A stretch of DNA of 64,000 nt from Candidatus Poribacteria bacterium (GTDB taxonomy: Bacteria; Poribacteria; WGA-4E; WGA-3G), in assembly GCA_003635185.1 (NCBI GenBank), contig PYJA01000113.1:22645-86644 (forward strand). The letters are read 5' to 3'. Below, in pieces: positions 1 to 64,000 of the stretch (position 1 is its first letter; each line of letters starts with the position of its first letter). Below the pieces are notes generated by a model that ran no database searches, was not told the origin of the DNA, and saw only the letters and a list, made by a program, of their open reading frames with translations. The position numbers and the translations under genes are program-made.

Positions 1-200
1 CGGGCTTCGTAGAGACACCTTTAGTTGCCGGAGTTGTCAGAACACCAGAAGAATATCAGAAGCTTGCGGATAAGCATCCGCTGCGCAGGCTGGGTCAACC
101 TGAAGAAATCGCTTATGGAGCGTTATACCTTGCCTCCGATGAATCCGCGTTCGTTACGGGAATTGCCTTGCCGATTGATGGCGGCTATACGGCAGGATGA
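1..200 (+). CDS. SDR-family oxidoreductase, C-terminal fragment (5' end outside window)
   Basis: The first 200 bases read in one frame (codons from base 3) as the last ~65 residues of a short-chain dehydrogenase/reductase. The Rossmann-fold tail is recognisable: PLRRLGQPEEIA, then YLASDESAFVTG and the closing IDGGYTAG, the usual C-terminal signature of classical SDRs such as FabG-like NAD(P)H-dependent alcohol/ketone reductases. The catalytic Ser/Tyr/Lys part lies upstream of the window, so the substrate cannot be judged. The supplied ORF at 25..228 is a different frame and is a shadow. The TGA stop overlaps an ATG (ATGA) of the next reading frame, but the next gene probably starts later, at 233. 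Confidence 0.9.
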   Translation, partial: GFVETPLVAGVVRTPEEYQKLADKHPLRRLGQPEEIAYGALYLASDESAFVTGIALPIDGGYTAG

Positions 201-232
201 TGTCAGATACCTTAGCCTTTTTAGGTGAATTT

Positions 233-2893
233 ATGCGTAAATTATCTTTAGTGGCTTTTCTTATATTACTCATAAACAGTGCATATCTATTCAGTTTCGG
301 CGAACCGACACTCTTCTATATTTCCAACGTCTTGTTCCACTTAGCACTTGGGACTATATTAATAATCCCGTTTGGTGTCTACCTTTATCATAAATTCAAA
401 AATATCTCACCTGTTGGACGTATTGGTGTTTTTGGGTTGATAGTCGGAATCGCTACTGGTGGTTATCTGATGGTGGTCGGTGCTACCACTCCTTATCGTT
501 GGCTGCTCATTACACACATTGTTAGCATCAGTATAGGGAGTCTTCTCTTTTGTATTCACCTATTAAAGGACAGTAGCAGTCTTTCGTCAAGTCTCAAAAA
601 GGTAATTGTTGGAACATTAATTGCTGTCCTGTTTTTCCCGATTGGTGCTAAACTTTCCCAACACTATTTTCCAAATGAGAATTATCTTGTTAAAAACCCC
701 GCGCTGCCACCTACAAGTATGTACGAAGAAGGCGGCGGAACAACGGGTCATTTTTTTCCTGCATCCGTTGAAACAGAGACAGGTAACCTAATTCCGACAG
801 ACTTTTTTCTTACATCGGAAACCTGTGCTGCGAAGGGATGTCACCCTGATATTTTCAAACAGTGGAACGAATCTGCTCATCATTTCTCTTCTTTCAATAA
901 CCAGTGGTATCGTAAGTCAATCGTTTATATGCAGGAGGTAAATGGGATTGAAGCTTCTAAATGGTGCGGCGGATGCCACGATCCAGCGATTTTACTCAAC
1001 GGTATAATGGATAGGCCGATTCAGGAAAATCTACACACACCTGCAGCACAGGCAGGGTTAGCATGCACTGCGTGCCACTCTATTGAAAGGGTAAAAGATA
1101 CGATGGGTAACAGCGGATATGTGATTAAATATCCGCCTCTGCATGATATAGCATCAAGTGATAATCGTTTCGTCCGAAGTTTACATAACTATCTGATACG
1201 TTTAGACCCAGAACCGCATAAAAAGAGTTTTCTTAAACCTTTTCACCGCGACAATACAGCTGAATTCTGTTCGACCTGCCATAAAGTACATCTGGATTTT
1301 CCTGTCAATAATTTTAAATGGGTACGTGGTTTTAACGACTACGATCAATGGCAAAAAAGCGGTATTTCCCAACAAGGCGCGCTTTCTTTTTATTATCCTG
1401 AAAAGGCTAAGAAATGTGTAGATTGTCACATGCCGCTTGTAGATTCTACAGATGCGGGCAATATCAACGGTAAGGTTCATAGTCATCGTTTTCCAGCGGC
1501 AAACACTGCGCTCCCCTTTGTAAATCAACACGAAGAGCAACTCCAAGCTGTAATAGACTTTTTGCAGAATGATGTGATAACATTGGATTTGTTTGCCAAT
1601 GGCATGCCGATTCCAAAAAGTGGTATTGAAGTAACACAAGGCGAAGCCCCTCTCATTGAGGTTGTCGTCCGCACGCGAGGTGTCGGTCATCAATTCCCTG
1701 CTGGCACTATTGATGCGTTTGACATCTGGCTTGAGGTGAAAGCCACAGATGAAAACGGAAAGATCGTGTTCTGGAACGGCAGGATTGAAGAACCTGACGG
1801 AAATGGACCTGTTGATCCGAGTGCACATTTTTATCGCGCTTATATGTTGGACGCGCATGGAAACCTGATCAACAAACGAAATGCGTGGGCGATGCGGACA
1901 GTATTATACTCACGTACTATTCCGCCGGGGGCTGCAGATACCGTTCGATATCGTCTTGAAATTCCAGACGATTGTGGTGACATTCTTTCCTTGGAAGCGA
2001 AACTCAATTACAGAAAATTTAATTGGTGGCATACGCAATGGGCTTATGCAGGTGTCCGCGATCCTAAAGATACAAATTTTCAGGTGAATAAAGGGTACGA
2101 CGATGGAAAGTGGGTTTGGACAGGTGATACATCAGATGTCGCCGGAAAAATCAAGGCGATCCCGAACCTTCCAATTACTGTGATGGCAGCTGCAAAAGCA
2201 ACGCTTCACGTGGTCCCGACATCGCAGCACACACCTAAGCGAAAAACAGAAATAGCAAATGCACGTGAACGTTGGAACGACTACGGCATTGGGCTTCTCC
2301 TGCAAGGTGACCTGAGAGCCGCACAAAACGCTTTTAGGAAGGTAACCGAAATTGAACCCGCCTACATGGACGGATGGGTGAATATCGCACGATGTCGTAT
2401 CAAAGAGGGAGATATGCATGGTGCTGAAGCGATGCTTAATAAAGCGTTTGAGATTCAGAAAACATTGCCTACTGAAAACTTACATCGTGCAAAGGTTCAT
2501 TACTTTTACGCTCTGGTTCAAGAATCTTATGGGAACTATGACGCAGCGATTCAGCATCTTCAACAAGCTGCCTTGCAATTTCCGCGCGATACCCGTGTTC
2601 GCAACGAATTGGGACGTATGCACTTCCTAAAACGCGAATATGAAACTGCTTTAGCGCAGTTCCAAAAAACGCTTGCGGTTGATCCTGAAGATTTGGATGC
2701 GCATTACAATATGATGCGATGTTATCGCGCACTTAAAAATCGCCCTATGGCTGAGAAATCCGAAAAACTGTATTTACGGTTTAAGGCAGATGAATCTGTT
2801 GACGCGATTACAGGCATTGCCCGCCGCGCTGACCCGCATGCGAATCGGGAACGTCAGCAAATTCATGAACACGTAAATAGTTACGGGCAGTGA
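233..2893 (+). CDS. Membrane-anchored multihaem cytochrome c with C-terminal TPR repeats
   Basis: I start this 886-aa protein at ATG 233 rather than 197, because AGGTGA lies just upstream and the protein then begins with a basic, hydrophobic MRKLSLVAFLILL segment. About five hydrophobic stretches fill the first ~140 residues. A large exported domain follows with haem-c attachment motifs: CAAKGCH (an expanded CX4CH, ~198), CGGCH (~245), CTACH (~278), CSTCH (~346) and CVDCH (~395). Residues ~690-870 are tetratricopeptide-like helices. The layout suggests electron transfer across or outside the cytoplasmic membrane, with the TPRs as a docking surface. Similar cytochrome-c554-like/TPR proteins are known in PVC and deltaproteobacterial genomes, but partner and substrate are unknown. 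No accessory cytochrome gene lies nearby. Confidence 0.8.
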   Translation: MRKLSLVAFLILLINSAYLFSFGEPTLFYISNVLFHLALGTILIIPFGVYLYHKFKNISPVGRIGVFGLIVGIATGGYLMVVGATTPYRWLLITHIVSISIGSLLFCIHLLKDSSSLSSSLKKVIVGTLIAVLFFPIGAKLSQHYFPNENYLVKNPALPPTSMYEEGGGTTGHFFPASVETETGNLIPTDFFLTSETCAAKGCHPDIFKQWNESAHHFSSFNNQWYRKSIVYMQEVNGIEASKWCGGCHDPAILLNGIMDRPIQENLHTPAAQAGLACTACHSIERVKDTMGNSGYVIKYPPLHDIASSDNRFVRSLHNYLIRLDPEPHKKSFLKPFHRDNTAEFCSTCHKVHLDFPVNNFKWVRGFNDYDQWQKSGISQQGALSFYYPEKAKKCVDCHMPLVDSTDAGNINGKVHSHRFPAANTALPFVNQHEEQLQAVIDFLQNDVITLDLFANGMPIPKSGIEVTQGEAPLIEVVVRTRGVGHQFPAGTIDAFDIWLEVKATDENGKIVFWNGRIEEPDGNGPVDPSAHFYRAYMLDAHGNLINKRNAWAMRTVLYSRTIPPGAADTVRYRLEIPDDCGDILSLEAKLNYRKFNWWHTQWAYAGVRDPKDTNFQVNKGYDDGKWVWTGDTSDVAGKIKAIPNLPITVMAAAKATLHVVPTSQHTPKRKTEIANARERWNDYGIGLLLQGDLRAAQNAFRKVTEIEPAYMDGWVNIARCRIKEGDMHGAEAMLNKAFEIQKTLPTENLHRAKVHYFYALVQESYGNYDAAIQHLQQAALQFPRDTRVRNELGRMHFLKREYETALAQFQKTLAVDPEDLDAHYNMMRCYRALKNRPMAEKSEKLYLRFKADESVDAITGIARRADPHANRERQQIHEHVNSYGQ

Positions 2894-2945
2894 TTATACC
2901 TTATGTGTCAATTTAAGGATTTTCCGAATGTGTGTCCTGCTTTTC

Positions 2946-3113
2946 AGTCCCGTAGGGACGATATGTTTATAGTAGCTCGTGCTATCCCTACTCCCTTAGT
3001 CCCGTAGGGACGATATGTTTTCGCATCACATTGGCAGTTGATATGTCGTTCCTACGGAACTCAAGAGATGTTGATAATTTTTTCTATAAACATAGCGTTC
3101 CTACGGAACTCAA
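2946..3113. repeat. Cluster of four REP-like palindromes (core GTCCCGTAGGGAC)
   Basis: This gap holds two direct copies of AGTCCCGTAGGGACGATATG (2946 and 2998) followed by two inverted, slightly diverged copies (CGTTCCTACGGAACTCAAG at about 3046 and 3095). Each core is self-complementary. The same family recurs at 16221-16337. The arrangement resembles REP/BIME extragenic palindromes between convergent genes, where it could also end transcription. Function is not shown. Confidence 0.75.
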
Positions 3114-3191
3114 GAGGTCCGAGATGCTCGGTAAACCTTAATGCAACTTAAATCATTATAATGTCTAATGAATGAACCTTTCGTTTTAGCT

Positions 3192-5351
3192 CTATTTCAA
3201 AATTAACATCTTGCGCGTTGCAGAGAATTTCCCCGCGGTTAACGTATAGAAATAGACTCCACTTGCTACAGACTCACCGCTTTCATTTTTACCATCCCAA
3301 TATACCGCACGGCTGCGATTTTGATAGAGTCCTGCATCCTGATTGCCTAACGCAAGTGTCCGAACCAACGTCCCATCCGTAGAATATATGGATATGGTGA
3401 CCTCTGCAGGTTCCGATAACTGAAAAGGTATCCATGTTTCTGGGTTAAACGGGTTTGGATAATTGGGTAAAAGTGCTGTCTCTTTTGGCAGTGCAGTTGT
3501 CAAAAGTTGTTCAAGCATCAGAATGCCGCGTTGGAAAGTTGGATCAGTAATGTTAATTCTCCGCGCCTCACGCAACCATTGTTGCACATTGAAGGCAGAA
3601 AGCATCTCTTGCGTATCTGCATAGACTGATGGCGCACTTGCAGTATCTCCGAATGCCCCAGCGACTAACACGAGGTCTATGATATCCACTCTCCCATCAC
3701 TATTAACATCCGATGCAATACCTCCGCCCTTTCCAAAATTAGTAGCGACAAGCACTAAATCTTGGATATTGACTTCACAATCCTTATTCACGTCTTCCCT
3801 AATAATAGTTGAGCAAACGACACTTTCACCATCCTCTGTGATAATACTTTTTAATAATTGTGCCCCTTCAATCCAGGCGTAAGATTTATTGCCCTCACTG
3901 TCAGATAGAAGGACATCTCGTAAACCTATTTTTGAAGTTCTAACTGCTTTGACTTTAAACTTAACAGTGGCAAGTGTCCCATCACCACTACTTTCAGTAC
4001 CCGACAGGGAAAGGGATGCAAGTTGCACCGTGCCTGCGTGTTGATTTGCTATAGGTTGAACGGGTACGCCGCCAGATAAAAAATCTCCGTATTTTGTTTC
4101 TACATATTCAAGCACATCGGGATCAAATTCTATTGTAGCTTGATATCCAGATAGGTTTTTACCGTTTGTAATTTTAACATCAAATGCTAATTCATCTCCA
4201 ATCGTTAAAGATGTGACCGAATCTGGCGAAATACTAACAATAGGATAGGATGTAATATCCCATAATAAAATGGTTTGATCTGCACTACCTGCGCTTGCTA
4301 TCGTATTGTTATCTGGTGAAATTTTGGCAGAATGTATAAAGTTTCCCCATCCATGTCCAGGTAATGTCCATTTATATTCACCATTGTTACTATCATAAAA
4401 ATGTATTCCATCAGAGGATCCCAAAAAAAATATATGACCTTCTGATAAAAATGTAATAGAATGACTTAGCGCATGAAAACTTGCACCAGGGATTTTAGGA
4501 TATCGAAGCGTAATCTTATGTTTTTTTGCTTTAATATCCCATAAACGAACATCATGACGTGGGATACAACTTACTAAAAAATTTCCATCAGGCGAGTATG
4601 CTACAGATCGTACTGCAGAGTTATGTCCACCTTTTTCAGCATTCAGTAATGTTACTTCTTCATTTAACTCGGGATCGTATATCCAAATACCAAGATTACA
4701 CGCGATAGCCAATTCTTTCCCGTCTGGAGAATAGCTTAATCCTCTAATTCCTGGAACTGTTGTTGATGATGTGGCAAAGGGGATTGATGTAGGATTTTCC
4801 TTAGGCGTAGTTATAGTCGATGGATCTGTCGGCAGGACATTTATAGGTCTTTCACCGACAGGCAACGCATCTGTGGCTGGTTCGTCTACATTTGATTTCC
4901 AAAAACGAATTCCTTTTGGCCCTGCTCCAGCTAAGATCTTACCGTCAGGGGAAAAAAGGACATAATCTCTATATCCCTCGCTATCTAATAGTAGCAGCTT
5001 AGGTTCTCCAGTTGTTGCATCATATAACTTATCACCACATACAAGCGTTTTGCCATCTGGGGAAAATCTAACGGATTTCCCATTCGTTTCATTGATAGTC
5101 AATTTTGCTGTCTTATTTTCAATATCCCACAGAACAACAAACTTCCGTACCCAATTGACTACACTTGCTAAAGTCTTACCATCTGGAGAAAAATCTAAAT
5201 CTAAAAAAGATTGATTATCTGGCGTGCAAAATCTGGCAGTAGCATTTTCAGGCAAGCTTAATTGTGTGCAGCTTTGTGCTAAAATATCTACTGAAGACAG
5301 ATGAAATCCGAGGTATATCGTTAAAAATAACAAAGAATATCGTATTTTCAT
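3192..5351 (-). CDS. Secreted WD40-cohesin-dockerin protein with FlgD/T9SS-like C-terminal domain
   Basis: This 719-aa protein starts with a signal peptide ending near ILAQS. Residues ~45-370 hold repeated FSPDGK...LWD units typical of a WD40 beta-propeller. Residues ~370-500 look like a cohesin-type beta-sandwich (GYQATIEFDPDVLEYV). Residues ~517-570 form a dockerin with two Ca-binding repeats (DVNKDCEVNIQDLVLVATNF and DVNSDGRVDIIDLVLVAGAF). The last ~93 residues (NYPNPFNPETWIPFQL ... GVYFYTLTAGKF) match the FlgD-Ig/type-A sorting-like tail common in FCB bacteria and Poribacteria. The domain calls are motif-based. It is probably a surface scaffold or adhesion protein; cohesin and dockerin together on one polypeptide suggest possible self-assembly. 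It is convergent with the cytochrome gene. Confidence 0.85.
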   Translation of the reverse strand: MKIRYSLLFLTIYLGFHLSSVDILAQSCTQLSLPENATARFCTPDNQSFLDLDFSPDGKTLASVVNWVRKFVVLWDIENKTAKLTINETNGKSVRFSPDGKTLVCGDKLYDATTGEPKLLLLDSEGYRDYVLFSPDGKILAGAGPKGIRFWKSNVDEPATDALPVGERPINVLPTDPSTITTPKENPTSIPFATSSTTVPGIRGLSYSPDGKELAIACNLGIWIYDPELNEEVTLLNAEKGGHNSAVRSVAYSPDGNFLVSCIPRHDVRLWDIKAKKHKITLRYPKIPGASFHALSHSITFLSEGHIFFLGSSDGIHFYDSNNGEYKWTLPGHGWGNFIHSAKISPDNNTIASAGSADQTILLWDITSYPIVSISPDSVTSLTIGDELAFDVKITNGKNLSGYQATIEFDPDVLEYVETKYGDFLSGGVPVQPIANQHAGTVQLASLSLSGTESSGDGTLATVKFKVKAVRTSKIGLRDVLLSDSEGNKSYAWIEGAQLLKSIITEDGESVVCSTIIREDVNKDCEVNIQDLVLVATNFGKGGGIASDVNSDGRVDIIDLVLVAGAFGDTASAPSVYADTQEMLSAFNVQQWLREARRINITDPTFQRGILMLEQLLTTALPKETALLPNYPNPFNPETWIPFQLSEPAEVTISIYSTDGTLVRTLALGNQDAGLYQNRSRAVYWDGKNESGESVASGVYFYTLTAGKFSATRKMLILK

Positions 5352-5380
5352 GTGAAGTTTCCCTTCCTTATTGGGTATTT

Positions 5381-5617
5381 CTATTCATTTAGCATTTGTG
5401 TGAACGCTTCAATATTTTGTACTTTCGCAGCGGCAAGATGCAACTGCTTGAGTTTTTGCAAATCGTTTACACTCCGAAGCGCGGGCGTTAAGGCATTCAC
5501 TGCTTCTACCTGAAATTGATCTTCAAGCAAAGCCAAAGTGTTTTCAATGGTGGTCTCTCTGGTATATCTTTCACTTAATTTTTCACAGAGAAGTTGGTAG
5601 AATTTAGATTCTTGCAT
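5381..5617 (-). CDS. Stand-alone copy of the Rpn-like protein's C-terminal domain (78 aa)
   Basis: This 78-aa ORF is the duplicate of the last 78 residues of the next gene upstream (5688..6563). The first 32 residues are identical (MQESKFYQLLCEKLSERYTR...), and the underlying ~95 bases appear identical by eye; the rest is clearly homologous (QKLKQLHL, VQNIEAF, QMLNE). It has its own Shine-Dalgarno (GGAGAG) 4 bases before ATG, so it may be translated as a separate small protein. In E. coli, the C-terminal parts of Rpn nucleases are made from internal starts and neutralise the full-length protein, so a regulator or antitoxin role is a reasonable hypothesis. The alternative is a truncated, decaying duplicate. 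Confidence 0.7.
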   Translation of the reverse strand: MQESKFYQLLCEKLSERYTRETTIENTLALLEDQFQVEAVNALTPALRSVNDLQKLKQLHLAAAKVQNIEAFTQMLNE

Positions 5618-5687
5618 GAGTCTCTCCGATAAAATACTTGCCTATAATTGACATTTGCGGAGTCTGTTCCGTTGTTACCGTGTGCTT

Positions 5688-5924
5688 TTATTCATTTAGC
5701 ATTTGCGCGAATGCTTCAATGTTTTGCACTTCAGCAGCTTCAAGATGCAGCTGCTTGAGTTTTTGCGAGTCCGTAATACTTTGAAGTGCTGGGACTAAGG
5801 CTCGCACTGCATCCACAGCGAATCGCCTTTCAAGCAAAGCCAAAGTGTTTTCAATGGTGGTCTCTCTGGTATATCTTTCACTTAATTTTTCACAGAGAAG
5901 TTGGTAGAATTTAGATTCTTGCAT
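5688..5924 (-). other. Predicted intragenic start producing the Rpn C-terminal domain alone
   Basis: Inside the Rpn-like gene, in frame, GGAGGG-ACTC-ATG (ATG at 5924) is a strong translation start signal. It would produce a 78-aa protein identical in extent to the free-standing ORF at 5381..5617. That the duplicated segment begins exactly at this Met, with a nearly identical ribosome-binding site, suggests the internal start is used. No expression data exist here. Confidence 0.5.
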
Positions 5925-6563
5925 GAGTCCCTCCGGTATGCGTTGTTCGAAAAATAGTGGGTTATGCACAATCGAGCCAAAAAGGGAGATTGCACAGAGC
6001 AAATCTGCTTGTGTCCGCTGATCTACAGGAGTGGAACGCGTTGCGTCAACGCATTGTTGCAACCAACGTTCAAGGTCCATCCCTGCGGGCGGTTTCATGA
6101 GTGGGGTGAAGGGCAGAAGTCCGGGTGCCTGCTTTTCTAAAATCGCTTGTCCTTCTATTGCGATAAGTCGTATAACCTTATAGCGATTGACGTATTCATA
6201 TCCGTTCTGCTTGTAGGCGTATCCGCCTAGGTCGTTCCTGCCGGCATTAGGATGGAAATAGATGACGTTAGAATAGACAGGCATCTGGTATTTACCGACG
6301 AGGTATCCCTGATATTGTGCGTTTCTTGCCCACATCGGTTTGTCTGTACTTTCGCGGAGTTGCAATTCGACATGTAAAATTGCTTCTTGATTGTTGATTC
6401 GGATGCGTTTTGTGATGTCGGTGCGCTTCGCGATGATAGTCTGTTGTTCGGTATCAAGATGCTCAAGTACTTCAACATCGTCAACATCAAGTACGAATTT
6501 TGAGAGGTCTTCGGCATGATCTGTCCATAAATTTTTCCCCATATTATCGTAATCTTGTGCCAT
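5688..6563 (-). CDS. Rpn-family (PD-(D/E)XK) nuclease/transposase-like protein
   Basis: This 291-aa protein begins at ATG 6563; the supplied ORF start (TTG 6599) falls inside the -35 box of a consensus promoter and is rejected. The N-terminal half has the PD-(D/E)XK pattern of the Rpn/PDDEXK_2 family: TDITKRI, then the HVELQL motif (ExQ in place of ExK). Helical middle and C-terminal regions follow. Known E. coli Rpn proteins are DNA nucleases linked to recombination and phage defence. An internal ATG at 5924 has its own GGAGGG 4 bases upstream and would give a 78-residue C-terminal protein, duplicated as a separate gene downstream. Substrate specificity is unknown. Confidence 0.8.
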   Translation of the reverse strand: MAQDYDNMGKNLWTDHAEDLSKFVLDVDDVEVLEHLDTEQQTIIAKRTDITKRIRINNQEAILHVELQLRESTDKPMWARNAQYQGYLVGKYQMPVYSNVIYFHPNAGRNDLGGYAYKQNGYEYVNRYKVIRLIAIEGQAILEKQAPGLLPFTPLMKPPAGMDLERWLQQCVDATRSTPVDQRTQADLLCAISLFGSIVHNPLFFEQRIPEGLMQESKFYQLLCEKLSERYTRETTIENTLALLERRFAVDAVRALVPALQSITDSQKLKQLHLEAAEVQNIEAFAQMLNE

Positions 6564-6569
6564 AGAAGT

Positions 6570-6599
6570 ATTATATACCGATAGGTAGAGAAATGTCAA
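6570..6599 (-). promoter_or_regulatory. Sigma70-type promoter of the Rpn-like gene (leaderless or nearly so)
   Basis: On the minus strand, TTGACA (6594-6599) and TATAAT (6570-6575) are separated by 18 bases; both hexamers are perfect consensus. Only six bases lie between TATAAT and ATG 6563, so the transcript should start at or next to the start codon. Confidence 0.8.
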
Positions 6600-6620
6600 T
6601 GTGAAAAGTATGTGGAGGCA

Positions 6621-6743
6621 GAGGCATTCAATTGTCGATTTTCACTATTGTTGGAGGGGTTTGTAACCCCGATTTCAGATGGACAGCCTGAAAATCGGGG
6701 TTACAAACCCCTCCAAAGATGTTTTGTGACAATTGAATGCCTC
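6621..6743. repeat. 123-bp palindromic MITE-like element
   Basis: Perfect 16-bp inverted ends (GAGGCATTCAATTGTC / GACAATTGAATGCCTC) enclose a second long inverted repeat built around TTGGAGGGGTTTGTAACCCC. The whole element can fold into a nested hairpin. No coding capacity. It lies between the divergent Rpn and TonB-receptor promoters. Confidence 0.8.
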
Positions 6744-6764
6744 TGGTGCTGTTATAGAAATTGG

Positions 6765-6794
6765 TTGACACCTTATTCCTGAAGATGTTATAAT
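6765..6794 (+). promoter_or_regulatory. Sigma70-type promoter of the TonB-dependent receptor gene
   Basis: TTGACA (6765-6770), 18-base spacer, TATAAT (6789-6794): perfect hexamers 38 bases upstream of ATG 6833. Confidence 0.8.
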
Positions 6795-6832
6795 TCACAT
6801 AACTTTACAAATCAGAATAGTGAGGCTGCATA

Positions 6833-8887
6833 ATGTCCAACACCAAACTGTACGCCATTAGGTTTCTCCTTTTCCACATTCTTTTTTTGTCTTTCGCTCA
6901 TTTTCTTACGGTTCAAGCCCAAGAAAACCAAAAACCGATAGAACTTGAGAAAATTGTTGTAACGCCTGGGCGATTTATGATTTATGATGGCGCGACCCCG
7001 CAGCTTTCACTTTCCAAAAAAGAGATAGAAAGGTTTCCATTAGTTGACAATGATATAATGCGTTCTGGGCATATTTTACCGGGCGTTACTGCAAATGATT
7101 ATAGCGCACGTTTCAGCGTTAGAGGTGGCGAAAAGGATGGTGTCTCAGTGAGATTGGACGGAATGGAACTCTACAATCCGTATCATCTGCAGGATTTTGG
7201 TGGGGCTGTTTCGTTGGTCGGGCTCGGTTTAATCCAACGGGCTGATCTGCTGATGGGGGGATTTCCCGCAGAATATGGACAAAAAATGTCGGGTGTGTTT
7301 GATATTACAACCAAGCCTCCGAATACAGAAAAGGTCTCAGCAAATTTCGGGATAGACCTTATCAACGCAACCACTATGGTGGAGGGACCTCTAACTGAAA
7401 AAGGCGGGTGGATGCTGTCAGCACGCCGCGGTTACGTTGACTTAATCCTTGCACTCATAGATCTTGACGAGGAATATAAACCACAATATGCCGATGTCTA
7501 TGGAAAACTGATGTATAAGGTAACGGAAGCAGATACACTCACGCTTAACGGGTTGTACGGTTGGGATAAAAATCTGATACGTGTAGACGATATAGATAAC
7601 AACTTGGATTCCCTATACGACAATTCAACCGTTTGGTTAAAATGGCGACATACGTTTGGCACTTCGTATTGGACAGATGTTTTTGTTTTTGGTGGCACAT
7701 CAAGTCAAGAAAGAACAACTGGAAAAAGCCAAAAGAGAACAACTGGAAAATCGAATTTTGACAATCGCGATTTTCGATTTTTAGGCACAAAAGCAGAACT
7801 CACAGTAAACGCATTTGAAAAACATACGTTTCGTACGGGGGTTGAGTGGCGTTGGTCTGCTGCCCAATACGATTACGACGTTCAAGAACGACAAGCAGGC
7901 ATAAACAGATATAAGCTGATTCGTGCAAATATTGACGACAGCGGGAGTGACATCAAATTATTCCTGCAAGATGAGTGGCAAATTCATCCGAAACTTGCAC
8001 TGAACGTAGGTGGGCGCTATGTCGTTCAGAACTATCGGAATTCAGATGTTCAAAACTATGAAATTGGGCCTCGTGTGGCGTTCGCGGTAAGTCCCAAGAA
8101 AAATTTAGTATTCCGAGGCGCATGGGGTGTCTATCATCAACCTGTCGATTTGATGTCAGTGCCTATTGAAGATAATATAAAGACCGTCGGACGCGCCGAA
8201 CAGGCAATGCATTATATCCTCGGCTGTGAATATACCCGTGGCAACAATTTTTTGATTCGCCTTGAAGGATACTACAAAAAATTTGATAATTTGGTAGGGA
8301 GACTGAGAGAATTTGGACGGCAAATGCAGATTTTTACACCCGCAGAATCCGCTGATGCAAAGGGATTTGATCTCTTCGCGACACAGGCTGTTTCATCACG
8401 TTTGACCTGGGGACTCGGTTACGCTTACGGCATCGCAAAAGAAACATCGGATAATAGGACAATCTTTCGGCAATATGACAGACGGCATTCCATTTTTCTA
8501 AGCAGTAGTCATCAAATTTCGTCAACATGGCACCTCTATCTCAGCTGGCGTTTTCATACGGGCGATCCGAGAACACCTTTGACTCATGAAAAGGTTCCCT
8601 TACCAGAGGGCAGTATTGCTTGTAATCGGCAGTTTGGCGAAACACATTCGGAGCGATTGCCAGCTTACCATAGTCTCGATTTTCGGATTACAAAGCGGAG
8701 CCCGTATAAACGCTGGGCACTTACATGGTATTTCCAAATCTTAAACCTGTATAATCATACCAATGTTGACCAATATGCGTTCAGTGAAGTGCGTGATGAA
8801 GTAACAGGTGCTATTACCGACTGCGTAATTGCGGAAGAACCGCAGTTACCTATTATTCCTACGTTAGGCATGACGATTACATTTTAA
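6833..8887 (+). CDS. TonB-dependent outer-membrane receptor
   Basis: This 684-aa protein has an N-terminal signal peptide (ending near VQAQ), then a TonB-box-like stretch (LEKIVVTPGR) and a plug domain (~45-170) with RFSVRGG, VRLDGMELYNPYH and GGFPAEYGQKMSGVFDITT. The remainder is alternating beta-strand barrel, ending in phenylalanine (TLGMTITF) as expected for Omp85-assembled proteins. Such receptors import siderophores, vitamin B12 or oligosaccharides using TonB energy; the substrate cannot be told from sequence. It has its own consensus promoter and a GAGG site ~8 bases before ATG. No TonB/ExbB/ExbD gene is in the window. Confidence 0.9.
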   Translation: MSNTKLYAIRFLLFHILFLSFAHFLTVQAQENQKPIELEKIVVTPGRFMIYDGATPQLSLSKKEIERFPLVDNDIMRSGHILPGVTANDYSARFSVRGGEKDGVSVRLDGMELYNPYHLQDFGGAVSLVGLGLIQRADLLMGGFPAEYGQKMSGVFDITTKPPNTEKVSANFGIDLINATTMVEGPLTEKGGWMLSARRGYVDLILALIDLDEEYKPQYADVYGKLMYKVTEADTLTLNGLYGWDKNLIRVDDIDNNLDSLYDNSTVWLKWRHTFGTSYWTDVFVFGGTSSQERTTGKSQKRTTGKSNFDNRDFRFLGTKAELTVNAFEKHTFRTGVEWRWSAAQYDYDVQERQAGINRYKLIRANIDDSGSDIKLFLQDEWQIHPKLALNVGGRYVVQNYRNSDVQNYEIGPRVAFAVSPKKNLVFRGAWGVYHQPVDLMSVPIEDNIKTVGRAEQAMHYILGCEYTRGNNFLIRLEGYYKKFDNLVGRLREFGRQMQIFTPAESADAKGFDLFATQAVSSRLTWGLGYAYGIAKETSDNRTIFRQYDRRHSIFLSSSHQISSTWHLYLSWRFHTGDPRTPLTHEKVPLPEGSIACNRQFGETHSERLPAYHSLDFRITKRSPYKRWALTWYFQILNLYNHTNVDQYAFSEVRDEVTGAITDCVIAEEPQLPIIPTLGMTITF

Positions 8888-9017
8888 TCGCGTGTTTTAC
8901 TTTACTAAAGTTTGGACATTATTGTTATATAGTAGATTTTAGAATTATGGCAGATTTTAGAATTACTTTGACACTCAGCACCAGCGAGATTAGGAACCCT
9001 CCACCTACCGCTTGTGT

Positions 9018-9046
9018 TGTAGCACAACCTGTTAGGTTATGCTACA
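9018..9046. repeat. Short hairpin repeat (TGTAGCACAACCT arms)
   Basis: TGTAGCACAACCT and AGGTTATGCTACA form a near-perfect stem. Related TGTAGC... stretches occur at 16078 and inside the elements at 31596 and 34685. This copy sits exactly where the IS1-type transposase reading frame ends, so it may mark the insertion that truncated it. Confidence 0.6.
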
Positions 9047-9551
9047 GAAATGTCCAAGTAATTATATGCTTTACTATAGTTGTCCATCCAATAGACCTTC
9101 ACATCCCACTTTCCCAAACGTTTCATAAGTTTCTTCAATGTCGCTTTATCCCGATCATCACACTCCCATGCAATGAGTTCTCCAGTATCACGACACAAAG
9201 CTTTCCATATCCAGAGTTGCTGCTTTTTTTCAGATAGTGCCACATCTCATCAAGTTCAAGCACGACGGTATCGGTTTCCTGGGGTTCAGGGGGTTTTGCA
9301 TGTTCAGTGCCGAAGCGACGTATCCACTCGAGGATAGTGGAAGGGGATGCTTGCAGCATTTTCGCGATGGCGTTCATGGAAAGTCCATGGCAATAGAGAA
9401 AAACTGCGAGTGCTTTCTCTGCAAGGGGGCTGCCTCTATATGTCCGGTTTTCTGTCCATTGATAGGCACAGTCTTTATACTTGTAACGCTGTTTTTTGTT
9501 GATGAACCCGTTTTTGACGAAGTGCAAGTGTTGACATCTTGGACAACTCAT
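9037..9551 (-). pseudogene. Truncated IS1-family transposase (InsA plus start of InsB)
   Basis: The first frame (9135..9551) encodes an InsA-like protein with an N-terminal zinc-finger (MSCPRCQHLHFVKNG, YKCKxC-type KYKDC) and a helix-turn-helix (MNAIAKMLQASPSTILEWI). It reaches LDEMWHYLKK, where a run of seven A residues (CTGAAAAAAAGCAG on the coding strand) allows a -1 shift into the second frame (QQLWIWKALCRDTGELIAWE...). This is the IS1 fusion point and the D of the DDE triad. The second frame stops after ~65 codons (YWMDNYSKAYNYLDISVA), so about half the catalytic domain is missing, replaced by a repeat. The element is probably dead. No terminal inverted repeats were found. Confidence 0.8.
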
Positions 9552-9587
9552 GTTAGAGTCTTCTGGTGTGTGTATATATTTATCTTT

Positions 9588-9616
9588 AGCATACTCTGTC
9601 TGGTGTTATACGTCAA
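9588..9616 (-). promoter_or_regulatory. Probable promoter of the IS1-type transposase
   Basis: On the minus strand, TTGACG (9611-9616), 17 bases, TATGCT (9588-9593), about 37 bases before ATG 9551. Confidence 0.5.
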
Positions 9617-9646
9617 AAAAACATTGAAAAAAACATTGTAATTTTC

Positions 9647-9676
9647 TTGACACTTTTTCAAATTAGTTGTTATACT
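9647..9676 (+). promoter_or_regulatory. Sigma70-type promoter upstream of the HigA relic
   Basis: TTGACA (9647-9652), 18-base spacer, TATACT (9671-9676), 19 bases before ATG 9695. The promoter has survived although the gene behind it is broken. Confidence 0.7.
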
Positions 9677-9694
9677 TTCAGTTATTGAACAGAA

Positions 9695-9922
9695 ATGAGG
9701 CAAGAGCGATATGAGGGACCTCTATCTCATTATTACTGAAAACCCTCTCAAGGACTCACCGAACATGATCTTGAACCCTATATCGGTTCACGTTCCTGCG
9801 TATCAGAAATCTTGAGTCGACAACGTACTTTGTCTTTGGACATGATTCGAAGATTACACAAAGGTCTTGGAATTTCGGCAGATATTTTGATTCAACCTTA
9901 TCCATTGCAAGCTGTGTCCTGA
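9695..9922 (+). pseudogene. HigA-type antitoxin relic (XRE helix-turn-helix)
   Basis: Not in the ORF track as a gene. From ATG 9695 the frame reads 14 codons, meets TGA at 9737, then continues open as GLTEHDLEPYIGSRSCVSEI...RTLSLDMIRRLHKGLGISADIL to a stop at 9920-9922. That second stretch matches the C-terminal helix-turn-helix of HigA antitoxins (DLxPYIGSRSxVSEVL, MIRxLHKGLGI). The N-terminal half is largely deleted. No HigB toxin is visible nearby. The call rests on motif recognition. Confidence 0.7.
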
Positions 9923-9985
9923 ATTCCAAGCTACATTTTCAATTATAATGATTTGTCATCACACCCCACAATATGGAGGTAAAAT

Positions 9986-12900
9986 ATGAAATTAGTAAGA
10001 TTTAGTCTTTTATGGACGGTCTTAGCATTTACTGCCCTATCAGTAAATGCAGGAGAAGGTTGGAAAGCACTTGATGTCGGCAATCTGTCGTCTGCTATTT
10101 TTAACACTGCAGTTGTCGGTTATCCCGAAAACCCCACCCAATATCCCTCGGGATGGTGGCCCGCAGGAACAAACGATTCCTACATATATGAAGGAGACAT
10201 CTGGATCGGTGCAAAAAAGAATGGGGAGGTTGGTGTCGCTGAAGCAGATGGCAGACAAAGCGAGATTTGGCCTATTGATTATTTAGATCCTGCTCTATAT
10301 CCTGAAGGTAAACGAGATCAGGTTACTTCAAATAAGCCCGGTGTAACGACAAAGGGAACGCCAACCGGTCAATCTATTCGGTTCAAATGTGCTGACACTA
10401 ATCTTAACGCAAATAAAGGGTTGGTTCTCGGTTTAGAAATTGAAGTCAACGGATTCCAATGGAGTTACGCACCGCTTTACGACTTCTTTATCCTTGAGTA
10501 TAACGTCAAAAACGTTGGAGAAGACATACTTGAAGACGTGTTTATGGCATTTCGGTACGACGTGGATGTTTCCAGTAACGAAACAGGGACAGCAAGTTAC
10601 TCTGCGGATGACTTTGTTGCACTGGATCAGACACCGGACGGTCTTAATCCCGACGGGCACCCGAACCGGTACCTCTCTTATGGGTACTCTAATGCGTCTG
10701 CGCCAGGGTACATCGGTTTACGCGTATTGGATGCATACATCGGTGATGATTCGAAGGATACTGCAGCCAAAATTCCTTTTACGGCGCACAAACGGATTAC
10801 CATAGACACGGATCCAACGACTGATGCGGAGATGTACGCGCTCATCAGCACCCCCGGTGTTGAACCACTTCCTGCAAACTACGACGATCAACGTTTTATT
10901 CAGTCCTACGGTCCGGTTGAAACGCTTGCTCCCGGAGAAACATTCAACGTCATTATTGCAGTGGCTATCGGTGAAGGGCTTGCAGGTTTGCAAGTGTCTT
11001 CGGATTGGGCACAAAAGTTATATGATGACGAATATGTCGCGCCAGCACCACCACCTTCACCCATGGTAACGGCTTATCCCGGTGACGGACAAGTCTCGTT
11101 AATCTGGGAAAGTGCTGGGAGATGGGTTGATAACGGAGTCAACAAAAGTATTGAAGAATATGTTGATGTAACCGACCCAGAGAAAATCTTTGAAGGCTAC
11201 AGAGTTTATAGACGGGATACTGCTTACGATGAAAACACCGGTGATCCTGTCCAAGACTGGGAATTATTGATGGAATTCGACAAACCGAGTGCCACCGGTA
11301 ATTTTTTCACGGTCTCACATGTTGGCAAGCAGTCAGACGCTATAATTGAAAGCATGGGTGATGAACCCTTCTTCGCTGCCTTCTTCAAAAGTGCGACCTA
11401 CGCTATCAAATTCAATTCCAGCACAAGTTTTGAGGTGATAAATACAACGTTGTGGGAAGTTATGGAATATAATGCCGAATTTCCAGCGAACGGTGGTGGG
11501 TATGTTGTCGTGAAGGATCCTGCTACAGGAGAACCGTATCCGGATGGAACGTACCGTTCTGGTGAACAGATATACTTCGGTGGACTCTACGTGAAAATAA
11601 CCGATGGTCCCTCAGGCCCGCCGGTAGCCGGTGATATTTTCCGTGTTGTTTCCACACCATCACAGGCACTCGGTGAAGACGTAGGTATTAAAAATTTCTT
11701 TTCTGACACAGGATTAACAAACGGCATTCAGTATACTTATGCGGTTACCTCTTACGACACAGGTAATCCCAAAAAAGGATTGCCTGCAATGGAAAGCAGT
11801 CAGATTGAGACAATGGTTCATGTTGTTCCACGTGCACATCCCGCCGGATATAAAGAACCTTCTGCAGAGGTAGACCCAGCCGGAAAAGTAGCCGTTACGG
11901 TTGAGCCAATGGTGTTAGCACCGGACAAAGTTACAGGGCATCAATATAAGATTGTTTGGTACGGTGCGAAACAGATAGGTAACGCGGCATATATTACTGG
12001 TCCCGGACATCAACCTCCGGCTTATGAAATCGTTGATACCACAACCAATCAAACAGTCGTTGAAAAGCAGACGTTTGACTGGTACGATGCCGGTCATTTT
12101 GAAGCGTTTGAGGCACTTTCTCCGATGTTTGATGGTATTATCTTGAAACTAACAGGGGTTAATGTTACTTACGGAAGCCCAGACGAAAACCCAATTGAGG
12201 ACGTTAAACTGACAGCGGGGACAGTCACAGACTGGTCGGTGAACATTGAATCTCCAGGGGCTGGCGAAAATACATGGCCAAACATTTATTGGTCTACCTA
12301 TTACCGTCCACATACCTACTCTATCACGTTTACTGACGATACACACGTTAAAGTTGTAGACGAAGATACGGGTGAAGAAATAAAATTCAACGACCAACGT
12401 GCTGATGGATATGCAATTTGGAGCGGCGCGGCTTGGGTTGATGAATATAACCCCGAAGGGACACCAGGTTTTTTCCGAATATTTATCCGCGGTGCTTACG
12501 TCTACATCAAAGACCCTAACGGCGAAATATCCGCGGGCGATGTATTCACCGTCGAAATGGGGGGCGTTGCTGCGCCACAGGATGGAGACGAGCTGCTGCT
12601 AACAACACAAGGTGAGTCGCTTGCTGCTGAAGACATCAAAGCTGATCTTGGAAAAATCCGTGTCGTGCCAAACCCATACTTTGTCACAAATAGAGCGGTA
12701 ACTTCTGAGGGAACGGATAAGGTCTTTTTCACACATCTGCCACCGCGATGCACAATACGTATCTATACATTAGTGGGTGAATTGGTGCGTGAAATTAAAC
12801 ACGAAGGTAACACTCCCTTCAACCCAGATGAACGGTTAGCACAAGGCGACAAAGGCGGCACAGCGGAGTTTGATCTGCTCAACCGCTACAATCAGGCACT

Positions 12901-12994
12901 GGCAAGTGGCGTTTATATCTTTCATGTTGAAGCACAAGATGAAAATAATGAAGTCATCGGAAATAAGATCGGAAGGTTTGCAATCATTCGATAA
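9986..12994 (+). CDS. Large secreted protein with fibronectin-III-like middle and C-terminal sorting-like domain
   Basis: This 1002-aa protein has a signal peptide (to ~SVNAGEG) and a good Shine-Dalgarno (GGAGG, 7 bases before ATG). The N-terminal ~350 residues form a beta-rich domain (FILEYNVKNVGEDILEDVFMAFRYDVD) often seen in poribacterial/FCB surface proteins. A fibronectin-type-III-like segment lies around 360-420 and 570-610 (YAVTSYDTGNPKKGLPA). The end (~885-1002) is a FlgD-like tail: VVPNPYF, IRIYTLVGELVREI, ASGVYIFHVEA. It stands 24 bases before a PorV/PorQ-like gene, so the pair is likely co-transcribed, fitting a cell-surface protein and its outer-membrane export or assembly partner. 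Function beyond surface location is unknown. Confidence 0.75.
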   Translation: MKLVRFSLLWTVLAFTALSVNAGEGWKALDVGNLSSAIFNTAVVGYPENPTQYPSGWWPAGTNDSYIYEGDIWIGAKKNGEVGVAEADGRQSEIWPIDYLDPALYPEGKRDQVTSNKPGVTTKGTPTGQSIRFKCADTNLNANKGLVLGLEIEVNGFQWSYAPLYDFFILEYNVKNVGEDILEDVFMAFRYDVDVSSNETGTASYSADDFVALDQTPDGLNPDGHPNRYLSYGYSNASAPGYIGLRVLDAYIGDDSKDTAAKIPFTAHKRITIDTDPTTDAEMYALISTPGVEPLPANYDDQRFIQSYGPVETLAPGETFNVIIAVAIGEGLAGLQVSSDWAQKLYDDEYVAPAPPPSPMVTAYPGDGQVSLIWESAGRWVDNGVNKSIEEYVDVTDPEKIFEGYRVYRRDTAYDENTGDPVQDWELLMEFDKPSATGNFFTVSHVGKQSDAIIESMGDEPFFAAFFKSATYAIKFNSSTSFEVINTTLWEVMEYNAEFPANGGGYVVVKDPATGEPYPDGTYRSGEQIYFGGLYVKITDGPSGPPVAGDIFRVVSTPSQALGEDVGIKNFFSDTGLTNGIQYTYAVTSYDTGNPKKGLPAMESSQIETMVHVVPRAHPAGYKEPSAEVDPAGKVAVTVEPMVLAPDKVTGHQYKIVWYGAKQIGNAAYITGPGHQPPAYEIVDTTTNQTVVEKQTFDWYDAGHFEAFEALSPMFDGIILKLTGVNVTYGSPDENPIEDVKLTAGTVTDWSVNIESPGAGENTWPNIYWSTYYRPHTYSITFTDDTHVKVVDEDTGEEIKFNDQRADGYAIWSGAAWVDEYNPEGTPGFFRIFIRGAYVYIKDPNGEISAGDVFTVEMGGVAAPQDGDELLLTTQGESLAAEDIKADLGKIRVVPNPYFVTNRAVTSEGTDKVFFTHLPPRCTIRIYTLVGELVREIKHEGNTPFNPDERLAQGDKGGTAEFDLLNRYNQALASGVYIFHVEAQDENNEVIGNKIGRFAIIR

Positions 12995-13018
12995 GCGAAC
13001 ACGTTTAAGGAGAAACAC

Positions 13019-14164
13019 ATGCATAATACTAATTTTTCTCAGGATAGACAAAACTATAGGACAGCAAAGATAAGAAAGCCGGACCCACAGCGATGCCGCA
13101 TTTCTCTCTTCTCAATTTTGGTTTTAGTGACTGTTTTGCTTTTGTCAACAATTCCCAGTTATGCGACCACTAACGTCGGGACTGCGGGAGCACAATTTCT
13201 CAAAATTGGACCAGGTGCGCGAGTGGACAGTTTAGGCGGTGCCTTCGGCGCAATCGCTAACGATGTCACCACCATCTATTGGAATCCAGCAGGGTTAAGC
13301 CAACTTGAAAAAACCAGTTTTTCAGATACGCATACGATATGGCTGGCAGATGTTCGCTACAACTATCTCGCGTTTGCTACGCCGATAGAAAAGGTAGGTA
13401 CTTTGGGGGCAAGCGTTACCTTTCTCAACGTTCCCGACACAGAAATCACAACCCTTGCCAAACCTGACGGCACAGGACTTTGGTATTCAGCATGGGATAC
13501 TGCGGTGTCGTTAGCGTATTCAAGGGAACTCTATCAGAAAGAATCTGGTGCGAATCTTTCATTTGGGATCAATGCTAAATATATTCATCAGCAAATTCAT
13601 CGGGAAAGTGCAAGGGGGGTTGCTATTGACATCGGTACTTTATATCACACAGGTTGGCGGAGTTTACGGATCGGGATGTCTTTCTCAAACTTTGGACCTG
13701 AGATGAGTTTTAGTGGGACTGACCTTGAAACCGGTGTTGAAGAAGCAGGCGATAAACGAACAGCGGATTATCACCCTTTCCCCGATACGACAAATCCGAC
13801 ACGAAAAGCGGAGTTGGAAACCATAGAATATCCGTTACCTTCCAATTTCCGTCTCGGTGTGGCTTATGACTTAGTTGATAATGATAGCAACCTTCTCACA
13901 ATCGCGCTTGATGGCAACCATCCGAATGATAACAGCGAACGCTTAAACCTCGGCGTAGAGTACTGGTACAGAAAGATGGCGGCGATTCGTGCGGGTTACA
14001 AATTTCGCTTAGGTCCAGATCGTAGTGATGATGAAGAGGGACTTACGCTCGGTTTAGGCATCCACCTAAAATTCCGCCAAACCACGCTTTCTCTCGATTA
14101 CGCTTATGCGGACTTTGACTACCTACAAAATGCTCATCGTGTCAGTTTAGGACTAAAGTTTTAA
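13019..14164 (+). CDS. PorV/PorQ-family outer-membrane beta-barrel protein
   Basis: This 381-aa protein (AAGGAG 6 bases before ATG) has a long N-terminal extension with a hydrophobic signal segment (SILVLVTVLLLSTIPSYA). The family hallmark follows: GTAGAQFLKIGPGARVDSLG, AFGAIANDVTTIYWNPAGL. The rest is amphipathic strands ending LGLKF. PorV/PorQ proteins are FadL-related barrels; in Bacteroidetes they act in the type IX secretion system as carriers of C-terminal-domain cargo. The gene immediately before it ends in such a tail. No other T9SS component (PorK/L/M/N, SprA) is in the window, so T9SS function is an inference. Confidence 0.85.
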   Translation: MHNTNFSQDRQNYRTAKIRKPDPQRCRISLFSILVLVTVLLLSTIPSYATTNVGTAGAQFLKIGPGARVDSLGGAFGAIANDVTTIYWNPAGLSQLEKTSFSDTHTIWLADVRYNYLAFATPIEKVGTLGASVTFLNVPDTEITTLAKPDGTGLWYSAWDTAVSLAYSRELYQKESGANLSFGINAKYIHQQIHRESARGVAIDIGTLYHTGWRSLRIGMSFSNFGPEMSFSGTDLETGVEEAGDKRTADYHPFPDTTNPTRKAELETIEYPLPSNFRLGVAYDLVDNDSNLLTIALDGNHPNDNSERLNLGVEYWYRKMAAIRAGYKFRLGPDRSDDEEGLTLGLGIHLKFRQTTLSLDYAYADFDYLQNAHRVSLGLKF

Positions 14165-14186
14165 GTGTGTGTTAGCGAAAATGAAA

Positions 14187-14216
14187 TTACCATATATCGC
14201 CAAAATATGGTATAAT
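14187..14216 (+). promoter_or_regulatory. Probable promoter before the small-protein/sulfatase module
   Basis: TTACCA (14187-14192), 18-base spacer, TATAAT (14211-14216). The first ATG downstream is at 14277 with AAGGAGAG before it. Confidence 0.55.
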
Positions 14217-14276
14217 TTGCAACAATTCAGCAGTTAGGTGAAGCATACTATCACCTAATTGAAAAGGAGAGAATCA

Positions 14277-14549
14277 ATGACAAAAGAACGTTTGACGATT
14301 GAGGAAATGGAGCAGCAATATCCTGACGAATGGCTCTTTATCGTGGACTGTGAAATCAGCGAGAATACTGAACTGCTGTCGGGACATGTTCTTGTCCATA
14401 GCCCATCCCGTGCTGATGTTTATGACATCTCATCACGTTACAAAGGTAGTGCAGCGATACATTATACAGGTGAGATGCTTGACCCTTTGAGATACCAACT
14501 GGAGATTACAGATTTTAAGATGGCAATGTGGAGAGTACTTTCTGGATAG
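14277..14549 (+). CDS. Small acidic protein of unknown family (paralogue of 16490..16717)
   Basis: Start chosen at ATG 14277 because AAGGAGAG lies just upstream; the supplied start (TTG 14259) overlaps that site. The 90-aa product is soluble, with no signal peptide or membrane segment. It shares a core with the gene at 16490: LTIEEMEQQYPDEWLFIVDC, ENTELLSG, a SR-D-Y motif and AAIHYTGE. I do not recognise the family. In the second copy the partner is a retropepsin-like protease; here the next gene, 30 bases on, is a sulfatase, and the C-terminus is different and longer (DFKMAMWRVLSG). This copy may be orphaned from its protease. Confidence 0.65.
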   Translation: MTKERLTIEEMEQQYPDEWLFIVDCEISENTELLSGHVLVHSPSRADVYDISSRYKGSAAIHYTGEMLDPLRYQLEITDFKMAMWRVLSG

Positions 14550-14579
14550 TTGTCTTTTTTAACGCTAAAGGACATCAAA

Positions 14580-15980
14580 ATGCCAAACAAACCGAACATC
14601 GTTTATCTCCTTGCCGATCAAATTCGTGCTTGTTCACTGCCAATATATGGTGAAGAACAGATTGAAACACCACACATTGATAGACTCGCGCAAGAAGGGG
14701 CTGTTTTTTCAAACGCAATTGCCACCGCGCCTGTCTGCACACCTTATCGTTCCATGCTACTCACCGGACGACACCCCCAGACAACCGGACATCTCATCAA
14801 TTTCGTCAAAACTCGACACGATGAAATCGGACTCGGTGATGTTTTTAGCCAAAACGGCTATAGGACAGCGTGGGTCGGTAAATGGCATCTTCACACAGGG
14901 TCGTTCCCAGAAATCGGTGGGCGCGATTACGTCCCTGAAGGACGCGATCGCCTCGGATTTCAACATTGGCGCGGTTATAATTTTCATACTGACTATTTTA
15001 ACGGCACTGTAAACCTTGACGATTGGCGAAACGAAAGATGGAAAGGATATGAAACTGATGCACTCAACCGATACGCCTTTCAGTTTATGGATGACGTAGA
15101 CGATGGCACACCGTTTTGTCTGTTTATCTCTCCGCATCAAGCGCACTCTACACCTTACGACTTTGCACCGCAGAAGTACTATGATCGACTTCCTACTGAA
15201 CTCCAACTACCAGAAAACGTTCCGGATTCGGTGAAAGAACAATCGCTAAAAATATACCGACACTACCTCGCCATGACGTTAGCCGTGGACGATATGCTTG
15301 GCGAACTGATGGCATATTTGGCAAGAACAAGACGTGTTGAGAACACACTGCTCATTTTCGGATCGGATCACGGTACACAGGGCGGCGCACAAGGCATCAA
15401 TTTCTGGGCAAAGCGGAAACCTTACGAAGAATCCATTAAAGTGCCTCTTATCATGCGGCTACCCGGTGTTTTTGATGGCAACCGCACCTGCAGCACGCTC
15501 ACATCTCCTGTAGACCTATTCCCATCGCTCTGTGGTTTATGTGAGATTCAACCTCCCCGAACAGTGGAAGGCTATGATTTGTCCGCATCTTGGCGCGGTG
15601 AAACGGATACCTTTGAACAAGATGCTGTTTTGACAATGAACTTCGGTGCAACCTACGATTACCTCGTTAATGGTGATGAATGGCGCGGTGTCCGCACAAA
15701 AACGCATAGCTACGCACGTTGGCTTGATGGCAAACGGATGCTATATGACATTGAGGCAGACCCGCTGCAGATGCACAACCTGATTGACAAACCCGAAGCA
15801 AAGTCGTTAGCAGATGAAATGGAACATACCCTCACACACTTGATGGACGCCCGAAATGACAAACTCCAACCTGCCACAAGCTATACAGATTGGTATGACG
15901 CACAACGCCGCATCGTCCGTAACGCTCACGGCCCCCTCGGCAATCCCGAAGACGAACCGGATTGGTCATTACTGAAATGA
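14580..15980 (+). CDS. Sulfatase (alkaline-phosphatase superfamily)
   Basis: The true start is ATG 14580 (AAGGAC upstream; the ORF-track start is TTG 14550). The 466-aa enzyme opens with NIVYLLADQIRA, then the formylglycine signature CTPYRSMLLTGR, with Cys to be converted by FGE or an anaerobic maturase. GKWHLH and SDHGTQGG follow as metal and sulfate ligands. No signal peptide is visible, so it is probably cytoplasmic. Type I sulfatases hydrolyse sulfate esters on sugars or small molecules; abundance of such genes in Poribacteria is usually linked to sulfated host or algal polysaccharides. A broken second copy of its 5' part lies at 17119-17330. No maturase gene is in the window. Confidence 0.92.
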   Translation: MPNKPNIVYLLADQIRACSLPIYGEEQIETPHIDRLAQEGAVFSNAIATAPVCTPYRSMLLTGRHPQTTGHLINFVKTRHDEIGLGDVFSQNGYRTAWVGKWHLHTGSFPEIGGRDYVPEGRDRLGFQHWRGYNFHTDYFNGTVNLDDWRNERWKGYETDALNRYAFQFMDDVDDGTPFCLFISPHQAHSTPYDFAPQKYYDRLPTELQLPENVPDSVKEQSLKIYRHYLAMTLAVDDMLGELMAYLARTRRVENTLLIFGSDHGTQGGAQGINFWAKRKPYEESIKVPLIMRLPGVFDGNRTCSTLTSPVDLFPSLCGLCEIQPPRTVEGYDLSASWRGETDTFEQDAVLTMNFGATYDYLVNGDEWRGVRTKTHSYARWLDGKRMLYDIEADPLQMHNLIDKPEAKSLADEMEHTLTHLMDARNDKLQPATSYTDWYDAQRRIVRNAHGPLGNPEDEPDWSLLK

Positions 15981-16026
15981 TTTGACAACATACAATGATA
16001 AAGGTATAATTTATGAAATGTAGCAT

Positions 16027-16077
16027 ATTATAGTGACATTTAGAATTATAGTGACATTTAGAATTAAAGGGACATTT
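16027..16077. repeat. 18-bp tandem repeat, about three units
   Basis: ATTATAGTGACATTTAGA twice in perfect tandem (16027, 16045), then a degenerate third unit. It leads into a TGTAGCACAACCTG repeat half. Confidence 0.7.
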
Positions 16078-16092
16078 TGTAGCACAACCTGT

Positions 16093-16219
16093 ATGAAGTT
16101 TAAATAAATATTTCGGTAAGGGGACGAGGTTAGGAAACCTCGTCAGCAGCAGGTGTACATCTCTGCTGGCGAGGTTTCCTAACCTCGCCGAATTACCCAA
16201 TTTATTTTTTAATCTTCAT
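16093..16219. repeat. MITE-like element, family B (ATGAAGATTAA... ends)
   Basis: Ends ATGAAGTTTAAATAAATATT and (reverse) AATTTATTTTTTAATCTTCAT are inverted relatives. The inside carries two copies of the dispersed core GCGAGGTTAGGAAACCTCGC in opposite orientation. Other copies lie at about 27063-27174 and 35078-35228. Confidence 0.7.
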
Positions 16220-16220
16220 T

Positions 16221-16337
16221 AGGGACGATATGTTTAGATATGTTTATCTAATGTCTTTGTTCTGCACATATCGTCCCTACGGGACTAAAGAGGGTGTATA
16301 TGGCGTTTTTCTATAAACATATCGTCCCTACGGGACT
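16221..16337. repeat. REP-like palindrome cluster (ATATCGTCCCTACGGGAC)
   Basis: Same family as 2946-3113: a partial copy at 16221 and two clear copies (16267-16286, 16314-16337) abutting the family B element. No gene lies between 15981 and 16489; the stretch holds only these repeats and a possible TATACT box at 16466 before the next gene. Confidence 0.7.
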
Positions 16338-16489
16338 GAATATAAGACAATCTCAGTAATCATGCTTATTGAGAAGCGTTTATAAAAACACAGATATTTC
16401 TTAAATTGACAGTTATGGTTTTCTGACCGAACCGATCCTAATGTCCAATTAATTCTAAAGTTTACTATACTTGAAGAGGAGAAGTATAA

Positions 16490-16717
16490 ATGTCCAACGA
16501 ACGTATGACCCTTGAAGAGATGACTGAAAAATATCCTGATCAGTGGTTGTTTATCATTGATTGTGAACACAGTGAAAATACTGAACTGTTGTCAGGGGTT
16601 GTTTTTGCTCATAGTGAATCGCGAGATGATATTTATGAAGTCTCTGGACAATATAATGGCAATGCAGCGATTCGTTATACGGGTGAACTACCGGAAGGAA
16701 TGCATTACTTACTGTAA
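16490..16717 (+). CDS. Small acidic protein of unknown family, partner of the retropepsin-like protease
   Basis: This 75-aa protein is a paralogue of 14277..14549 (MTLEEMTEKYPDQWLFIIDC, ENTELLSG, AAIRYTGE). AGAGGAG precedes the ATG. Its stop overlaps the start of the protease gene as TAATG, so translation is probably coupled. Size, acidity and coupling would fit an inhibitor, chaperone or substrate of the protease, but nothing in the sequence proves this. Family not recognised. Confidence 0.75.
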   Translation: MSNERMTLEEMTEKYPDQWLFIIDCEHSENTELLSGVVFAHSESRDDIYEVSGQYNGNAAIRYTGELPEGMHYLL

Positions 16718-17115
16718 TGGGACATATTTCGTTTAATCCCTCACAAAGGTTAATCAGATTACCGATTAAAGTTGAAAGCATCAGTGGTGGCAACTATCGA
16801 GATTTGATTGTTGCTTTAGACACAGGATCATCAAACACCTTGATTCCAACAAAAATTGCTTCAGATTTGGGATACGACCTCTCAAATCCAAAACAAGTAG
16901 TGCTTCTTACCACAGGCAGCGGTATTTTACCTGCAAAAATCATAACCGTACGTAAATTAACCACAATTGGTGAAACCGTTGAAAACATTGATGTCTTATG
17001 CCACGACTTACCTGTTGGATCAACTATAGATGGTGTATTAGGCTTAAATTTCTTGTCACATTTTGATATTAAAATTTCGTTCTCAACAGGGATTATTGAA
17101 ATTTACCCCAAGTAA
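16717..17115 (+). CDS. Retropepsin-like aspartyl protease
   Basis: This 132-aa protein has one aspartyl-protease half: the catalytic ALDTGSSNTLIP (D-T-G-S), a central flap region (LLTTGSG) and the C-terminal hydrophobic-Gly segment DGVLGLNFLSHFDIKI. Single-lobed retropepsin-like enzymes of this kind act as homodimers. There is no signal peptide, so it is likely cytoplasmic. It starts in the TAATG overlap with the small partner gene. The next 200 bases are a relic of a sulfatase gene, indicating that the pair sits within a duplicated small-protein/sulfatase module. Physiological substrate unknown. Confidence 0.85.
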   Translation: MGHISFNPSQRLIRLPIKVESISGGNYRDLIVALDTGSSNTLIPTKIASDLGYDLSNPKQVVLLTTGSGILPAKIITVRKLTTIGETVENIDVLCHDLPVGSTIDGVLGLNFLSHFDIKISFSTGIIEIYPK

Positions 17116-17118
17116 TTT

Positions 17119-17330
17119 GCTTCTGAAACATTGTCTGTATCATTGCCAGTATATGGCGAAAAACAGATTGATACACTACACATTGATAGACTCGCCCAAG
17201 AAGGCACCGTTTTCTCCAACGCAATTGCCACCGCACTTGTTTGCCGCCCTATCGCTCCATGTTGCTCACCTGACGACATCCACAGACAACCGGATATCTC
17301 ATCAACTTTGTCAAAACCCGACACGCTCTC
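17119..17330 (+). pseudogene. Sulfatase 5' fragment, decayed duplicate of 14580..15980
   Basis: The translated stretch LPVYGEKQIDTLHIDRLAQEG...FSNAIATALVC closely copies residues ~15-50 of the sulfatase at 14580. One base is lost after the formylglycine Cys codon region (CTPYR becomes out of frame), then the other frame continues YRSMLLT-stop-RHPQTTGYLINFVKTRH, with GGA changed to TGA. Similarity stops near 17330, where a repeat begins. It cannot encode an enzyme. Confidence 0.85.
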
Positions 17331-17676
17331 GCTGGTGAGGCGGGGAATCATGGCGAAATACCTTATGTGTATTCGCCATGATTCGGACCGTTGATTTCTT
17401 CCGAACCTCGCCACTGTCCAGGTAATTGTGGATTGGACTATAATCTACTTGAAAACACACCTACCGTTGGGTTTCGCAAACTCTATCCAACCTACAACTC
17501 ACTATTACGGAGATTTTATGACATATCATAGGTGTCAATTAGCGGTTCGCCACCCTGGTAGGAGCGTTTTGGAAACGCGCCGTTTATATCGACTGATGTC
17601 TGGGCTCGGCGCGTTTACAAAACGCCAAATCAACGGTATGAATGCCATTTAGGCATTCCCCGCCTACCTTTGGGGA

Positions 17677-17866
17677 ATAAATCGGGCTTGCAAAGCCCTC
17701 CAACAAGAAAATCAGGCACTAAATTGATGCCTATGCGGAGATTTTATGACATATTGGTACTCGTACAAAATATAAATCGGGCTTGCAAAGCCCTCCAACA
17801 AGAAAATCAGGCACTAAATTGATGCCTATGTGGAGATTTTATGACATATTGGTACTCGTACAAAAT
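17677..17866. repeat. 95-bp tandem duplication (two units)
   Basis: Units 17677-17771 and 17772-17866 are almost identical (starting ATAAATCGGGCTTGCAAAGC, ending CTCGTACAAAAT). Upstream, 17331-17676 holds further repeat pieces: an AATCATGGCGAA hairpin near 17347, a CTACTTGAAAACACACC remnant and a GGAAACGCGCC/GGCGCGTTTACAAAACGCC inverted pair. No gene is seen between 17331 and 18113. Confidence 0.8.
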
Positions 17867-17901
17867 GTGGATATAAATTGTGCAACTTCAAACCCATTTT
17901 T

Positions 17902-18016
17902 TATAGTGAAATCCACAATTACCTTTACATTGGCGAGGTTAGGAAACCTCACCAGCGTTATAGTTATGGAGATTGTTGTTCATTGAAATGTAAACATATT
18001 TTCGGATTCTACTATA
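17902..18016. repeat. MITE-like element, family A (TATAGTRAAATCC ends)
   Basis: Starts TATAGTGAAATCC and ends GGATTCTACTATA (inverted, one mismatch), ~115 bp, flanked by T/A-rich sequence. It carries the core GCGAGGTTAGGAAACCTC and the tail GATTGTTGTTCATTGAAATG. Relatives lie at 30493-30714, 31596-31749 and 38575-38755. Confidence 0.75.
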
Positions 18017-18051
18017 AAACGATCAGAAATTATTTAGAATCAGAAATTTTC

Positions 18052-18081
18052 TTGACTTCTACTAAAAAAATAGGATAAAAT
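18052..18081 (+). promoter_or_regulatory. Sigma70-type promoter of the Gfo/Idh gene
   Basis: TTGACT (18052-18057), 18-base spacer, TAAAAT (18076-18081); 32 bases before ATG 18114. Confidence 0.7.
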
Positions 18082-18113
18082 CTATAGTACAAATCTGTTA
18101 AGAGGAGATGACT

Positions 18114-19172
18114 ATGAGAACAGTCAAATTGGGTTTAATTGGGGCAGGCGGTATTGCGCAGGCACATTGCGGAACGCTTGCAGAGGTTGAGGGGGCAGAG
18201 ATTATCGCAGCTGCGGATCTCGTGCCAGCAAATTTAGAACGAGCTAAAGAACGGTGGGGAATCAAAAACACATTTACTGATTACAACGAGATGCTCAAAA
18301 TGGACGAGATTGAAGCAGTGTATGTGTGCACCCCTACAGGTGTGCATGCAGCCCCAACTGTTGCAGCGTTAAACGCGGGTAAACACGTTTTCTGCGAAAA
18401 ACCGATGGAAGCAACATTAGATGCAGCAACTGCTATGTGGCGTGCCTCAGTAGAAAATGATAAAATCCTGATGATCGGTCTCAAACTCCGCTATTCCCCA
18501 CAAGTCATCAAGGCGAAAGAGATTGTTGATGCAGGCACACTTGGCGAGATTTACTATGCCGAAACTGTCGCAGATCGACGGCGTGGAAATCCCGGGGGTA
18601 GTTTTATCCGTAAAGCGACAGCCGGTTTAGGCGCATCGGCAGACATCGGTGTTTATGCCTTGGATACTGCCCTCTATTTAATGGGACATCCCAAACCTAT
18701 TGCTGTTTCTGGTATCACCTCAAATTATTTGAGTCTACACAATACCTGGAATGCCGCGCTGAGAGAGACAGAGGTAGAAGACTTCGGTGTCGGTTGGGTA
18801 GTTTTTGACAACGGAGCTCGCTTAGTGTTTAAGACATGTTGGTGCATGAATATGGATTCGCTTGGTGGCACTATTTTTCTTGGTAAAAAAGCTGGGTTAC
18901 GAATCGGTATCGGTGAAGTCCGTGGGCCGCAAGATGGTGTTCGTGTTTATGGTGACAAAGATGGTGAGATCCACGATGAAACCTACACTGAATTCAAATC
19001 GGTAAGTGTGTTCCACGAGGAGGATAGCGCATTTATTGATGCAGTGAGAGAGGGAAAACCTTCCCCCATTGATCCGTATGAGATTTTGCTTACAAACGTT
19101 ATCATTCAGGGAGTCATTGATTCTTCAGAAGCAGGTGGACGCGAAGTAGCAGTAACAGTGCCGACATTGTAA
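18114..19172 (+). CDS. Gfo/Idh/MocA-family NAD(P)-dependent oxidoreductase
   Basis: Start at ATG 18114 (AGAGGAG with 6-base spacing); the ATG at 18108 overlaps the ribosome-binding site. The 352-aa protein has an N-terminal Rossmann fold with GLIGAGGIAQAH, the CTPTGVHA turn and the catalytic EKP motif (VFCEKPMEA). A C-terminal alpha/beta substrate domain has the GGSFIRKATAGLGASADIGV stretch with the usual D-xxxH-like active-site region (SADIGVYALD). These enzymes oxidise or reduce sugars, inositols or their derivatives. The substrate is unknown; sulfatase neighbours hint at sugar metabolism. Confidence 0.92.
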   Translation: MRTVKLGLIGAGGIAQAHCGTLAEVEGAEIIAAADLVPANLERAKERWGIKNTFTDYNEMLKMDEIEAVYVCTPTGVHAAPTVAALNAGKHVFCEKPMEATLDAATAMWRASVENDKILMIGLKLRYSPQVIKAKEIVDAGTLGEIYYAETVADRRRGNPGGSFIRKATAGLGASADIGVYALDTALYLMGHPKPIAVSGITSNYLSLHNTWNAALRETEVEDFGVGWVVFDNGARLVFKTCWCMNMDSLGGTIFLGKKAGLRIGIGEVRGPQDGVRVYGDKDGEIHDETYTEFKSVSVFHEEDSAFIDAVREGKPSPIDPYEILLTNVIIQGVIDSSEAGGREVAVTVPTL

Positions 19173-19232
19173 CCACATAATTTGGCTATCCTTTTTAACT
19201 TTGAAGACTCTATTATAAATTGTAAGGGGACA

Positions 19233-19312
19233 ATAGGGAAAACCCGAAAAATTTTATACAAGTGAGTAATGGTACTCATAAATAAATTTAACAACGGATA
19301 GGTTTTCCCTAT
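19233..19312. repeat. Inverted repeat upstream of the first RDD-PspA gene
   Basis: ATAGGGAAAACC (19233-19244) and GGTTTTCCCTAT (19301-19312) are perfect 12-bp inverted arms 56 bases apart, with an inner GAGTA-ATGG-TACTC hairpin. It ends ~20 bases before ATG 19333. It could be a short mobile repeat or a structured leader. Confidence 0.6.
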
Positions 19313-19332
19313 GAAATCAGGACTTGCCTACG

Positions 19333-20406
19333 ATGAAGTTAATTGAAATTGCTGGCAAAAAATTTAAATTAGCGTCCCGAGCTGCTCGGACGTTCGCGCT
19401 TTTATTTGATCTAATTGCCACCTCTTTTTTCTCTTCCATTTTAACTACTCTTTTTGGATTGCTATTCATATTCCAACGTTCTTTTATGAGTCCTATACCT
19501 CTGATGTTGCTAAATTTAGTACTGTGGAGTGCCGGACTACTTTTCATGGATGGATTCAAAAACGGACAAGGATTCGGCAAAAGGGTGCTGTCTTTACAAG
19601 TTATTCGGTTAAGAGATGGCAAACCGTGCTCCTTTAAGGATTCTTTTGTTCGTCGGATCACCGGTTTTTTCCAACCGTTTGATCTACTTTTTGCGCTTGG
19701 TGGTAGAAAGCAGCGGATGGGAGATAAGTTCGCTGAAACAGTTGTCGTTAAATATGAGCCGTATCTTGAAGAAATGGCAGCCAAAGCAGAAGCTGAAACT
19801 GAAAAAGACCCCGAAAAAGTTTTAGAGAATGCTATCCTTCAAATGACAAACCGGCTTTCCGAGGCAAGACAGAAAGTTGATGCGTCTATTGGAATTGAAA
19901 AGCAGTTTCAGAACGCTTACGAAGGGGCAGTTGTTCAGGCAGAAAGGTGTGAGGAACGCGCAACTATAGCGATTCAGGCAGGACGGGAAGATTTAGCACG
20001 GGAAGACATCGCCCAGCGCAATGAATACCGCCAACTTGCCAACCAATACAAGGCACAATGGGATGAACAGAAGCAGGTCGTGACAGAACTCGCTACGCTC
20101 CTTGAAACATTGCAACAGAAAACTGAAGAAGCAGAAAGAAAAAGAGATATTATCATCGCACAACACAGAAATGTTGATGCACATCAACATTTACAACAAA
20201 CATTGACAGAGGTTCAGGATGGTGCAGCGTTTGAAATTCTCAATGAAATGGAGCAAAATGCAAGTGAAGCCGCCGTATTAGCAAAAGCGGCGTCCGAAGT
20301 GGATATTGATCTTAAAGATGCGAAGTTAAACCGAGAATTTGCGGGTTATGCTGAAGAAGCATCAATTGAGAATGACTTAGCAGAATTAAAAGCAAAATTA
20401 CAATAG
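19333..20406 (+). CDS. RDD-family membrane domain fused to a PspA/IM30-like coiled coil (copy 1)
   Basis: I place the start at ATG 19333 because it then aligns exactly with the tandem paralogue (MKLIEIAGKKFKLASR versus MPIIKVAGEKFKLASR). The 357-aa protein has an RDD-type domain (~10-145): ARTFALLFDL, two or three hydrophobic helices, GFGKRVLSLQVIRLRDG and DKFAETVVVK. After a linker comes a ~190-residue charged coiled coil with PspA/Vipp1 features: IGIEKQF, VVQAERCEERA, AGREDLAREDIAQRNEY and EIDLKDAKLNREF. PspA proteins are ESCRT-III-like membrane-stress effectors; here the module is covalently tethered to a membrane protein. The fusion is unusual; function is inferred as envelope-stress sensing or membrane repair. 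Confidence 0.75.
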   Translation: MKLIEIAGKKFKLASRAARTFALLFDLIATSFFSSILTTLFGLLFIFQRSFMSPIPLMLLNLVLWSAGLLFMDGFKNGQGFGKRVLSLQVIRLRDGKPCSFKDSFVRRITGFFQPFDLLFALGGRKQRMGDKFAETVVVKYEPYLEEMAAKAEAETEKDPEKVLENAILQMTNRLSEARQKVDASIGIEKQFQNAYEGAVVQAERCEERATIAIQAGREDLAREDIAQRNEYRQLANQYKAQWDEQKQVVTELATLLETLQQKTEEAERKRDIIIAQHRNVDAHQHLQQTLTEVQDGAAFEILNEMEQNASEAAVLAKAASEVDIDLKDAKLNREFAGYAEEASIENDLAELKAKLQ

Positions 20407-20561
20407 TAGATATACACATCCTCAAAAAGGATAATTCCTTTACTTCAACTCTGCCCGAACTTCCATCTTCACTATATTTTTATAGAACAGCTTTACAAAA
20501 CATGAATTTTAACTGTCCTTTTAGTAAAAGAGACTCCAAAATATAGGAAGGGAGTCACAAT

Positions 20562-21596
20562 ATGCCAATTATAAAGGTTGCTGGTGAAAAGTTTAAGTTG
20601 GCCTCCAGATTCAAAAGATTGTGTGCTTTTTTGCTTGACATAGGTCTCTTAGGCTTTTGTCATCTTGTTCTGTTTCTTATGGGTTTTTTCGAAGGTTTAG
20701 TCTTTTCTGAAATCGCTCCTTTTTCGATTCTTGGTCTACTTTTCATGGACGGTATCAGAGGTGGATTCGGAAAAAGTCTCTTATCTCTTAGAGTTATTCG
20801 TCTGAAAGATGGAAAACCTGCGACCTTTAAAGATAGGTTCATCCGGCGTTTTTTAGGTATATTTCAACCTATTGACGGGTTATTCGCGTTTGGGGAAGAA
20901 AGACAGCGGATGGCTGATAAGTTTGCTAAAACGGTTGTAGTCCAATTAGACTCGCCACTTGTTGAATTTGTATCTGAAACAGGAAATCAAGAAAAGGATA
21001 TTGAAAAAGTTTTAGAAGACGTAATCCTGGAAATCACAAATCGGTTTTCAGAAGCAAAGCAGAAGGTTGATGCCTCTATCGGAATAGAAAAACAGTTTCA
21101 AAATGCTCATGACGGTGCTGTTGTCCAAGCCGAACGGTGTGAGGAACGTGCAATGATCTCACTAAAAGCAGGACGCGAAGACTTGGCACGGGAAGACCTT
21201 GCACAACGAAATGAATATCGCCAACTTGCAAGCCAATACAAAGCGCAGTGGGAGGAACAGAAACAGGCAGTTACACACCTCACCACACTTCTTGAAACAC
21301 TGCAGCAGAAAACTCAAGAAACACAGAGAGAAAGGGATGTTGTTATTGCACAGCATAGAAATGTTGACGCACAAGAACATTTACAACAAACATTGTCTGA
21401 ACTGCAAGACAATAAGGCTTTTGAGATGCTTAAGAAGATGGGACAAAACGTTACTGAAGCTGCATCCCTTGCAAAAGCAGCGTCAGAAGTAGATATTGAA
21501 TTCAAGAATGTAGAACTTAATCGAGAATTTGCAAATTACGCAGAGGACGAAGCAATTGACAAAGAACTTGCAGAATTAAAGGAGAAATTGCAATAG
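20562..21596 (+). CDS. RDD-family membrane domain fused to a PspA/IM30-like coiled coil (copy 2)
   Basis: This 344-aa paralogue of the previous gene lies 155 bases downstream, with GGAAGGGAG before its ATG. The order is the same: RDD domain (FKRLCAFLLDIGLLGF, GGFGKSLLSLRVIRLKDG, ADKFAKTVVVQ), then the PspA-like coiled coil (AGREDLAREDLAQRNEYRQL, ETLQQKTQETQRERDVV, VDIEFKNVELNREFANYAED). The coiled-coil half is far more conserved between copies than the membrane half, suggesting selection on co-assembly of the PspA parts. The 20407-20561 gap shows no clear promoter, so the two may share a transcript, continuing into the sulfatase 37 bases on. Confidence 0.75.
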   Translation: MPIIKVAGEKFKLASRFKRLCAFLLDIGLLGFCHLVLFLMGFFEGLVFSEIAPFSILGLLFMDGIRGGFGKSLLSLRVIRLKDGKPATFKDRFIRRFLGIFQPIDGLFAFGEERQRMADKFAKTVVVQLDSPLVEFVSETGNQEKDIEKVLEDVILEITNRFSEAKQKVDASIGIEKQFQNAHDGAVVQAERCEERAMISLKAGREDLAREDLAQRNEYRQLASQYKAQWEEQKQAVTHLTTLLETLQQKTQETQRERDVVIAQHRNVDAQEHLQQTLSELQDNKAFEMLKKMGQNVTEAASLAKAASEVDIEFKNVELNREFANYAEDEAIDKELAELKEKLQ

Positions 21597-21632
21597 GAGG
21601 ATTTTCTAACTACTATTCTCTATTGGTGTAAT

Positions 21633-23105
21633 ATGGACAATCAAAAATTACCGAACATTGTTTTTATTATGGCAGACGATATGGGCTACGGCGATGTCGG
21701 CTGCTATAACCCTGATTCAAAAATTCCTACCCCAAATATGGATCAACTTTCGCAAGAAGGAATCCGTTTCACCGATGCACACTCCCCATCGGCAGTTTGT
21801 ACACCGACACGATATGGCGTTTTAACAGGTAGATATTGCTGGCGGAGCCGTTTAAAACGGGGTGTGCTTTACGGCTACGAACCCGCTTTAATTGAACCCG
21901 AACGTATGACAGTCGCAAGTTTGCTGAAAGATGCTGGTTACAACACAGCATGTGTCGGTAAGTGGCACTTAGGGATCGGTTTTTCGACGAAACCGGGATA
22001 CGATTACGATTTTGATGCGCCGCTACCGTGGGGGAATGCCAAACGTGAGTTAGAAGAACATATTGATTTTCACGCGCCGTTGACAGGCGGTCCGAATGAT
22101 ATTGGCTTCGATTATTTTTATGGGACCGCAGGTTGTCCAACATGTCAACCGCCTTACGGCTTTATTGAAAATGACGCTTTTGTTGAAATTCCAAGTGAGT
22201 ACCGAGGGGTACCAGATTTTACAGGCCGACCGGGTATGACTGCCCCGAGTTGGCAACATAAAGATGCCGACCCGATGATTGCACAAAAGGCAGTTGAATA
22301 TATTGATGGACAAGCCGATTCGGATGCGCCTTTCTTCCTTTATTTGACACCCTCGGCACCGCATGAACCGTGTGTTGAGGAGGTTGTACCAGAATTCGCT
22401 CGCGGACAGAGTGACGCAGGTCCCCGCGGTGATCTGGTGTGGTTAGTAGATTGGATGGTGGGTGAGGTAATGGATGCTTTAAAGCGTACCGGAAAAACTG
22501 ATGATACGCTAATCTTTGTTACAAGCGATAACGGCGCGTTGCCTGGTGACCGAATTCGCGGTGATAATAGCCCGATGCCATATAACCTTTACGATCATAA
22601 ATCTTGCGGAAATTGGCGCGGTTATAAGGCACATATCTGGGAAGGCGGGCATCGTGAGCCGTTGATCGCGAGGTGGCCCGGTGTCATAGAACCGAACACT
22701 GAAACCGATGCATTGGCGTGCCTGACTGATTTAATGGCGACGTGTGCGGCGATTGTTGGAACGGATGTTCCCAACGATGCGGGGCAGGATAGCTGTAATA
22801 TCTTACCTGCCCTGTTAGGTGAAGAGACAGAACACGCGCTACGCGAGGCAATCGTGCATCATTCCAGCAATGGTGTCTTTTCTATACGGCACAACGAGTG
22901 GAAATTGATTATAGGCACACAAGGTTCAGGCGGATGGCCCCCGCCGAGCGATGGCGGGCCCAAGCCAGACACACCTGGGCAGCTATACCATATTTACGAC
23001 GACCCTTATGAAACAGATAACCTATGGTCAAGTCGACCAAAAATTGTGCAACGGTTAACTGCGTTGTTGGAAAGGTTTAAACAAGAAGGACACAATAGAA
23101 TATAA
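21633..23105 (+). CDS. Arylsulfatase-type sulfatase
   Basis: This 490-aa type I sulfatase has NIVFIMADDMGYGDVGCY (metal-binding DD), the formylglycine motif CTPTRYGVLTGRYCWRS, GKWHLGIG, a SAPHEPC stretch and TSDNGALPGD. These are the full set of active-site elements of arylsulfatase A-like enzymes. No signal peptide is present. It follows the RDD-PspA pair closely and precedes an unrecognised gene by 16 bases. Its last ~20 codons (ALLERFKQEGH) are duplicated downstream at 23810-23878. The likely role is desulfation of carbohydrate or aryl sulfates; substrate unknown. Confidence 0.93.
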   Translation: MDNQKLPNIVFIMADDMGYGDVGCYNPDSKIPTPNMDQLSQEGIRFTDAHSPSAVCTPTRYGVLTGRYCWRSRLKRGVLYGYEPALIEPERMTVASLLKDAGYNTACVGKWHLGIGFSTKPGYDYDFDAPLPWGNAKRELEEHIDFHAPLTGGPNDIGFDYFYGTAGCPTCQPPYGFIENDAFVEIPSEYRGVPDFTGRPGMTAPSWQHKDADPMIAQKAVEYIDGQADSDAPFFLYLTPSAPHEPCVEEVVPEFARGQSDAGPRGDLVWLVDWMVGEVMDALKRTGKTDDTLIFVTSDNGALPGDRIRGDNSPMPYNLYDHKSCGNWRGYKAHIWEGGHREPLIARWPGVIEPNTETDALACLTDLMATCAAIVGTDVPNDAGQDSCNILPALLGEETEHALREAIVHHSSNGVFSIRHNEWKLIIGTQGSGGWPPPSDGGPKPDTPGQLYHIYDDPYETDNLWSSRPKIVQRLTALLERFKQEGHNRI

Positions 23106-23121
23106 GATGGAGGGATAACGT

Positions 23122-23853
23122 ATGGAAACCTATAGTTTATCACAACTGTCTGAGGAAACACTCAAGGCACTTGTAACACTCCGCGTCCAAGTAGGTGTGT
23201 CTGACGAATGGGAGAACATGCAGAAGAAGGAATTAACACCTGCAGAAAGCACCCAAATTGACTATCTTAAATCAATTTTGCGCGAGCGTGACTTAGTGGT
23301 GATGAACGAAGCCACACTCTGGGCGCGTGCTATCTATCCAATTTTGGTGTTGGCAGAGCAGACTTACGTTCAGGCCTGGGCAGGCATTCCTCTAAAAGCT
23401 ACCTATCCTGTCTTTCAATTGGAAGGTGAAGCGGACGGCGCTCTTGCACCCGCTGCAGCAGGGAAGCCACAACAACCCTATTTAATTGTGCATGAAGCGA
23501 AGCGCGGCGTTCATGCTTCCGATCCGCAAATTCAACTCTACGGGGAAATGCTCGCTGCCGCATGGCTCAATTGGAAAGGTGAGGCAAATTTACAACCAGC
23601 CAACACAGCCTCTGTAGACAGTCAAGAGATTTTTGGGTGTTACACTGTTTCTGAAAGTTGGACTTTCGTTCACGGCACCGTTGATGGCATTGAAACAGAA
23701 AAACCTACATTCACCGTTGAATTCTCGCGAGTCTACAATGGATTGTTTGAGGTCGAATGCATCGTACAGATTTTGAAAGCCATTGTCGCCAAGCAATTGG
23801 AATACCATTCCGGAAATTGTGAAACGATTAACGACACTGTTGGAAAGGTTTAA
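23122..23853 (+). CDS. Putative PD-(D/E)XK nuclease-like protein of unknown family
   Basis: This 243-aa soluble protein (ATGGAGGGATAACG upstream gives a ribosome-binding site) is not one I recognise. Residues ~110-145 contain FQLEGEADGAL, then YLIVHEAKRG and QIQLYGEML. This resembles the E-(x)-D...ExK core and following helix of the restriction-endonuclease-like fold. No helix-turn-helix or ATPase partner is adjacent. Its last 15 codons overlap, in another frame, a duplicated sulfatase 3' end (23810-23878). The present C-terminus (CETINDTVGKV) is therefore probably acquired by recombination, and the original C-terminus may be lost. Type I/III-like or DUF-type nuclease roles are only guesses. 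Confidence 0.55.
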   Translation: METYSLSQLSEETLKALVTLRVQVGVSDEWENMQKKELTPAESTQIDYLKSILRERDLVVMNEATLWARAIYPILVLAEQTYVQAWAGIPLKATYPVFQLEGEADGALAPAAAGKPQQPYLIVHEAKRGVHASDPQIQLYGEMLAAAWLNWKGEANLQPANTASVDSQEIFGCYTVSESWTFVHGTVDGIETEKPTFTVEFSRVYNGLFEVECIVQILKAIVAKQLEYHSGNCETINDTVGKV

Positions 23854-23878
23854 ACAGGAAGGGCACAGTAGAATGTGA
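23810..23878 (+). pseudogene. Duplicated 3' tail of a sulfatase gene
   Basis: In the frame one base off from the overlapping gene, this reads PEIVKRLTTLLERFKQEGHSRM-stop, a close match to the end of the sulfatase at 21633 (KIVQRLTALLERFKQEGHNRI-stop). It is a 23-codon relic, evidence of a second sulfatase copy mostly deleted or replaced. Confidence 0.85.
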
Positions 23879-23883
23879 GAAAA

Positions 23884-24072
23884 CTATAAACTCTCCGATT
23901 GAAAAGGGAGAACACGTATCCGAGTTCGATTTTCGTCCACGGTAAGCAGAGCACCATTTTCTAAAGTTTCTTCGTGCTGTTGGAGAATTTTTACTAACCA
24001 GGATCCCAACTTATACTGTTCAAAAACAGAAACCCATTTCATAGAAAGGTTCATATCAATTAGCACTTTCAT
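23884..24072 (-). pseudogene. DUF5615 PIN-like toxin with internal deletion
   Basis: The 62-aa product keeps the N-terminus of DUF5615 toxins (MKVLIDMNLSMKWVSVFEQY, first conserved Asp) and then jumps directly to the C-terminal part (LGSWLVKILQQHEETLENGALLTVDE). The central ~50-60 residues that normally carry the second acidic motif (HD-LDFG type) are absent, but the frame is intact. It starts in a TAATG overlap with the upstream DUF433 antitoxin gene. The nuclease should be inactive; it may be a neutralised toxin. Confidence 0.75.
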
Positions 24073-24299
24073 TATGGGCCCACTGGCACTTCAATTTCTT
24101 GAACTCGCCATGCAGCATAAGAAAGAGATTGACGAATATCTTCCTCTTCTAAATAAGGGTAAGCATCCAAAATCTCGGCATTGGAACAACCAGAGGCAAC
24201 CAAATCAACGATCATTCCAACAGTGACCCGCATGCCCCGGATACAAGGTTTGCCACCCATAACTTGTGGATCGAATGTTATACGGTCGAGTTTTTGCAA
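24072..24299 (-). CDS. DUF433-family antitoxin
   Basis: This 75-aa protein shows the DUF433 signature: RITFDPQVMGGKPCIRGMRVTVGMIVDLVASG and AEILDAYPYLEEEDIRQSLSYAA, a winged-helix DNA-binding antitoxin. The start is TTG 24299 with AGGAG seven to eight bases upstream; no ATG fits. Its stop codon overlaps the toxin ATG (TAATG), the normal arrangement for DUF433-DUF5615 toxin-antitoxin modules. Because the toxin is internally deleted, this antitoxin may now act only as an autoregulator or be free to decay. Confidence 0.88.
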   Translation of the reverse strand: MQKLDRITFDPQVMGGKPCIRGMRVTVGMIVDLVASGCSNAEILDAYPYLEEEDIRQSLSYAAWRVQEIEVPVGP

Positions 24300-24453
24300 T
24301 GTTTCTCTCCTATTATTAGATTTAGTGTGTTTGCATAAAAATTATTATTGTGTACATCATGAAAGAATAATAGAATTGTACTCTTAAAGAAATTATAAGT
24401 CAAACAAAATCAACAAGCGTAACAGTGCTTATAATGATGATAGGAGTAGGACT

Positions 24454-25287
24454 ATGGAAATAACCAAACTTGATTCACTTTTTCGCTTATCAGGTCCCTC
24501 ACAGGAGGACATTGATTCATTTCATAACGATGGATATATCGCTTATCCAGATGTTTTCACTGATGATGGAAGAGAAGGCTTAATTGAGGAGATAACCCAG
24601 CATTTTGAACCTACGCGTCAGTACATTGAGACGTTGAATAACGGTGAAAAACCGGAACGTGCCTATTTTATTCGCCCCTGGAACGATCGCGGTGAATACA
24701 GTGATCGCCTTATTGACGATCCTTTTATTACGGCACTGATACGTGCAACCATCGGTGACGCGTACCACTTCTGCCATTCTGCACTCAATATCGCCCCCCG
24801 TGGGATCGGGGCAATTCCATTCCATCAGGATCACCACCACTGGAAGCATGAGAACCCGATCAATCTTGCGGAGCGCGATAACTACTACATCCAGATTTTG
24901 TACTATCCGAACGGTTTCACGCGTGATGATCGGAACCTCAAAGTAATACCGGGCAGTCACAAGGTTGCACCGACGCAAGAGGCAACACCAGAACGTATGC
25001 TCGCAGGTGAGTTTGACGCAGAAGCTGGACGCAAACTGGAAGAGAAACGGCTTGAATTGCCCCCGGGCAGTATGGTTTATATTGACGCTCGTATCTTCCA
25101 CGGCGTAGAAGCAAAACCTGTGGATTCCCCGCAGCTTTATCGTATCTTCGCTATAGATATTTTTAAAGAGGCGGGACCGCCGCACCGTTACACCCAAGAA
25201 ATTCCCCCGGATTGGATGGAGCAAGCGACACCGTTCCGTCAGAAATTATTTGATCGTGAAGCATATACAGAAGGGTGTTGGAGCTAA
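24454..25287 (+). CDS. Phytanoyl-CoA dioxygenase (PhyH) family protein
   Basis: This 277-aa Fe(II)/2-oxoglutarate-dependent oxygenase-type protein has the double-stranded beta-helix ligands: the HxD pair in IPFHQDHHHWKHEN, the distal His in IDARIFHGVEAKP and a following Arg (LYRIFAIDIF) for 2-oxoglutarate. FHNDGYIAYPDVFTDD near the start is the usual PhyH N-terminal turn. AGGAGTAGG lies before ATG. Members hydroxylate diverse small molecules; the substrate is not deducible. It is one of three PhyH genes in the window but is not closely related to the tandem pair at 32945-34612. Confidence 0.9.
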   Translation: MEITKLDSLFRLSGPSQEDIDSFHNDGYIAYPDVFTDDGREGLIEEITQHFEPTRQYIETLNNGEKPERAYFIRPWNDRGEYSDRLIDDPFITALIRATIGDAYHFCHSALNIAPRGIGAIPFHQDHHHWKHENPINLAERDNYYIQILYYPNGFTRDDRNLKVIPGSHKVAPTQEATPERMLAGEFDAEAGRKLEEKRLELPPGSMVYIDARIFHGVEAKPVDSPQLYRIFAIDIFKEAGPPHRYTQEIPPDWMEQATPFRQKLFDREAYTEGCWS

Positions 25288-25357
25288 AACTTTGTTTCAC
25301 GAGGCACCCGTACTCTACTATCTGACACGATTTTCCGTGATGGTTCTGACAATCCTA

Positions 25358-25386
25358 TTGACTTTAACCACTGTTTAGGGTACAAT
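25358..25386 (+). promoter_or_regulatory. Probable promoter of the sulfatase at 25411
   Basis: TTGACT (25358-25363), 17-base spacer, TACAAT (25381-25386); 24 bases before ATG, with GGGGG-type ribosome-binding site between. Confidence 0.65.
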
Positions 25387-25410
25387 CTTTGTCAAAAACA
25401 GGGGGGCAGA

Positions 25411-27015
25411 ATGAACAGAACAGACCGTCCGAATATCCTCTGGATATCTTTAGAGGATACAACACCACGTTTCGGTTGCTATGGCGACCCAATCGCCCGC
25501 ACGCCAAATATCGATCGCCTTGCAGCAGGTGGATGTCGGTTTCCAAACGCTTTTTCAACCGCAGGTGTCTGTGCGCCGAGTCGTTCCGCTATTATCACGG
25601 GTATGTATCAAACCTCTATCGGAACACATCACATGCGGACAGGACATACAAACCGCAATACACCGGACATGCCAACGCCGTATTCAGCTGTTCCACCACC
25701 TTATGTCAAAACATTTACGGAATATCTAAGGGCTGCAGGGTACTACTGCACTAACAATAGCAAGACCGATTATCAGTTTACACCACCTATCACAGCTTGG
25801 GATGATAATAGCAACCAAGGACACTGGCGAAATCGCGAGGCAGGACAACCCTTCTTTTCTGTCTTTAATCCTACTGTTACACACGAAAGTGGTATGTGGG
25901 AACGAGACAATAGACCGTTGACAACTAATCCAGATGATGTAAAATTACCTCCGTATTTACCCGATACACCGAAAGCAAGACAGGCATTGGCTCGCCAGTA
26001 CGATAACCTTGCTACTGCCGATGCACGTGTAGGTGAGTTGTTAGATCAGTTGGAAGAAGATGGACTTGCCGAAAATACCATTGTCTTTCTTTGGAGCGAC
26101 CACGGTGAAGGGCTTCCCCGCGGTAAACGCTGGCCCTATGATGCTGGCATACGCATTCCTCTGATTGTAAGGTGGCATAAAGTCATTGACCCTGACAGCA
26201 CATCTGATCAAATGGTAAGTTTAGTTGATCTTGGTCCTACTGTGCTTTCGTTATGTGGGGTGCAAGCACCGCAGCATCTACAAGGGCAACCTTTTCTCGG
26301 TCCGCAAACAGTTGAGCGTGACTATATCTTTGCGACACGCGACCGGTACGATGAATCCTATGATATGATACGTGCTGTGCGTAATAAAAAGTATAAATAC
26401 ATCCGAAATTATTACCCTGAAAAACCTTACCTCCTCTGGATTCCTTACCGAAACCGACACCCTGTGATGCAGGAAATGTGGCGACTTTATGCTGAAGGTA
26501 AGTTAGAGGGAGACCAATTGGTCATGTTTCAATCACCACGTCCAACAGAAGAGCTCTACGATGTTGAAAATGACAAGTATGAACTCAACAACTTGGCGGA
26601 AGACGCAGCACATATAAATGTGCTTGAACGGATGCGAGGTGTCTTGGCACAATGGCAATCAGAATTCGGGGATATGGGGGATATATCTGAAGAGCAGATG
26701 GTCGCAAGGTGGTATCCTGATGGCACACAACCGCAAACGGCATCGCCAATTTTTATTCCGATCAACGCGTCTAACACCGGAAGGGAACCTGCTCATGAAA
26801 ATGGAGAATGGGAAGCACCCCTGCTTTTGCAACTCCACTGTTCTACACAAGGTGCATCAATTGCTTATACAACAGAACAAGGTGAAGATGTCCGATGGCA
26901 GTTGTACACCGAACCGTTGCGTCTACCGAAAGGTGAAACGGTTGTGAGAGCGAAAGCAATTCGTACCGGTTATAAAGAAAGCGATGAGAAATCCTTAAAC
27001 GTTACAGTTACATAA
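25411..27015 (+). CDS. Sulfatase with C-terminal chitobiase/hexosaminidase-C-like domain
   Basis: This 534-aa type I sulfatase has NILWISLEDTTPRFGCYGDP, the formylglycine motif CAPSRSAIITGMY and SDHGEGLPRGKRWPYDAG. The catalytic domain runs to ~440. The last ~85 residues (LLLQLHCSTQGASIAYTTE, LYTEPLRLPKGETVVRAKAIRTGY) resemble the CHB_HEX_C beta-sandwich found at the end of hexosaminidases and glycosidases, a probable carbohydrate-binding or spacer module. No signal peptide is evident. This suggests action on a sulfated glycan. It has its own promoter. Confidence 0.9.
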   Translation: MNRTDRPNILWISLEDTTPRFGCYGDPIARTPNIDRLAAGGCRFPNAFSTAGVCAPSRSAIITGMYQTSIGTHHMRTGHTNRNTPDMPTPYSAVPPPYVKTFTEYLRAAGYYCTNNSKTDYQFTPPITAWDDNSNQGHWRNREAGQPFFSVFNPTVTHESGMWERDNRPLTTNPDDVKLPPYLPDTPKARQALARQYDNLATADARVGELLDQLEEDGLAENTIVFLWSDHGEGLPRGKRWPYDAGIRIPLIVRWHKVIDPDSTSDQMVSLVDLGPTVLSLCGVQAPQHLQGQPFLGPQTVERDYIFATRDRYDESYDMIRAVRNKKYKYIRNYYPEKPYLLWIPYRNRHPVMQEMWRLYAEGKLEGDQLVMFQSPRPTEELYDVENDKYELNNLAEDAAHINVLERMRGVLAQWQSEFGDMGDISEEQMVARWYPDGTQPQTASPIFIPINASNTGREPAHENGEWEAPLLLQLHCSTQGASIAYTTEQGEDVRWQLYTEPLRLPKGETVVRAKAIRTGYKESDEKSLNVTVT

Positions 27016-27062
27016 ATAGAATTATAGTGAATCTCAATACATATAAAATACATTGTTGACAC

Positions 27063-27174
27063 GCTGAAGAGAAAAAAATAAATTGGGTAATTTGGCAAGG
27101 TTAGGAAACCTTGCCAGCAGAGGTGTACACCTGCATTGAATAGAAAATTACCGAATTAAAAACTTAATCTTCAT
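27063..27174. repeat. MITE-like element, family B
   Basis: Left end TGAAGAGAAAAAAATAAATTGGGTAAT, right end in inverse AATTAAAAACTTAATCTTCA; the centre carries GCAAGGTTAGGAAACCTTGC. Fills most of the 27016-27239 gap. Confidence 0.65.
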
Positions 27175-27239
27175 ATAAGTGTGGTCAGCGAATTTCAAGA
27201 ACTACTTTTTAGTGCTATCCTATAAGGAGAATATAACCA

Positions 27240-28337
27240 ATGGCTCAAGAGAAAAATCAAGATTATTATGTTTATGTTGGCACCTATACACACGGAGATA
27301 GCGAAGGCATTTACGTCTATCGTTTAGATGGTGAAACAGGTGCGTTAGAATATTCCAGCAAAATAACAGGCGTAGAAAATCCTTCGTTTTTGGATATTCA
27401 TCCAAGTGGTCGTTATCTTTTTTCAGTAAATGAGATAGGCGAATTTGAAGGGAAAGCAAGCGGCGCAGTCACAGCATTTTACATCCATGGGAGTACGGGA
27501 GAGATTAGTTTCCTTAACCAACGTGCTACTGGCGGCGGTGCCCCTTGCCATGTAAGTATAGATGCTACGGGCAAATATCTCCTTGTAGCAAATTACGGTG
27601 GTGGAAGTGTCGCTGCATTGCCAATAGGAAAAGACGGGAGGCTTGGGGAAGCATCCGATTTTGTGCAACATCAAGGATCAAGTGTCAATCCAGGTCGTCA
27701 ATCAGAACCGCATGCACATGCTATTATGATTGACGGCGGCAACCGTTTTGCTTTTGCGCCTGATCTTGGACTTGATAAAATCCTTATTTACCAACTGGAT
27801 TTGGAAGAAGGAAAACTTGTCCCTAACGCTCAACCGTGGGCAAAGGTACATCCGGGAGCAGGTCCACGCCACCTCGATTTTCATCCAAACGGCAAATATG
27901 CATACTTGATTAACGAATTAAATTCTACTTTCACAGCTTTTCGTTATGATGCAAACGCAGGCACACTCACTGAAATCCAAACAATTTCGACGTTACCCGA
28001 TGATTTTGATGGTACTAGTCACTGTGCTGATGTACACGTCCATCCTTCAGGCAAATTTCTTTACGGATCAAATCGTGGGCATGATAGTATCGTTATCTGT
28101 GGGATTGATGAAGACACTGGCATGCTGAATTATGTTGGCTGCGAATCGACGCAAGGGCAAACGCCTCGCAACTTTGGTTTGAATCCTGCGGGTACTTTCC
28201 TTTTAGCTGCTAATCAGCAGACAAATAACATTGTTACATTCGCAGTTGATCCTGATACCGGTGAATTGACTGAGACAGGTAACATTGCGGAAGTGCCGAA
28301 TCCTGTCTGCTTAAAAATGCTTGCATGTAGTGCATAA
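27240..28337 (+). CDS. Lactonase family protein (6-phosphogluconolactonase-like, seven-bladed propeller)
   Basis: This 365-aa protein matches the cyclic-lactonase/Pgl (YbhE-type) family: YYVYVGTYTHGDSEGIYVYRLDGETG, NPSFLDIHPSGRYLFSVNE, PCHVSIDATGKYLLVANYGGGSV, GAGPRHLDFHPNGKYAYLINEL and GQTPRNFGLNPAGTFLLAANQ. There are seven similar blades. AAGGAG precedes ATG. E. coli Pgl hydrolyses 6-phosphogluconolactone, but relatives act on other sugar lactones; the Gfo/Idh-type dehydrogenase at 18 kb could supply one (inference). It has no signal peptide and is followed by a terminator. Confidence 0.88.
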   Translation: MAQEKNQDYYVYVGTYTHGDSEGIYVYRLDGETGALEYSSKITGVENPSFLDIHPSGRYLFSVNEIGEFEGKASGAVTAFYIHGSTGEISFLNQRATGGGAPCHVSIDATGKYLLVANYGGGSVAALPIGKDGRLGEASDFVQHQGSSVNPGRQSEPHAHAIMIDGGNRFAFAPDLGLDKILIYQLDLEEGKLVPNAQPWAKVHPGAGPRHLDFHPNGKYAYLINELNSTFTAFRYDANAGTLTEIQTISTLPDDFDGTSHCADVHVHPSGKFLYGSNRGHDSIVICGIDEDTGMLNYVGCESTQGQTPRNFGLNPAGTFLLAANQQTNNIVTFAVDPDTGELTETGNIAEVPNPVCLKMLACSA

Positions 28338-28339
28338 CA

Positions 28340-28377
28340 AAAAATCGGGCGGATATGAATATATTCGTCCGATTTTT
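28340..28377 (+). terminator. Rho-independent terminator after the lactonase gene
   Basis: A 17-bp stem (AAAAATCGGGCGGATAT with ATATTCGTCCGATTTTT, two G-T pairs) and a 4-base loop, with the T run in the 3' arm, immediately after the TAA at 28337. Confidence 0.75.
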
Positions 28378-28402
28378 CCGTAGGACAGATTAAGGAGTAA
28401 CG

Positions 28403-30439
28403 ATGAAGAGAACAGCCTATTTGCTTCTAAAAGTTTTTTTAGTGATATTTGCTTTTACACCAAATACCTTTGCTCAAGATTGGACAAAGTGGGGTTTACC
28501 TGAAGGCGCGAAAGCCCGTCTTGGTAAGGGAAATATAATAAAAATTGCCTATTCCGACGATGGCACACGACTGGCGGTGGCAAGTGGCGCAGGTATTTGG
28601 ATTTACGATACACAGACAGGAAAAGAACTCAATCTGTTTATAAGACATACGAACAAAGATGATATTGCACGAGACATATCGTTTAGTCCTGATGGGTTGC
28701 TACTCGCTGCTGGAGGCCGCATGCCCATTCCTATATGGGATGTAAGTACTGGCAAAACTCTCCGAATGCTTAAAATGGATAAGGGTTATGTCAGAAGTGT
28801 GTCGTTCAGTCCTGATGGGATGACACTTGCCACTGGTGGTGGGGACAAGACCATTCGATTATGGGATATCGCCACTGGAAATATGATCCAAAAATTTGAG
28901 GTTCCAGGTAGGTTGATTCTTAAGAGCATAGCATTCAGTCCTGATGGATTGATTATTGCTTCAGGAAGCCATTACGACAACGATATTATCCATTTATGGG
29001 ATATTGCCACAGGGACAAACATACAGACGCTAAAAGGGAATTTGAACGAATCATCAGACATAAAGTTTAGTCCTGATGGGCAGTTGATAGCTGCTGGGAG
29101 AGGAAGTTACATAAATGTATGGGATGTAAGCACCGGAGCAATAATCCGAACGCTTCAGAGGGCTGGGATGATGGCCAGGAGCGCGTCGTTTAGTCCTGAC
29201 GGAAAAACAATCGTCGCTGGAGGTATGGGTAATACGATTCATTTTTGGGACATCAACACTGGTCGCAGCCTCGGATCACTTTGGGGGCATACGCATGATG
29301 TTGTCCTGAGTGTAGCGTTTAGTCCAGATGGGAAGACACTTGCAAGCGCGGGTAGAGATAGCATTCTTATATGGGATCTTCACTCCCACAAAGTTATACG
29401 TACACTTGAGGGGCATACAAGTTCTATGAATAGCATAACTTTTAGTCCTGATGGGCAGCTACTTGCTATGAAGAGTCCACATGATACCATTTCCTTATGG
29501 AATGTACGTACCAGCACAATATTTCGTACACTTAAGGGACATAGAAAATCTGTATATGGTGTATCATTCAGTCCTGATGGGCAGTTAATCGCTTCTGCGG
29601 GGGGTAAGGATACGACCGTTCGCTTGTGGGATGTTACCACAGGAACAAATATACACACGCTTGAGGGTCATACGAGTCCTGTCTATGGTGTGTCGTTCAG
29701 TCCCGATGGGAAAATACTCACCTCTATTGATATGAGCGGGACTGGTGAGCAGATCAATAGGACTCTACGGTTATGGGATGTTGCCACTGGATCAGAAATA
29801 ACAGATCTCAGTAAGCATATAGATGAGGCAGGTATTATATTGTTTAGTCCTGATGGAAAGTTACTTACTTCGAAGAGCCCGCACGATAACCTGCGTCTAT
29901 TGGATACTCACACTGGCACGGTTCTCCAAACGTTTGTTGGACATGCGAGTCCAGTCTATAACGTATCGTTCAGTCCTGATGGGAAGTTACTCGCCTCTAC
30001 GGATAAGGACAATACCATTCGTCTGTGGGATGTTGCCACTGGTACGACTCTTCACACACTTATAGGGCATACGAGTCCTGTCTATAGGGTGTTGTTGTTC
30101 AGTCCTGGCGGACAGAAACTCGTTTCTGCAGGGGGTGAAGAAAACAACTTTCGGTTATGGGATGTTGACACAGGCAAAACGCTCCACACACTTGAGGGAC
30201 ATACGGATCCTATTACAAGCGTTTCATTTAGTCCTGATGGAAATACACTCGTTAGTTCAAGTTGGGACAATACCGTCCGTTTATGGGATGTTGAATCAGG
30301 GGATACCCTCCGAACACTTGAGGGACATACGCGTAGTGTCATACGCGCATTGTTTAGTCCAGACGGAAAAACACTCGCCAGTACAAGTTATTCTAACGGG
30401 ATTGTATATTTGTGGGATGTCACGACTATAAAAAGGTAA
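28403..30439 (+). CDS. Secreted WD40-repeat protein (about 15 blades)
   Basis: This 678-aa protein begins with a signal peptide (to FAQDWTKWGLPEG). About 15 copies of the WD40 unit follow (FSPDG...LAS...IRLWDV.TG...LEGHT), enough for two seven-bladed propellers. The repeats are nearly uniform from ~28680 to 30430, including at DNA level (AGTCCTGATGG), suggesting recent blade amplification. AAGGAG precedes the ATG. Its beginning (GLPEGAKARLGKG) resembles that of the WD40-cohesin protein at 3192 (LPENATARFCTPD), so they share an ancestor. It has no sorting tail. Likely an extracytoplasmic protein-binding scaffold; partners unknown. Confidence 0.9.
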   Translation: MKRTAYLLLKVFLVIFAFTPNTFAQDWTKWGLPEGAKARLGKGNIIKIAYSDDGTRLAVASGAGIWIYDTQTGKELNLFIRHTNKDDIARDISFSPDGLLLAAGGRMPIPIWDVSTGKTLRMLKMDKGYVRSVSFSPDGMTLATGGGDKTIRLWDIATGNMIQKFEVPGRLILKSIAFSPDGLIIASGSHYDNDIIHLWDIATGTNIQTLKGNLNESSDIKFSPDGQLIAAGRGSYINVWDVSTGAIIRTLQRAGMMARSASFSPDGKTIVAGGMGNTIHFWDINTGRSLGSLWGHTHDVVLSVAFSPDGKTLASAGRDSILIWDLHSHKVIRTLEGHTSSMNSITFSPDGQLLAMKSPHDTISLWNVRTSTIFRTLKGHRKSVYGVSFSPDGQLIASAGGKDTTVRLWDVTTGTNIHTLEGHTSPVYGVSFSPDGKILTSIDMSGTGEQINRTLRLWDVATGSEITDLSKHIDEAGIILFSPDGKLLTSKSPHDNLRLLDTHTGTVLQTFVGHASPVYNVSFSPDGKLLASTDKDNTIRLWDVATGTTLHTLIGHTSPVYRVLLFSPGGQKLVSAGGEENNFRLWDVDTGKTLHTLEGHTDPITSVSFSPDGNTLVSSSWDNTVRLWDVESGDTLRTLEGHTRSVIRALFSPDGKTLASTSYSNGIVYLWDVTTIKR

Positions 30440-30492
30440 AAAGGGAGTAATACCAAATTAATGCGATTCATAGTGGTAGGTGCGGTTTCCTA

Positions 30493-30714
30493 ACCGTATT
30501 TATGTGTCAATTACCTGGACAGTGGCGAGGTTAGGAAGAAATCAACGGTATGAATCATGGCGAATGCCATACGCGCATTCGTCTTTAGTCATTCCCCGGG
30601 TATGAATCATGGCGAATACGCATAAGATATTCGCCATGATTCCCCACCTCGCCAGCGAAAGTGTCCAAGATTGTTGTTCATTGAAATGTCCACATATTTT
30701 CGGATTTTGCTATA
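30493..30714. repeat. Family A MITE-like element, rearranged, with inserted hairpins
   Basis: The right part (GATTGTTGTTCATTGAAATG to CGGATTTTGCTATA) is clear family A. The left part keeps CAATTACCTGGACAGTGGCGAGGTTAGGAA. In between is a perfect 14-bp hairpin (AATCATGGCGAATA, 30605-30618, with 30628-30641). The left terminal repeat is not intact. Confidence 0.6.
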
Positions 30715-30731
30715 AATAGCTTTGAGCAGAA

Positions 30732-31520
30732 TTACCTTTTCAGATTTGCCCAAGTTGTTGCCAATTTTCCACGTGCGGAAACATCAAGTGTATCTTTCAC
30801 AATTTTCTGGATGTCCGCTTCAGAAAGCGGATAGTTGGCTAACATCAGTTCGTCCATGCGACCTTGAAAGAAACGTGGGCAGCAATCGTTACTCTCACCG
30901 CCAAACCGCAACGTCTTATTTGGTGAACTTCTGCCTACTCCTTTTTGTGGAATTACCTTGCCATCATGCTCGCCATTAATATAGAAACGTGCCTCTGCTC
31001 CGTTCCACACAAGCGCAACATGCGACCATTCTTTCGCCTTCACCTTACCGAAAGAAATATGGTAACCTTCGTTATCGGTGTCGTAGAAATAGTAAGCGAA
31101 TTGTCCGGCCCCCGGTTCAATTTGCAGATAGTAGGTGTTTTTGTAGAAAATCGTGAATTTGTTCTCCTGCCCACCTGCGGGAAGTTCGTCTGGGTAAATC
31201 CACGCCATCATCGTAATGGCTTTGTCTATATCCAGCTCATCGGAGTGTGGGACCTCTATATAATTCGGTTCTCCGACTTTGCCAGCCATTTGAACGGCTT
31301 TGCCGAGGATACCGTCAGTCCATTCAACATCACCGTTGAATTTTCCGACTAAGCCAGCAGTAGCGTCTTTCGTTTCTTTTCCGCTGCCTTCATCAAAATG
31401 CCAGACATATAACTTCTTGCCGAGTTGTTCCACGTTTCCTTTACCACCGGCAGCGAACCCAACTTGGCAAAGGAGTAGACTCAGAAAGATACTTAGGATG
31501 ATAAGTTTCAGAGTTTTCAT
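30732..31520 (-). CDS. Secreted LamG/concanavalin-A-like domain protein
   Basis: This 262-aa protein has a signal peptide (LIILSIFLSLLLCQVGFAAG) and one laminin-G-like jelly-roll domain: LYVWHFDEGSGKETKDATAG, YIEVPHSDELDIDKAITMMAWIYP, WSHVALVWNGAEARFYINGE and GRMDELMLANYPLSEADIQKI. AAGGAG sits before ATG. It ends with GKLATTWANLKR, the same 12 residues as the next LamG protein. LamG domains bind glycans or proteins; this is a probable exported carbohydrate-binding protein. The shared tail could be a processing or anchoring signal, an inference only. Confidence 0.88.
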   Translation of the reverse strand: MKTLKLIILSIFLSLLLCQVGFAAGGKGNVEQLGKKLYVWHFDEGSGKETKDATAGLVGKFNGDVEWTDGILGKAVQMAGKVGEPNYIEVPHSDELDIDKAITMMAWIYPDELPAGGQENKFTIFYKNTYYLQIEPGAGQFAYYFYDTDNEGYHISFGKVKAKEWSHVALVWNGAEARFYINGEHDGKVIPQKGVGRSSPNKTLRFGGESNDCCPRFFQGRMDELMLANYPLSEADIQKIVKDTLDVSARGKLATTWANLKR

Positions 31521-31595
31521 GTTGATTTCTCCTTGAAAAGATATTTCAAATTATGGAAAGTTGGAAACTATGATGGTTAACACAAATTGGAATTT

Positions 31596-31749
31596 TATAG
31601 TGAAATCTATAATTACTTGCACACAATTGTAGCGCAAACTTTTAGTTTGCGTACACTACTGCACAAACTAAAAGTTTGTGCTACAGCACAGTCTGGGTGG
31701 TTTAGATCCCATGAACCAAAAGTGTGCATATATTTTGGATTTTACTATA
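31596..31749. repeat. MITE-like element, family A, with a different inner palindrome
   Basis: Ends TATAGTGAAATC and GGATTTTACTATA are inverted, 154 bp apart. The core is not the GCGAGG... type but CGCAAACTTTTAGTTTGCG plus ACAAACTAAAAGTTTGTG with TGTAGC/GCTACA edges. It fills half of the 31521-31818 gap; the rest shows nothing. Confidence 0.75.
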
Positions 31750-31818
31750 ACAGAGACGGGGACTGAGGCCCGCCTATACGACAGAATTGCGAATATTAAA
31801 CAACAGTGATGTGCTTGC

Positions 31819-32586
31819 TTATCTCTTTAGGTTTGCCCAGGTTGTGGCAAGTTTCCCACCAGGATCAACTGCAAAGAGCACACCGTTGTTCATGTCCTGA
31901 TTGATTTCGTCTTCGGAAAGGGCGCGGTTGTATATGGCTACCTCGTCAACAAGACATACTGTGCCAGAAAGTCCTGTCTGGGATTTGCCGATGCGGAAGA
32001 CAACGTCGACGCTGTTTATCTTACCAGCGGGTGGTTTGTATGCCACATCTAACTTGCCGTCAATGTATTGGCGGATCATATCGCCATCGTAGGTAGAAGC
32101 GACGTGGTGCCATTCTTCCAGTACGGGTTTAATGGTCTGTATTCTTCGGGACCCTTGCCATCCACCAATATTCATCCATGTCTCAATTTGCGGCGCACCA
32201 GTAGGGTTTGAACTCCATTGGAGGCAATACCCGCCAGTGTTGTTTGCTGTTCTGCGCCCCATCAGATTAGAATCACCTTGGTTTTGTTCTGGGAAAAACC
32301 ACGCTTGAATCGTGAGTTCATCCGTTATATCAAGTTCGGGAACAGCGTCAACCTCTACAAATTGTTCTGTATTTGCCAAATGGATGCATCCGCCAATTTT
32401 GCCTTCTTTTGACCATGTTGCCCCATTCAGCGTAGCCTCAAGGTTATTTCCGCTTGCATCCTTCGCTTTGTCGCCCACACCTTCATCAAAGGGGAGGTAC
32501 ATCATGAGTGCCTTGTCATCTTTTAATGCCCAAGCATTGATACTGAGGCTTAGGACAACGAGGAGTACAGTAGTAATAAGTTTCAT
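31819..32586 (-). CDS. Secreted LamG/concanavalin-A-like domain protein
   Basis: This 255-aa protein has a signal peptide (TTVLLVVLSLSINAWAL) and a LamG domain: LMMYLPFDEGVGDKAKDASGN, FVEVDAVPELDITDELTIQAWFFP, EEWHHVASTYDGDMIRQYIDGK and VDEVAIYNRALSEDEINQDM. It is homologous along its length to the LamG protein at 30732 and has the identical C-terminal GKLATTWANLKR. Such proteins are numerous in Poribacteria and are thought to recognise host or matrix glycans. It lies 298 bases upstream of the other LamG gene on the same strand with a MITE between. Confidence 0.88.
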   Translation of the reverse strand: MKLITTVLLVVLSLSINAWALKDDKALMMYLPFDEGVGDKAKDASGNNLEATLNGATWSKEGKIGGCIHLANTEQFVEVDAVPELDITDELTIQAWFFPEQNQGDSNLMGRRTANNTGGYCLQWSSNPTGAPQIETWMNIGGWQGSRRIQTIKPVLEEWHHVASTYDGDMIRQYIDGKLDVAYKPPAGKINSVDVVFRIGKSQTGLSGTVCLVDEVAIYNRALSEDEINQDMNNGVLFAVDPGGKLATTWANLKR

Positions 32587-32785
32587 CTCAAAACTCCTTT
32601 GTTACGACCGTGAGATTTGTTTGATCGGACATATTAAAACTTGGAAATTTGAATTTCCTTTGCTGTGATAAATTTGAGCAGCGTCGGAATCTCAATTGCC
32701 ATAGAGAAATTATTAAATAGGACAGATAAAATCGGAATTTGTTCACGCACTGCGGAATTTCACAATGCCAAAACGGGGAAAGTTG

Positions 32786-32923
32786 CTCGCGTTCTTGACG
32801 AACAATGATGATGCGGATATCCAGTTTCGCGGCTGTCTCAATAATTGGGTTAACAGGATATGCAAATAGGTATTCCACACCTTCTGCCCTCAGGACTTTG
32901 GCGATCGCATCAACAACTTTTAT
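32786..32923 (-). pseudogene. 5' relic of a thiamine-pyrophosphate enzyme gene (acetolactate-synthase-like)
   Basis: Reading the minus strand from 32923 gives KVVDAIAKVLRAEGVEYLFAYPVNPIIETAAKLDIRIIIVRQER. This is the typical N-terminal start of TPP-binding (AHAS/IlvB-like) enzymes, where a Glu after the first strand and the HERT-like QER contact the cofactor. A GGAG lies upstream, but the start codon position is ATA and similarity ends abruptly at ~32786. No other part of the gene is in the window. The ORF-track entry 32588..32878 is this relic read on into unrelated sequence. Confidence 0.75.
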
Positions 32924-32944
32924 AAAAATCTCCTATGAGGTCAA

Positions 32945-33751
32945 CTATGGTTGGATTGGGCTGCCAGCTTCCATCACAAGCGGAAAATGGTCGCCAGCCA
33001 ATTTTTCGCCATCGTTGACTGTGACAAAGGACTTCATCACATGGTTACCACTTGCATCATAAAGTGTTTCGCTCGTCATATAATGTACTGCAATGGCGCG
33101 CCGTGGTTGACCACTGCTGTTGTCATGCGATCCGTGCCACGTCAAGGAGTGGTGATAATGGACATAGCCTTTAGGTACGGGGCAAAGTTCCACTTCTAAT
33201 TCATGCTCTTCAAATTGGGCTGGCATTGAGTGGATGTCTTTAACGGAATGCAGGAAGGAAATCTGATTACCCCAATGGTATGACCGAGGTACCATGCGCA
33301 TACACCCGTTGCTTTCATCAACATCGTCTAACGCAACCCAACCAGTTACCTGACTGGTCTTCGGTGTCAAAATTGGCCAGTAAGGGGAATCCTGATGCCA
33401 CATGTTGACTCCACCGACTTGTGCTGGTTTGTATTGGATTTGGTCATGCCAGACACGTACCTCTGTTGCGGATGTGAGTTGTCCAATTTCTTCAACGATA
33501 ATTGGGTTATGAACAAGTTGATGATAGGCAGAACTCGCCTCCCAGATATTGACAATTTGCCAGACCGGTGTTTCTTCTCTGCCACCGAGATTTGCTATAT
33601 GAACTGGTTGCGGAATATCGTCTTTTTTGTAATCATCAATAACGCGTGCTAATTCTGACCGCAATTCTTCAACTTGTTCGTCGTTCAAAACACGACTTCC
33701 AAGTAGAAAGCCCTTCTCACGAAATGTGTCGATTTGGGCTTGGTTGAGCAT
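32945..33751 (-). CDS. Phytanoyl-CoA dioxygenase (PhyH) family protein, tandem copy 2
   Basis: This 268-aa Fe(II)/2-oxoglutarate oxygenase-type protein has the HxD iron ligands in MWHQDSPYW, the distal His in YHHSLTWHGSHDNSS and the 2-oxoglutarate Arg in PRRAIAVHYM. The N-terminus reads FREKGFLLGSRVLNDEQVEELR. It is closely similar, by eye, along the whole length to the gene just upstream (33800..34612), with only 48 bases between, so it is a recent tandem duplicate on one transcript. GGAG is present before the ATG. Substrate unknown. Confidence 0.9.
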   Translation of the reverse strand: MLNQAQIDTFREKGFLLGSRVLNDEQVEELRSELARVIDDYKKDDIPQPVHIANLGGREETPVWQIVNIWEASSAYHQLVHNPIIVEEIGQLTSATEVRVWHDQIQYKPAQVGGVNMWHQDSPYWPILTPKTSQVTGWVALDDVDESNGCMRMVPRSYHWGNQISFLHSVKDIHSMPAQFEEHELEVELCPVPKGYVHYHHSLTWHGSHDNSSGQPRRAIAVHYMTSETLYDASGNHVMKSFVTVNDGEKLAGDHFPLVMEAGSPIQP

Positions 33752-33799
33752 ATTTGTCTCCTAAAACAAATTTTCTTGTAGGGAATATTTATAAAATCA

Positions 33800-34612
33800 T
33801 CAAGCCATTGGGTTTGTCGGTGTTCCGTTTTCCATAACAAGCGGAAAATGATCACCAGCCAATTTTTCACCGCCATTCACAGTAACAAAAGATTTCATGA
33901 GGTGATTGCCTTCTTCATGGTAAATCGTTTCGCTTGTCATATAATGCACCGCAATAGCACGTCGCGCGGCATCGCTGCTGTTGTCATGCGATCCGTGCCA
34001 CGTCAATGAATGATGGTAATGCACATGTCCTTTCGGTACCGGGCAGAGTTCCACAGACAGTTCGTTATCTTCAAAGTGGTCATGCATTTTATGGATGTCT
34101 CCGACACTGCCTAAAAACTTCATCTGAGGGCCCCAGTGATAGGAACCGGGGACCATGCGCATACACCCATTGCTTTCATTGGCATCGTCTAAAGCGACCC
34201 AAGCTGTTACCTGACTCGTTTTCGGCATTAGAATACCCCACAACGGTGAATCCTGATGCCATTTGTTAACGCCGCCGATCTGAGGCGGTTTGTATTGGAT
34301 TTGGTCGTGCCAGACGCGGACCTCTGTCGCGGACGTTAGTTGCCCTATTTCTTGGACAATTACCGGATTGTAAATCAGTCGGTGGTAGGCAGGGCTCGCC
34401 TCCCAGATATTGACGATTTGCCAGACAGGGCTTTCTTCCTGTCCGCCAAGGTTCGCAATACGTACTGGCTGTGGGATATCGGTCTTTTCATAATCGTCAA
34501 TAACGCGCGCTAATTCTGACCGCAATTCTTCAACTTGTTCGTCAGTTAGGACACGGTTTCCGAGCAGAAAGCCTTTCTCGCGAAACGCGTTGACCTGGGT
34601 TTGGGTAAGCAT
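33800..34612 (-). CDS. Phytanoyl-CoA dioxygenase (PhyH) family protein, tandem copy 1
   Basis: This 270-aa paralogue has the same active-site elements: KWHQDSPLWG (HxD), YHHSLTWHGSHDNSSDAARR (distal His and Arg) and VALDDANESNGCMRMVPGSYHWG. GGAG lies six bases before ATG and a perfect sigma70 promoter 30 bases further upstream drives the pair. Differences from copy 2 cluster around the region following the HQD motif (SPLWGILMPKTS versus SPYWPILTPKTS) and the helix near residues 175-190, which may tune substrate choice. Confidence 0.9.
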   Translation of the reverse strand: MLTQTQVNAFREKGFLLGNRVLTDEQVEELRSELARVIDDYEKTDIPQPVRIANLGGQEESPVWQIVNIWEASPAYHRLIYNPVIVQEIGQLTSATEVRVWHDQIQYKPPQIGGVNKWHQDSPLWGILMPKTSQVTAWVALDDANESNGCMRMVPGSYHWGPQMKFLGSVGDIHKMHDHFEDNELSVELCPVPKGHVHYHHSLTWHGSHDNSSDAARRAIAVHYMTSETIYHEEGNHLMKSFVTVNGGEKLAGDHFPLVMENGTPTNPMA

Positions 34613-34641
34613 GTTTGTCTCCTATGGATTTTGTGTTAGAC

Positions 34642-34670
34642 ATTATAGCATGTTAATATTTTTGTGTCAA
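34642..34670 (-). promoter_or_regulatory. Sigma70-type promoter of the tandem PhyH operon
   Basis: Minus-strand TTGACA (34665-34670), 17-base spacer, TATAAT (34642-34647): perfect hexamers, 30 bases before ATG 34612. Confidence 0.85.
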
Positions 34671-34684
34671 ATTTCGGTAGCGCA

Positions 34685-35309
34685 TGCAGGGTTATTTAGT
34701 TTTCGGTTTTTTGGACAAATTTTTAACACCTGCTATATACCCCGGGCCGGTGAATCAACGCCAAATGCGCGTTTGGCATTTGGCGGGTGCGGTTTCTAAC
34801 CAATGCAGAGGACCACACGGGGAATGCCATACGCGCATTCATACCGTTGATTTGGCGTATTCTGCCGAATTTGGATCAAAAACTCTTATTAGTAAAACGG
34901 ACAATTAATGGGACACTTTTGTACCGCAATCTGCCAGATTGCGGTTTGTGGTACAAACTAAAAGTTTATGCTACCACTTCTATTGTCCATTATGTTCCAT
35001 AATAGGTTTATCAAAATGCCCCAATAATTTCAAAGTTCACTAATAGTGACTTGCCTTGTCCGATGCGGTGCGGTTTCATGAAGATTAATTTATCAATTCG
35101 GTAATTTTCCATCCGCACAAGGCACGTATACCCCACCGCTGGCGAGGCGGGGAATGCCTAAATGGCATTCATACCGTTGATTTCTTCCTAACCTCGCCAC
35201 ATTACCCAATTTATTTTTTAATCTTCATCTAACCGCACCTACCGGCCTGGAGTCCTAACTTTGAGTCCAACTCAATAACGGAAAATTCTTAAAACTAAAT
35301 AACCCTGCA
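34685..35309. mobile_element. 625-bp non-coding element with perfect 19-bp terminal inverted repeats
   Basis: TGCAGGGTTATTTAGTTTT at 34685-34703 is the exact reverse complement of AAAACTAAATAACCCTGCA at 35291-35309. No convincing ORF lies inside. The interior is a patchwork of other repeats: an AAATGCGCGTTTGGCATTTGG hairpin, a GTACCGCAATCTGCCAGATTG palindrome, an ACAAACTAAAAGTTT piece, and a complete family B copy (35078-35228). It looks like a large MITE or the shell of a non-autonomous transposon that served as a landing site for others. Apart from this element and the promoter array, 34613-35759 has no gene. Confidence 0.75.
35078..35228. repeat. Family B MITE-like element nested in the 625-bp element
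   Basis: ATGAAGATTAATTTATCAATTCGGTAATT at the left and AATTACCCAATTTATTTTTTAATCTTCAT-like sequence at the right are inverted relatives. The interior includes GCTGGCGAGGCGGGGAATGCC and a CTAACCTCGCC half-core. Confidence 0.65.
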
Positions 35310-35316
35310 ATTTGGA

Positions 35317-35499
35317 CTTGACATTTTTCGCGTACTTTATTATACTATGTGATAGGATGTTAGGAATGTGAAATTTTCTTGACATTTACCATGTATTAGT
35401 GTATACTATATGGTAAGATGTTGGAAATGTAAATTTTTCTTGACATTTATCATGTATTAGTGTATAATACATGGTAGACATTAGAAATTCATGGTAAAT
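35317..35499 (+). promoter_or_regulatory. Three-copy 61-bp tandem promoter/operator array
   Basis: Three consecutive 61-bp units begin CTTGACATTT at 35317, 35378 and 35439. Each has TTGACA, a 17-base spacer and TATACT, TATACT or TATAAT (-10 at 35341, 35402, 35463). In units 2 and 3 the -10 region sits inside a palindrome; in unit 3 it is perfect, CATGTATTA-GTGTA-TAATACATG (35451-35473), an operator-like site. Stacked, evenly phased promoters with overlapping palindromes suggest strong, repressible expression of the downstream operon (first ATG at 35760). Unit 1 is the most diverged. Confidence 0.75.
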
Positions 35500-35525
35500 A
35501 CGCGGATTTTTAATGTCGGGAAGGG

Positions 35526-35711
35526 GTGCTGAATGCACCGACAGTGTTATATGCCAAAGGACACCGTCGATGCTTAGCACTGCCGTATCGTATATTTAGG
35601 CGTTCTACGACAGCGCTGGTCTCTATTTTATCATGGAAAGTCCGTGTAAGTCAATTTAGGGACCAGCAACCCCTACAGGGTTTATTCCCACTTCGGACCT
35701 GCCCCTGTAGG
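35526..35711 (+). promoter_or_regulatory. Structured 5' leader with three hairpins
   Basis: Between the last promoter and the first gene are GGTGC-TGAAT-GCACC (35526-35540), GCTGGTCTC...GGGACCAGC (35615-35667, one mismatch) and CCTACAGGG...CCCTGTAGG (35672-35711). The leader is ~280 bases long and non-coding. It could be a regulatory or stabilising UTR; no known riboswitch is recognised. Confidence 0.4.
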
Positions 35712-35759
35712 CCTGTCTAAACATTCAACTTGCTTCATGATATAGTAAAGGAGCACAAG

Positions 35760-35981
35760 ATGAGACAGTACTACAAACCACTTCTCATATCAATTATAAT
35801 TACGCTTATGATAATAAGCGGTTTGCTGCTGTTTGGCACTTATGATGCCACGCAGGCAGACACGTTTGACTGTGAACGGATAAGATTGGACTGCGTCCCT
35901 CGTGGCCCCAAGCCGATTTGTCCAAATATGGATTTAACCCCACGCTGCCCACTAAATGCAGCAACAAAGAGGAGAAATTAA
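35760..35981 (+). CDS. Small exported cysteine-containing protein
   Basis: Start at ATG 35760, preceded by AAAGGAG with six-base spacing (the supplied start 35730 lacks one). The 73-aa product has a basic N-terminus and one hydrophobic segment (LLISIIITLMIISGLLLFG), then a ~35-residue tail with four Cys (FDCERIRLDCVPRGP, ICPNM, RCPL). It is likely an inner-membrane-anchored or secreted small protein. It is first in an operon with the next two genes, immediately upstream (one-base gap to the next start) and under the tandem promoter array. Not a recognised family. Confidence 0.65.
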   Translation: MRQYYKPLLISIIITLMIISGLLLFGTYDATQADTFDCERIRLDCVPRGPKPICPNMDLTPRCPLNAATKRRN

Positions 35982-35982
35982 C

Positions 35983-36852
35983 ATGCAGAAAAAAATGTTA
36001 TGGGGACTCGGTGTCCTCGCGCTACTGATCTGCACTGCATTTGTTTTTATGACAGTGCGCAATCGTGCTGAGATTCGGCAACTCAAAGAAGGGACTGCCG
36101 CAGCAGAAAAACCGTTAGAAGATAGCAACAAGCGAAAACCTGTCGCGAAAGCTGACGAACAACCCCCTGCGGAACCGGGTTTCAAATGGGTGTGGCATAA
36201 TGACCACTGGGACAAAGTGCCAATAGACGCACCAGATACGTGGCAAGGGGAACCACACACCGTAGATGTTTCAACGCCGGCCCCTGTCCCTGTGAGCGTT
36301 AAGACACACCTCCCCTTACTGGTCGAAATAGAAAATCCGATAATTAAGAAACAGATCCTGTTAAGAACGATAAACGTTGACGGTATTGATATCGATTGGG
36401 CATCTCTTTCGCCAGATGAACTTGCCGAAACAATTGCAAAGTTGGAACGGCGCGAAATCACAGAACCCGCTGGGTATTATTATAGACGCAGATCAGACAA
36501 CTCACTACTTTTCGATGAAAGCGGATATCCCATTCTCCACAAAATAGGTGAACCCTTTATCTCTGTTGCCTGGACGATGGAATTCAGACCGCCACAGGAA
36601 GTATACGAGGAATACAGACAACTTGCCCGGCGACGTAATTTGCTGGATCCTTCGCCCGAACTTGACAACATCAGGGCACAAATGGAGGAGATGAGACGCA
36701 CATACGCTGGTCCCCTCCCCGTCACCTTTGGGATTTCATGTGCAGGAAACGATATCGATGCGCAGGTAAAACGTGCTCATGAAACTATTGACCAATTGAA
36801 AGCAGGATTTTTTAGACAACTTGGAATAGAGTATTTATTAAGTAGATACTAA
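35983..36852 (+). CDS. Membrane-anchored protein of unknown function
   Basis: Start at ATG 35983 with GAGGAG nine bases upstream (supplied start 35956 lies inside the previous gene). The 289-aa protein has a single N-terminal membrane anchor (MLWGLGVLALLICTAFVFM), then a charged stretch and a GFKWVWHNDHWDKVPID motif. A predicted helical region (LSPDELAETIAKLERREI, EEYRQLARRRNLLDPSPELDNIRAQMEEMR) follows. The bulk is probably periplasmic. No known domain is recognised. It may act together with the small Cys protein before it and the Cys-rich secreted protein after it. Confidence 0.65.
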   Translation: MQKKMLWGLGVLALLICTAFVFMTVRNRAEIRQLKEGTAAAEKPLEDSNKRKPVAKADEQPPAEPGFKWVWHNDHWDKVPIDAPDTWQGEPHTVDVSTPAPVPVSVKTHLPLLVEIENPIIKKQILLRTINVDGIDIDWASLSPDELAETIAKLERREITEPAGYYYRRRSDNSLLFDESGYPILHKIGEPFISVAWTMEFRPPQEVYEEYRQLARRRNLLDPSPELDNIRAQMEEMRRTYAGPLPVTFGISCAGNDIDAQVKRAHETIDQLKAGFFRQLGIEYLLSRY

Positions 36853-36880
36853 ACTGTTATAACGTAAAGGAGAAACTATT

Positions 36881-38503
36881 ATGAAACGGATAAATCTATT
36901 GATGGAAAAACGCACACTTGTGATGAGTATGCTGTTCATACTTGTTTTCGGAACACTGGTATCAGGAGAAATCAAATTCAGCTCCAAAACTGCAGCACCT
37001 CTGATAGGAGGTTCAAGCGGATCCGATTCGCCTTTGAAAAAGATAGATATCATCACAGGTGATGAGCAGTGGCCGAATGGAAAAAAAGTGCATGTATTCA
37101 TTGTTGCGGGTGCAAGGGGACTGGGCGTAGGTGAAGGAACGCTCGAACCGGTCACCATACTTGGAAAAACGCACTCTGTCTGGGAAGATGGGCCTGATTA
37201 TGTTGGCACCACAGACCCTAACGGCTCCTGGACATACAGCACAGCATCTTTAGTCGCAACTTTCATGACGAAGGAAATACCAGAAGACAGTGAACAGACA
37301 AGCTTTCCGTGGAGCGCGGAGGGCATTGTAAAACTGACCCCCTACGTTTGGCAGCAAAGCGTCTCTACTGGTGGTAGTGTCTCGTTGCCAATAACAATTT
37401 CGGGATCGTATTCTACGTCGGGAACCTGGACACTGAGTAGCGATCTTTCTACGAGACGGGCGGCTGCGTCTGGCACATCGGGCACGCATACGGTGGATGT
37501 TAAATACAAATGTACTTCCTGTAATAAGGAAGGCGATACAAAAGAATCCATCGGTGGTGCTGCTGCACATGCCGTTGAAACTTGTTCACGCGAAGGGTGT
37601 GATGTTAAATACAGAAAATGTGATACTACCGCCAAGGCATTGCATTCGCTGTGTGAGGGATGTAATGAGTATCGATGTGAAGCAACAGACAAGACGCATG
37701 AAAAAGTAGAAAGATGTATTTCCCATTACTATGGCTCTACGCTCATATACGGTTGCGGGCAATCTTATTGGTTGTGTGCAAGCGATGCGTCAAACCATAA
37801 AAATTGGTCGTATTGTAGTCGCCCTGGCATTACGCATGCATATCGATCCTGCGCTGCGTCAATGCACACGATACAAGCAAGCTGTCCTGAAACGGATGGA
37901 AACGGGAATACTTGCACTGTGACGGGGTTTTACCCGTGTGAGTATCATACACACAACTTCCCCACTGGCAGTGGCAGTAGCAGTGGCAATCAGAACAATG
38001 GCGGCGGTCAGAACAACAACGGCGGAGGTCAGAATAACAACAACGGCGGAGGTCAGAATAACAACGGCGGTGGCGGTGTGGGGCAAAACACCAACCAATA
38101 CGTTGACCCAAGCAATGGCGGCATGCCCGTAGCCAATGGCGGCTGCACCACACCCCCGGCAAATGGTGGTTGCACCACAACGCCAACGCTCGTCAACTGC
38201 GATAAGCGTTATGACTATAGCTGCTACGTCAAAGTCCGTAATGCTTATGAACACCAAGTGACCTGTGCAGGTTGTAATAGTCAGTATTGGACGTGCAACA
38301 GTTCCGATGTGGCAAAACACGGACTACGTAGCTGCACGCGCCCGAGGCAACATGGAGGTTCTCGGTGTGACAACCAATGGCGGCGATGCGCCCATAACCC
38401 ATATCCTATATATGGAGGCAATCAGATTCGTGATGCCGCACCGCCGTGTAGCACGCCGCCGAGTCACATTTACCTTGAGTGTTCAGGCCCTGTATTACCT
38501 TAA
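36881..38503 (+). CDS. Cysteine-rich secreted repeat protein with Asn/Gly-rich linker
   Basis: This 540-aa protein (AAAGGAG nine bases before ATG) has a signal peptide (LVMSMLFILVFGTLVSGEI) and a ~170-residue beta-rich domain. A first set of Cys motifs follows (CTSCNKEG, CDVKYRKCDT, CEGCNEYRC, CGQSYWLCASDASNHKNWSYC), then a low-complexity linker (QNNGGGQNNNGGGQNNNNGG), then a second set (CAGCNSQYWTCNSSDVAKHG, CDNQWRRC). About 28 Cys in all, arranged as CxxxYxxC-x(n)-H-x(n)-C units that look like small metal-binding or disulfide-knotted modules. The family is not recognised. It is probably an exported structural or surface protein. Confidence 0.65.
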   Translation: MKRINLLMEKRTLVMSMLFILVFGTLVSGEIKFSSKTAAPLIGGSSGSDSPLKKIDIITGDEQWPNGKKVHVFIVAGARGLGVGEGTLEPVTILGKTHSVWEDGPDYVGTTDPNGSWTYSTASLVATFMTKEIPEDSEQTSFPWSAEGIVKLTPYVWQQSVSTGGSVSLPITISGSYSTSGTWTLSSDLSTRRAAASGTSGTHTVDVKYKCTSCNKEGDTKESIGGAAAHAVETCSREGCDVKYRKCDTTAKALHSLCEGCNEYRCEATDKTHEKVERCISHYYGSTLIYGCGQSYWLCASDASNHKNWSYCSRPGITHAYRSCAASMHTIQASCPETDGNGNTCTVTGFYPCEYHTHNFPTGSGSSSGNQNNGGGQNNNGGGQNNNNGGGQNNNGGGGVGQNTNQYVDPSNGGMPVANGGCTTPPANGGCTTTPTLVNCDKRYDYSCYVKVRNAYEHQVTCAGCNSQYWTCNSSDVAKHGLRSCTRPRQHGGSRCDNQWRRCAHNPYPIYGGNQIRDAAPPCSTPPSHIYLECSGPVLP

Positions 38504-38539
38504 TTGTTAAAAAGGTGTTTCAGCCATCACTCAAACCCA

Positions 38540-38561
38540 GGCAGGTACTGCTGTACCTGCC
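38540..38561 (+). terminator. Hairpin downstream of the cysteine-rich gene
   Basis: GGCAGGTAC-TGCT-GTACCTGCC is a perfect 9-bp stem 36 bases after the stop codon. The following T tract is weak (TCTCTCTCAATTTT), so termination is probable but not certain. Confidence 0.5.
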
Positions 38562-38574
38562 TCTCTCTCAATTT

Positions 38575-38755
38575 TATAGTCCAATCCGAAAATATGTGGA
38601 CATCTCAATGAACAACAATCCCGCACCATTGCTGCTGGCGAGGTTAGGAAACCTCGCCAGCAGGGGGTACGCGTGTCTCGTGTGGACCGAAACCATCGCT
38701 GCTGGCGAGGTTTCCTAACCTCGCCAATGTCCAGGCGATTGTGAGTTTTACTATA
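38575..38755. repeat. MITE-like element, family A, ending at the STT3 start codon
   Basis: Starts TATAGTCCAATCCGAAAATATG and ends GTTTTACTATA; in between are inverted copies of the GCGAGGTTAGGAAACCTCGC core and a CAATGAACAACAATC tail. The last TA is directly followed by TGAAAACG, so the A of ATG 38755 belongs to the element's end. Confidence 0.7.
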
Positions 38756-40746
38756 TGAAAACGACTCGTTACAAAAATCTTGTTTCCTGCCTTCTGCTAT
38801 TTGGCATTCTGTTTCTCGCTTTCTGGATACGCATTCAGAGCGCGGAGACACTCCCTGATGGACAATTCCTGGAAAATGATGGTTACTTTTACTATTGGCA
38901 AGCAAACACAATAGTGGAACAAGGCAAACTCCCACCGCGCGACATGCACCGATGGCTGCCGCTCGGTAGAGATAACGGATTGCTCTTGTCACTGTATCCA
39001 CATCTGCTGGCACGGACCTATAAAGCGGTCAACCTATTTTTCAAAGACGTATCGTTGTATCACGTCAGTCTTTACCTACCGACGATCTGTTTTGTGATTG
39101 GTTTAGGTGTTCTCTGTCTTTTCCTTTATAGCACGTTCGGTGCATTTGTGGCGAATACCACAGGAATCTTAATCGCAACGCTCCCTGGTACAATAGGCCG
39201 TAGTACTGTCGGATTTGGTGATAGAGATTGCTGGTGTCTGCTGCTTGCTATTGTTGTCATTGTTACCTACCTCATCGCGTTGCAAACACAAACCCCGCGC
39301 AAACGTACTGCTTGGACACTCATGAGTGGGTTTTTCACCCTTTTAGGTGGGTTATCATGGGAAGGATTTGGTGCATTTTTACTTATCATCTACGCGATAG
39401 AGATATGGCGATTTCTCACTTCAGAAAGAGAAACAGACATCTTATATTATCTACTTTGGGTCTGTTCCTTTGTTCCCGCGCTTTATCTTATCGCGCCTGC
39501 GTATCGTCGCGGTGAATTCTTTGCGGCACACCTTGCCGCCTTTGTTCTTGTGCTACCTATAGCAATTTTGGCAATGCGCGCACTCCGACACCTACTCCTT
39601 ACAATCCCACAGACAGCAGAGACGTTAAAAAGTCACAGCCGGAAACTTGCACTCGGGTTGACGGTCTTCATGCTCGGCATCGGACTTGTCTACTTTTTCA
39701 CACAACTCAAAAACTTTGGGACAACAACAATCCTATTGAACACTCCGCTCATGCAAACCGTTACGGAACTTCAAAATCCCCATTTTAACTTTTGGACTGG
39801 CAGGTACGGAAGCGGCTTTATTATTGCAAGCATCGCGCTTGTAGCTGGTGCCTACTATTGGAAACGCTTGATACTTGCACTACCGCTCTGTCTTTTCGCA
39901 TTAACCACCTTTGCGAGAAAACCGATAGATGCACTCTTCGGTGAATTGACAACCACGGTTCTCTTTTTTGTGGCACTCGCTGCCTGCGTTCTTGGATACT
40001 TATACACCGCTTTTTGCCAACAAAAACAAACGGATAAAGCACAACTTGCATATATCTTCTTGGCTTTGTGGTTCTTTTTATGGACTGCACTCTCCCGCGA
40101 CGCAATGCGTTATGACTTTTTTATCGGTATATCTGTTGCCTTCTTTACTGCGCTCGGTATTAAAGCATTCGCGGCAGCAGCTGGGAATTTCGTGAACAAC
40201 ACACGCGCTGGCACAATCGCAGCAACCACTGCACTTGTCCTCATCCTCTTTTGGGCACCCACAGGTGGACATGCGCGTTTCTCACTTTATGCTTCAGAGC
40301 AGATGCGGGCTGCAATACCCGGACAGCACTCTCAAATTAACAACACTTTTTACTGGATAAAAACAAACGTCAAAGGCGGTGTAGTTGCTGCACATTGGCG
40401 GTCCGGTAGCCAACTCAATGTGCTCGCTGGTGTCAAAACGATCACTGATCAGGATCATTATATACCCAACTGGATATACTTATACAACCAACACGTGCAT
40501 CATGCTGCCAACGAACGCGAAGCACTTGAATACCTAAAAACACACGAAGCTACACACATCCTTATCACACCTGATGACCCGCATGACTCCTTCCTGAATA
40601 GAAATCCACTCGGCAACAGAGGTTTCAAACCCTTGTTTCCCAAATCCTACTTTGACACATCTTCCATAAAACTTTGGGAAATTCACTACCCGCCTGATAT
40701 AGAAGTAGACCCGAAATATCTTGAAATAGCGGTGCCGAAAGAATAG
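38755..40746 (+). CDS. STT3-like oligosaccharyltransferase / dolichyl-glycosyltransferase (GT66-type)
   Basis: This 663-aa polytopic membrane protein has about 11-13 membrane segments in the N-terminal ~500 residues. A first acidic motif follows TM1 (LENDGYFYYW), and the second loop carries GRSTVGFGDRD, the pattern of STT3/PglB catalytic DxD motifs. The C-terminal soluble part has VVAAHWRSGSQLNVLAG and TITDQDHY in place of the canonical WWDYG...DN. It is therefore a divergent member. STT3 enzymes transfer lipid-linked glycans to Asn in exported proteins. No other glycosylation gene is in the window. The start codon is formed at the edge of a MITE, and no ribosome-binding site is visible. Confidence 0.8.
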   Translation: MKTTRYKNLVSCLLLFGILFLAFWIRIQSAETLPDGQFLENDGYFYYWQANTIVEQGKLPPRDMHRWLPLGRDNGLLLSLYPHLLARTYKAVNLFFKDVSLYHVSLYLPTICFVIGLGVLCLFLYSTFGAFVANTTGILIATLPGTIGRSTVGFGDRDCWCLLLAIVVIVTYLIALQTQTPRKRTAWTLMSGFFTLLGGLSWEGFGAFLLIIYAIEIWRFLTSERETDILYYLLWVCSFVPALYLIAPAYRRGEFFAAHLAAFVLVLPIAILAMRALRHLLLTIPQTAETLKSHSRKLALGLTVFMLGIGLVYFFTQLKNFGTTTILLNTPLMQTVTELQNPHFNFWTGRYGSGFIIASIALVAGAYYWKRLILALPLCLFALTTFARKPIDALFGELTTTVLFFVALAACVLGYLYTAFCQQKQTDKAQLAYIFLALWFFLWTALSRDAMRYDFFIGISVAFFTALGIKAFAAAAGNFVNNTRAGTIAATTALVLILFWAPTGGHARFSLYASEQMRAAIPGQHSQINNTFYWIKTNVKGGVVAAHWRSGSQLNVLAGVKTITDQDHYIPNWIYLYNQHVHHAANEREALEYLKTHEATHILITPDDPHDSFLNRNPLGNRGFKPLFPKSYFDTSSIKLWEIHYPPDIEVDPKYLEIAVPKE

Positions 40747-40798
40747 TTGGGTCCGTAGATATTTGTCAAAATGTATCGCTATTCGAAGCTCGTTCTTG

Positions 40799-40856
40799 TA
40801 AGGGGGCGAGGTTAGGAAACCTCGCCACAGGACCGATTTATTTTCTTAAACTTCAT
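40799..40856. repeat. Partial repeat element with GCGAGGTTAGGAAACCTCGC core
   Basis: The core sits at ~40805-40824 and a family B-like right end (GATTTATTTTCTTAAACTTCATTC) follows. The left end is missing. Confidence 0.6.
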
Positions 40857-40919
40857 TCAAGGGGGGAATGCGTCCGTCCTGTTAAGATAACGGAAATACG
40901 TGAGTTGCAAATTTTTTCC

Positions 40920-40949
40920 TTGCAAATTCCGACTAATTTAGGATATACT
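40920..40949 (+). promoter_or_regulatory. Probable promoter of the nuo operon
   Basis: TTGCAA (40920-40925), 18-base spacer, TATACT (40944-40949), 58 bases before nuoA ATG 41008. It lies outside the repeat element. Confidence 0.6.
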
Positions 40950-41007
40950 TTATAGACATAATGAGAACACAACACAGAAGCTTAGTTTTGAAATAAAGGT
41001 GAGATAG

Positions 41008-41418
41008 ATGCTTTTTAATTTTGCAAATGTTCTAATTTTCTTAGTTGTCGGTTGCTTGTTTGTCGTCCTCAATCTTACTATTTCTCGTCTTCTGCATACA
41101 AAACTATTTTCAGGCGAAAAATATATCCCTTATGAATGTGGGGAAGACCCAATTGGCGACACACGCATTAAGTTCAACACGCGCTTTTATGTTATTGCTC
41201 TCATTTTCCTTATCTTTGACGTGGAAGTCGTGTTCCTTCTTCCATGGGCAGTCGTGTTCCGAGAGTTAGGACTCTTTGCATTTTTGGAAATGCTTGTCTT
41301 TATCGCGATCTTGTTAGTCGGTCTCGCTTATGTGTGGGCAAAAGGCGATCTTGAGTGGATCCGCTCTACGCAATTAGAGGTACAATCCTTCCAAAGGGAG
41401 GAAAGTTATGATAATTGA
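41008..41418 (+). CDS. nuoA: NADH-quinone oxidoreductase subunit A
   Basis: This 136-aa membrane subunit of complex I has three hydrophobic helices and the conserved [20 protein letters not shown] loop and [11 protein letters not shown]. The family is usually ~120-140 aa, so this is full length. AGGTGAG precedes ATG. It overlaps nuoB by 11 bases. First gene of an 11-gene operon that lacks the NADH-binding module. Confidence 0.97.
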
Positions 41419-42022
41419 TGAGAAATTAGATAAAAACGTTATTGTTACTTCAGTTGATACTGTCGCGAACTGGGCACGTTCTTCCGCGCTCTGGCCAATG
41501 ACATTCGGACTTGCGTGCTGCGCCATTGAATTTATGGCAACTGGCGCTTCTAACTACGACTTGGACAGGTTCGGGGCAGGCGTTCCGCGTGCAACACCGC
41601 GCCAATCTGATTTAATGGTAATTTCTGGTACCGTAACGCTAAAAATGGCAACACGTATCAAACGTCTTTATGAACAGATGCCTGAACCGAAGTATGTCAT
41701 CTCTATGGGGAGCTGCGCTACCAGTGGAGGCCCATATTGGCAGCATGGATATCATGTTCTCAAAGGAATCGATCGAATTATTCCTGTTGATGTTTATGTC
41801 CCCGGATGTCCGCCACGGCCAGAAGCACTTATTGAAGGTTTGTTGAAATTACAGGAAAAAATAAAAACACAAACCGTCGCAAAACGTTCCAATGTTCCGT
41901 TCCTCAAGCGGCTATTTACCAAAACAGAATGGTACGAACACGAAAAAACTGAAAAAGCAGAGGGAGCAGAGGAAACTGAAGCACCAGATACTGAAAACGA
42001 AAAACCTGAAAGCACTGAATAA
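41408..42022 (+). CDS. nuoB: NADH-quinone oxidoreductase subunit B
   Basis: This 204-aa protein carries the N2 [4Fe-4S] cluster ligands: [14 protein letters not shown] (the tandem Cys pair), [14 protein letters not shown] and [11 protein letters not shown]. It is the terminal electron carrier to quinone, bound to NuoD. A ~40-residue acidic C-terminal extension ([17 protein letters not shown]) is beyond the usual family end. AGGGAGG gives the ribosome-binding site within nuoA. The 178-bp gap before nuoC contains a palindromic repeat. Confidence 0.97.
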
Positions 42023-42060
42023 AATAATACCATATCTAATTGACAAATCGTCATAATAGA

Positions 42061-42139
42061 TTGTCCGTCGGGTTGAGTTTATGAAACCCGACATGGCACT
42101 ATAAAAGTCGGGTTTCGCTCTGCTCTGCCCGACCTACAA
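42061..42139. repeat. Family C palindromic repeat between nuoB and nuoC
   Basis: GTCGGGTTGAGTTTATGAAACCCGAC followed by GTCGGGTTTCGC...GCCCGACCTACAA. It is the same family as 45290-45380. Palindromic and non-coding; does not touch either gene. Confidence 0.7.
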
Positions 42140-42200
42140 AGTAATGTTCTATTATCACATAGAAATGGTGTAACACTATCCCATCTGGAGTAGATATTAC

Positions 42201-42686
42201 GTGAACCCAGAAGAAATCTATAAGACATTAACTGACAAGTTTGGTGAATCTATCCTCGGTTTTGACACTGAACTCGCTGGCGATCCAATCATTCAAATTG
42301 TGCCTGCAGCTATCGCAGACGTATGTCAATATCTTGCCGAAACTGACACGTTGGCGTTTGATTCATTGATGTGTCTTAGTGGTGTTGATCTGGGTGCTAA
42401 GGAAGAAGAACTCTTTGTCGTTTACCATCTCTATGCCATGCAACATCGGCATAGTGTGGTTCTGAAAGTATCCGTGCCGAAAGGTGATGCGCATCTTCCG
42501 AGCGTCTCACGTATCTGGAAAACTGCCGACTGGCATGAGCGTGAAGCGTACGATCTATATGGTATACTCTTTGAAGGACATACTGACCTTCGCCGTATCC
42601 TACTTCCCGATGATTGGGAAGGATACCCCTTACGAAAAGATTACAAAGAACCTGATCTTTATCGTGGCATGCGCGTACCTTACTAA
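42201..42686 (+). CDS. nuoC: NADH-quinone oxidoreductase subunit C
   Basis: This 161-aa 30-kDa-type subunit starts with GTG 42201 (GGAG ~11 bases upstream). Signature near the end: WHEREAYDLYGILFEGHTDLRRILLPDDWEGYPLRKDY. It is not fused to NuoD, unlike the E. coli protein. Peripheral arm component that stacks on NuoD. Confidence 0.95.
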   Translation: MNPEEIYKTLTDKFGESILGFDTELAGDPIIQIVPAAIADVCQYLAETDTLAFDSLMCLSGVDLGAKEEELFVVYHLYAMQHRHSVVLKVSVPKGDAHLPSVSRIWKTADWHEREAYDLYGILFEGHTDLRRILLPDDWEGYPLRKDYKEPDLYRGMRVPY

Positions 42687-42742
42687 GTAATAAGTGAAAT
42701 AAAGAGACATAATAGATAAAGTCAATCCACAAAACCCGCACT

Positions 42743-43948
42743 ATGGAAACTACACAACAAACAGAATCAAAGATCATTGAACTGAAACCGTTTACTGACG
42801 AAATGGTAGTGAACATGGGACCTCAGCACCCGAGCACGCACGGGGTGTTACGTCTGGAACTGATATTAGATGGTGAGGTTGTGCGGGAAGCGATTCCACA
42901 TATCGGTTATCTGCATCGCTGTTTTGAGAAACATTCAGAAAATCTCTCTTACCCCCAAATCATTCCTTTTACGGATCGCATGGATTATGTGGCTGCGATG
43001 AATCAAAATTGGGGATTTTGTCTTGCTGTTGAAAAACTGATGGCAGCAGATGAAAAAAAGGATTTTGCAGTGCCAGAACGGGCAGAATATCTGCGGGTGC
43101 TTATCTGCGAATTAAATCGGATTGCGAGCCATCTGCTCTCTTTTGGCACTTACGGTATGGACACTGGGGCGGTCACTCCGTTTTTCTATGCGTTTCGTGA
43201 TCGGGAACGACTTCTCTTACTTTTTGAGAAGATTTGCGGGGCACGGCTCACCTATAACTATATCCGTATCGGTGGTGTCTCTGAAATCATCCACATGGAA
43301 CCCGGTTCGCTTGATGAGCAGAATTTTTTAGACGAAGTTAAAGACTTTCTTGACTATTTTGAACCGAAGATTGACGAATATAATGATCTGTTAACATCAA
43401 ATAGTATTTTCTCTGAGCGGACTATGGGGGTCGCTGTGATGTCTGCAGAGATGGCATTGAGTTACGGTGCCACCGGTCCGAACCTTCGCGGTTCAGGTGT
43501 CGATTGGGATCTGCGACGGGATGAACCCTATTCTATCTATGATCGGTTCGATTTTGAGGTGCCTGTCGCTAAGGATATTCCGGAGTTAGGGGCTGTTGTC
43601 GGAGATTGTTGGAGTCGTTACAAAGTGCGTATGGACGAAATGAAAGAATCCGTACGTATTGTTCGGCAAATTTTAGCAGAAGGTCTTCCCGACGGTCCTG
43701 TTATGGCAGATTTGAAGGCTGTTCGCCCGCCAAAAGGTGAAATCTATTTCCGTAGTGAAGCACCGCGCGGGGAACTCGGATTTTACATCGTCAGTGACGG
43801 CACACCGAAGCCAGTACGCCTTAAAGGCCGTTCGCCCTGTTTTAGTGCCTTAAGCGCGCTACAAGAACTGAGTCGTGGTTTGATGGTTGCAGATATTATC
43901 GCAATTATCGGCAGTATTGATATTGTCATGGGAGAAGTTGATCGGTAA
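42743..43948 (+). CDS. nuoD: NADH-quinone oxidoreductase subunit D
   Basis: This 401-aa 49-kDa-type subunit has the quinone-site sequence MGPQHPSTHGVLRLEL near residue 28 and IGYLHRCFEKHSE. It also has SHLLSFGTYGMDTGAVTPF and ends with the highly conserved GSIDIVMGEVDR. It forms the quinone chamber with NuoB and NuoH. No strong ribosome-binding site is visible. Confidence 0.97.
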   Translation: METTQQTESKIIELKPFTDEMVVNMGPQHPSTHGVLRLELILDGEVVREAIPHIGYLHRCFEKHSENLSYPQIIPFTDRMDYVAAMNQNWGFCLAVEKLMAADEKKDFAVPERAEYLRVLICELNRIASHLLSFGTYGMDTGAVTPFFYAFRDRERLLLLFEKICGARLTYNYIRIGGVSEIIHMEPGSLDEQNFLDEVKDFLDYFEPKIDEYNDLLTSNSIFSERTMGVAVMSAEMALSYGATGPNLRGSGVDWDLRRDEPYSIYDRFDFEVPVAKDIPELGAVVGDCWSRYKVRMDEMKESVRIVRQILAEGLPDGPVMADLKAVRPPKGEIYFRSEAPRGELGFYIVSDGTPKPVRLKGRSPCFSALSALQELSRGLMVADIIAIIGSIDIVMGEVDR

Positions 43949-43991
43949 GCCTGTGGCAACGCGAGATTTAACTTGTGGGTTAGGAGATTAG

Positions 43992-45230
43992 ATGCCAGAA
44001 ATTTTTTCTGAAGGTTTCTTTCCCAATATAAATTTGCAAGACGAAACCAATTGGGCAACAGATTTTGTACGGGATGTTATCATTCCACGATTGCCAGAAG
44101 CGGTCGCGGGGCATTTCCCTGTGGAATTAGGCACTGTTCTCGTTATGGTTGCTTTTGCTGGTATTTTCGTTGCTGTTGTCCCTTTACTCCCTTTGGTATT
44201 GGTGCTTGCTGAACGGAAAGTCGCTGCACGTTTCCAGAACAGAACAGGTCCCATGCGCGTTGGCCCTTGGGGCACTTTGCAAACATTGGCAGATGGTATA
44301 AAACTCATCTTCAAAGAGGACTATATCCCACCACAAGGCGATAAACTCCTTTTCCTGCTTGCTCCTTATATTATATTTGCATGTTCTTTCGCGGTGTTTG
44401 CCGCAATTCCGTTCGGTGATGGAATCCCTATTCCTGGAGACTTTAATATTGGAATCTTCTATATTATGGCAATCTCATCAGTGATTGTGATGGGCGTAAT
44501 TATGGCGGGTTGGTCCTCAAATAGCAAATGGTCGCTGTTGGGTTCTTTACGTTCCGCTGCACAGATAGTCAGTTATGAAATCCCGCTCGGTCTCTCTATA
44601 TTAACAGTCGTTATGCTGGTTGAAAGTTTGGGAATGCAGCAGATTGTGGCAAGTCAGGATGGTGGTATTTTTACTTGGCTCATTTTTCGGACACCTTTTA
44701 CCTTTATTGCATTCTTTATCTTCTTTATATCTTCTATTGCGGAGGTCAACCGAACGCCATTTGATCTACCCGAAGCGGAGTCTGAGATTGTTGCCGGATT
44801 CCATACCGAATATAGCGGCATGCGTTTTGCCCTCTTCTTTATTGCTGAATATGCAAATATGTTCGCGGTGAGTGCAATTGGTGTTACACTTTTCCTCGGA
44901 GGATGGCAAGGTGTCTTACCGGGTTACGATTTCCTCGGAGGTTTCCCCGGGTTCGTTATCAAAACATTAGGTCTCGTCTTCCTAATGATGTGGTTGCGGT
45001 GGACACTGCCTCGTCTTCGTGTGGATCAACTCATGAATCTGTGCTGGAAATACTTTATACCGATTTCATTCTTTAACATTTTAGGCACAGGAGTATGGGG
45101 ATTGATTTTTAGACATGATGATGTGTGGAGCATTGGAATCAGCTGTGCTATAATCTATGTTGGTTTAATCAGTGCTTATGCAGTTGCTGGGAGAAGTCTG
45201 GCACGAAAACCTGAGCCACAACCGAGTTAA
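43992..45230 (+). CDS. nuoH: NADH-quinone oxidoreductase subunit H
   Basis: This 412-aa membrane subunit (AGGAG before ATG) has LVLAERKVAARFQNRTGPMRVGP, LADGIKLIFKED and VNRTPFDLPEAESEIVAGFHTEYSG, the quinone-channel elements of NuoH. It has a longer N-terminal non-membrane stretch (~45 residues) than E. coli NuoH. Eight or so helices follow. Confidence 0.97.
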   Translation: MPEIFSEGFFPNINLQDETNWATDFVRDVIIPRLPEAVAGHFPVELGTVLVMVAFAGIFVAVVPLLPLVLVLAERKVAARFQNRTGPMRVGPWGTLQTLADGIKLIFKEDYIPPQGDKLLFLLAPYIIFACSFAVFAAIPFGDGIPIPGDFNIGIFYIMAISSVIVMGVIMAGWSSNSKWSLLGSLRSAAQIVSYEIPLGLSILTVVMLVESLGMQQIVASQDGGIFTWLIFRTPFTFIAFFIFFISSIAEVNRTPFDLPEAESEIVAGFHTEYSGMRFALFFIAEYANMFAVSAIGVTLFLGGWQGVLPGYDFLGGFPGFVIKTLGLVFLMMWLRWTLPRLRVDQLMNLCWKYFIPISFFNILGTGVWGLIFRHDDVWSIGISCAIIYVGLISAYAVAGRSLARKPEPQPS

Positions 45231-45289
45231 TTATCCACCTATGCTATAGGAGCGACCTTTATACCCAAATTTGAATAGGTAGCAATAGT

Positions 45290-45380
45290 TTGTAGGTTGG
45301 GTAGAGCGTAAGCGAAACCCAACATGTAAGCACAAATAACTTAATTTTGTCGGGTTTCGCAAACTCTACCCGACCTACAA
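45290..45380. repeat. Family C MITE-like element between nuoH and nuoI
   Basis: Ends TTGTAGGTTGGGTAGAG and CTCTACCCGACCTACAA are 17-bp inverted repeats with one mismatch; an inner GCGAAACCCAACATG/GTCGGGTTTCGC pair is present. Confidence 0.75.
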
Positions 45381-45410
45381 TTACTACAGACATCAAAGGG
45401 AACATTCGTT

Positions 45411-46130
45411 ATGGACAAATATATACGCAACATTTACAAAGGTGTTTACACCGTCCTCGTTGGCATGCGGGTCACAATTCGGCAGTTTTTTCAACCGAAC
45501 GTGACGCACCAATATCCTTACGAACACGATTTTGAAAAGAAGCAGAACGTGCGGGAGATTCCAAAAGGCTATCGTGGGCAACTCTACAATCGGATTGAAG
45601 ATTGCATCGGGTGTAAAAAGTGTGAGTTAATTTGCCCTGTGGATTGTATAACGATTACAGGTGACAAACTTCCGAAAGGTGAACAACTGTGGGATAGCAT
45701 GAACGTTGTGCATCTCAAGGATGGACGCGAAGTTATCGGCATCATTGAAGGGGACGACAAAAAAATAATGTCAGAAGACTCAATGACAATTACAAATATC
45801 ACTACCCGCTTAGGTCCACAAGAAGTCATTGATCGTTTGGAAGCATCGGAGGATGAAAGTCGGGCCGAAACCTTTTCAACAGACGAAGTATCACGCGTTG
45901 TTACGCGTAACCCCGTTGTTTTCTATCTTGACCAGTTCGATATTGATATGTCCCTCTGTATGTATTGTGGTCTTTGCACCGAAGTGTGTCCCACACAATG
46001 TCTCGTTATGAAGGATTCACTTGAAGGGATTGAGTATTCAAGTTTTGACCGCACAGACTTAATCTTTGAGTTTGACAAGCAGGAGATGTACGATAAAGAC
46101 GAAACGGATAACACAGAAGCAGCAGATTAG
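45411..46130 (+). CDS. nuoI: NADH-quinone oxidoreductase subunit I with a large insertion between its ferredoxin motifs
   Basis: This 239-aa protein carries two [4Fe-4S] motifs as expected: CIGCKKCELICPVDC (C65-C75 set) and CMYCGLCTEVCPTQC (C183-C193 set). The usual NuoI spacing between the sets is ~30 residues; here it is 108. The extra ~75-80 residues (LKDGREVIGIIEGDDKKIM, TTRLGPQEVIDRLEASED) look like a small beta-rich domain plus helices. The C-terminus is acidic. Complex I function should be retained if the insert loops out; it may replace contacts normally made to NuoE/F/G. No clear ribosome-binding site. Confidence 0.9.
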   Translation: MDKYIRNIYKGVYTVLVGMRVTIRQFFQPNVTHQYPYEHDFEKKQNVREIPKGYRGQLYNRIEDCIGCKKCELICPVDCITITGDKLPKGEQLWDSMNVVHLKDGREVIGIIEGDDKKIMSEDSMTITNITTRLGPQEVIDRLEASEDESRAETFSTDEVSRVVTRNPVVFYLDQFDIDMSLCMYCGLCTEVCPTQCLVMKDSLEGIEYSSFDRTDLIFEFDKQEMYDKDETDNTEAAD

Positions 46131-46162
46131 GAAAATTTTAAGATCAAAGTCTTTATAACAAG

Positions 46163-46294
46163 CAGGACTTACGCATTTTCTCTTAAAGTCCCCCTGATAA
46201 GGGGGATTTAGGGGGTTAAAAAGACTAAAAATACTGAATAATGGACTATTTAACCCCCCTACCCCCTTATCAAGGGGGAACTGTGTAAGTCCTG
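46163..46294. repeat. Family D MITE-like element between nuoI and nuoJ
   Basis: Ends CAGGACTTAC and GTAAGTCCTG (10-bp perfect inverted repeat) enclose GTCCCCCTGATAAGGGGGATT and AACCCCCCTACCCCCTTATC arms that fold into a long stem. Confidence 0.75.
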
Positions 46295-46314
46295 TAACAA
46301 GAATAATTTTATAA

Positions 46315-46833
46315 ATGGAATTTACACTCAAAACATTTATTTTTTACGGTTTCGCGCTCATAACAATTGCCTCAGCACTCGCTGTGGTAACCGTCCGAAA
46401 CATTGTGCATGCGGCGTTTGCACTGATGGTCACGCTGTTTGGGGTTGCGGGACTGTATGTGTTTCTACAAGCCGATTTTCTTGCAGCAACACAGGTGATT
46501 GTTTACGTTGGCGGAATTCTGGTGCTTATCCTTTTTGGTGTTATGATGACAAGCGGACGATTAGAGATGCGTATCCACATTGAACGTGGTCAACTCCTAT
46601 TAGGCGGCGGAATTTCTCTTGCACTGCTTATGCTGCTTTTGACGGTGATTGCAAATACACCCAAATGGGAAAATCTTACCGATGATGGAACGGCATTTGA
46701 ACCGACAACAAAACGTATTGGCGAATTGATTTTGAATGAAAAATTTTTACTACCGTTTGAGGTTGCGTCTGTGCTGCTGTTAGTTGCGTTAATTGGTGCT
46801 GCCCTTATTTCTCGCAAGGAGGTTCGGGATTAA
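46315..46833 (+). CDS. nuoJ: NADH-quinone oxidoreductase subunit J
   Basis: This 172-aa membrane subunit with about five helices has VRNIVHAAFALMVTLFGVAGLYV, then ADFLAATQVIVYVGGILVLILFGVMM, the conserved helix-3 region of NuoJ that connects the quinone site to proton pumping. Length is normal. It starts 20 bases after the family D repeat; no strong ribosome-binding site. Confidence 0.96.
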   Translation: MEFTLKTFIFYGFALITIASALAVVTVRNIVHAAFALMVTLFGVAGLYVFLQADFLAATQVIVYVGGILVLILFGVMMTSGRLEMRIHIERGQLLLGGGISLALLMLLLTVIANTPKWENLTDDGTAFEPTTKRIGELILNEKFLLPFEVASVLLLVALIGAALISRKEVRD

Positions 46834-46858
46834 ATCTCCGCTGTACCTGTAAAATAAA

Positions 46859-47191
46859 ATGAGTCTACAACACTATTTAGTAATCAGTGCAATTCTATTT
46901 ACACTCGGCATTTTCGCAGTGTTAACTCGGAAGAACGCTATCAGCATTCTGATGGGTATTGAGCTTATTCTCAATTCCTGTAATCTTAACTTCGCCGCTT
47001 TTTCGCGTTTTGTTGTACCGCCCGAAAACGTTGACGGTCTGATAATTCCAAATATTGATGGACAAGTAATCGCTATTTTTGGTATTGTCCTTGCCGCCGC
47101 AGAAGCAGCTGTTTTTCTTGCAATTATTCTCGCTATCTACCGTGAATTCGGTAGCATACGTCCTGATGAAGTGGATACCTTGAAAGGTTAA
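46859..47191 (+). CDS. nuoK: NADH-quinone oxidoreductase subunit K
   Basis: This 110-aa three-helix subunit has LTRKNAISILMGIELILNSCNLNF and GIVLAAAEAAVFLAIILAIYRE, containing the two conserved membrane Glu residues of NuoK (in GIELI and AAAEAA). Size fits the family. Confidence 0.97.
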   Translation: MSLQHYLVISAILFTLGIFAVLTRKNAISILMGIELILNSCNLNFAAFSRFVVPPENVDGLIIPNIDGQVIAIFGIVLAAAEAAVFLAIILAIYREFGSIRPDEVDTLKG

Positions 47192-47202
47192 AAATAAAAA
47201 AT

Positions 47203-49413
47203 ATGGTTATTCCATTAATAAGTATCATCTTACTTTGCCCGCTTGCAGCCTTCGTGATTTTTGCGTTATTGGGTTTAGCAAAACGGAGTTTTCCACGACA
47301 AGACCTGCTGTCCACAGCGGCAATGCTCGCCGCGCTTGTATGCTCTTTTCTCCTCTTACGAGAAGTTGTCCCCGATCCAAAACCGCATACTGTGAATTGG
47401 ATTTCAGTTGGTGATTTCACCTTCTCAATGGGTTTTTATCTGGACAGTGTTACCGTAATTATGCTGATTGTTGTCACGCTGGTCAGCAGTCTTGTGCATA
47501 TTTTCTCAATCGGCTATATGCATGGGGATCCGAGGTATCCACGGTTTTTCGCTTACCTTTCGCTCTTCTCCTTTTCAATGCTGTTTTTGGTAGTATCGGA
47601 TAATCTACTCGGTATCTATATCGGTTGGGAACTTGTCGGTCTCTGCTCTTATCTGCTTATCGGTTTCTGGTTTGAAAAAGACTCTGCTGCGAATGCATGT
47701 AAAAAAGCATTCCTGACAACACGTGTCGGTGATGTCGGTATGTTCATCGGCATGATGATGTTGTTTGCCAAATTCAAAACGCTTTCCCTTTATGACGGAA
47801 CAGAAAACGGCATCTTTACACTTGTGGAAGGGTTAAGCGGCACAGGAGATATTATTTGGCTTTCTATCGCTGGTATTCTCATTTTTTGCGGAGCTATCGG
47901 TAAATCTGCACAGGTGCCGTTGCATACATGGCTGCCAGACGCAATGGAAGGTCCTACGCCTGTCAGCGCGTTAATTCATGCTGCTACAATGGTTGCCGCA
48001 GGTGTTTATCTCACGGCGCGGATGTTCCCGATTTTGACAGATACCTCATCTCTGGTAATTGCATACATCGGTGGAATAACTGCTCTTGTCGCTGCAACTA
48101 TCGCTATTGTCCGATTTGATATAAAGCGGGTTTTGGCATACTCTACGGTTAGCCAATTAGGATACATGATGTTAGCAATTGGGGCAGGTAGTTATGTTGC
48201 AGGACTTTTTCATCTTACTACGCATGCATTTTTCAAAGCGTTGCTGTTTCTCGGTTCCGGTAGTGTAATACATGCTTTCCACGCAATGCATGCCCATCAT
48301 GACGAAGATCACACAGATGGCGAAGCACATGAACATGATGACCACAGTTTAGTTCATGAACACGGATCCGAAATTCCACCTGACCAGGATATGCGGAACA
48401 TGGGTGGACTCCGCAGAAAAATGCCGTGGACCTTTGGCACTATGCTCGTCGCAACGTTGTCCATCTCTGGCGTGCCGTTCCTCTTTTCAGGGTTCTGGAG
48501 TAAAGATGCAATTTTAGGCGGTGTACTTGGACACGCAATGGTGTCACATTCACCCCATTACTACATTCTGTTTGGCATGGCACTCATTGCGGCGGGCATC
48601 ACGGCGTTCTATATGTTCCGACTAATCTTTATGACCTTTTTCGGTGAACCGCGCAATCAAGAGATGCACGACATGGCACACGAATCCCCCTGGGTGATGG
48701 TAGTGCCACTTCTCGTTTTAGCAGTACTCAGTATTCCTATCGTGAATCCAATCTGGTTCAACAAAGATTATGTAAAACCGCCACCACAATCCCATATTCA
48801 TGCGCCAGCACATGCGCAGCTCGGACCTGACACTAAAACAGGCGATGCGAACTCTGGTTTCGCATTCTTCTGGATTTCCGAGGCACAAGCAGCTGAAGAA
48901 GAGGGTGGAAAAAACACAGAAAAAGCAGATGATGCATATCGTATACACAAACTTGCACATAATATCGCAATGGTGTTATCAATCTGTGTCGCAGGTTTAG
49001 GCATACTGCTATCTTGGCTGTTTTACCATAGACGCAGGTTTTCTGCCGAATCTGTTGCAACAAAGTTTAGTCCCGTCTACAACCTATTTTGGAACAAATA
49101 CTACTTTGACGAATTTTATGATGGTGTCTTAGTTGCGCTGACGGTATGGAAGTCTCGGCTTTTTGCCCAATTTGATGGGGCTATCGTTGATGGGACCGTC
49201 AACGGTGTTGGAACGGTAACACGTCAAATATTCGCCGCCTTCATCGGCTTTTTTGATAATCGTGTCGTTGATGGCATTGTTAACCGTGTCGCAGAGGTTA
49301 CGTGGGCTGCTGGCGGCAGAATCCGAAGAATACAAACAGGCGCAATACAAACCTATCTCTTTGTCGTTCTTGGCGGGATAGTGTTGATAATTTTGATTTT
49401 CCGGGCATTGTAG
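47203..49413 (+). CDS. nuoL: NADH-quinone oxidoreductase subunit L, with His-rich loop
   Basis: This 736-aa antiporter-like pump subunit has IGWELVGLCSYLLIGFW, KSAQVPLHTWLPDAMEGPTPVSALIHAATMVAAG and VLAYSTVSQLGYMML. After HAFHAMHA comes an insertion, HHDEDHTDGEAHEHDDHS..HEHGSEIPP, then the conserved QDMRNMGGLRRKMP. The insertion adds ~25 residues, 8 or so of them His, not typical of the family. The C-terminal part contains the lateral helix/extra TM region (FDNRVVDGIVNRVAEVT). It is 736 aa versus ~610-650 in most bacteria. Confidence 0.95.
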   Translation: MVIPLISIILLCPLAAFVIFALLGLAKRSFPRQDLLSTAAMLAALVCSFLLLREVVPDPKPHTVNWISVGDFTFSMGFYLDSVTVIMLIVVTLVSSLVHIFSIGYMHGDPRYPRFFAYLSLFSFSMLFLVVSDNLLGIYIGWELVGLCSYLLIGFWFEKDSAANACKKAFLTTRVGDVGMFIGMMMLFAKFKTLSLYDGTENGIFTLVEGLSGTGDIIWLSIAGILIFCGAIGKSAQVPLHTWLPDAMEGPTPVSALIHAATMVAAGVYLTARMFPILTDTSSLVIAYIGGITALVAATIAIVRFDIKRVLAYSTVSQLGYMMLAIGAGSYVAGLFHLTTHAFFKALLFLGSGSVIHAFHAMHAHHDEDHTDGEAHEHDDHSLVHEHGSEIPPDQDMRNMGGLRRKMPWTFGTMLVATLSISGVPFLFSGFWSKDAILGGVLGHAMVSHSPHYYILFGMALIAAGITAFYMFRLIFMTFFGEPRNQEMHDMAHESPWVMVVPLLVLAVLSIPIVNPIWFNKDYVKPPPQSHIHAPAHAQLGPDTKTGDANSGFAFFWISEAQAAEEEGGKNTEKADDAYRIHKLAHNIAMVLSICVAGLGILLSWLFYHRRRFSAESVATKFSPVYNLFWNKYYFDEFYDGVLVALTVWKSRLFAQFDGAIVDGTVNGVGTVTRQIFAAFIGFFDNRVVDGIVNRVAEVTWAAGGRIRRIQTGAIQTYLFVVLGGIVLIILIFRAL

Positions 49414-49463
49414 TTAAAATACATAAAAATACTGCCTGATGGGATAAGGAGGATTCCCACTAA

Positions 49464-51005
49464 ATGTTATTATCTTTAATGATTTTTGTCCCGCTGCTTG
49501 GGATGATCGTTGTTTTACTTCTACCACGAGAGTCAGAAGAATTAATAAAACGCGTCACATTGGCTTTTACACTTATCCCACTGATACTTGCAGTCTACTT
49601 ATACATAACGCACAACCAACCTGATCTTGAGCATCTTTGGAAGCAGAATGTTCCTTGGATTGCAACATTCAATATCCAGTATCATGTCGGTATTGATGGT
49701 TTAAGCGCAATACTGATACTCCTCACCGCCCTCCTGGGACCGATCTGTGTGCTTGCTTCATGGCGCAATATTGAAAAGGGTATTAAGGCATATATGGCAC
49801 TGTTCCTGTTGCTTGAAACAGGGATGTTAGGCTTTTTCGCTGCGTTGGACCTGTTCCTGTTCTTTGTTTTCTTTGAATTGACACTGCTACCGATGTATTT
49901 CCTGATCGGTGTGTGGGGTGGACCGCGCAGAGAATATGCTGCTATTAAATTTTTCCTCTATACGCTATTCGGTAGTGTGTTGATGCTGGTAGCAATAATA
50001 GCGGTTTATCTTAACAGTAATGTGATCAACGGTATCGCAGCGGAGGCACGAACATTTGATATTCCGACACTCATTGAAAGAGCAGCAACTGAAGGGCATG
50101 CACTCGCCAATGGCACATTCCAAATGTGGGTTTTCCTCGGTTTCTTTATCGGTTTTGCTGTTAAAGTGCCAATCTTCCCCTTCCATACTTGGCTCCCCGA
50201 TGCACACGTTGAAGCACCCACAGCAATTAGCGTTATCCTTGCTGGTGTTCTTTTAAAGATGGGAACTTACGGGTTAGTGCGGATTAACATGGATATGTTA
50301 CCAGAAGGCATGGCGTTCTTCACTAATGGAGCTGGTTTCTGGGGTAATAGTCTTGCTTTACTTGGCTTTATTAATATTGTCTACGGGTCCTTTTGTGCGT
50401 TAGCGCAAACTGATTTTAAGAAGTTAGTCGCATATTCCAGTATCGGACACATGGGATTTGTGATTTTGGGACTTGCTGCAGGAAATGAAGTCGGTGTCAC
50501 TGGGGCGATCCTCCAGATGTTCAATCACGGTGTTATCAGTGCAATGCTTTTCCTACTTGTCGGTGTTCTCTATGACCGCGCACATCATCGTGAAATTAAC
50601 GGGTTTGGTGGTTTAGGAAATAGAATGCCTATCTATACAGGCATCACAACGCTTGCGTTTATGGCATCTCTGGGATTGCCCGGCTTAAGCGGATTTATTG
50701 GTGAAGCGTTCTCCCTACTTGGTGCTTATGAGAGATTCCCAACATTGGCTATTTTATCTACAATCGGCATTGTGGTAGGTGCGGCATACTTTCTTTGGAC
50801 GCTTCAACGTGTTTTCTTGGGGACACTCAACCCTAAATATGAAGCCCTTCCAGAAATCAATAGGCGTGAAATCCTGACTTTAGTACCGCTCGGAATTCTA
50901 ACCATTGTCCTCGGTATTTGGCCCCATTTCGCTATTGAAATGTTCAGCGAATCTGTTGTAGAGTTGACTACTAAAATTATGGGCACACTACAAGCGAATT
51001 TATAG
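49464..51005 (+). CDS. nuoM: NADH-quinone oxidoreductase subunit M
   Basis: This 513-aa antiporter-like subunit (AAGGAGG before ATG) has YHVGIDGLSAILILLTALLGP, FFELTLLPMYFLIGVWGGPRREYAAIKFFLYTLFGS, KVPIFPFHTWLPDAHVEAPTAISVILAGVLLKMG and LVAYSSIGHMGFV. Length and motifs are standard. Confidence 0.97.
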   Translation: MLLSLMIFVPLLGMIVVLLLPRESEELIKRVTLAFTLIPLILAVYLYITHNQPDLEHLWKQNVPWIATFNIQYHVGIDGLSAILILLTALLGPICVLASWRNIEKGIKAYMALFLLLETGMLGFFAALDLFLFFVFFELTLLPMYFLIGVWGGPRREYAAIKFFLYTLFGSVLMLVAIIAVYLNSNVINGIAAEARTFDIPTLIERAATEGHALANGTFQMWVFLGFFIGFAVKVPIFPFHTWLPDAHVEAPTAISVILAGVLLKMGTYGLVRINMDMLPEGMAFFTNGAGFWGNSLALLGFINIVYGSFCALAQTDFKKLVAYSSIGHMGFVILGLAAGNEVGVTGAILQMFNHGVISAMLFLLVGVLYDRAHHREINGFGGLGNRMPIYTGITTLAFMASLGLPGLSGFIGEAFSLLGAYERFPTLAILSTIGIVVGAAYFLWTLQRVFLGTLNPKYEALPEINRREILTLVPLGILTIVLGIWPHFAIEMFSESVVELTTKIMGTLQANL

Positions 51006-51014
51006 GAGAAGGGT

Positions 51015-52511
51015 GTGGATTACTTAGAAAATATTGAAAGCCTTGCCTATTTCAGCCCAGAGATACTCCTCGTCGTCTTTGCTGCTGCTGTGATTATCCT
51101 TGACCTCGTTGTGAAAAATAGAGAAAGTGAAAAGGTAGCATACCTCGCGCTTGTGGGGCTCGGATGTTCTTTAGTTGCGATTATCATTACGCATTCCGCT
51201 CTGGGCACTAACGAATCGAAAAACCTTTTTTGGGGCATGATTCGCTTGGATGGATTCGCAGTATTTTTCAAAATTCTGCTGCTTTTGGCAACTGCTGCTA
51301 CGATTCTTTTCTCCATCCGTTCTGAGGAACTTGATGTCCGATTGAAAGGCGAATACTACGCCTTATTGTTAGCCGTTACCTTCGGCATGTTCCTCATGGC
51401 ATCCGCTACAAATCTGTTGATGATATTCATTGCACTGGAAACGGTTAGTCTTACCTCTTACATTCTTGCTGGATTTTTGACGCACAGTCCACGTTCAAGT
51501 GAAGCAGCGTTCAAATATATCACTTATGGCGCCGTTGCATCTGGAACGATGCTATTCGGATTGTCCTTGATTTTTGGCATGGTAGGAACAGGTGACCTTA
51601 CCACAATTGGTCAGCAGCTTCCAGTGGTGCTTGCTTCAGGTGAAGTTACCGCACTCGGCGTACTGATTGCCATAACTTTTATTCTTGCTGGTATAGGTTA
51701 TAAAATCGCTTCGGTTCCCTTCCACATGTGGTCGCCCGATGTTTACGAAGGCGCGCCTATTCCGATAACAGCGTTTTTATCTGTCGCTTCAAAAGCCGCG
51801 GGATTTGCGCTGTTCCTTAGGTTTTTCTTCTCAGGATTTGGCAATTCAGAAGTTATGCAATCTATTGACTTAGGATTGTTGTTAGCGATAGTTTCCGCAC
51901 TCACAATGACTATCGGCAACCTTGCTGCCCTGCCACAACAGAATGTCAAACGCTTGTTAGCGTATTCAAGTATTGCCCATGGCGGTTACTTGTTGATGGG
52001 TGCTGTCCTGTTGACAAACGGAGACGCAGCAATTGTTAACAAGGGAATCGGTGCTATCATCTTTTATCTCATTGTCTACTTCTTTATGAACTTGGGTGCG
52101 TTTTATGTTGTCGTTCTAATTGCCAACGAAGCAGGCACTGAAATGATTGAAGGCTACCGTGGGCTTTCTTCTCGCGCACCTTTAGTCGCTGGTGCGATGG
52201 CAATTTTCCTTTTCTCGTTGACAGGCATCCCGTTTCTTGCCGGTTTCTTTGGAAAATGGGTACTGTTTACTGCCGTTATTGAAGGTAATTTATATTGGCT
52301 TGCGTTTGTTGGCTTGCTAAATAGTGTCGTTTCGCTTTACTATTACGCTCGTATTGTCAAGGCGATGTATCTTGAATCTGCCGAGGATACAGAGAGTTTC
52401 TCCTTTTCTAAAGGCACCTTTGCCCTGTTGACTGTTTTTGTCGTCCCCACACTTCTCATCGGACTGCTTAATATTTTCTACTCCCTCTCAGAAAAGATAA
52501 CACTGCAATAA
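51015..52511 (+). CDS. nuoN: NADH-quinone oxidoreductase subunit N
   Basis: This 498-aa antiporter-like subunit starts at GTG 51015 with AGGAGAAGG upstream, nine bases after the nuoM stop. It has FIALETVSLTSYILAGF, GIGYKIASVPFHMWSPDVYEGAPIPITAFLSVASKAAGF and KRLLAYSSIAHGGYLLMG. It is the last gene of the operon; a tRNA promoter follows within 12 bases. Confidence 0.97.
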   Translation: MDYLENIESLAYFSPEILLVVFAAAVIILDLVVKNRESEKVAYLALVGLGCSLVAIIITHSALGTNESKNLFWGMIRLDGFAVFFKILLLLATAATILFSIRSEELDVRLKGEYYALLLAVTFGMFLMASATNLLMIFIALETVSLTSYILAGFLTHSPRSSEAAFKYITYGAVASGTMLFGLSLIFGMVGTGDLTTIGQQLPVVLASGEVTALGVLIAITFILAGIGYKIASVPFHMWSPDVYEGAPIPITAFLSVASKAAGFALFLRFFFSGFGNSEVMQSIDLGLLLAIVSALTMTIGNLAALPQQNVKRLLAYSSIAHGGYLLMGAVLLTNGDAAIVNKGIGAIIFYLIVYFFMNLGAFYVVVLIANEAGTEMIEGYRGLSSRAPLVAGAMAIFLFSLTGIPFLAGFFGKWVLFTAVIEGNLYWLAFVGLLNSVVSLYYYARIVKAMYLESAEDTESFSFSKGTFALLTVFVVPTLLIGLLNIFYSLSEKITLQ

Positions 52512-52522
52512 CAGCAAATAGA

Positions 52523-52551
52523 TTGACAAGCAGCGTCTATTAGGGTATACT
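52523..52551 (+). promoter_or_regulatory. Sigma70-type promoter of tRNA-Gln
   Basis: TTGACA (52523-52528), 17-base spacer, TATACT (52546-52551); 15 bases before the mature tRNA 5' end. Confidence 0.8.
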
Positions 52552-52566
52552 TAACACTAAGGTCAA

Positions 52567-52637
52567 TGCCCGGTCGTCTAATGGTAGGACGCATGGCTCT
52601 GGACCATGTAGTGAAGGTTCGAGTCCTTCCCGGGCAG
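52567..52637 (+). tRNA. tRNA-Gln (anticodon CTG)
   Basis: Acceptor stem TGCCCGG/CCGGGCA, D-arm GTC-TAATGGTAG-GAC, anticodon stem CATGG/CCATG with loop CTCTGGA (anticodon CTG), and T-arm GAAGG-TTCGAGT-CCTTC. The CCA end is not encoded. Confidence 0.93.
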
Positions 52638-52699
52638 TCATTCTGTTATATGACGTTATATGACAGAGCAATGTCTATTGCAACCAGAGAGGAAACAAA

Positions 52700-53134
52700 A
52701 TGGAACGGGTAGAAACCTCACCTGAAGATTATATCGAGAACCAAGAACCAGAGATTAAGACGGTTTTAGCAGAACTCCACACGTTGATCACTACTGCTTT
52801 GCCAGATCAAGATTACTGTATGTGGGAAGGTGTTTTTTGGGGTGGTAGTGAGCAGCAAATCATCGGCTACGGCAATTTTTCCTACGTACGATCTGATAAA
52901 AAGAAAGTCGAATGGTTTCTCGTTGGGTTAGCACGACAGAAAAATTACTTCAGCGTGTATGTGAATGCAGTTGAAGGGAAAAAATATCTTGCTGAAATTT
53001 ACAAATCCCAACTCGGCAAAGTCAAGACTGGCAAAAGTAGTGTCAGTTTTCGGAACTTGGCAGATGTTAATCTTGATGTGTTGCGTGAGATGCTTGAACA
53101 CGCAGGAAGAATAACAATTGAAAACGAATCGTAA
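52700..53134 (+). CDS. DUF1801 (YdhG-like) domain protein
   Basis: This 144-aa soluble protein has EDYIENQEPEIKTVLAELHTLI, YCMWEGVFWGG, YGNFSYV, FLVGLARQKNYFSVYV and GKSSVSFRNLADVNLDVLREML, matching DUF1801 (the YdhG/iron-chaperone frataxin-like fold). Function of the family is poorly known; frataxin-like iron handling is one suggestion. GAGAGGAAAC precedes ATG. It lies alone between two tRNA genes. Confidence 0.75.
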   Translation: MERVETSPEDYIENQEPEIKTVLAELHTLITTALPDQDYCMWEGVFWGGSEQQIIGYGNFSYVRSDKKKVEWFLVGLARQKNYFSVYVNAVEGKKYLAEIYKSQLGKVKTGKSSVSFRNLADVNLDVLREMLEHAGRITIENES

Positions 53135-53180
53135 ATATCGGGCAGTAGAACTGCACCAGTAAGGAATCTCAACATAATAC

Positions 53181-53252
53181 GCCGCTATCGTCTTGAGGTC
53201 AGGACGGATGGTTCTCAGCCATCAAACCGGGGTTCGAATCCCCGTAGCGGTA
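53181..53252 (+). tRNA. tRNA-Glu (anticodon CTC)
   Basis: Acceptor GCCGCTA/TAGCGGT (one G-T), D-arm GTC-TTGAGGTCAG-GAC, anticodon stem GATGG/CCATC with loop TTCTCAG (CTC), and T-arm CGGGG-TTCGAAT-CCCCG. Discriminator A; CCA not encoded. Confidence 0.93.
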
Positions 53253-53348
53253 TTTCTTATCCATAAGGGCGGGTGTATACTACCCGCCTGTAGTTTTAAC
53301 GCGTCAATCCTTCTTAACTCAGACTACTACACATTGGAGAATACACAC

Positions 53349-55412
53349 ATGCACGATACCCCTAAACACACCAATCGCTTAATTCATGAAACAAGTCCTT
53401 ATCTGCTCCAACATGCACACAACCCCGTTGATTGGTATCCGTGGGGTGAAAAAGCGTTGGAACTTGCTAAACGTGAACAGAAACCTATTCTTCTCAGTAT
53501 TGGCTACTCTGCCTGTCACTGGTGTCACGTCATGGAACGCGAATCCTTTGAAAATGAGGAAATCGCTGCAATCATGAACGAACTTTTTATCAATATCAAG
53601 GTCGACAGAGAGGAGCGCCCCGATTTAGATGAAATCTACATGAACGCTGTCCAAGTGATGACTCGCCACGGCGGTTGGCCTATGACTGTTTTTCTTACCC
53701 CTGATCTCAAACCTTTTTATGGTGGCACCTACTATCCACCAGAAGATCGATATGGCAGACCGGGGTTTCCAAAAGTGATGCACGCCGTGGCAGAAGCATT
53801 TAATGAAAAGAACGCACAGGTACTGGAACAGGCAGATCAAATCACAACGCAGCTCAATCAGATGAGTAATCTCGTGGATTCGCATGAGCGTGAACTGACT
53901 GAAGAGCTGATGACGAAAGCCTTTCAACATTACCGTTCCCAATTCGATGCGCAATACGGTGGATTTGGCAATGCCCCCAAATTCCCGCCGAGCATGAGTT
54001 TACCTTTTCTCCTACGATATTGGCATCATAGCGGTAACGCGTATGCCTTAGAGATGGCAGAACTTACGCTGCAAAAGATGGCGCGCGGCGGTATATATGA
54101 CCAACTCGGCGGCGGTTTCCACCGATATTCTACTGATGAACGTTGGCTCGTCCCACATTTTGAAAAGATGCTTTATGACAACGCGCAACTTGTTGTCGCC
54201 TATTTTGAGGCGTATCAAGCCACGCAAAACACCTTCTATTGTGACATAGCCACAGAGACATTAGATTATGTGCTGCGTGAGATGTACGATGCTGAAAATG
54301 GTGGTTTCTATTCCACACAAGATGCGGACAGCGAAGGGGTAGAAGGCAAATTTTTTGTCTGGGAACCTTTTGACGTGGAAGATATTATCGGAGAAAAGAA
54401 CGCTGAAATTTTCTGTGAATACTACGATATTACACCGCACGGAAATTTTGAAGGTGAGAATATCCTCCACGTTCAAACGCCACCAGACATCTTTGCCCGG
54501 AAATTGGGAATGGATCAAGAGGAATTGGAGTCACTTCTTACAGATGGCAAACAGAAACTGTTTGCGGAAAGAGAAAAACGGATCAAACCTGGGCTTGATG
54601 ACAAAATCCTAACCAGTTGGAACGGTATCATGATACGCGGGATGGCGATGGGATACCAATTGACAGGAAAATCTGAATATCTTACTGCGTGCAAAAAGTC
54701 TGCTGAGTTTGTCTTGACGACACTTTCTCAAGAGGATGGACTTCTGTTGCGCACCTACCGTGCTGGTAAAAGTCATCTCAACGCTTATCTTGAAGACTAT
54801 TCCTATTTCATTGCTGGTTTAATCGCGCTTTATGAAGCGAGCTTTGACCCGAAATGGCTGTCTGAAGCAGAACGGCTTGCACACCTGATGATTGACCAGT
54901 TTGGAGATGAGTCAGGCGATGGATTTTTCTTTACAGGCAAAGCGCATGAGGCACTTATCGTACAATCCAAATCTGCTTATGATGGTGCTACACCTGCTGG
55001 GGCATCCATGGCGATCCACAGTCTGTTGCGTCTTGCTAAACATCTGGACAAACCGGAATTCCACGACAAAGCAGTAGAGACGTTAAAACTCTATTTTCAC
55101 CAGATGGATGTAATGCCTTCGGGTTCAGGTCAACTGCTTTGTGAGTTAGCATTTCTGCTGTCAACACCGAAAGAAATCGCTATAATCGGTGAAAAAGATG
55201 ATGCGAAAACGGATGCAATGTTTGCAGCGTTGCACGGCATGTATCTGCCCAACAAAATCGTTGCTTTAAGTGAACCGACTGAGGAAACAACGTTACCCCT
55301 TCTCGCGAACAAACCACAGATCGATAACAGTGCTACTGCCTATGTCTGTGAGAATTATGTTTGCCAAGCTCCTACGACAGAAGTTGATACGTTTGCAGGA
55401 ATGCTTCAGTAA
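53349..55412 (+). CDS. Thioredoxin-domain protein of the DUF255/YyaL family
   Basis: Start at ATG 53349 (TTGGAGA upstream); the supplied start at 53193 lies inside tRNA-Glu. The 687-aa protein begins [24 protein letters not shown]. It has the thioredoxin-like CxxC in [20 protein letters not shown], followed by [16 protein letters not shown] and [24 protein letters not shown]. An (alpha/alpha)6-barrel region then contains [35 protein letters not shown]. The family is widespread with poorly defined function (spermatogenesis-associated protein 20 relative). Possible redox or carbohydrate-related role. No signal peptide. Confidence 0.93.
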
Positions 55413-55431
55413 GAATTATAAAGGTATCATT

Positions 55432-56805
55432 ATGAGTCTGACAGTCCAGGTAAAAAACATCGGAATCATAAAACAGGCGAAATTTTCGTTGGGTGATTTG
55501 ACGATCATCTGCGGCGAAAATAATACTGGTAAGACTTATATTGCTTATGCGTTGTATGGGTTTTTAAGTTCTTGGCGTGAATTTATCCCTATTACGATTA
55601 GTGATGTGCAGATCCAGCACCTGTTTACAGAGAAAACCCTCAAGATTGATTTATCACGTACAGGCGATTGGATACTTTCGGATGCTTGTGAGAATTATAC
55701 TAAGCAGTTAGATGAAATTTTTGCTGCATCTAAAGGCACATTTCAGAATAGTGAATTTCACTTCTTATCAAATGAGATTGATATTTGTAGTGAAGAATAC
55801 AACGGAAGTTATGGATCGTTTCTTTTGTTTTCAAAGCGAGAAGGAAGTGAAGAACTTACACTAACTTTGAAAATGGAAAAAGGAAAGGAAAGGGAAATTG
55901 ATGCCACTATTGTGAGAAATGCTATCAACGTCATTATCAAAAACGCTCCTTTTTTTGATTCTGTACCTAAACCTTTTATCTTCTCATCTGAGCGGACTGG
56001 GGTTTCTATTTTCCGAAAAGAACTTGATTATGCTCGCAGCCGTTTGCTTGATGATGTAGCATACGCTGATAAAAATATAGATATGCGTCAGTTGTTGTCT
56101 AAAGCATACCAAAGTTATCCTTCTCCGATTAAAGAAAATATAGACTTTTCTCGCCGACTTGACGACTTTGTAAAAAATAAAAGTTTCATCGCTAAAGAAC
56201 ATCCTGATGTATTGGAAGACTTTGCGGACATTGTTGGTGGAGAATATGCCGTAACACAACAGGACCAACTCTACTATATTCCAAGGGGAACACAGACAAA
56301 ATTGACGATGGTCGAAAGTTCAAGTGCTGTCCGTTCACTTCTGGACATCGGTTTTTATTTGCGGCATATCGCTGAAAAAAGGGACTTGATTATGATTGAT
56401 GAACCAGAATTAAGCTTGCACCCCGAAAACCAACGCCGTATTGCCAGACTTTTTGCAAGACTCGCGAACATAGGTGTAAAAGTCTTCATAACCACGCACA
56501 GTGATTACATCATCAAGGAACTGAACACACTCATCATGCTCAACCACGACAAACCACATCTAAAAACAATTGCCGAAGAAAACGGCTATCAGGAAAGTGA
56601 GTTGATAAAAGCGGATCAGGTAAAAGTCTATGTGGCAGAAACAGCGTTGATGCCTTTGGAAGAGGGACAGCAAAAACGTAGGAGAGGGCACACACTCGTA
56701 CCGGCTAAGATCCATCCAAAGTTCGGCATTGAAGTTCCAAGTTTTGACAAAACAATTGATGAGATGAACAGAATTCAAGACGAAATTGTGTGGGGAGAAG
56801 AGTAA
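55432..56805 (+). CDS. AAA-family ATPase (AAA_15/OLD-like, no TOPRIM), first gene of a putative defence pair
   Basis: Start at ATG 55432 (the ORF's earlier codons overlap the DUF255 gene). The 457-aa ABC/SMC-type ATPase has Walker A CGENNTGKTYIAYAL (~28), an inserted helical region, a signature-like VESSSAVRSLLDIGFYLRH, Walker B LIMIDEPELSLHPENQR and the switch His in VFITTHSDYII. After ~400 there is only a short basic tail, with no TOPRIM nuclease. Such stand-alone ATPases in the PtuA/AriA style work with a separate effector. The next gene starts five bases after this stop, so the two are co-translated. Confidence 0.8.
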   Translation: MSLTVQVKNIGIIKQAKFSLGDLTIICGENNTGKTYIAYALYGFLSSWREFIPITISDVQIQHLFTEKTLKIDLSRTGDWILSDACENYTKQLDEIFAASKGTFQNSEFHFLSNEIDICSEEYNGSYGSFLLFSKREGSEELTLTLKMEKGKEREIDATIVRNAINVIIKNAPFFDSVPKPFIFSSERTGVSIFRKELDYARSRLLDDVAYADKNIDMRQLLSKAYQSYPSPIKENIDFSRRLDDFVKNKSFIAKEHPDVLEDFADIVGGEYAVTQQDQLYYIPRGTQTKLTMVESSSAVRSLLDIGFYLRHIAEKRDLIMIDEPELSLHPENQRRIARLFARLANIGVKVFITTHSDYIIKELNTLIMLNHDKPHLKTIAEENGYQESELIKADQVKVYVAETALMPLEEGQQKRRRGHTLVPAKIHPKFGIEVPSFDKTIDEMNRIQDEIVWGEE

Positions 56806-56809
56806 CTTC

Positions 56810-57379
56810 GTGAATGATATACAGATATTGCAGGAAATGCTCAGTCCCGATGCTCAAGTTGTGTTACAACCAGGACAAGGCAGACCTTCTGTGGAATTAA
56901 CCGACTTGCGATCTGGCACAACTGTTGAAATAAAAGGATTACCTCAAAACTCTATTGTTATCAGGGCGGAAGATTTCGAAAATCCTCTAACTATGTTTAA
57001 TGGGTCAAAAGGCGAACGCAAGCGAGCTGATTTCGTAATTGTTTCCAATGACGACAATGAAAGAAAGTGGGTTATTTGTATTGAAACTCAAGAAATGGAT
57101 TCTAAACTGGCATCACATGTTATCCAACAATTAAAAGGCGCTTACTGCTTTATCAGTTACTGCAAATGTATTGGAAAATCTTTCTGGAAATTAGATGAGT
57201 TCCTTGATGATTATGAATACCGTTTTGTGAGCATTGTAGACATTAACTTCAACGCGAGCCGGCGGAGAACAGAACCTTTTGATTCTAAAGGTAAATTGCA
57301 TAACAATCCGGACCTTTTTCTGAAAATTTCACGGAGTCCTACAATCTACTTTCGCAAGTTAATCAATTTTGTGCCTTAA
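56810..57379 (+). CDS. Putative nuclease-like effector paired with the AAA ATPase
   Basis: Start GTG 56810 (GGGGAGAAGAG upstream; supplied TTG start lies within the ATPase gene). The 189-aa protein is unrecognised. Residues ~85-115 contain RKRADFVIVSNDDNERKWVICIETQ, an acidic-(x)n-ExQ pattern like the PD-(D/E)XK fold with Q for K. A helix (SHVIQQLKGAYCFISYC) follows, as in restriction-like nucleases. It has no transmembrane segment. Tight coupling to the ATPase suggests a two-gene anti-phage or abortive-infection system, an inference from architecture. Confidence 0.5.
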   Translation: MNDIQILQEMLSPDAQVVLQPGQGRPSVELTDLRSGTTVEIKGLPQNSIVIRAEDFENPLTMFNGSKGERKRADFVIVSNDDNERKWVICIETQEMDSKLASHVIQQLKGAYCFISYCKCIGKSFWKLDEFLDDYEYRFVSIVDINFNASRRRTEPFDSKGKLHNNPDLFLKISRSPTIYFRKLINFVP

Positions 57380-57446
57380 AGGGCTGCTTTCTTACGTCAA
57401 CCTGACAATCTCCTTGGTATGTGTAAGGTCTGTAAAAGAAATGGTA

Positions 57447-58820
57447 TTATACTCTACGGGTTGCAAACATATCTTCTACGGCGGGGATTGCGTCTGGCAT
57501 ACTGAAGACAATCACGCGATCGGCGGGCTGAATGACACTTTCACCACTGGGAATAATGAGTTTTTCGCGTCGAAGGATCGCGCCTATAAATGCGTTGTCG
57601 GGAAATTTAGTTTTTAACGAACTAAGTTCTTTGTGTGCAATTTTTGCGTTGATACCAGCGACAATCTCAATCACTTCGGCATCAATTTCATGAAGCGAAG
57701 CTACAGAGATAATATTGCCACGGCGAATAAGACGTAGTAGGTTGCTGACAACGGTCAAATGTCTGCTGACGGCTCCATCTAAACGGTGGATGCGAGTCAA
57801 CAACGGAAGATAGCGCGGCTGTTGAATTAAAGCGAGTGCGCGCTGTGCACCGTGTTCCTTTGCCGTCATACATGCCATAATATCGTTTTCATCATCGCCA
57901 GTTACCGAAACAAAACCGTTTACTTTTTCAATACCGGCTTCTTCTAATAATTGGAATTGGAGATAATTTCCATGGAGGACAGTTGTGCGTTTTAAAGATT
58001 GTGACGCGAGTTCTGCCAAGTTTTCATCTGCTTCAATGAGCTTCACATCGGTGCCATTTCCCTCCAGGACACGGGCGAGTTCAATGCCGATAGTGCTTGC
58101 ACCAACAATGATGACCCGTTCAAGATGCGGGTTAAAGAATATCCCGAAGAGCCTGAACAACTGTTCTATAGCCAATGCGCTACCGATGACAAATATATCA
58201 TCCCCCTGTTTGAGGATATCCCGCCCTTTTGGGATGATAACATCTTCCTGTCCGCGTCTTTTAATTGCTGCAAATCGTATATTTGATAAAACACCGTTCC
58301 TATCCAATTCGGCAAGAGATTTGCCTATGAAAGGATTTGCTTGTCTAATTCGAAACGCAGCGAGTTGGATTCTCCCATCTTCAAATTCAACGATTTCTCG
58401 TGCTTCGGGTGTTCTTAAGAGACGTGTAAATTCCTCAACACACAATTGTTCAGGATTAACAAGTAGATCAATTCCAAAATCTTTCGGTGTGAGTCCACTT
58501 TCATCCGAAAAATAGTCAGGATTCGAAACGCGAGCAATTTTGGTTTCAACCTTGTAACGATCTGCGATTTGGCAGGCAAGCATGTTAATCTCATCGCTGT
58601 TGGTGACAGCAATGATGAGTTCTGCATCACTGATACCTGCATCTTTGAGCAGCACCGGTGACGCGCCTGAGCCGCGAAGGGTTTGCAAGTCTAACTGTTC
58701 GTTAACGCGTTGGCAAGCCTCTTCGGATTCATCAATTAAGACAACGTCGTTATTATCTACTGTTAACAATTTGGCAGTATGAAATCCGACTTCACCTGCA
58801 CCTATGATGATTGCTTTCAT
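57447..58820 (-). CDS. trkA: Trk potassium uptake system peripheral protein TrkA
   Basis: Start at ATG 58820 (MKAIIIGAGEVGFHTAKLL); the supplied ORF adds 49 upstream codons with no support. The 457-aa protein has two TrkA-N Rossmann domains (GAGEVGFHTAKLL, VIVGASTIGIELARVLEGNGTDVKLIE) and two TrkA-C domains. It is the NAD(H)/ATP-binding regulatory subunit for a TrkH/G channel. No trkH is adjacent. It is convergent with the ATPase/effector pair. Confidence 0.93.
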   Translation of the reverse strand: MKAIIIGAGEVGFHTAKLLTVDNNDVVLIDESEEACQRVNEQLDLQTLRGSGASPVLLKDAGISDAELIIAVTNSDEINMLACQIADRYKVETKIARVSNPDYFSDESGLTPKDFGIDLLVNPEQLCVEEFTRLLRTPEAREIVEFEDGRIQLAAFRIRQANPFIGKSLAELDRNGVLSNIRFAAIKRRGQEDVIIPKGRDILKQGDDIFVIGSALAIEQLFRLFGIFFNPHLERVIIVGASTIGIELARVLEGNGTDVKLIEADENLAELASQSLKRTTVLHGNYLQFQLLEEAGIEKVNGFVSVTGDDENDIMACMTAKEHGAQRALALIQQPRYLPLLTRIHRLDGAVSRHLTVVSNLLRLIRRGNIISVASLHEIDAEVIEIVAGINAKIAHKELSSLKTKFPDNAFIGAILRREKLIIPSGESVIQPADRVIVFSMPDAIPAVEDMFATRRV

Positions 58821-58950
58821 ATTTTTAACTATTAAATCTGGGCACCTTTCTGAGGAAAGGGCAAGTTTCACTGGAAACCTACGGAAACTTCGAACTGTCT
58901 CGTTTGATGATTGAAGATCATCAAAACATCTTTGAGTACACAAAGATGCT

Positions 58951-59358
58951 TCACTGGTACTGTGCAAGAAGGTCAGCGGCTGTTACAATTAGGGTGCCCT
59001 GGTAACTTTTAAGGGGTAACAAATGTTTCCGATCACCAGTAACAATGTGAGTGGCACCCCCAACGACTGCACATTCTACGATTTTATCGTCGTCTGGGTC
59101 GGTAGTGATGCCCTTGAGTCGGTTAGTAATCTTAACTGTCTGGTGATAACCGAGGAGATTTGTAATCACTTCCAAGGTTTGTGAAGGGGGAAAATTAAAC
59201 TTAGTTGTTAGTTTCTCTTCAAATTCGTCAAGTATTTCGACGCATGTTATTCCTGCAACTTTACCCCGTTTTGCAAGTTCAATGGAGGCATAAGGAACAC
59301 CGCCCCAAATCGTGCCTGATATCAGAACATTTGTATCGTAAACAACTATTGGTTGCAT
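58951..59358 (-). CDS. PIN-domain toxin (putative toxin-antitoxin PIN family)
   Basis: This 135-aa PIN nuclease has PIVVYDTNVLISGTIWGG (first Asp), an EILDEFEEKL helix (second acidic residue), TTDPDDDKIVECAVVGGATHIVTGDRKHLLPL (third and fourth). It has the complete acidic quartet of a VapC-like RNase, of the PIN_3 subfamily. It begins within the antitoxin gene (13-base overlap). Confidence 0.9.
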   Translation of the reverse strand: MQPIVVYDTNVLISGTIWGGVPYASIELAKRGKVAGITCVEILDEFEEKLTTKFNFPPSQTLEVITNLLGYHQTVKITNRLKGITTDPDDDKIVECAVVGGATHIVTGDRKHLLPLKSYQGTLIVTAADLLAQYQ

Positions 59359-59603
59359 TCCCGGTCCTCATGGACAAGGTCATCAATAAAATTCTCACGT
59401 TCTGTTTCGGTCATCGTGTCCCAATTCAACCCTCGTGACGCGCAGAGCCGTCGAACCTGTGATTCAGCATATTTCATTCGTTCTTCGTGCCCAACGCTTG
59501 CCTTTTCTGCGAGTGCAATTAGAATTGTTCGTTTTTCTTGCGGCGGCATCTGTTGGATAACATCAATAACTTGTTCGGTCGTTAATTCAATTGTGAGGTT
59601 CAT
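59346..59603 (-). CDS. Cognate antitoxin of the PIN toxin
   Basis: Start at ATG 59603 (MNLTIELTTEQVIDVIQQM), nine bases after AGGAG; the ATG at 59612 abuts the ribosome-binding site. The 85-aa acidic, mostly helical protein has QMPPQEKRTILIALAEKA, of the type paired with PIN_3 toxins in cyanobacteria and Poribacteria. It overlaps the toxin gene by 13 bases, so the two are translationally coupled. DNA-binding domain not identified. Confidence 0.8.
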   Translation of the reverse strand: MNLTIELTTEQVIDVIQQMPPQEKRTILIALAEKASVGHEERMKYAESQVRRLCASRGLNWDTMTETERENFIDDLVHEDRECNQ

Positions 59604-59752
59604 GCCAAACATCTCCTGAATTTTGAATCCTAATTCTAATCAGAATTTTCCTGAATGTAAAACCTTTCTAAAAGGAGCACTTTATGTATATTATATCATT
59701 TTTTTGTCAAATTAACAACTTGTTTTGAGTGTGTAAATATTTTGTCAGTTGT

Positions 59753-59932
59753 CTGAATCGCGGATTGTCACAGATTTCACGGATTTCGCGGATTATGACT
59801 ATGATGCTGACAGATTTTTCTGCCAGCAGAAGGGTATCGTTTGTCTATAGGACATCGGGACGCTGATTCGAGTCCAACACTTCATCGGACAGTGTGTTAA
59901 AATCCGCGCAATCTGCGCAATCCGCGATTCAG
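59753..59932. repeat. 180-bp MITE-like element with 14-bp inverted ends
   Basis: CTGAATCGCGGATT (59753-59766) and AATCCGCGATTCAG (59919-59932) are perfect inverted ends; inside are imperfect CACAGATTTCACGGATTTCGC and GCGCAATCTGCGCAATC arms. The flanks both contain GTAAATATTTTG. The rest of the 59613-60128 gap shows no gene. Confidence 0.75.
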
Positions 59933-60128
59933 ATAACACATGCCAAAAACTTTACACACCCGCCGCTACTCGGGGATTGTAAATATTTTGCCACTTGTCC
60001 GTTCATAGATTACGCAAATTCTGTCCGAACAATCTCCCGGTCACTCCTTATGCGTCAATTTTAACGCCACCCAGGCCGGTATCGATTAAATGTGTCGGAC
60101 CGATATTCCGATTCCTGAAAATCTATAA

Positions 60129-60998
60129 TTACTGTGTGTCACGATAATTTATCCATCCTATAAACATAGCTTCATCAACTGTGCTGCTAAGGATGAGTCC
60201 AATAAGATTGGGGTCTTGAATAGCAAGCCATATAAGCGCATCATCAACATCGTACATATTAAAATAACCACGTATCTTTTTCTTATCAGTGTTAAGAAAC
60301 GTAATAAACTTCTTTCGCTTACGACTTCTAAAGGATTCATAACCATCAGAATAGTGAGTAACCCACTTCTCAAGAGTCCCATTGGTCAAATCAGTCTTTT
60401 TTACAGGCCCCCCTCTAAGATGGAGCGGTTTATTTAAGAAATAATCAATTGGATCTCGCGCACAAATAGGAATTACATAGGTGTGTAACACTGTGGCTTT
60501 CCAATTTAAAAGATTCCGGTGTAGATACGCGAAATCATCTGGCTCAGGGGCTTCAATAAACCCATCAAAAATTGGACGATACAGTTCGGTTGGTATAGGT
60601 TGTGTTGTCCAAAATTCCTCTAACGTTTCAAATGGGGCATCTCTATGAAAAGTTCGCTTAAGATAATCTATATAAATTTGAGATCTCGTCAGAATTCGTA
60701 GGATTTCAAGGTTGTTTTCCAATATACTTCCTTCAAACAACTGTCTGAGTTCATCCAGTTCAACAAATAATTGTTTGTGCATCTCCTCAGCTATAGGTGG
60801 AATAACAGATTCGTTTTCAGGGTATGTTTCAATTATCTGACACTCCACAGGTAACTCCTTCTTAATTGGGTATGTAATAGTTTCTTCGTCTTCTATTAGA
60901 ACTGTTCCGCTTTTTTGCTTTTCTGTACAACTGAGTAAAGCGATTATACTAATGAATAAGAAGGGAATGAACAACATAATTGGCTGAAATCGTATCAT
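60129..60998 (-). CDS. Lipoprotein of unknown function
   Basis: This 289-aa protein starts MIRFQPIMLFIPFLFISIIALLSC, a lipobox (ALLSC, Cys ~24). It overlaps the preceding gene's stop as ATGA. The mature part is charged and mostly helical (MHKQLFVELDELRQLFEG, FETLEEFWTT, DGFIEAPEPDD), with KKIRGYFNMYDVDDALIWLAIQ near the end. No known domain is recognised. Third gene of an operon of unknown function. Confidence 0.65.
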   Translation of the reverse strand: MIRFQPIMLFIPFLFISIIALLSCTEKQKSGTVLIEDEETITYPIKKELPVECQIIETYPENESVIPPIAEEMHKQLFVELDELRQLFEGSILENNLEILRILTRSQIYIDYLKRTFHRDAPFETLEEFWTTQPIPTELYRPIFDGFIEAPEPDDFAYLHRNLLNWKATVLHTYVIPICARDPIDYFLNKPLHLRGGPVKKTDLTNGTLEKWVTHYSDGYESFRSRKRKKFITFLNTDKKKIRGYFNMYDVDDALIWLAIQDPNLIGLILSSTVDEAMFIGWINYRDTQ

Positions 60999-62170
60999 TT
61001 TGGTACCTCTTTCTGTGATGGTTTTCGGTTCAGTATATACCTTTCAAGTTCCAAGGCCAGTTCTGAATCTTCATCAAATAGTTTGTGGAGACCTTCCTCT
61101 AGACCATAACGATTTAAGGTTTCCATTGCAGAGTTGAATCGCGTTGATGAAAACTGTTCACGTAAGTAGACTTCCATATCTACATCAGAAATTTGGTATA
61201 CTTGTTCATCTTTTGAGAACTTTTTAGTTAAAGTCTTTTCAAACTCAATGTGTTCGTTACTTTTGTCGTCGCTTGATAGCATGTATTCATATAGTTCATC
61301 TTGCTGCCTCTCTATCGGTTGTGCTTGAGTTTGCAGTGTTTCTTCGGAATGCACTGCTTCGACAGAGATTGTGTCTTTTTGTGAAAATAACTCCGTGTTT
61401 CCTAATAAATCCTGCAGGGTAATAGGTGGAGGTATCTCTGTGAGATGCTTTCCATTGTCATCAATATAGATGACCTCATAACCTTTCGGATGAATGCCCT
61501 CATAGAGAAGAGCGTTTATTTGGTTTGCATCAAGACTTTCACCAAAAAACACAGCTCCTAACTTTTTTCTTTTCACATAAACGCGCCCAATTTTTGTTGG
61601 AAGGAATATTCGTTTATCAGTTCCAGCAAAAAGTCCCCCACTTACATCCGGATCTTCTTTGACCGCGGCGCGAAGTTGTTCGTATTCCCAAATTTTTCTC
61701 TCAATAAAAGCATCTTTGAACGTTTCCCAATCGTTAGTAGGTGGAATTCCAAAAACATCTGATGTCCAAATTTCGGGATCATTTTTAAGGTGAACTAACG
61801 CCCTCCGCGCCGCCATGTATCCAGAATAATCGTTAAAATTTTCTATGACAATGCCTCTTTTGAGAAGCATCTGAAGCCATTCTCGTTGCGGATAAGTTGC
61901 ATCTATTTCAGGATCCGCAGCAATTGTAGAATACGTTTTTAGTAATGCTTCAACAGTTTGCGGCCCGTTATATTGCTGAAAAGGATTGAACACAGTTTTA
62001 GAAGAGTATTTTTGAAACCGTTTATTTTCTACAAATGGTTCTGAGGTATCTTCACTCTTCTGTATAGACATTTCCAGCTCTGGAGGTAAGTGTGTACGGT
62101 TGAAAAAGTATCTAACACCTCCAATAACTCCCAAAAGAATCATTATCCCAAATAATACTTTGTACTTCAT
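60995..62170 (-). CDS. Membrane-anchored protein of unknown function
   Basis: Start at ATG 62170 (AAGGAG eight bases upstream); the supplied ORF begins in the previous gene. The 391-aa protein has an N-terminal anchor (VLFGIMILLGVIGGVRYFF) and a large soluble region: REWLQMLLKRGIVIENFNDYSGYMAARRALVHL, a glycine-poor helical middle, a GYEVIYIDDNGKHLTEIP stretch and a charged C-terminus. Family not recognised. It stands 31 bases after the previous gene's stop and overlaps the following lipoprotein gene by 4 bases. Confidence 0.65.
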   Translation of the reverse strand: MKYKVLFGIMILLGVIGGVRYFFNRTHLPPELEMSIQKSEDTSEPFVENKRFQKYSSKTVFNPFQQYNGPQTVEALLKTYSTIAADPEIDATYPQREWLQMLLKRGIVIENFNDYSGYMAARRALVHLKNDPEIWTSDVFGIPPTNDWETFKDAFIERKIWEYEQLRAAVKEDPDVSGGLFAGTDKRIFLPTKIGRVYVKRKKLGAVFFGESLDANQINALLYEGIHPKGYEVIYIDDNGKHLTEIPPPITLQDLLGNTELFSQKDTISVEAVHSEETLQTQAQPIERQQDELYEYMLSSDDKSNEHIEFEKTLTKKFSKDEQVYQISDVDMEVYLREQFSSTRFNSAMETLNRYGLEEGLHKLFDEDSELALELERYILNRKPSQKEVPK

Positions 62171-62201
62171 GAATATTCTCCTTTGAATGAGTGAGGCAGG
62201 C

Positions 62202-62912
62202 TTAGAACCTGCCGTGGGCACTTGCAGAATAAAATTCACGAATATTAACGTAAGTATAATTCGAAAGTGTTTCTGACGTAGTATACTGACGATTTCCAGC
62301 ACTGTCATTCCATACCTGTATCCAACAAGTGACTGATTCACGAGAATACGCATCGGTTCCATCACCATGGGTACCCCTAAGCACAGTAGATGCGTACCCC
62401 GTATGGTAACCATAGGGTAAATCACTCAAAGGATAACTAACAGTTGGATCGGATGCTGCACCGATATACATACTTGCAATTACTTCAAATCCATCGGAAT
62501 TTGTATATGTGAAAGCAAACGCATAAGCCCCTATTGTAACATAAAGCGGAGAATCTATTCTGCCGCCAGCATAAGCGTATTTGTCAGAGAAACGCCCTCC
62601 GAACGCTTCCATGCAAGCTTCATTAGTTTCATAAGATCCGTCGTCATTAAGCTGAAGCCAAATAGAATCAGTATTGCCATATGTGGGATTAGGTCCAACA
62701 GTAGCAGCAGCATCACCACTCCCTTCGTAGTATCCTGGAGGAGTTATATGCCCAATGAATATAATATTATTTAGGGCATAACTTCTACTTGACGATACAT
62801 ACGCCCAGTTTGAACAATAAACACCATTATCCGCATAAATCTTGTAAAATACAGTGCAAGTGACTATAATTACAACAAGAAATGAGACTCCGACTATTCT
62901 TTGAAATTTCAT
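62202..62912 (-). CDS. Secreted protein of unknown function
   Basis: This 236-aa protein has a signal-anchor-like N-terminus (VGVSFLVVIIVTCTVFYKIY) and a beta-rich mature part with many Tyr/Ser/Gly residues (YYEGSGDAAATVGPNPTYGN, AYAFAFTYTNSDGFEVIASM, SETLSNYTYVNIREFYSAS). AAAGGAG nine bases before ATG. It is first gene of the three-gene minus-strand operon, about 100 bases from the IS982 transposase. No family recognised; possibly a surface or matrix protein. Confidence 0.6.
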   Translation of the reverse strand: MKFQRIVGVSFLVVIIVTCTVFYKIYADNGVYCSNWAYVSSSRSYALNNIIFIGHITPPGYYEGSGDAAATVGPNPTYGNTDSIWLQLNDDGSYETNEACMEAFGGRFSDKYAYAGGRIDSPLYVTIGAYAFAFTYTNSDGFEVIASMYIGAASDPTVSYPLSDLPYGYHTGYASTVLRGTHGDGTDAYSRESVTCWIQVWNDSAGNRQYTTSETLSNYTYVNIREFYSASAHGRF

Positions 62913-63019
62913 TATTAATTTACTCCTTTTGACTTAATCATGATGCAACTGACAACAAAGTATTTTTTACCATGTTGCTTCACAGTCAATTTAAAATAAC
63001 GTGAGTTTGATAAATATTT

Positions 63020-63925
63020 TTAGAAGTTACATATCATTGGTACTTGACAGTCTTTTTCTTGAAGTTCTTTATGTTTGAGTGAAGGTTTCTTCTTCAGACA
63101 GGTATAAGCGATCAAGGCAGCAATTGTGTTCACTTGAAAGTTAACAGGACTTCTATGCCGTGTGTGTTGTATCTCTGTCTGACTTTTGAGTTCTTTATTC
63201 ACCGACTCAATGAGCATCCGTTTTTTTAGAAGTGCTGCGTCAGCATCAGAAAGCGGTTCAGGTTTCATGTTCTTACGCACCTTGTAAATGAGTGTCACAC
63301 CATCTTCTTGGAGTCTCTCCCGCAGATTTTTGTTGATATATCCTTTATCGGCAAATAGTTTGCCAAAGAGCCCTTGACATAACTGTGGCACAGGTTGCCT
63401 GTCATCTACGCTGCCCGCTGTCACCATAGCGGACAGAAGTTCGCCGTGGTCGTTGATAACAAGATGTAGTTTGAACCCATAGAACCACCCCATAGAGGTT
63501 TTAGAACGCTCCGCATAACCAGTGAAGACACGATGTGCTGAAATCCGACGATTGTGGCAGACCGACAGCGGTGTTGAATCTATGAAGGAAGTCCCACTAC
63601 ACTCGCCGAAACGGGTGTTCAAAAAAATAGACAACGGAACCAATACCTCTTGTGAGAGCTGCACAAAACGACTATAACTCACAAGGTTTGGAAACGCCCA
63701 ACGCAAGTGGCAGCAGACATAATCCTGATAATAGGCTTTAAAGTTTTTATACTGCTTATGATGAAAATGCACAAGTATCGTCATGACTTCGCTCGGATGA
63801 AGGCACCGGGGTCTACCACGTGTGTTGCGAGCTCCGAGTATTTCTGGCAACTGGTGTTGTGCTTGATATTGTTCATACACAAGAAAAAAGTCGTCAATTT
63901 CACAGAAAAGTGTTATAATATCCAT
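63020..63925 (-). CDS. IS982-family transposase
   Basis: Start at ATG 63925 (AAGGAGTTCTCTAATG); 301 aa. DDE elements are visible: GTSFIDSTPLSVCHNRR, KLFADKGYINKNL and RMLIESVNKELKSQTEIQHTRHR. The N-terminal region RGRPRCLHPSEVMTILVHFHHKQYKNFKAYY is the IS982 signature. The frame is intact and the gene looks recent. Terminal inverted repeats could not be identified with confidence; the right end may lie outside the window. Confidence 0.88.
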   Translation of the reverse strand: MDIITLFCEIDDFFLVYEQYQAQHQLPEILGARNTRGRPRCLHPSEVMTILVHFHHKQYKNFKAYYQDYVCCHLRWAFPNLVSYSRFVQLSQEVLVPLSIFLNTRFGECSGTSFIDSTPLSVCHNRRISAHRVFTGYAERSKTSMGWFYGFKLHLVINDHGELLSAMVTAGSVDDRQPVPQLCQGLFGKLFADKGYINKNLRERLQEDGVTLIYKVRKNMKPEPLSDADAALLKKRMLIESVNKELKSQTEIQHTRHRSPVNFQVNTIAALIAYTCLKKKPSLKHKELQEKDCQVPMICNF

Positions 63926-64000
63926 TAGAGAACTCCTTTGTTCGTATTTGATATACTTCATAATAACAAAGGAGCTCTCTATTTACCAGTTTTTAATTAT
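63020..64000 (-). mobile_element. IS982-type insertion sequence (right end probably beyond window)
   Basis: Intact transposase with its ribosome-binding site; the sequence to 64000 continues as possible element end (CTCTATTTACCAGTTTTT). It borders the promoter region of the three-gene operon at 60129-62912. Boundaries are approximate. Confidence 0.5.

Follow-up and report, generated by a model that had tools for sequence, protein, structure and literature searches.

The window analysed here (the whole stretch of 64,000 nucleotides) is part of contig C113 in a Candidatus Poribacteria draft assembly (4.57 Mb, 141 contigs). The locus of interest consists of two genes, A and B, which lie on the same strand behind a DUF255 gene. 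Their positions and main features are as follows:

53193–55412, + strand: DUF255/thioredoxin-domain gene (YyaL-like), the upstream boundary, which marks the chromosomal insertion site
55432–56805, + strand: gene A, OLD-type ABC/AAA_15 ATPase with no TOPRIM (PDC-M47A / PD-T4-4_A family), ATG start, 457 aa
55513–55536, + strand: Walker A of gene A, GENNTGKT (residues 28–35), with K34 in 74 of the 74 relatives aligned there
55597–56016, + strand: hypervariable insert of gene A (~residues 56–195), a candidate sensing region
56386–56409, + strand: Walker B of gene A, LIMIDEPE (residues 319–326)
56497–56499, + strand: H-loop histidine H356 of gene A (TTHSDY), invariant (76/76)
56810–57379, + strand: gene B, predicted PD-(D/E)XK-type nuclease (PDC-M47B), GTG start, 189 aa
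57029–57031, + strand: aspartate D74 of gene B (KRAD74), catalytic-type, invariant (68/68)
57083–57091, + strand: E92-T-Q94 of gene B, the (D/E)xK position with Q for K; E92 in 68/68
57128–57130, + strand: Q107 of gene B, in the helix following the ExK/Q strand (model helix 101–125), invariant (68/68)
57447–58967: TrkA-type gene downstream of B, convergent

The earlier note on this DNA, made from its letters alone, had reported an ATPase followed five bases on by a 189-aa protein. Both reading frames were confirmed, with four bases intervening and the start of B at +5; the end of the DUF255 gene and the start of gene A are 19 nt apart. No other phage-defence gene directly adjoins the pair in the window. 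A promoter scan gave several matches, from which no conclusion was drawn. Some 1.6 kb past B, at 58951–59612 on the minus strand, lies a gene for a 135-aa PIN_3-domain protein (Pfam E = 4e-17); an 88-aa partner overlaps it upstream, and the duo resembles a VapBC-type toxin–antitoxin.

Gene A matched the Pfam families AAA_15 (E = 9e-28) and AAA_21, the latter labelled 'putative AbiEii toxin'. No TOPRIM domain was found in it with Pfam or PADLOC, and the protein ends ~90 aa beyond the ATPase domain; its description as an OLD/AAA_15 ATPase without TOPRIM was thus borne out. Among 76 relatives, K34, the S-S-S-A-V-R-S region (296–302), D323/E324 and H356 were invariant or nearly so. The best solved fold matches to the structural model (mean pLDDT 80.8) were PtuA of retron-Ec78/Eco7 and of Septu (E ~1e-9, TM ~0.35). 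Gene A is thus an OLD/Rad50-like ABC ATPase, and its ATP-site motifs are complete. Mean pairwise identity among the poribacterial proteins was 79–95% in most of the core, and 22–69% in most 10-aa blocks of the insert.

Gene B gave no significant match to Pfam, NCBIfam or the sequences of the PDB (the last searched with both B and its profile). When 50 members of its family were run against Pfam, HSDR_N and PDDEXK appeared, only below threshold; matches to DUF1088 and Nitro_FeMo-Co were dismissed as chance. Neither HNH nor AriB/TOPRIM was matched in Pfam or PADLOC, in agreement with the previous remark that the effector is not an obvious protein of either type. The AlphaFold model of B (pLDDT 89, pTM 0.88) places a strand (75–80) after D74, a second strand (86–93) ending at E92, a helix (101–125) and a further strand (136–143). 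This is the element order of the PD-(D/E)XK core, whose D...(D/E)xK residues belong to core strands two and three. The best Foldseek matches in the PDB were largely PD-(D/E)XK enzymes (BsmI, Mus81-Eme1, NucS, EcoO109I and BsaWI), all of them weak (E ≥ 0.0099, TM ~0.2); nothing fell below E 1e-3 there, and nothing significant was found among viral structures. On the PD-(D/E)XK fold that the earlier note had proposed to check, the core topology and the active-site residues of B are PD-(D/E)XK-like, but the fold match itself stays below significance. The sub-threshold HSDR_N and PDDEXK matches point the same way, and B likely adopts the predicted PD-(D/E)XK fold.

For gene B, an alignment of 68 relatives from many phyla showed nine invariant residues (L7, L30, P45, R72, D74, E92, Q107, G110 and Y117), while position 94 was occupied by K in 52 of the 68, by Q in the other 16, and by nothing else. 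The D...ExQ pattern pointed out earlier corresponds to D74...E92-T-Q94, and cannot be put down to chance since D74, E92 and Q107 never vary and no residue other than K or Q occurs at position 94. Fifteen of the 16 Q cases were poribacterial, the lone exception coming from Caldilineaceae (L052). The Q form is kept by selection, since dN/dS between Q–Q pairs was 0.04–0.19; on this sequence comparison, the site is an ordinary ExK in which one clade has changed K to Q, and the resulting ExQ is under purifying selection. With the lysine absent from 16/68 proteins, including that of the window, the ExQ form might be thought catalytically dead, leaving B as a binding-only partner (e.g. a structural or inhibitory subunit). 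This is quite improbable, however, since BglII and NotI are active enzymes in which Q replaces the lysine (PMC4081073), since dN/dS is low and D74, E92 and Q107 stay invariant, and since K-type and Q-type proteins replace one another across the tree, as equivalent enzymes would.

Gene A was retrieved at 80 loci from Poribacteria, Latescibacterota, Cyanobacteria, several proteobacterial groups, Chloroflexota, Planctomycetota and Desulfobacterota, and B adjoined it in 76 of them, with A–B gaps among the relatives of –4 to +5 nt. The pair is therefore conserved, contrary to what the earlier note had named as counting against its reading. The four loci without B (L043, L062, L086 and L097) are explained by a contig end, broken genes or loss of B; B itself was found in 23 of 60 related genomes. 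One of the four, from Thiomargarita (L062:6037-7449), has an intact reading frame for a same-family ATPase with no B behind it, possibly a solo ATPase or a recent loss of the nuclease.

The surroundings of the pair differ from locus to locus. Type III genes enclose the pair in Methylobacter (L047) and Nitrosomonas (L059), arranged Mod–A–B–Res, and B abuts Res. Same-family Mod and/or Res genes flank the pair in a series of poribacterial loci (L024, L026, L031–L034, L036–L038, L040, L041 and L164), and nine genomes (G019, G020, G028, G030, G031, G034 and G043–G045) have Mod or Res within ~10 kb of it. The fuller poribacterial islands run Res–ParA (AAA_31)–HEPN (RiboL-PSP)–small proteins–Mod–variable slot–A–B. 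At L026:3964-5502 this slot was filled by a 512-aa protein matching the fused AriAB of PARIS (PADLOC E = 7e-31); in L024 it held a 293-aa protein of no assigned family plus a PIN protein. In G020 (L164:1-14341) the whole island is bounded by the DUF255 gene on one side and a phytanoyl-dioxygenase-like gene on the other. The Res–ParA–HEPN–Mod island is shared by L164, L026, L032 and L036; a type III restriction–modification (R-M) system does not usually have ParA and HEPN genes lying between its Res and Mod. L164 also carries, directly before A (6455–11330), two tandem Mod genes, each ~75–77% identical to the Mod of L026, which amount to a duplicated type III modification/specificity subunit.

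At the same DUF255 site, the pair occurs with no R-M genes in eleven loci (the window, L021–L023, L025, L028–L030, L039, L042 and L043), scored on the pair or on its contig-visible part. A type III R-M partner sought in the window's own genome returned distant matches only, none near the pair. The site is empty in the relatives G011 and G018, and holds only a gene for an FGE-sulfatase-domain lipoprotein in G002, G003, G008 and G014; G007 retains a stub of A, and G015 has A with no B. We infer that the DUF255 site is a slot in the chromosome where defence cargo comes and goes, the window copy being a stand-alone member. As to whether the pair recurs near other defence genes, the answer is yes for the type III R-M genes of Methylobacter, Nitrosomonas and Poribacteria and for the PARIS-like and HEPN genes of Poribacteria, but the window copy is alone, and among 119 proteins from mixed non-poribacterial flanks, counted with no matched control, methyltransferase-type matches were few, so no general island is claimed. 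The position behind the DUF255 gene in all eleven loci could be taken to reflect a DNA-repair or housekeeping role linked to that gene. Such a role is scarcely credible: the pair is missing beside the DUF255 gene of other relatives, in other phyla the surroundings are quite different, and the idea is largely refuted by the empty sites together with the mobile plasmid and prophage relatives.

The trees of genes A and B conflict. The window and L022 are 86% identical in A vs 50% in B, and the corresponding values were 87% vs 56% for L025/L032 and 85% vs 55% for L034/L036; the reverse pattern was seen in L026/L027 (72% in A, 98% in B). Within gene A, L029 and L030 are only 34% identical in the insert (~56–195) vs 83% in the core. 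Swapped pairs show a fall in identity in the C-terminal region of A as well. In L025/L032, L034/L036 and L029/L030, DNA identity was high in the core of A and beyond B, and fell in B. Identity at four-fold sites was 44–58% in B vs 60–75% in the A core (window/L022, L025/L032 and L034/L036), and since it falls at these sites too, the drop in B points to replacement of the gene rather than to amino-acid selection alone. In AU tests, for which the groups were chosen after the trees had been seen (rendering the P-values optimistic), the B data rejected the A-tree groups window, L021, L022 (P = 2e-6), L025, L032 (P = 5e-11) and L034, L036 (P = 0.003), and the A data rejected the B-tree pair L026, L027 (P = 2e-5). 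L025/L028 was dropped as a swap case, since the A data do not reject its pairing (P = 0.195). The K/Q state at position 94 requires seven changes on the A tree vs three on the B tree. Assembly chimerism is possible in drafts; L023, L026, L029 and L036 come from single-chromosome assemblies.

With neighbours 85–87% identical in A and 50–56% identical in B, the nuclease acts like a cassette that can be exchanged. A broader proposal would have the poribacterial system evolve by cassette exchange, with distant alleles taking the place of the nuclease gene and, separately, of the ATPase insert, and with the ATPase core and the chromosomal flanks left in place. The system would then have two interchangeable specificity slots, and K- and Q-type nucleases would be functionally interchangeable. 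This proposal we regard as evenly balanced between right and wrong. The conflict between the A and B trees, with an exchangeable nuclease, seems to be what is new here.

The locus is best read as a phage-defence system made up of two genes, of the 'OLD-ABC ATPase + PD-(D/E)XK nuclease' type, in which A senses, B cuts and the outcome is abortive infection; we consider this reading probable. Sequence and model contribute the ATP-site motifs, the active site and core of B, the kept pairing, and an accessory locus that recurs with type III restriction genes. The roles of A as sensor or regulator, of its insert as the sensing region and of B as the executing nuclease would follow by inference, and the anti-phage action, the need for both activities and the abortive outcome are taken by analogy from relatives. 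One of these, PD-T4-4 of E. coli, was obtained by selection for resistance to phage T4 and is carried by an ICE-like element (PMC9519451). Another, WonAB of the Vibrio WASA-1 prophage, is described as an OLD-ABC ATPase gene with a PD-(D/E)xK variant nuclease gene behind it, related to PD-T4-4 (PMC12137116). Its defence requires both genes, the ATP site of WonA and K71 of WonB, and acts by abortive infection, arrest coming after the onset of phage DNA replication and before capsid formation, with no restriction of phage DNA on entry (PMC12137116). By this model, gene A would dimerise on ATP and hold or stabilise B. A phage-dependent signal, perhaps read by the hypervariable insert, would alter the state of the ATPase and lead to activation of B, which in the window genome would use a BglII-like ExQ site. 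Active B might then cleave nucleic acid (DNA or RNA), halting the infected cell before new virions assemble.

Direct destruction of incoming phage DNA by B, as in restriction and with no arrest of the host, would suit both a fold superfamily to which DNA-restriction enzymes belong and the location of the pair within type III R-M operons; moreover, of 11 systems with a putative DNase in an E. coli screen, 7 conferred immunity directly (PMC9519451). We nevertheless think it unlikely, given that WonAB, described as having the same architecture, is abortive and that the stand-alone copy has no conserved methylase. That the pair is a toxin–antitoxin or selfish addiction unit with no immune role is very improbable: its close relatives came from anti-phage selection and act on phage, it is associated with R-M, PARIS-like and HEPN genes, and defence by WonAB takes both genes, even though a small two-gene operon subject to repeated loss and decay, with an ATPase matching AAA_21 and its AbiEii label, is what might be expected of such a unit. 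The abortive ATPase–nuclease system thus remains the preferred reading, and the proposal of a candidate anti-phage ATPase–nuclease module stands, by way of the PDC-M47A/B matches, the homology to PD-T4-4 and the R-M context. Two refinements apply to it: the pair is already catalogued, and its ExQ is a lineage variant of ExK.

The pair would represent a stand-alone case of a widespread immune class in which OLD-ABC ATPase sensors work with detached nucleases. Poribacteria offer natural experiments in this class: near-same ATPases with different nucleases, near-same nucleases with different ATPase inserts, and the K-to-Q switch. Allele swaps between them in a laboratory host could separate the part that senses the phage from the part that determines the outcome, which the papers on WonAB and PD-T4-4 leave open. 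For a specialist, most of the value lies in the cassette-exchange pattern and the natural K/Q variation.

When set against known systems, gene A differs from OLD and Gabija GajA, in which TOPRIM is fused to the ATPase. Septu and the PtuAB of retron-Ec78 are also two-gene ATPase–nuclease systems, and PtuA provided the best solved fold match, but PtuB of Septu is an HNH nuclease and B is not. PARIS AriAB follows the same logic, and the AriA profile matches gene A (E = 5e-30), although PDC-M47A and PD-T4-4_A score far above it, and AriB is a TOPRIM nuclease while B is PD-(D/E)XK-like. WonAB is likened to the window pair by its published description alone; in its group the ATPase inserts and the C-terminus are said to vary (PMC12137116). 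By sequence the pair is not new, being catalogued as PADLOC candidate PDC-M47: A matched PDC-M47A over residues 4–457 (E = 6.9e-190) and B matched PDC-M47B (E = 1.8e-56), both near full length, in the same order, adjacent and on the same strand, with the difference that in the window copy Q stands in for the K of ExK. PDC-M47 is listed in PADLOC as a candidate only, and no experimental report of it was found. The PD-T4-4-type pairs compared came from plasmids and a Vibrio prophage. One of them, on a Serratia marcescens plasmid (L149:2917-5377), has a shortened ATPase gene and lies between inverted copies of a block of genes that includes a recombinase; in the temperate Vibrio phage 1.202.O (L150:1785-5548), a homologous ATPase–nuclease pair sits between a CI repressor and an integrase-type gene, a placement like that of prophage-carried defence cargo. 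PD-T4-4 has the same gene order as the window pair, and at profile level both its ATPase (hhalign E = 2e-85) and its nuclease (E = 7.5e-12) are homologous. Gene A matched PD-T4-4_A with an E-value (3.6e-150) second only to that for PDC-M47A, but B reached only E = 0.012 against PD-T4-4_B, a far diverged protein with the motif D-x-K-S instead of E-x-K/Q. On these sequence comparisons the window pair is a relative of PD-T4-4 and not a member of it, PDC-M47 being a sister of PD-T4-4.
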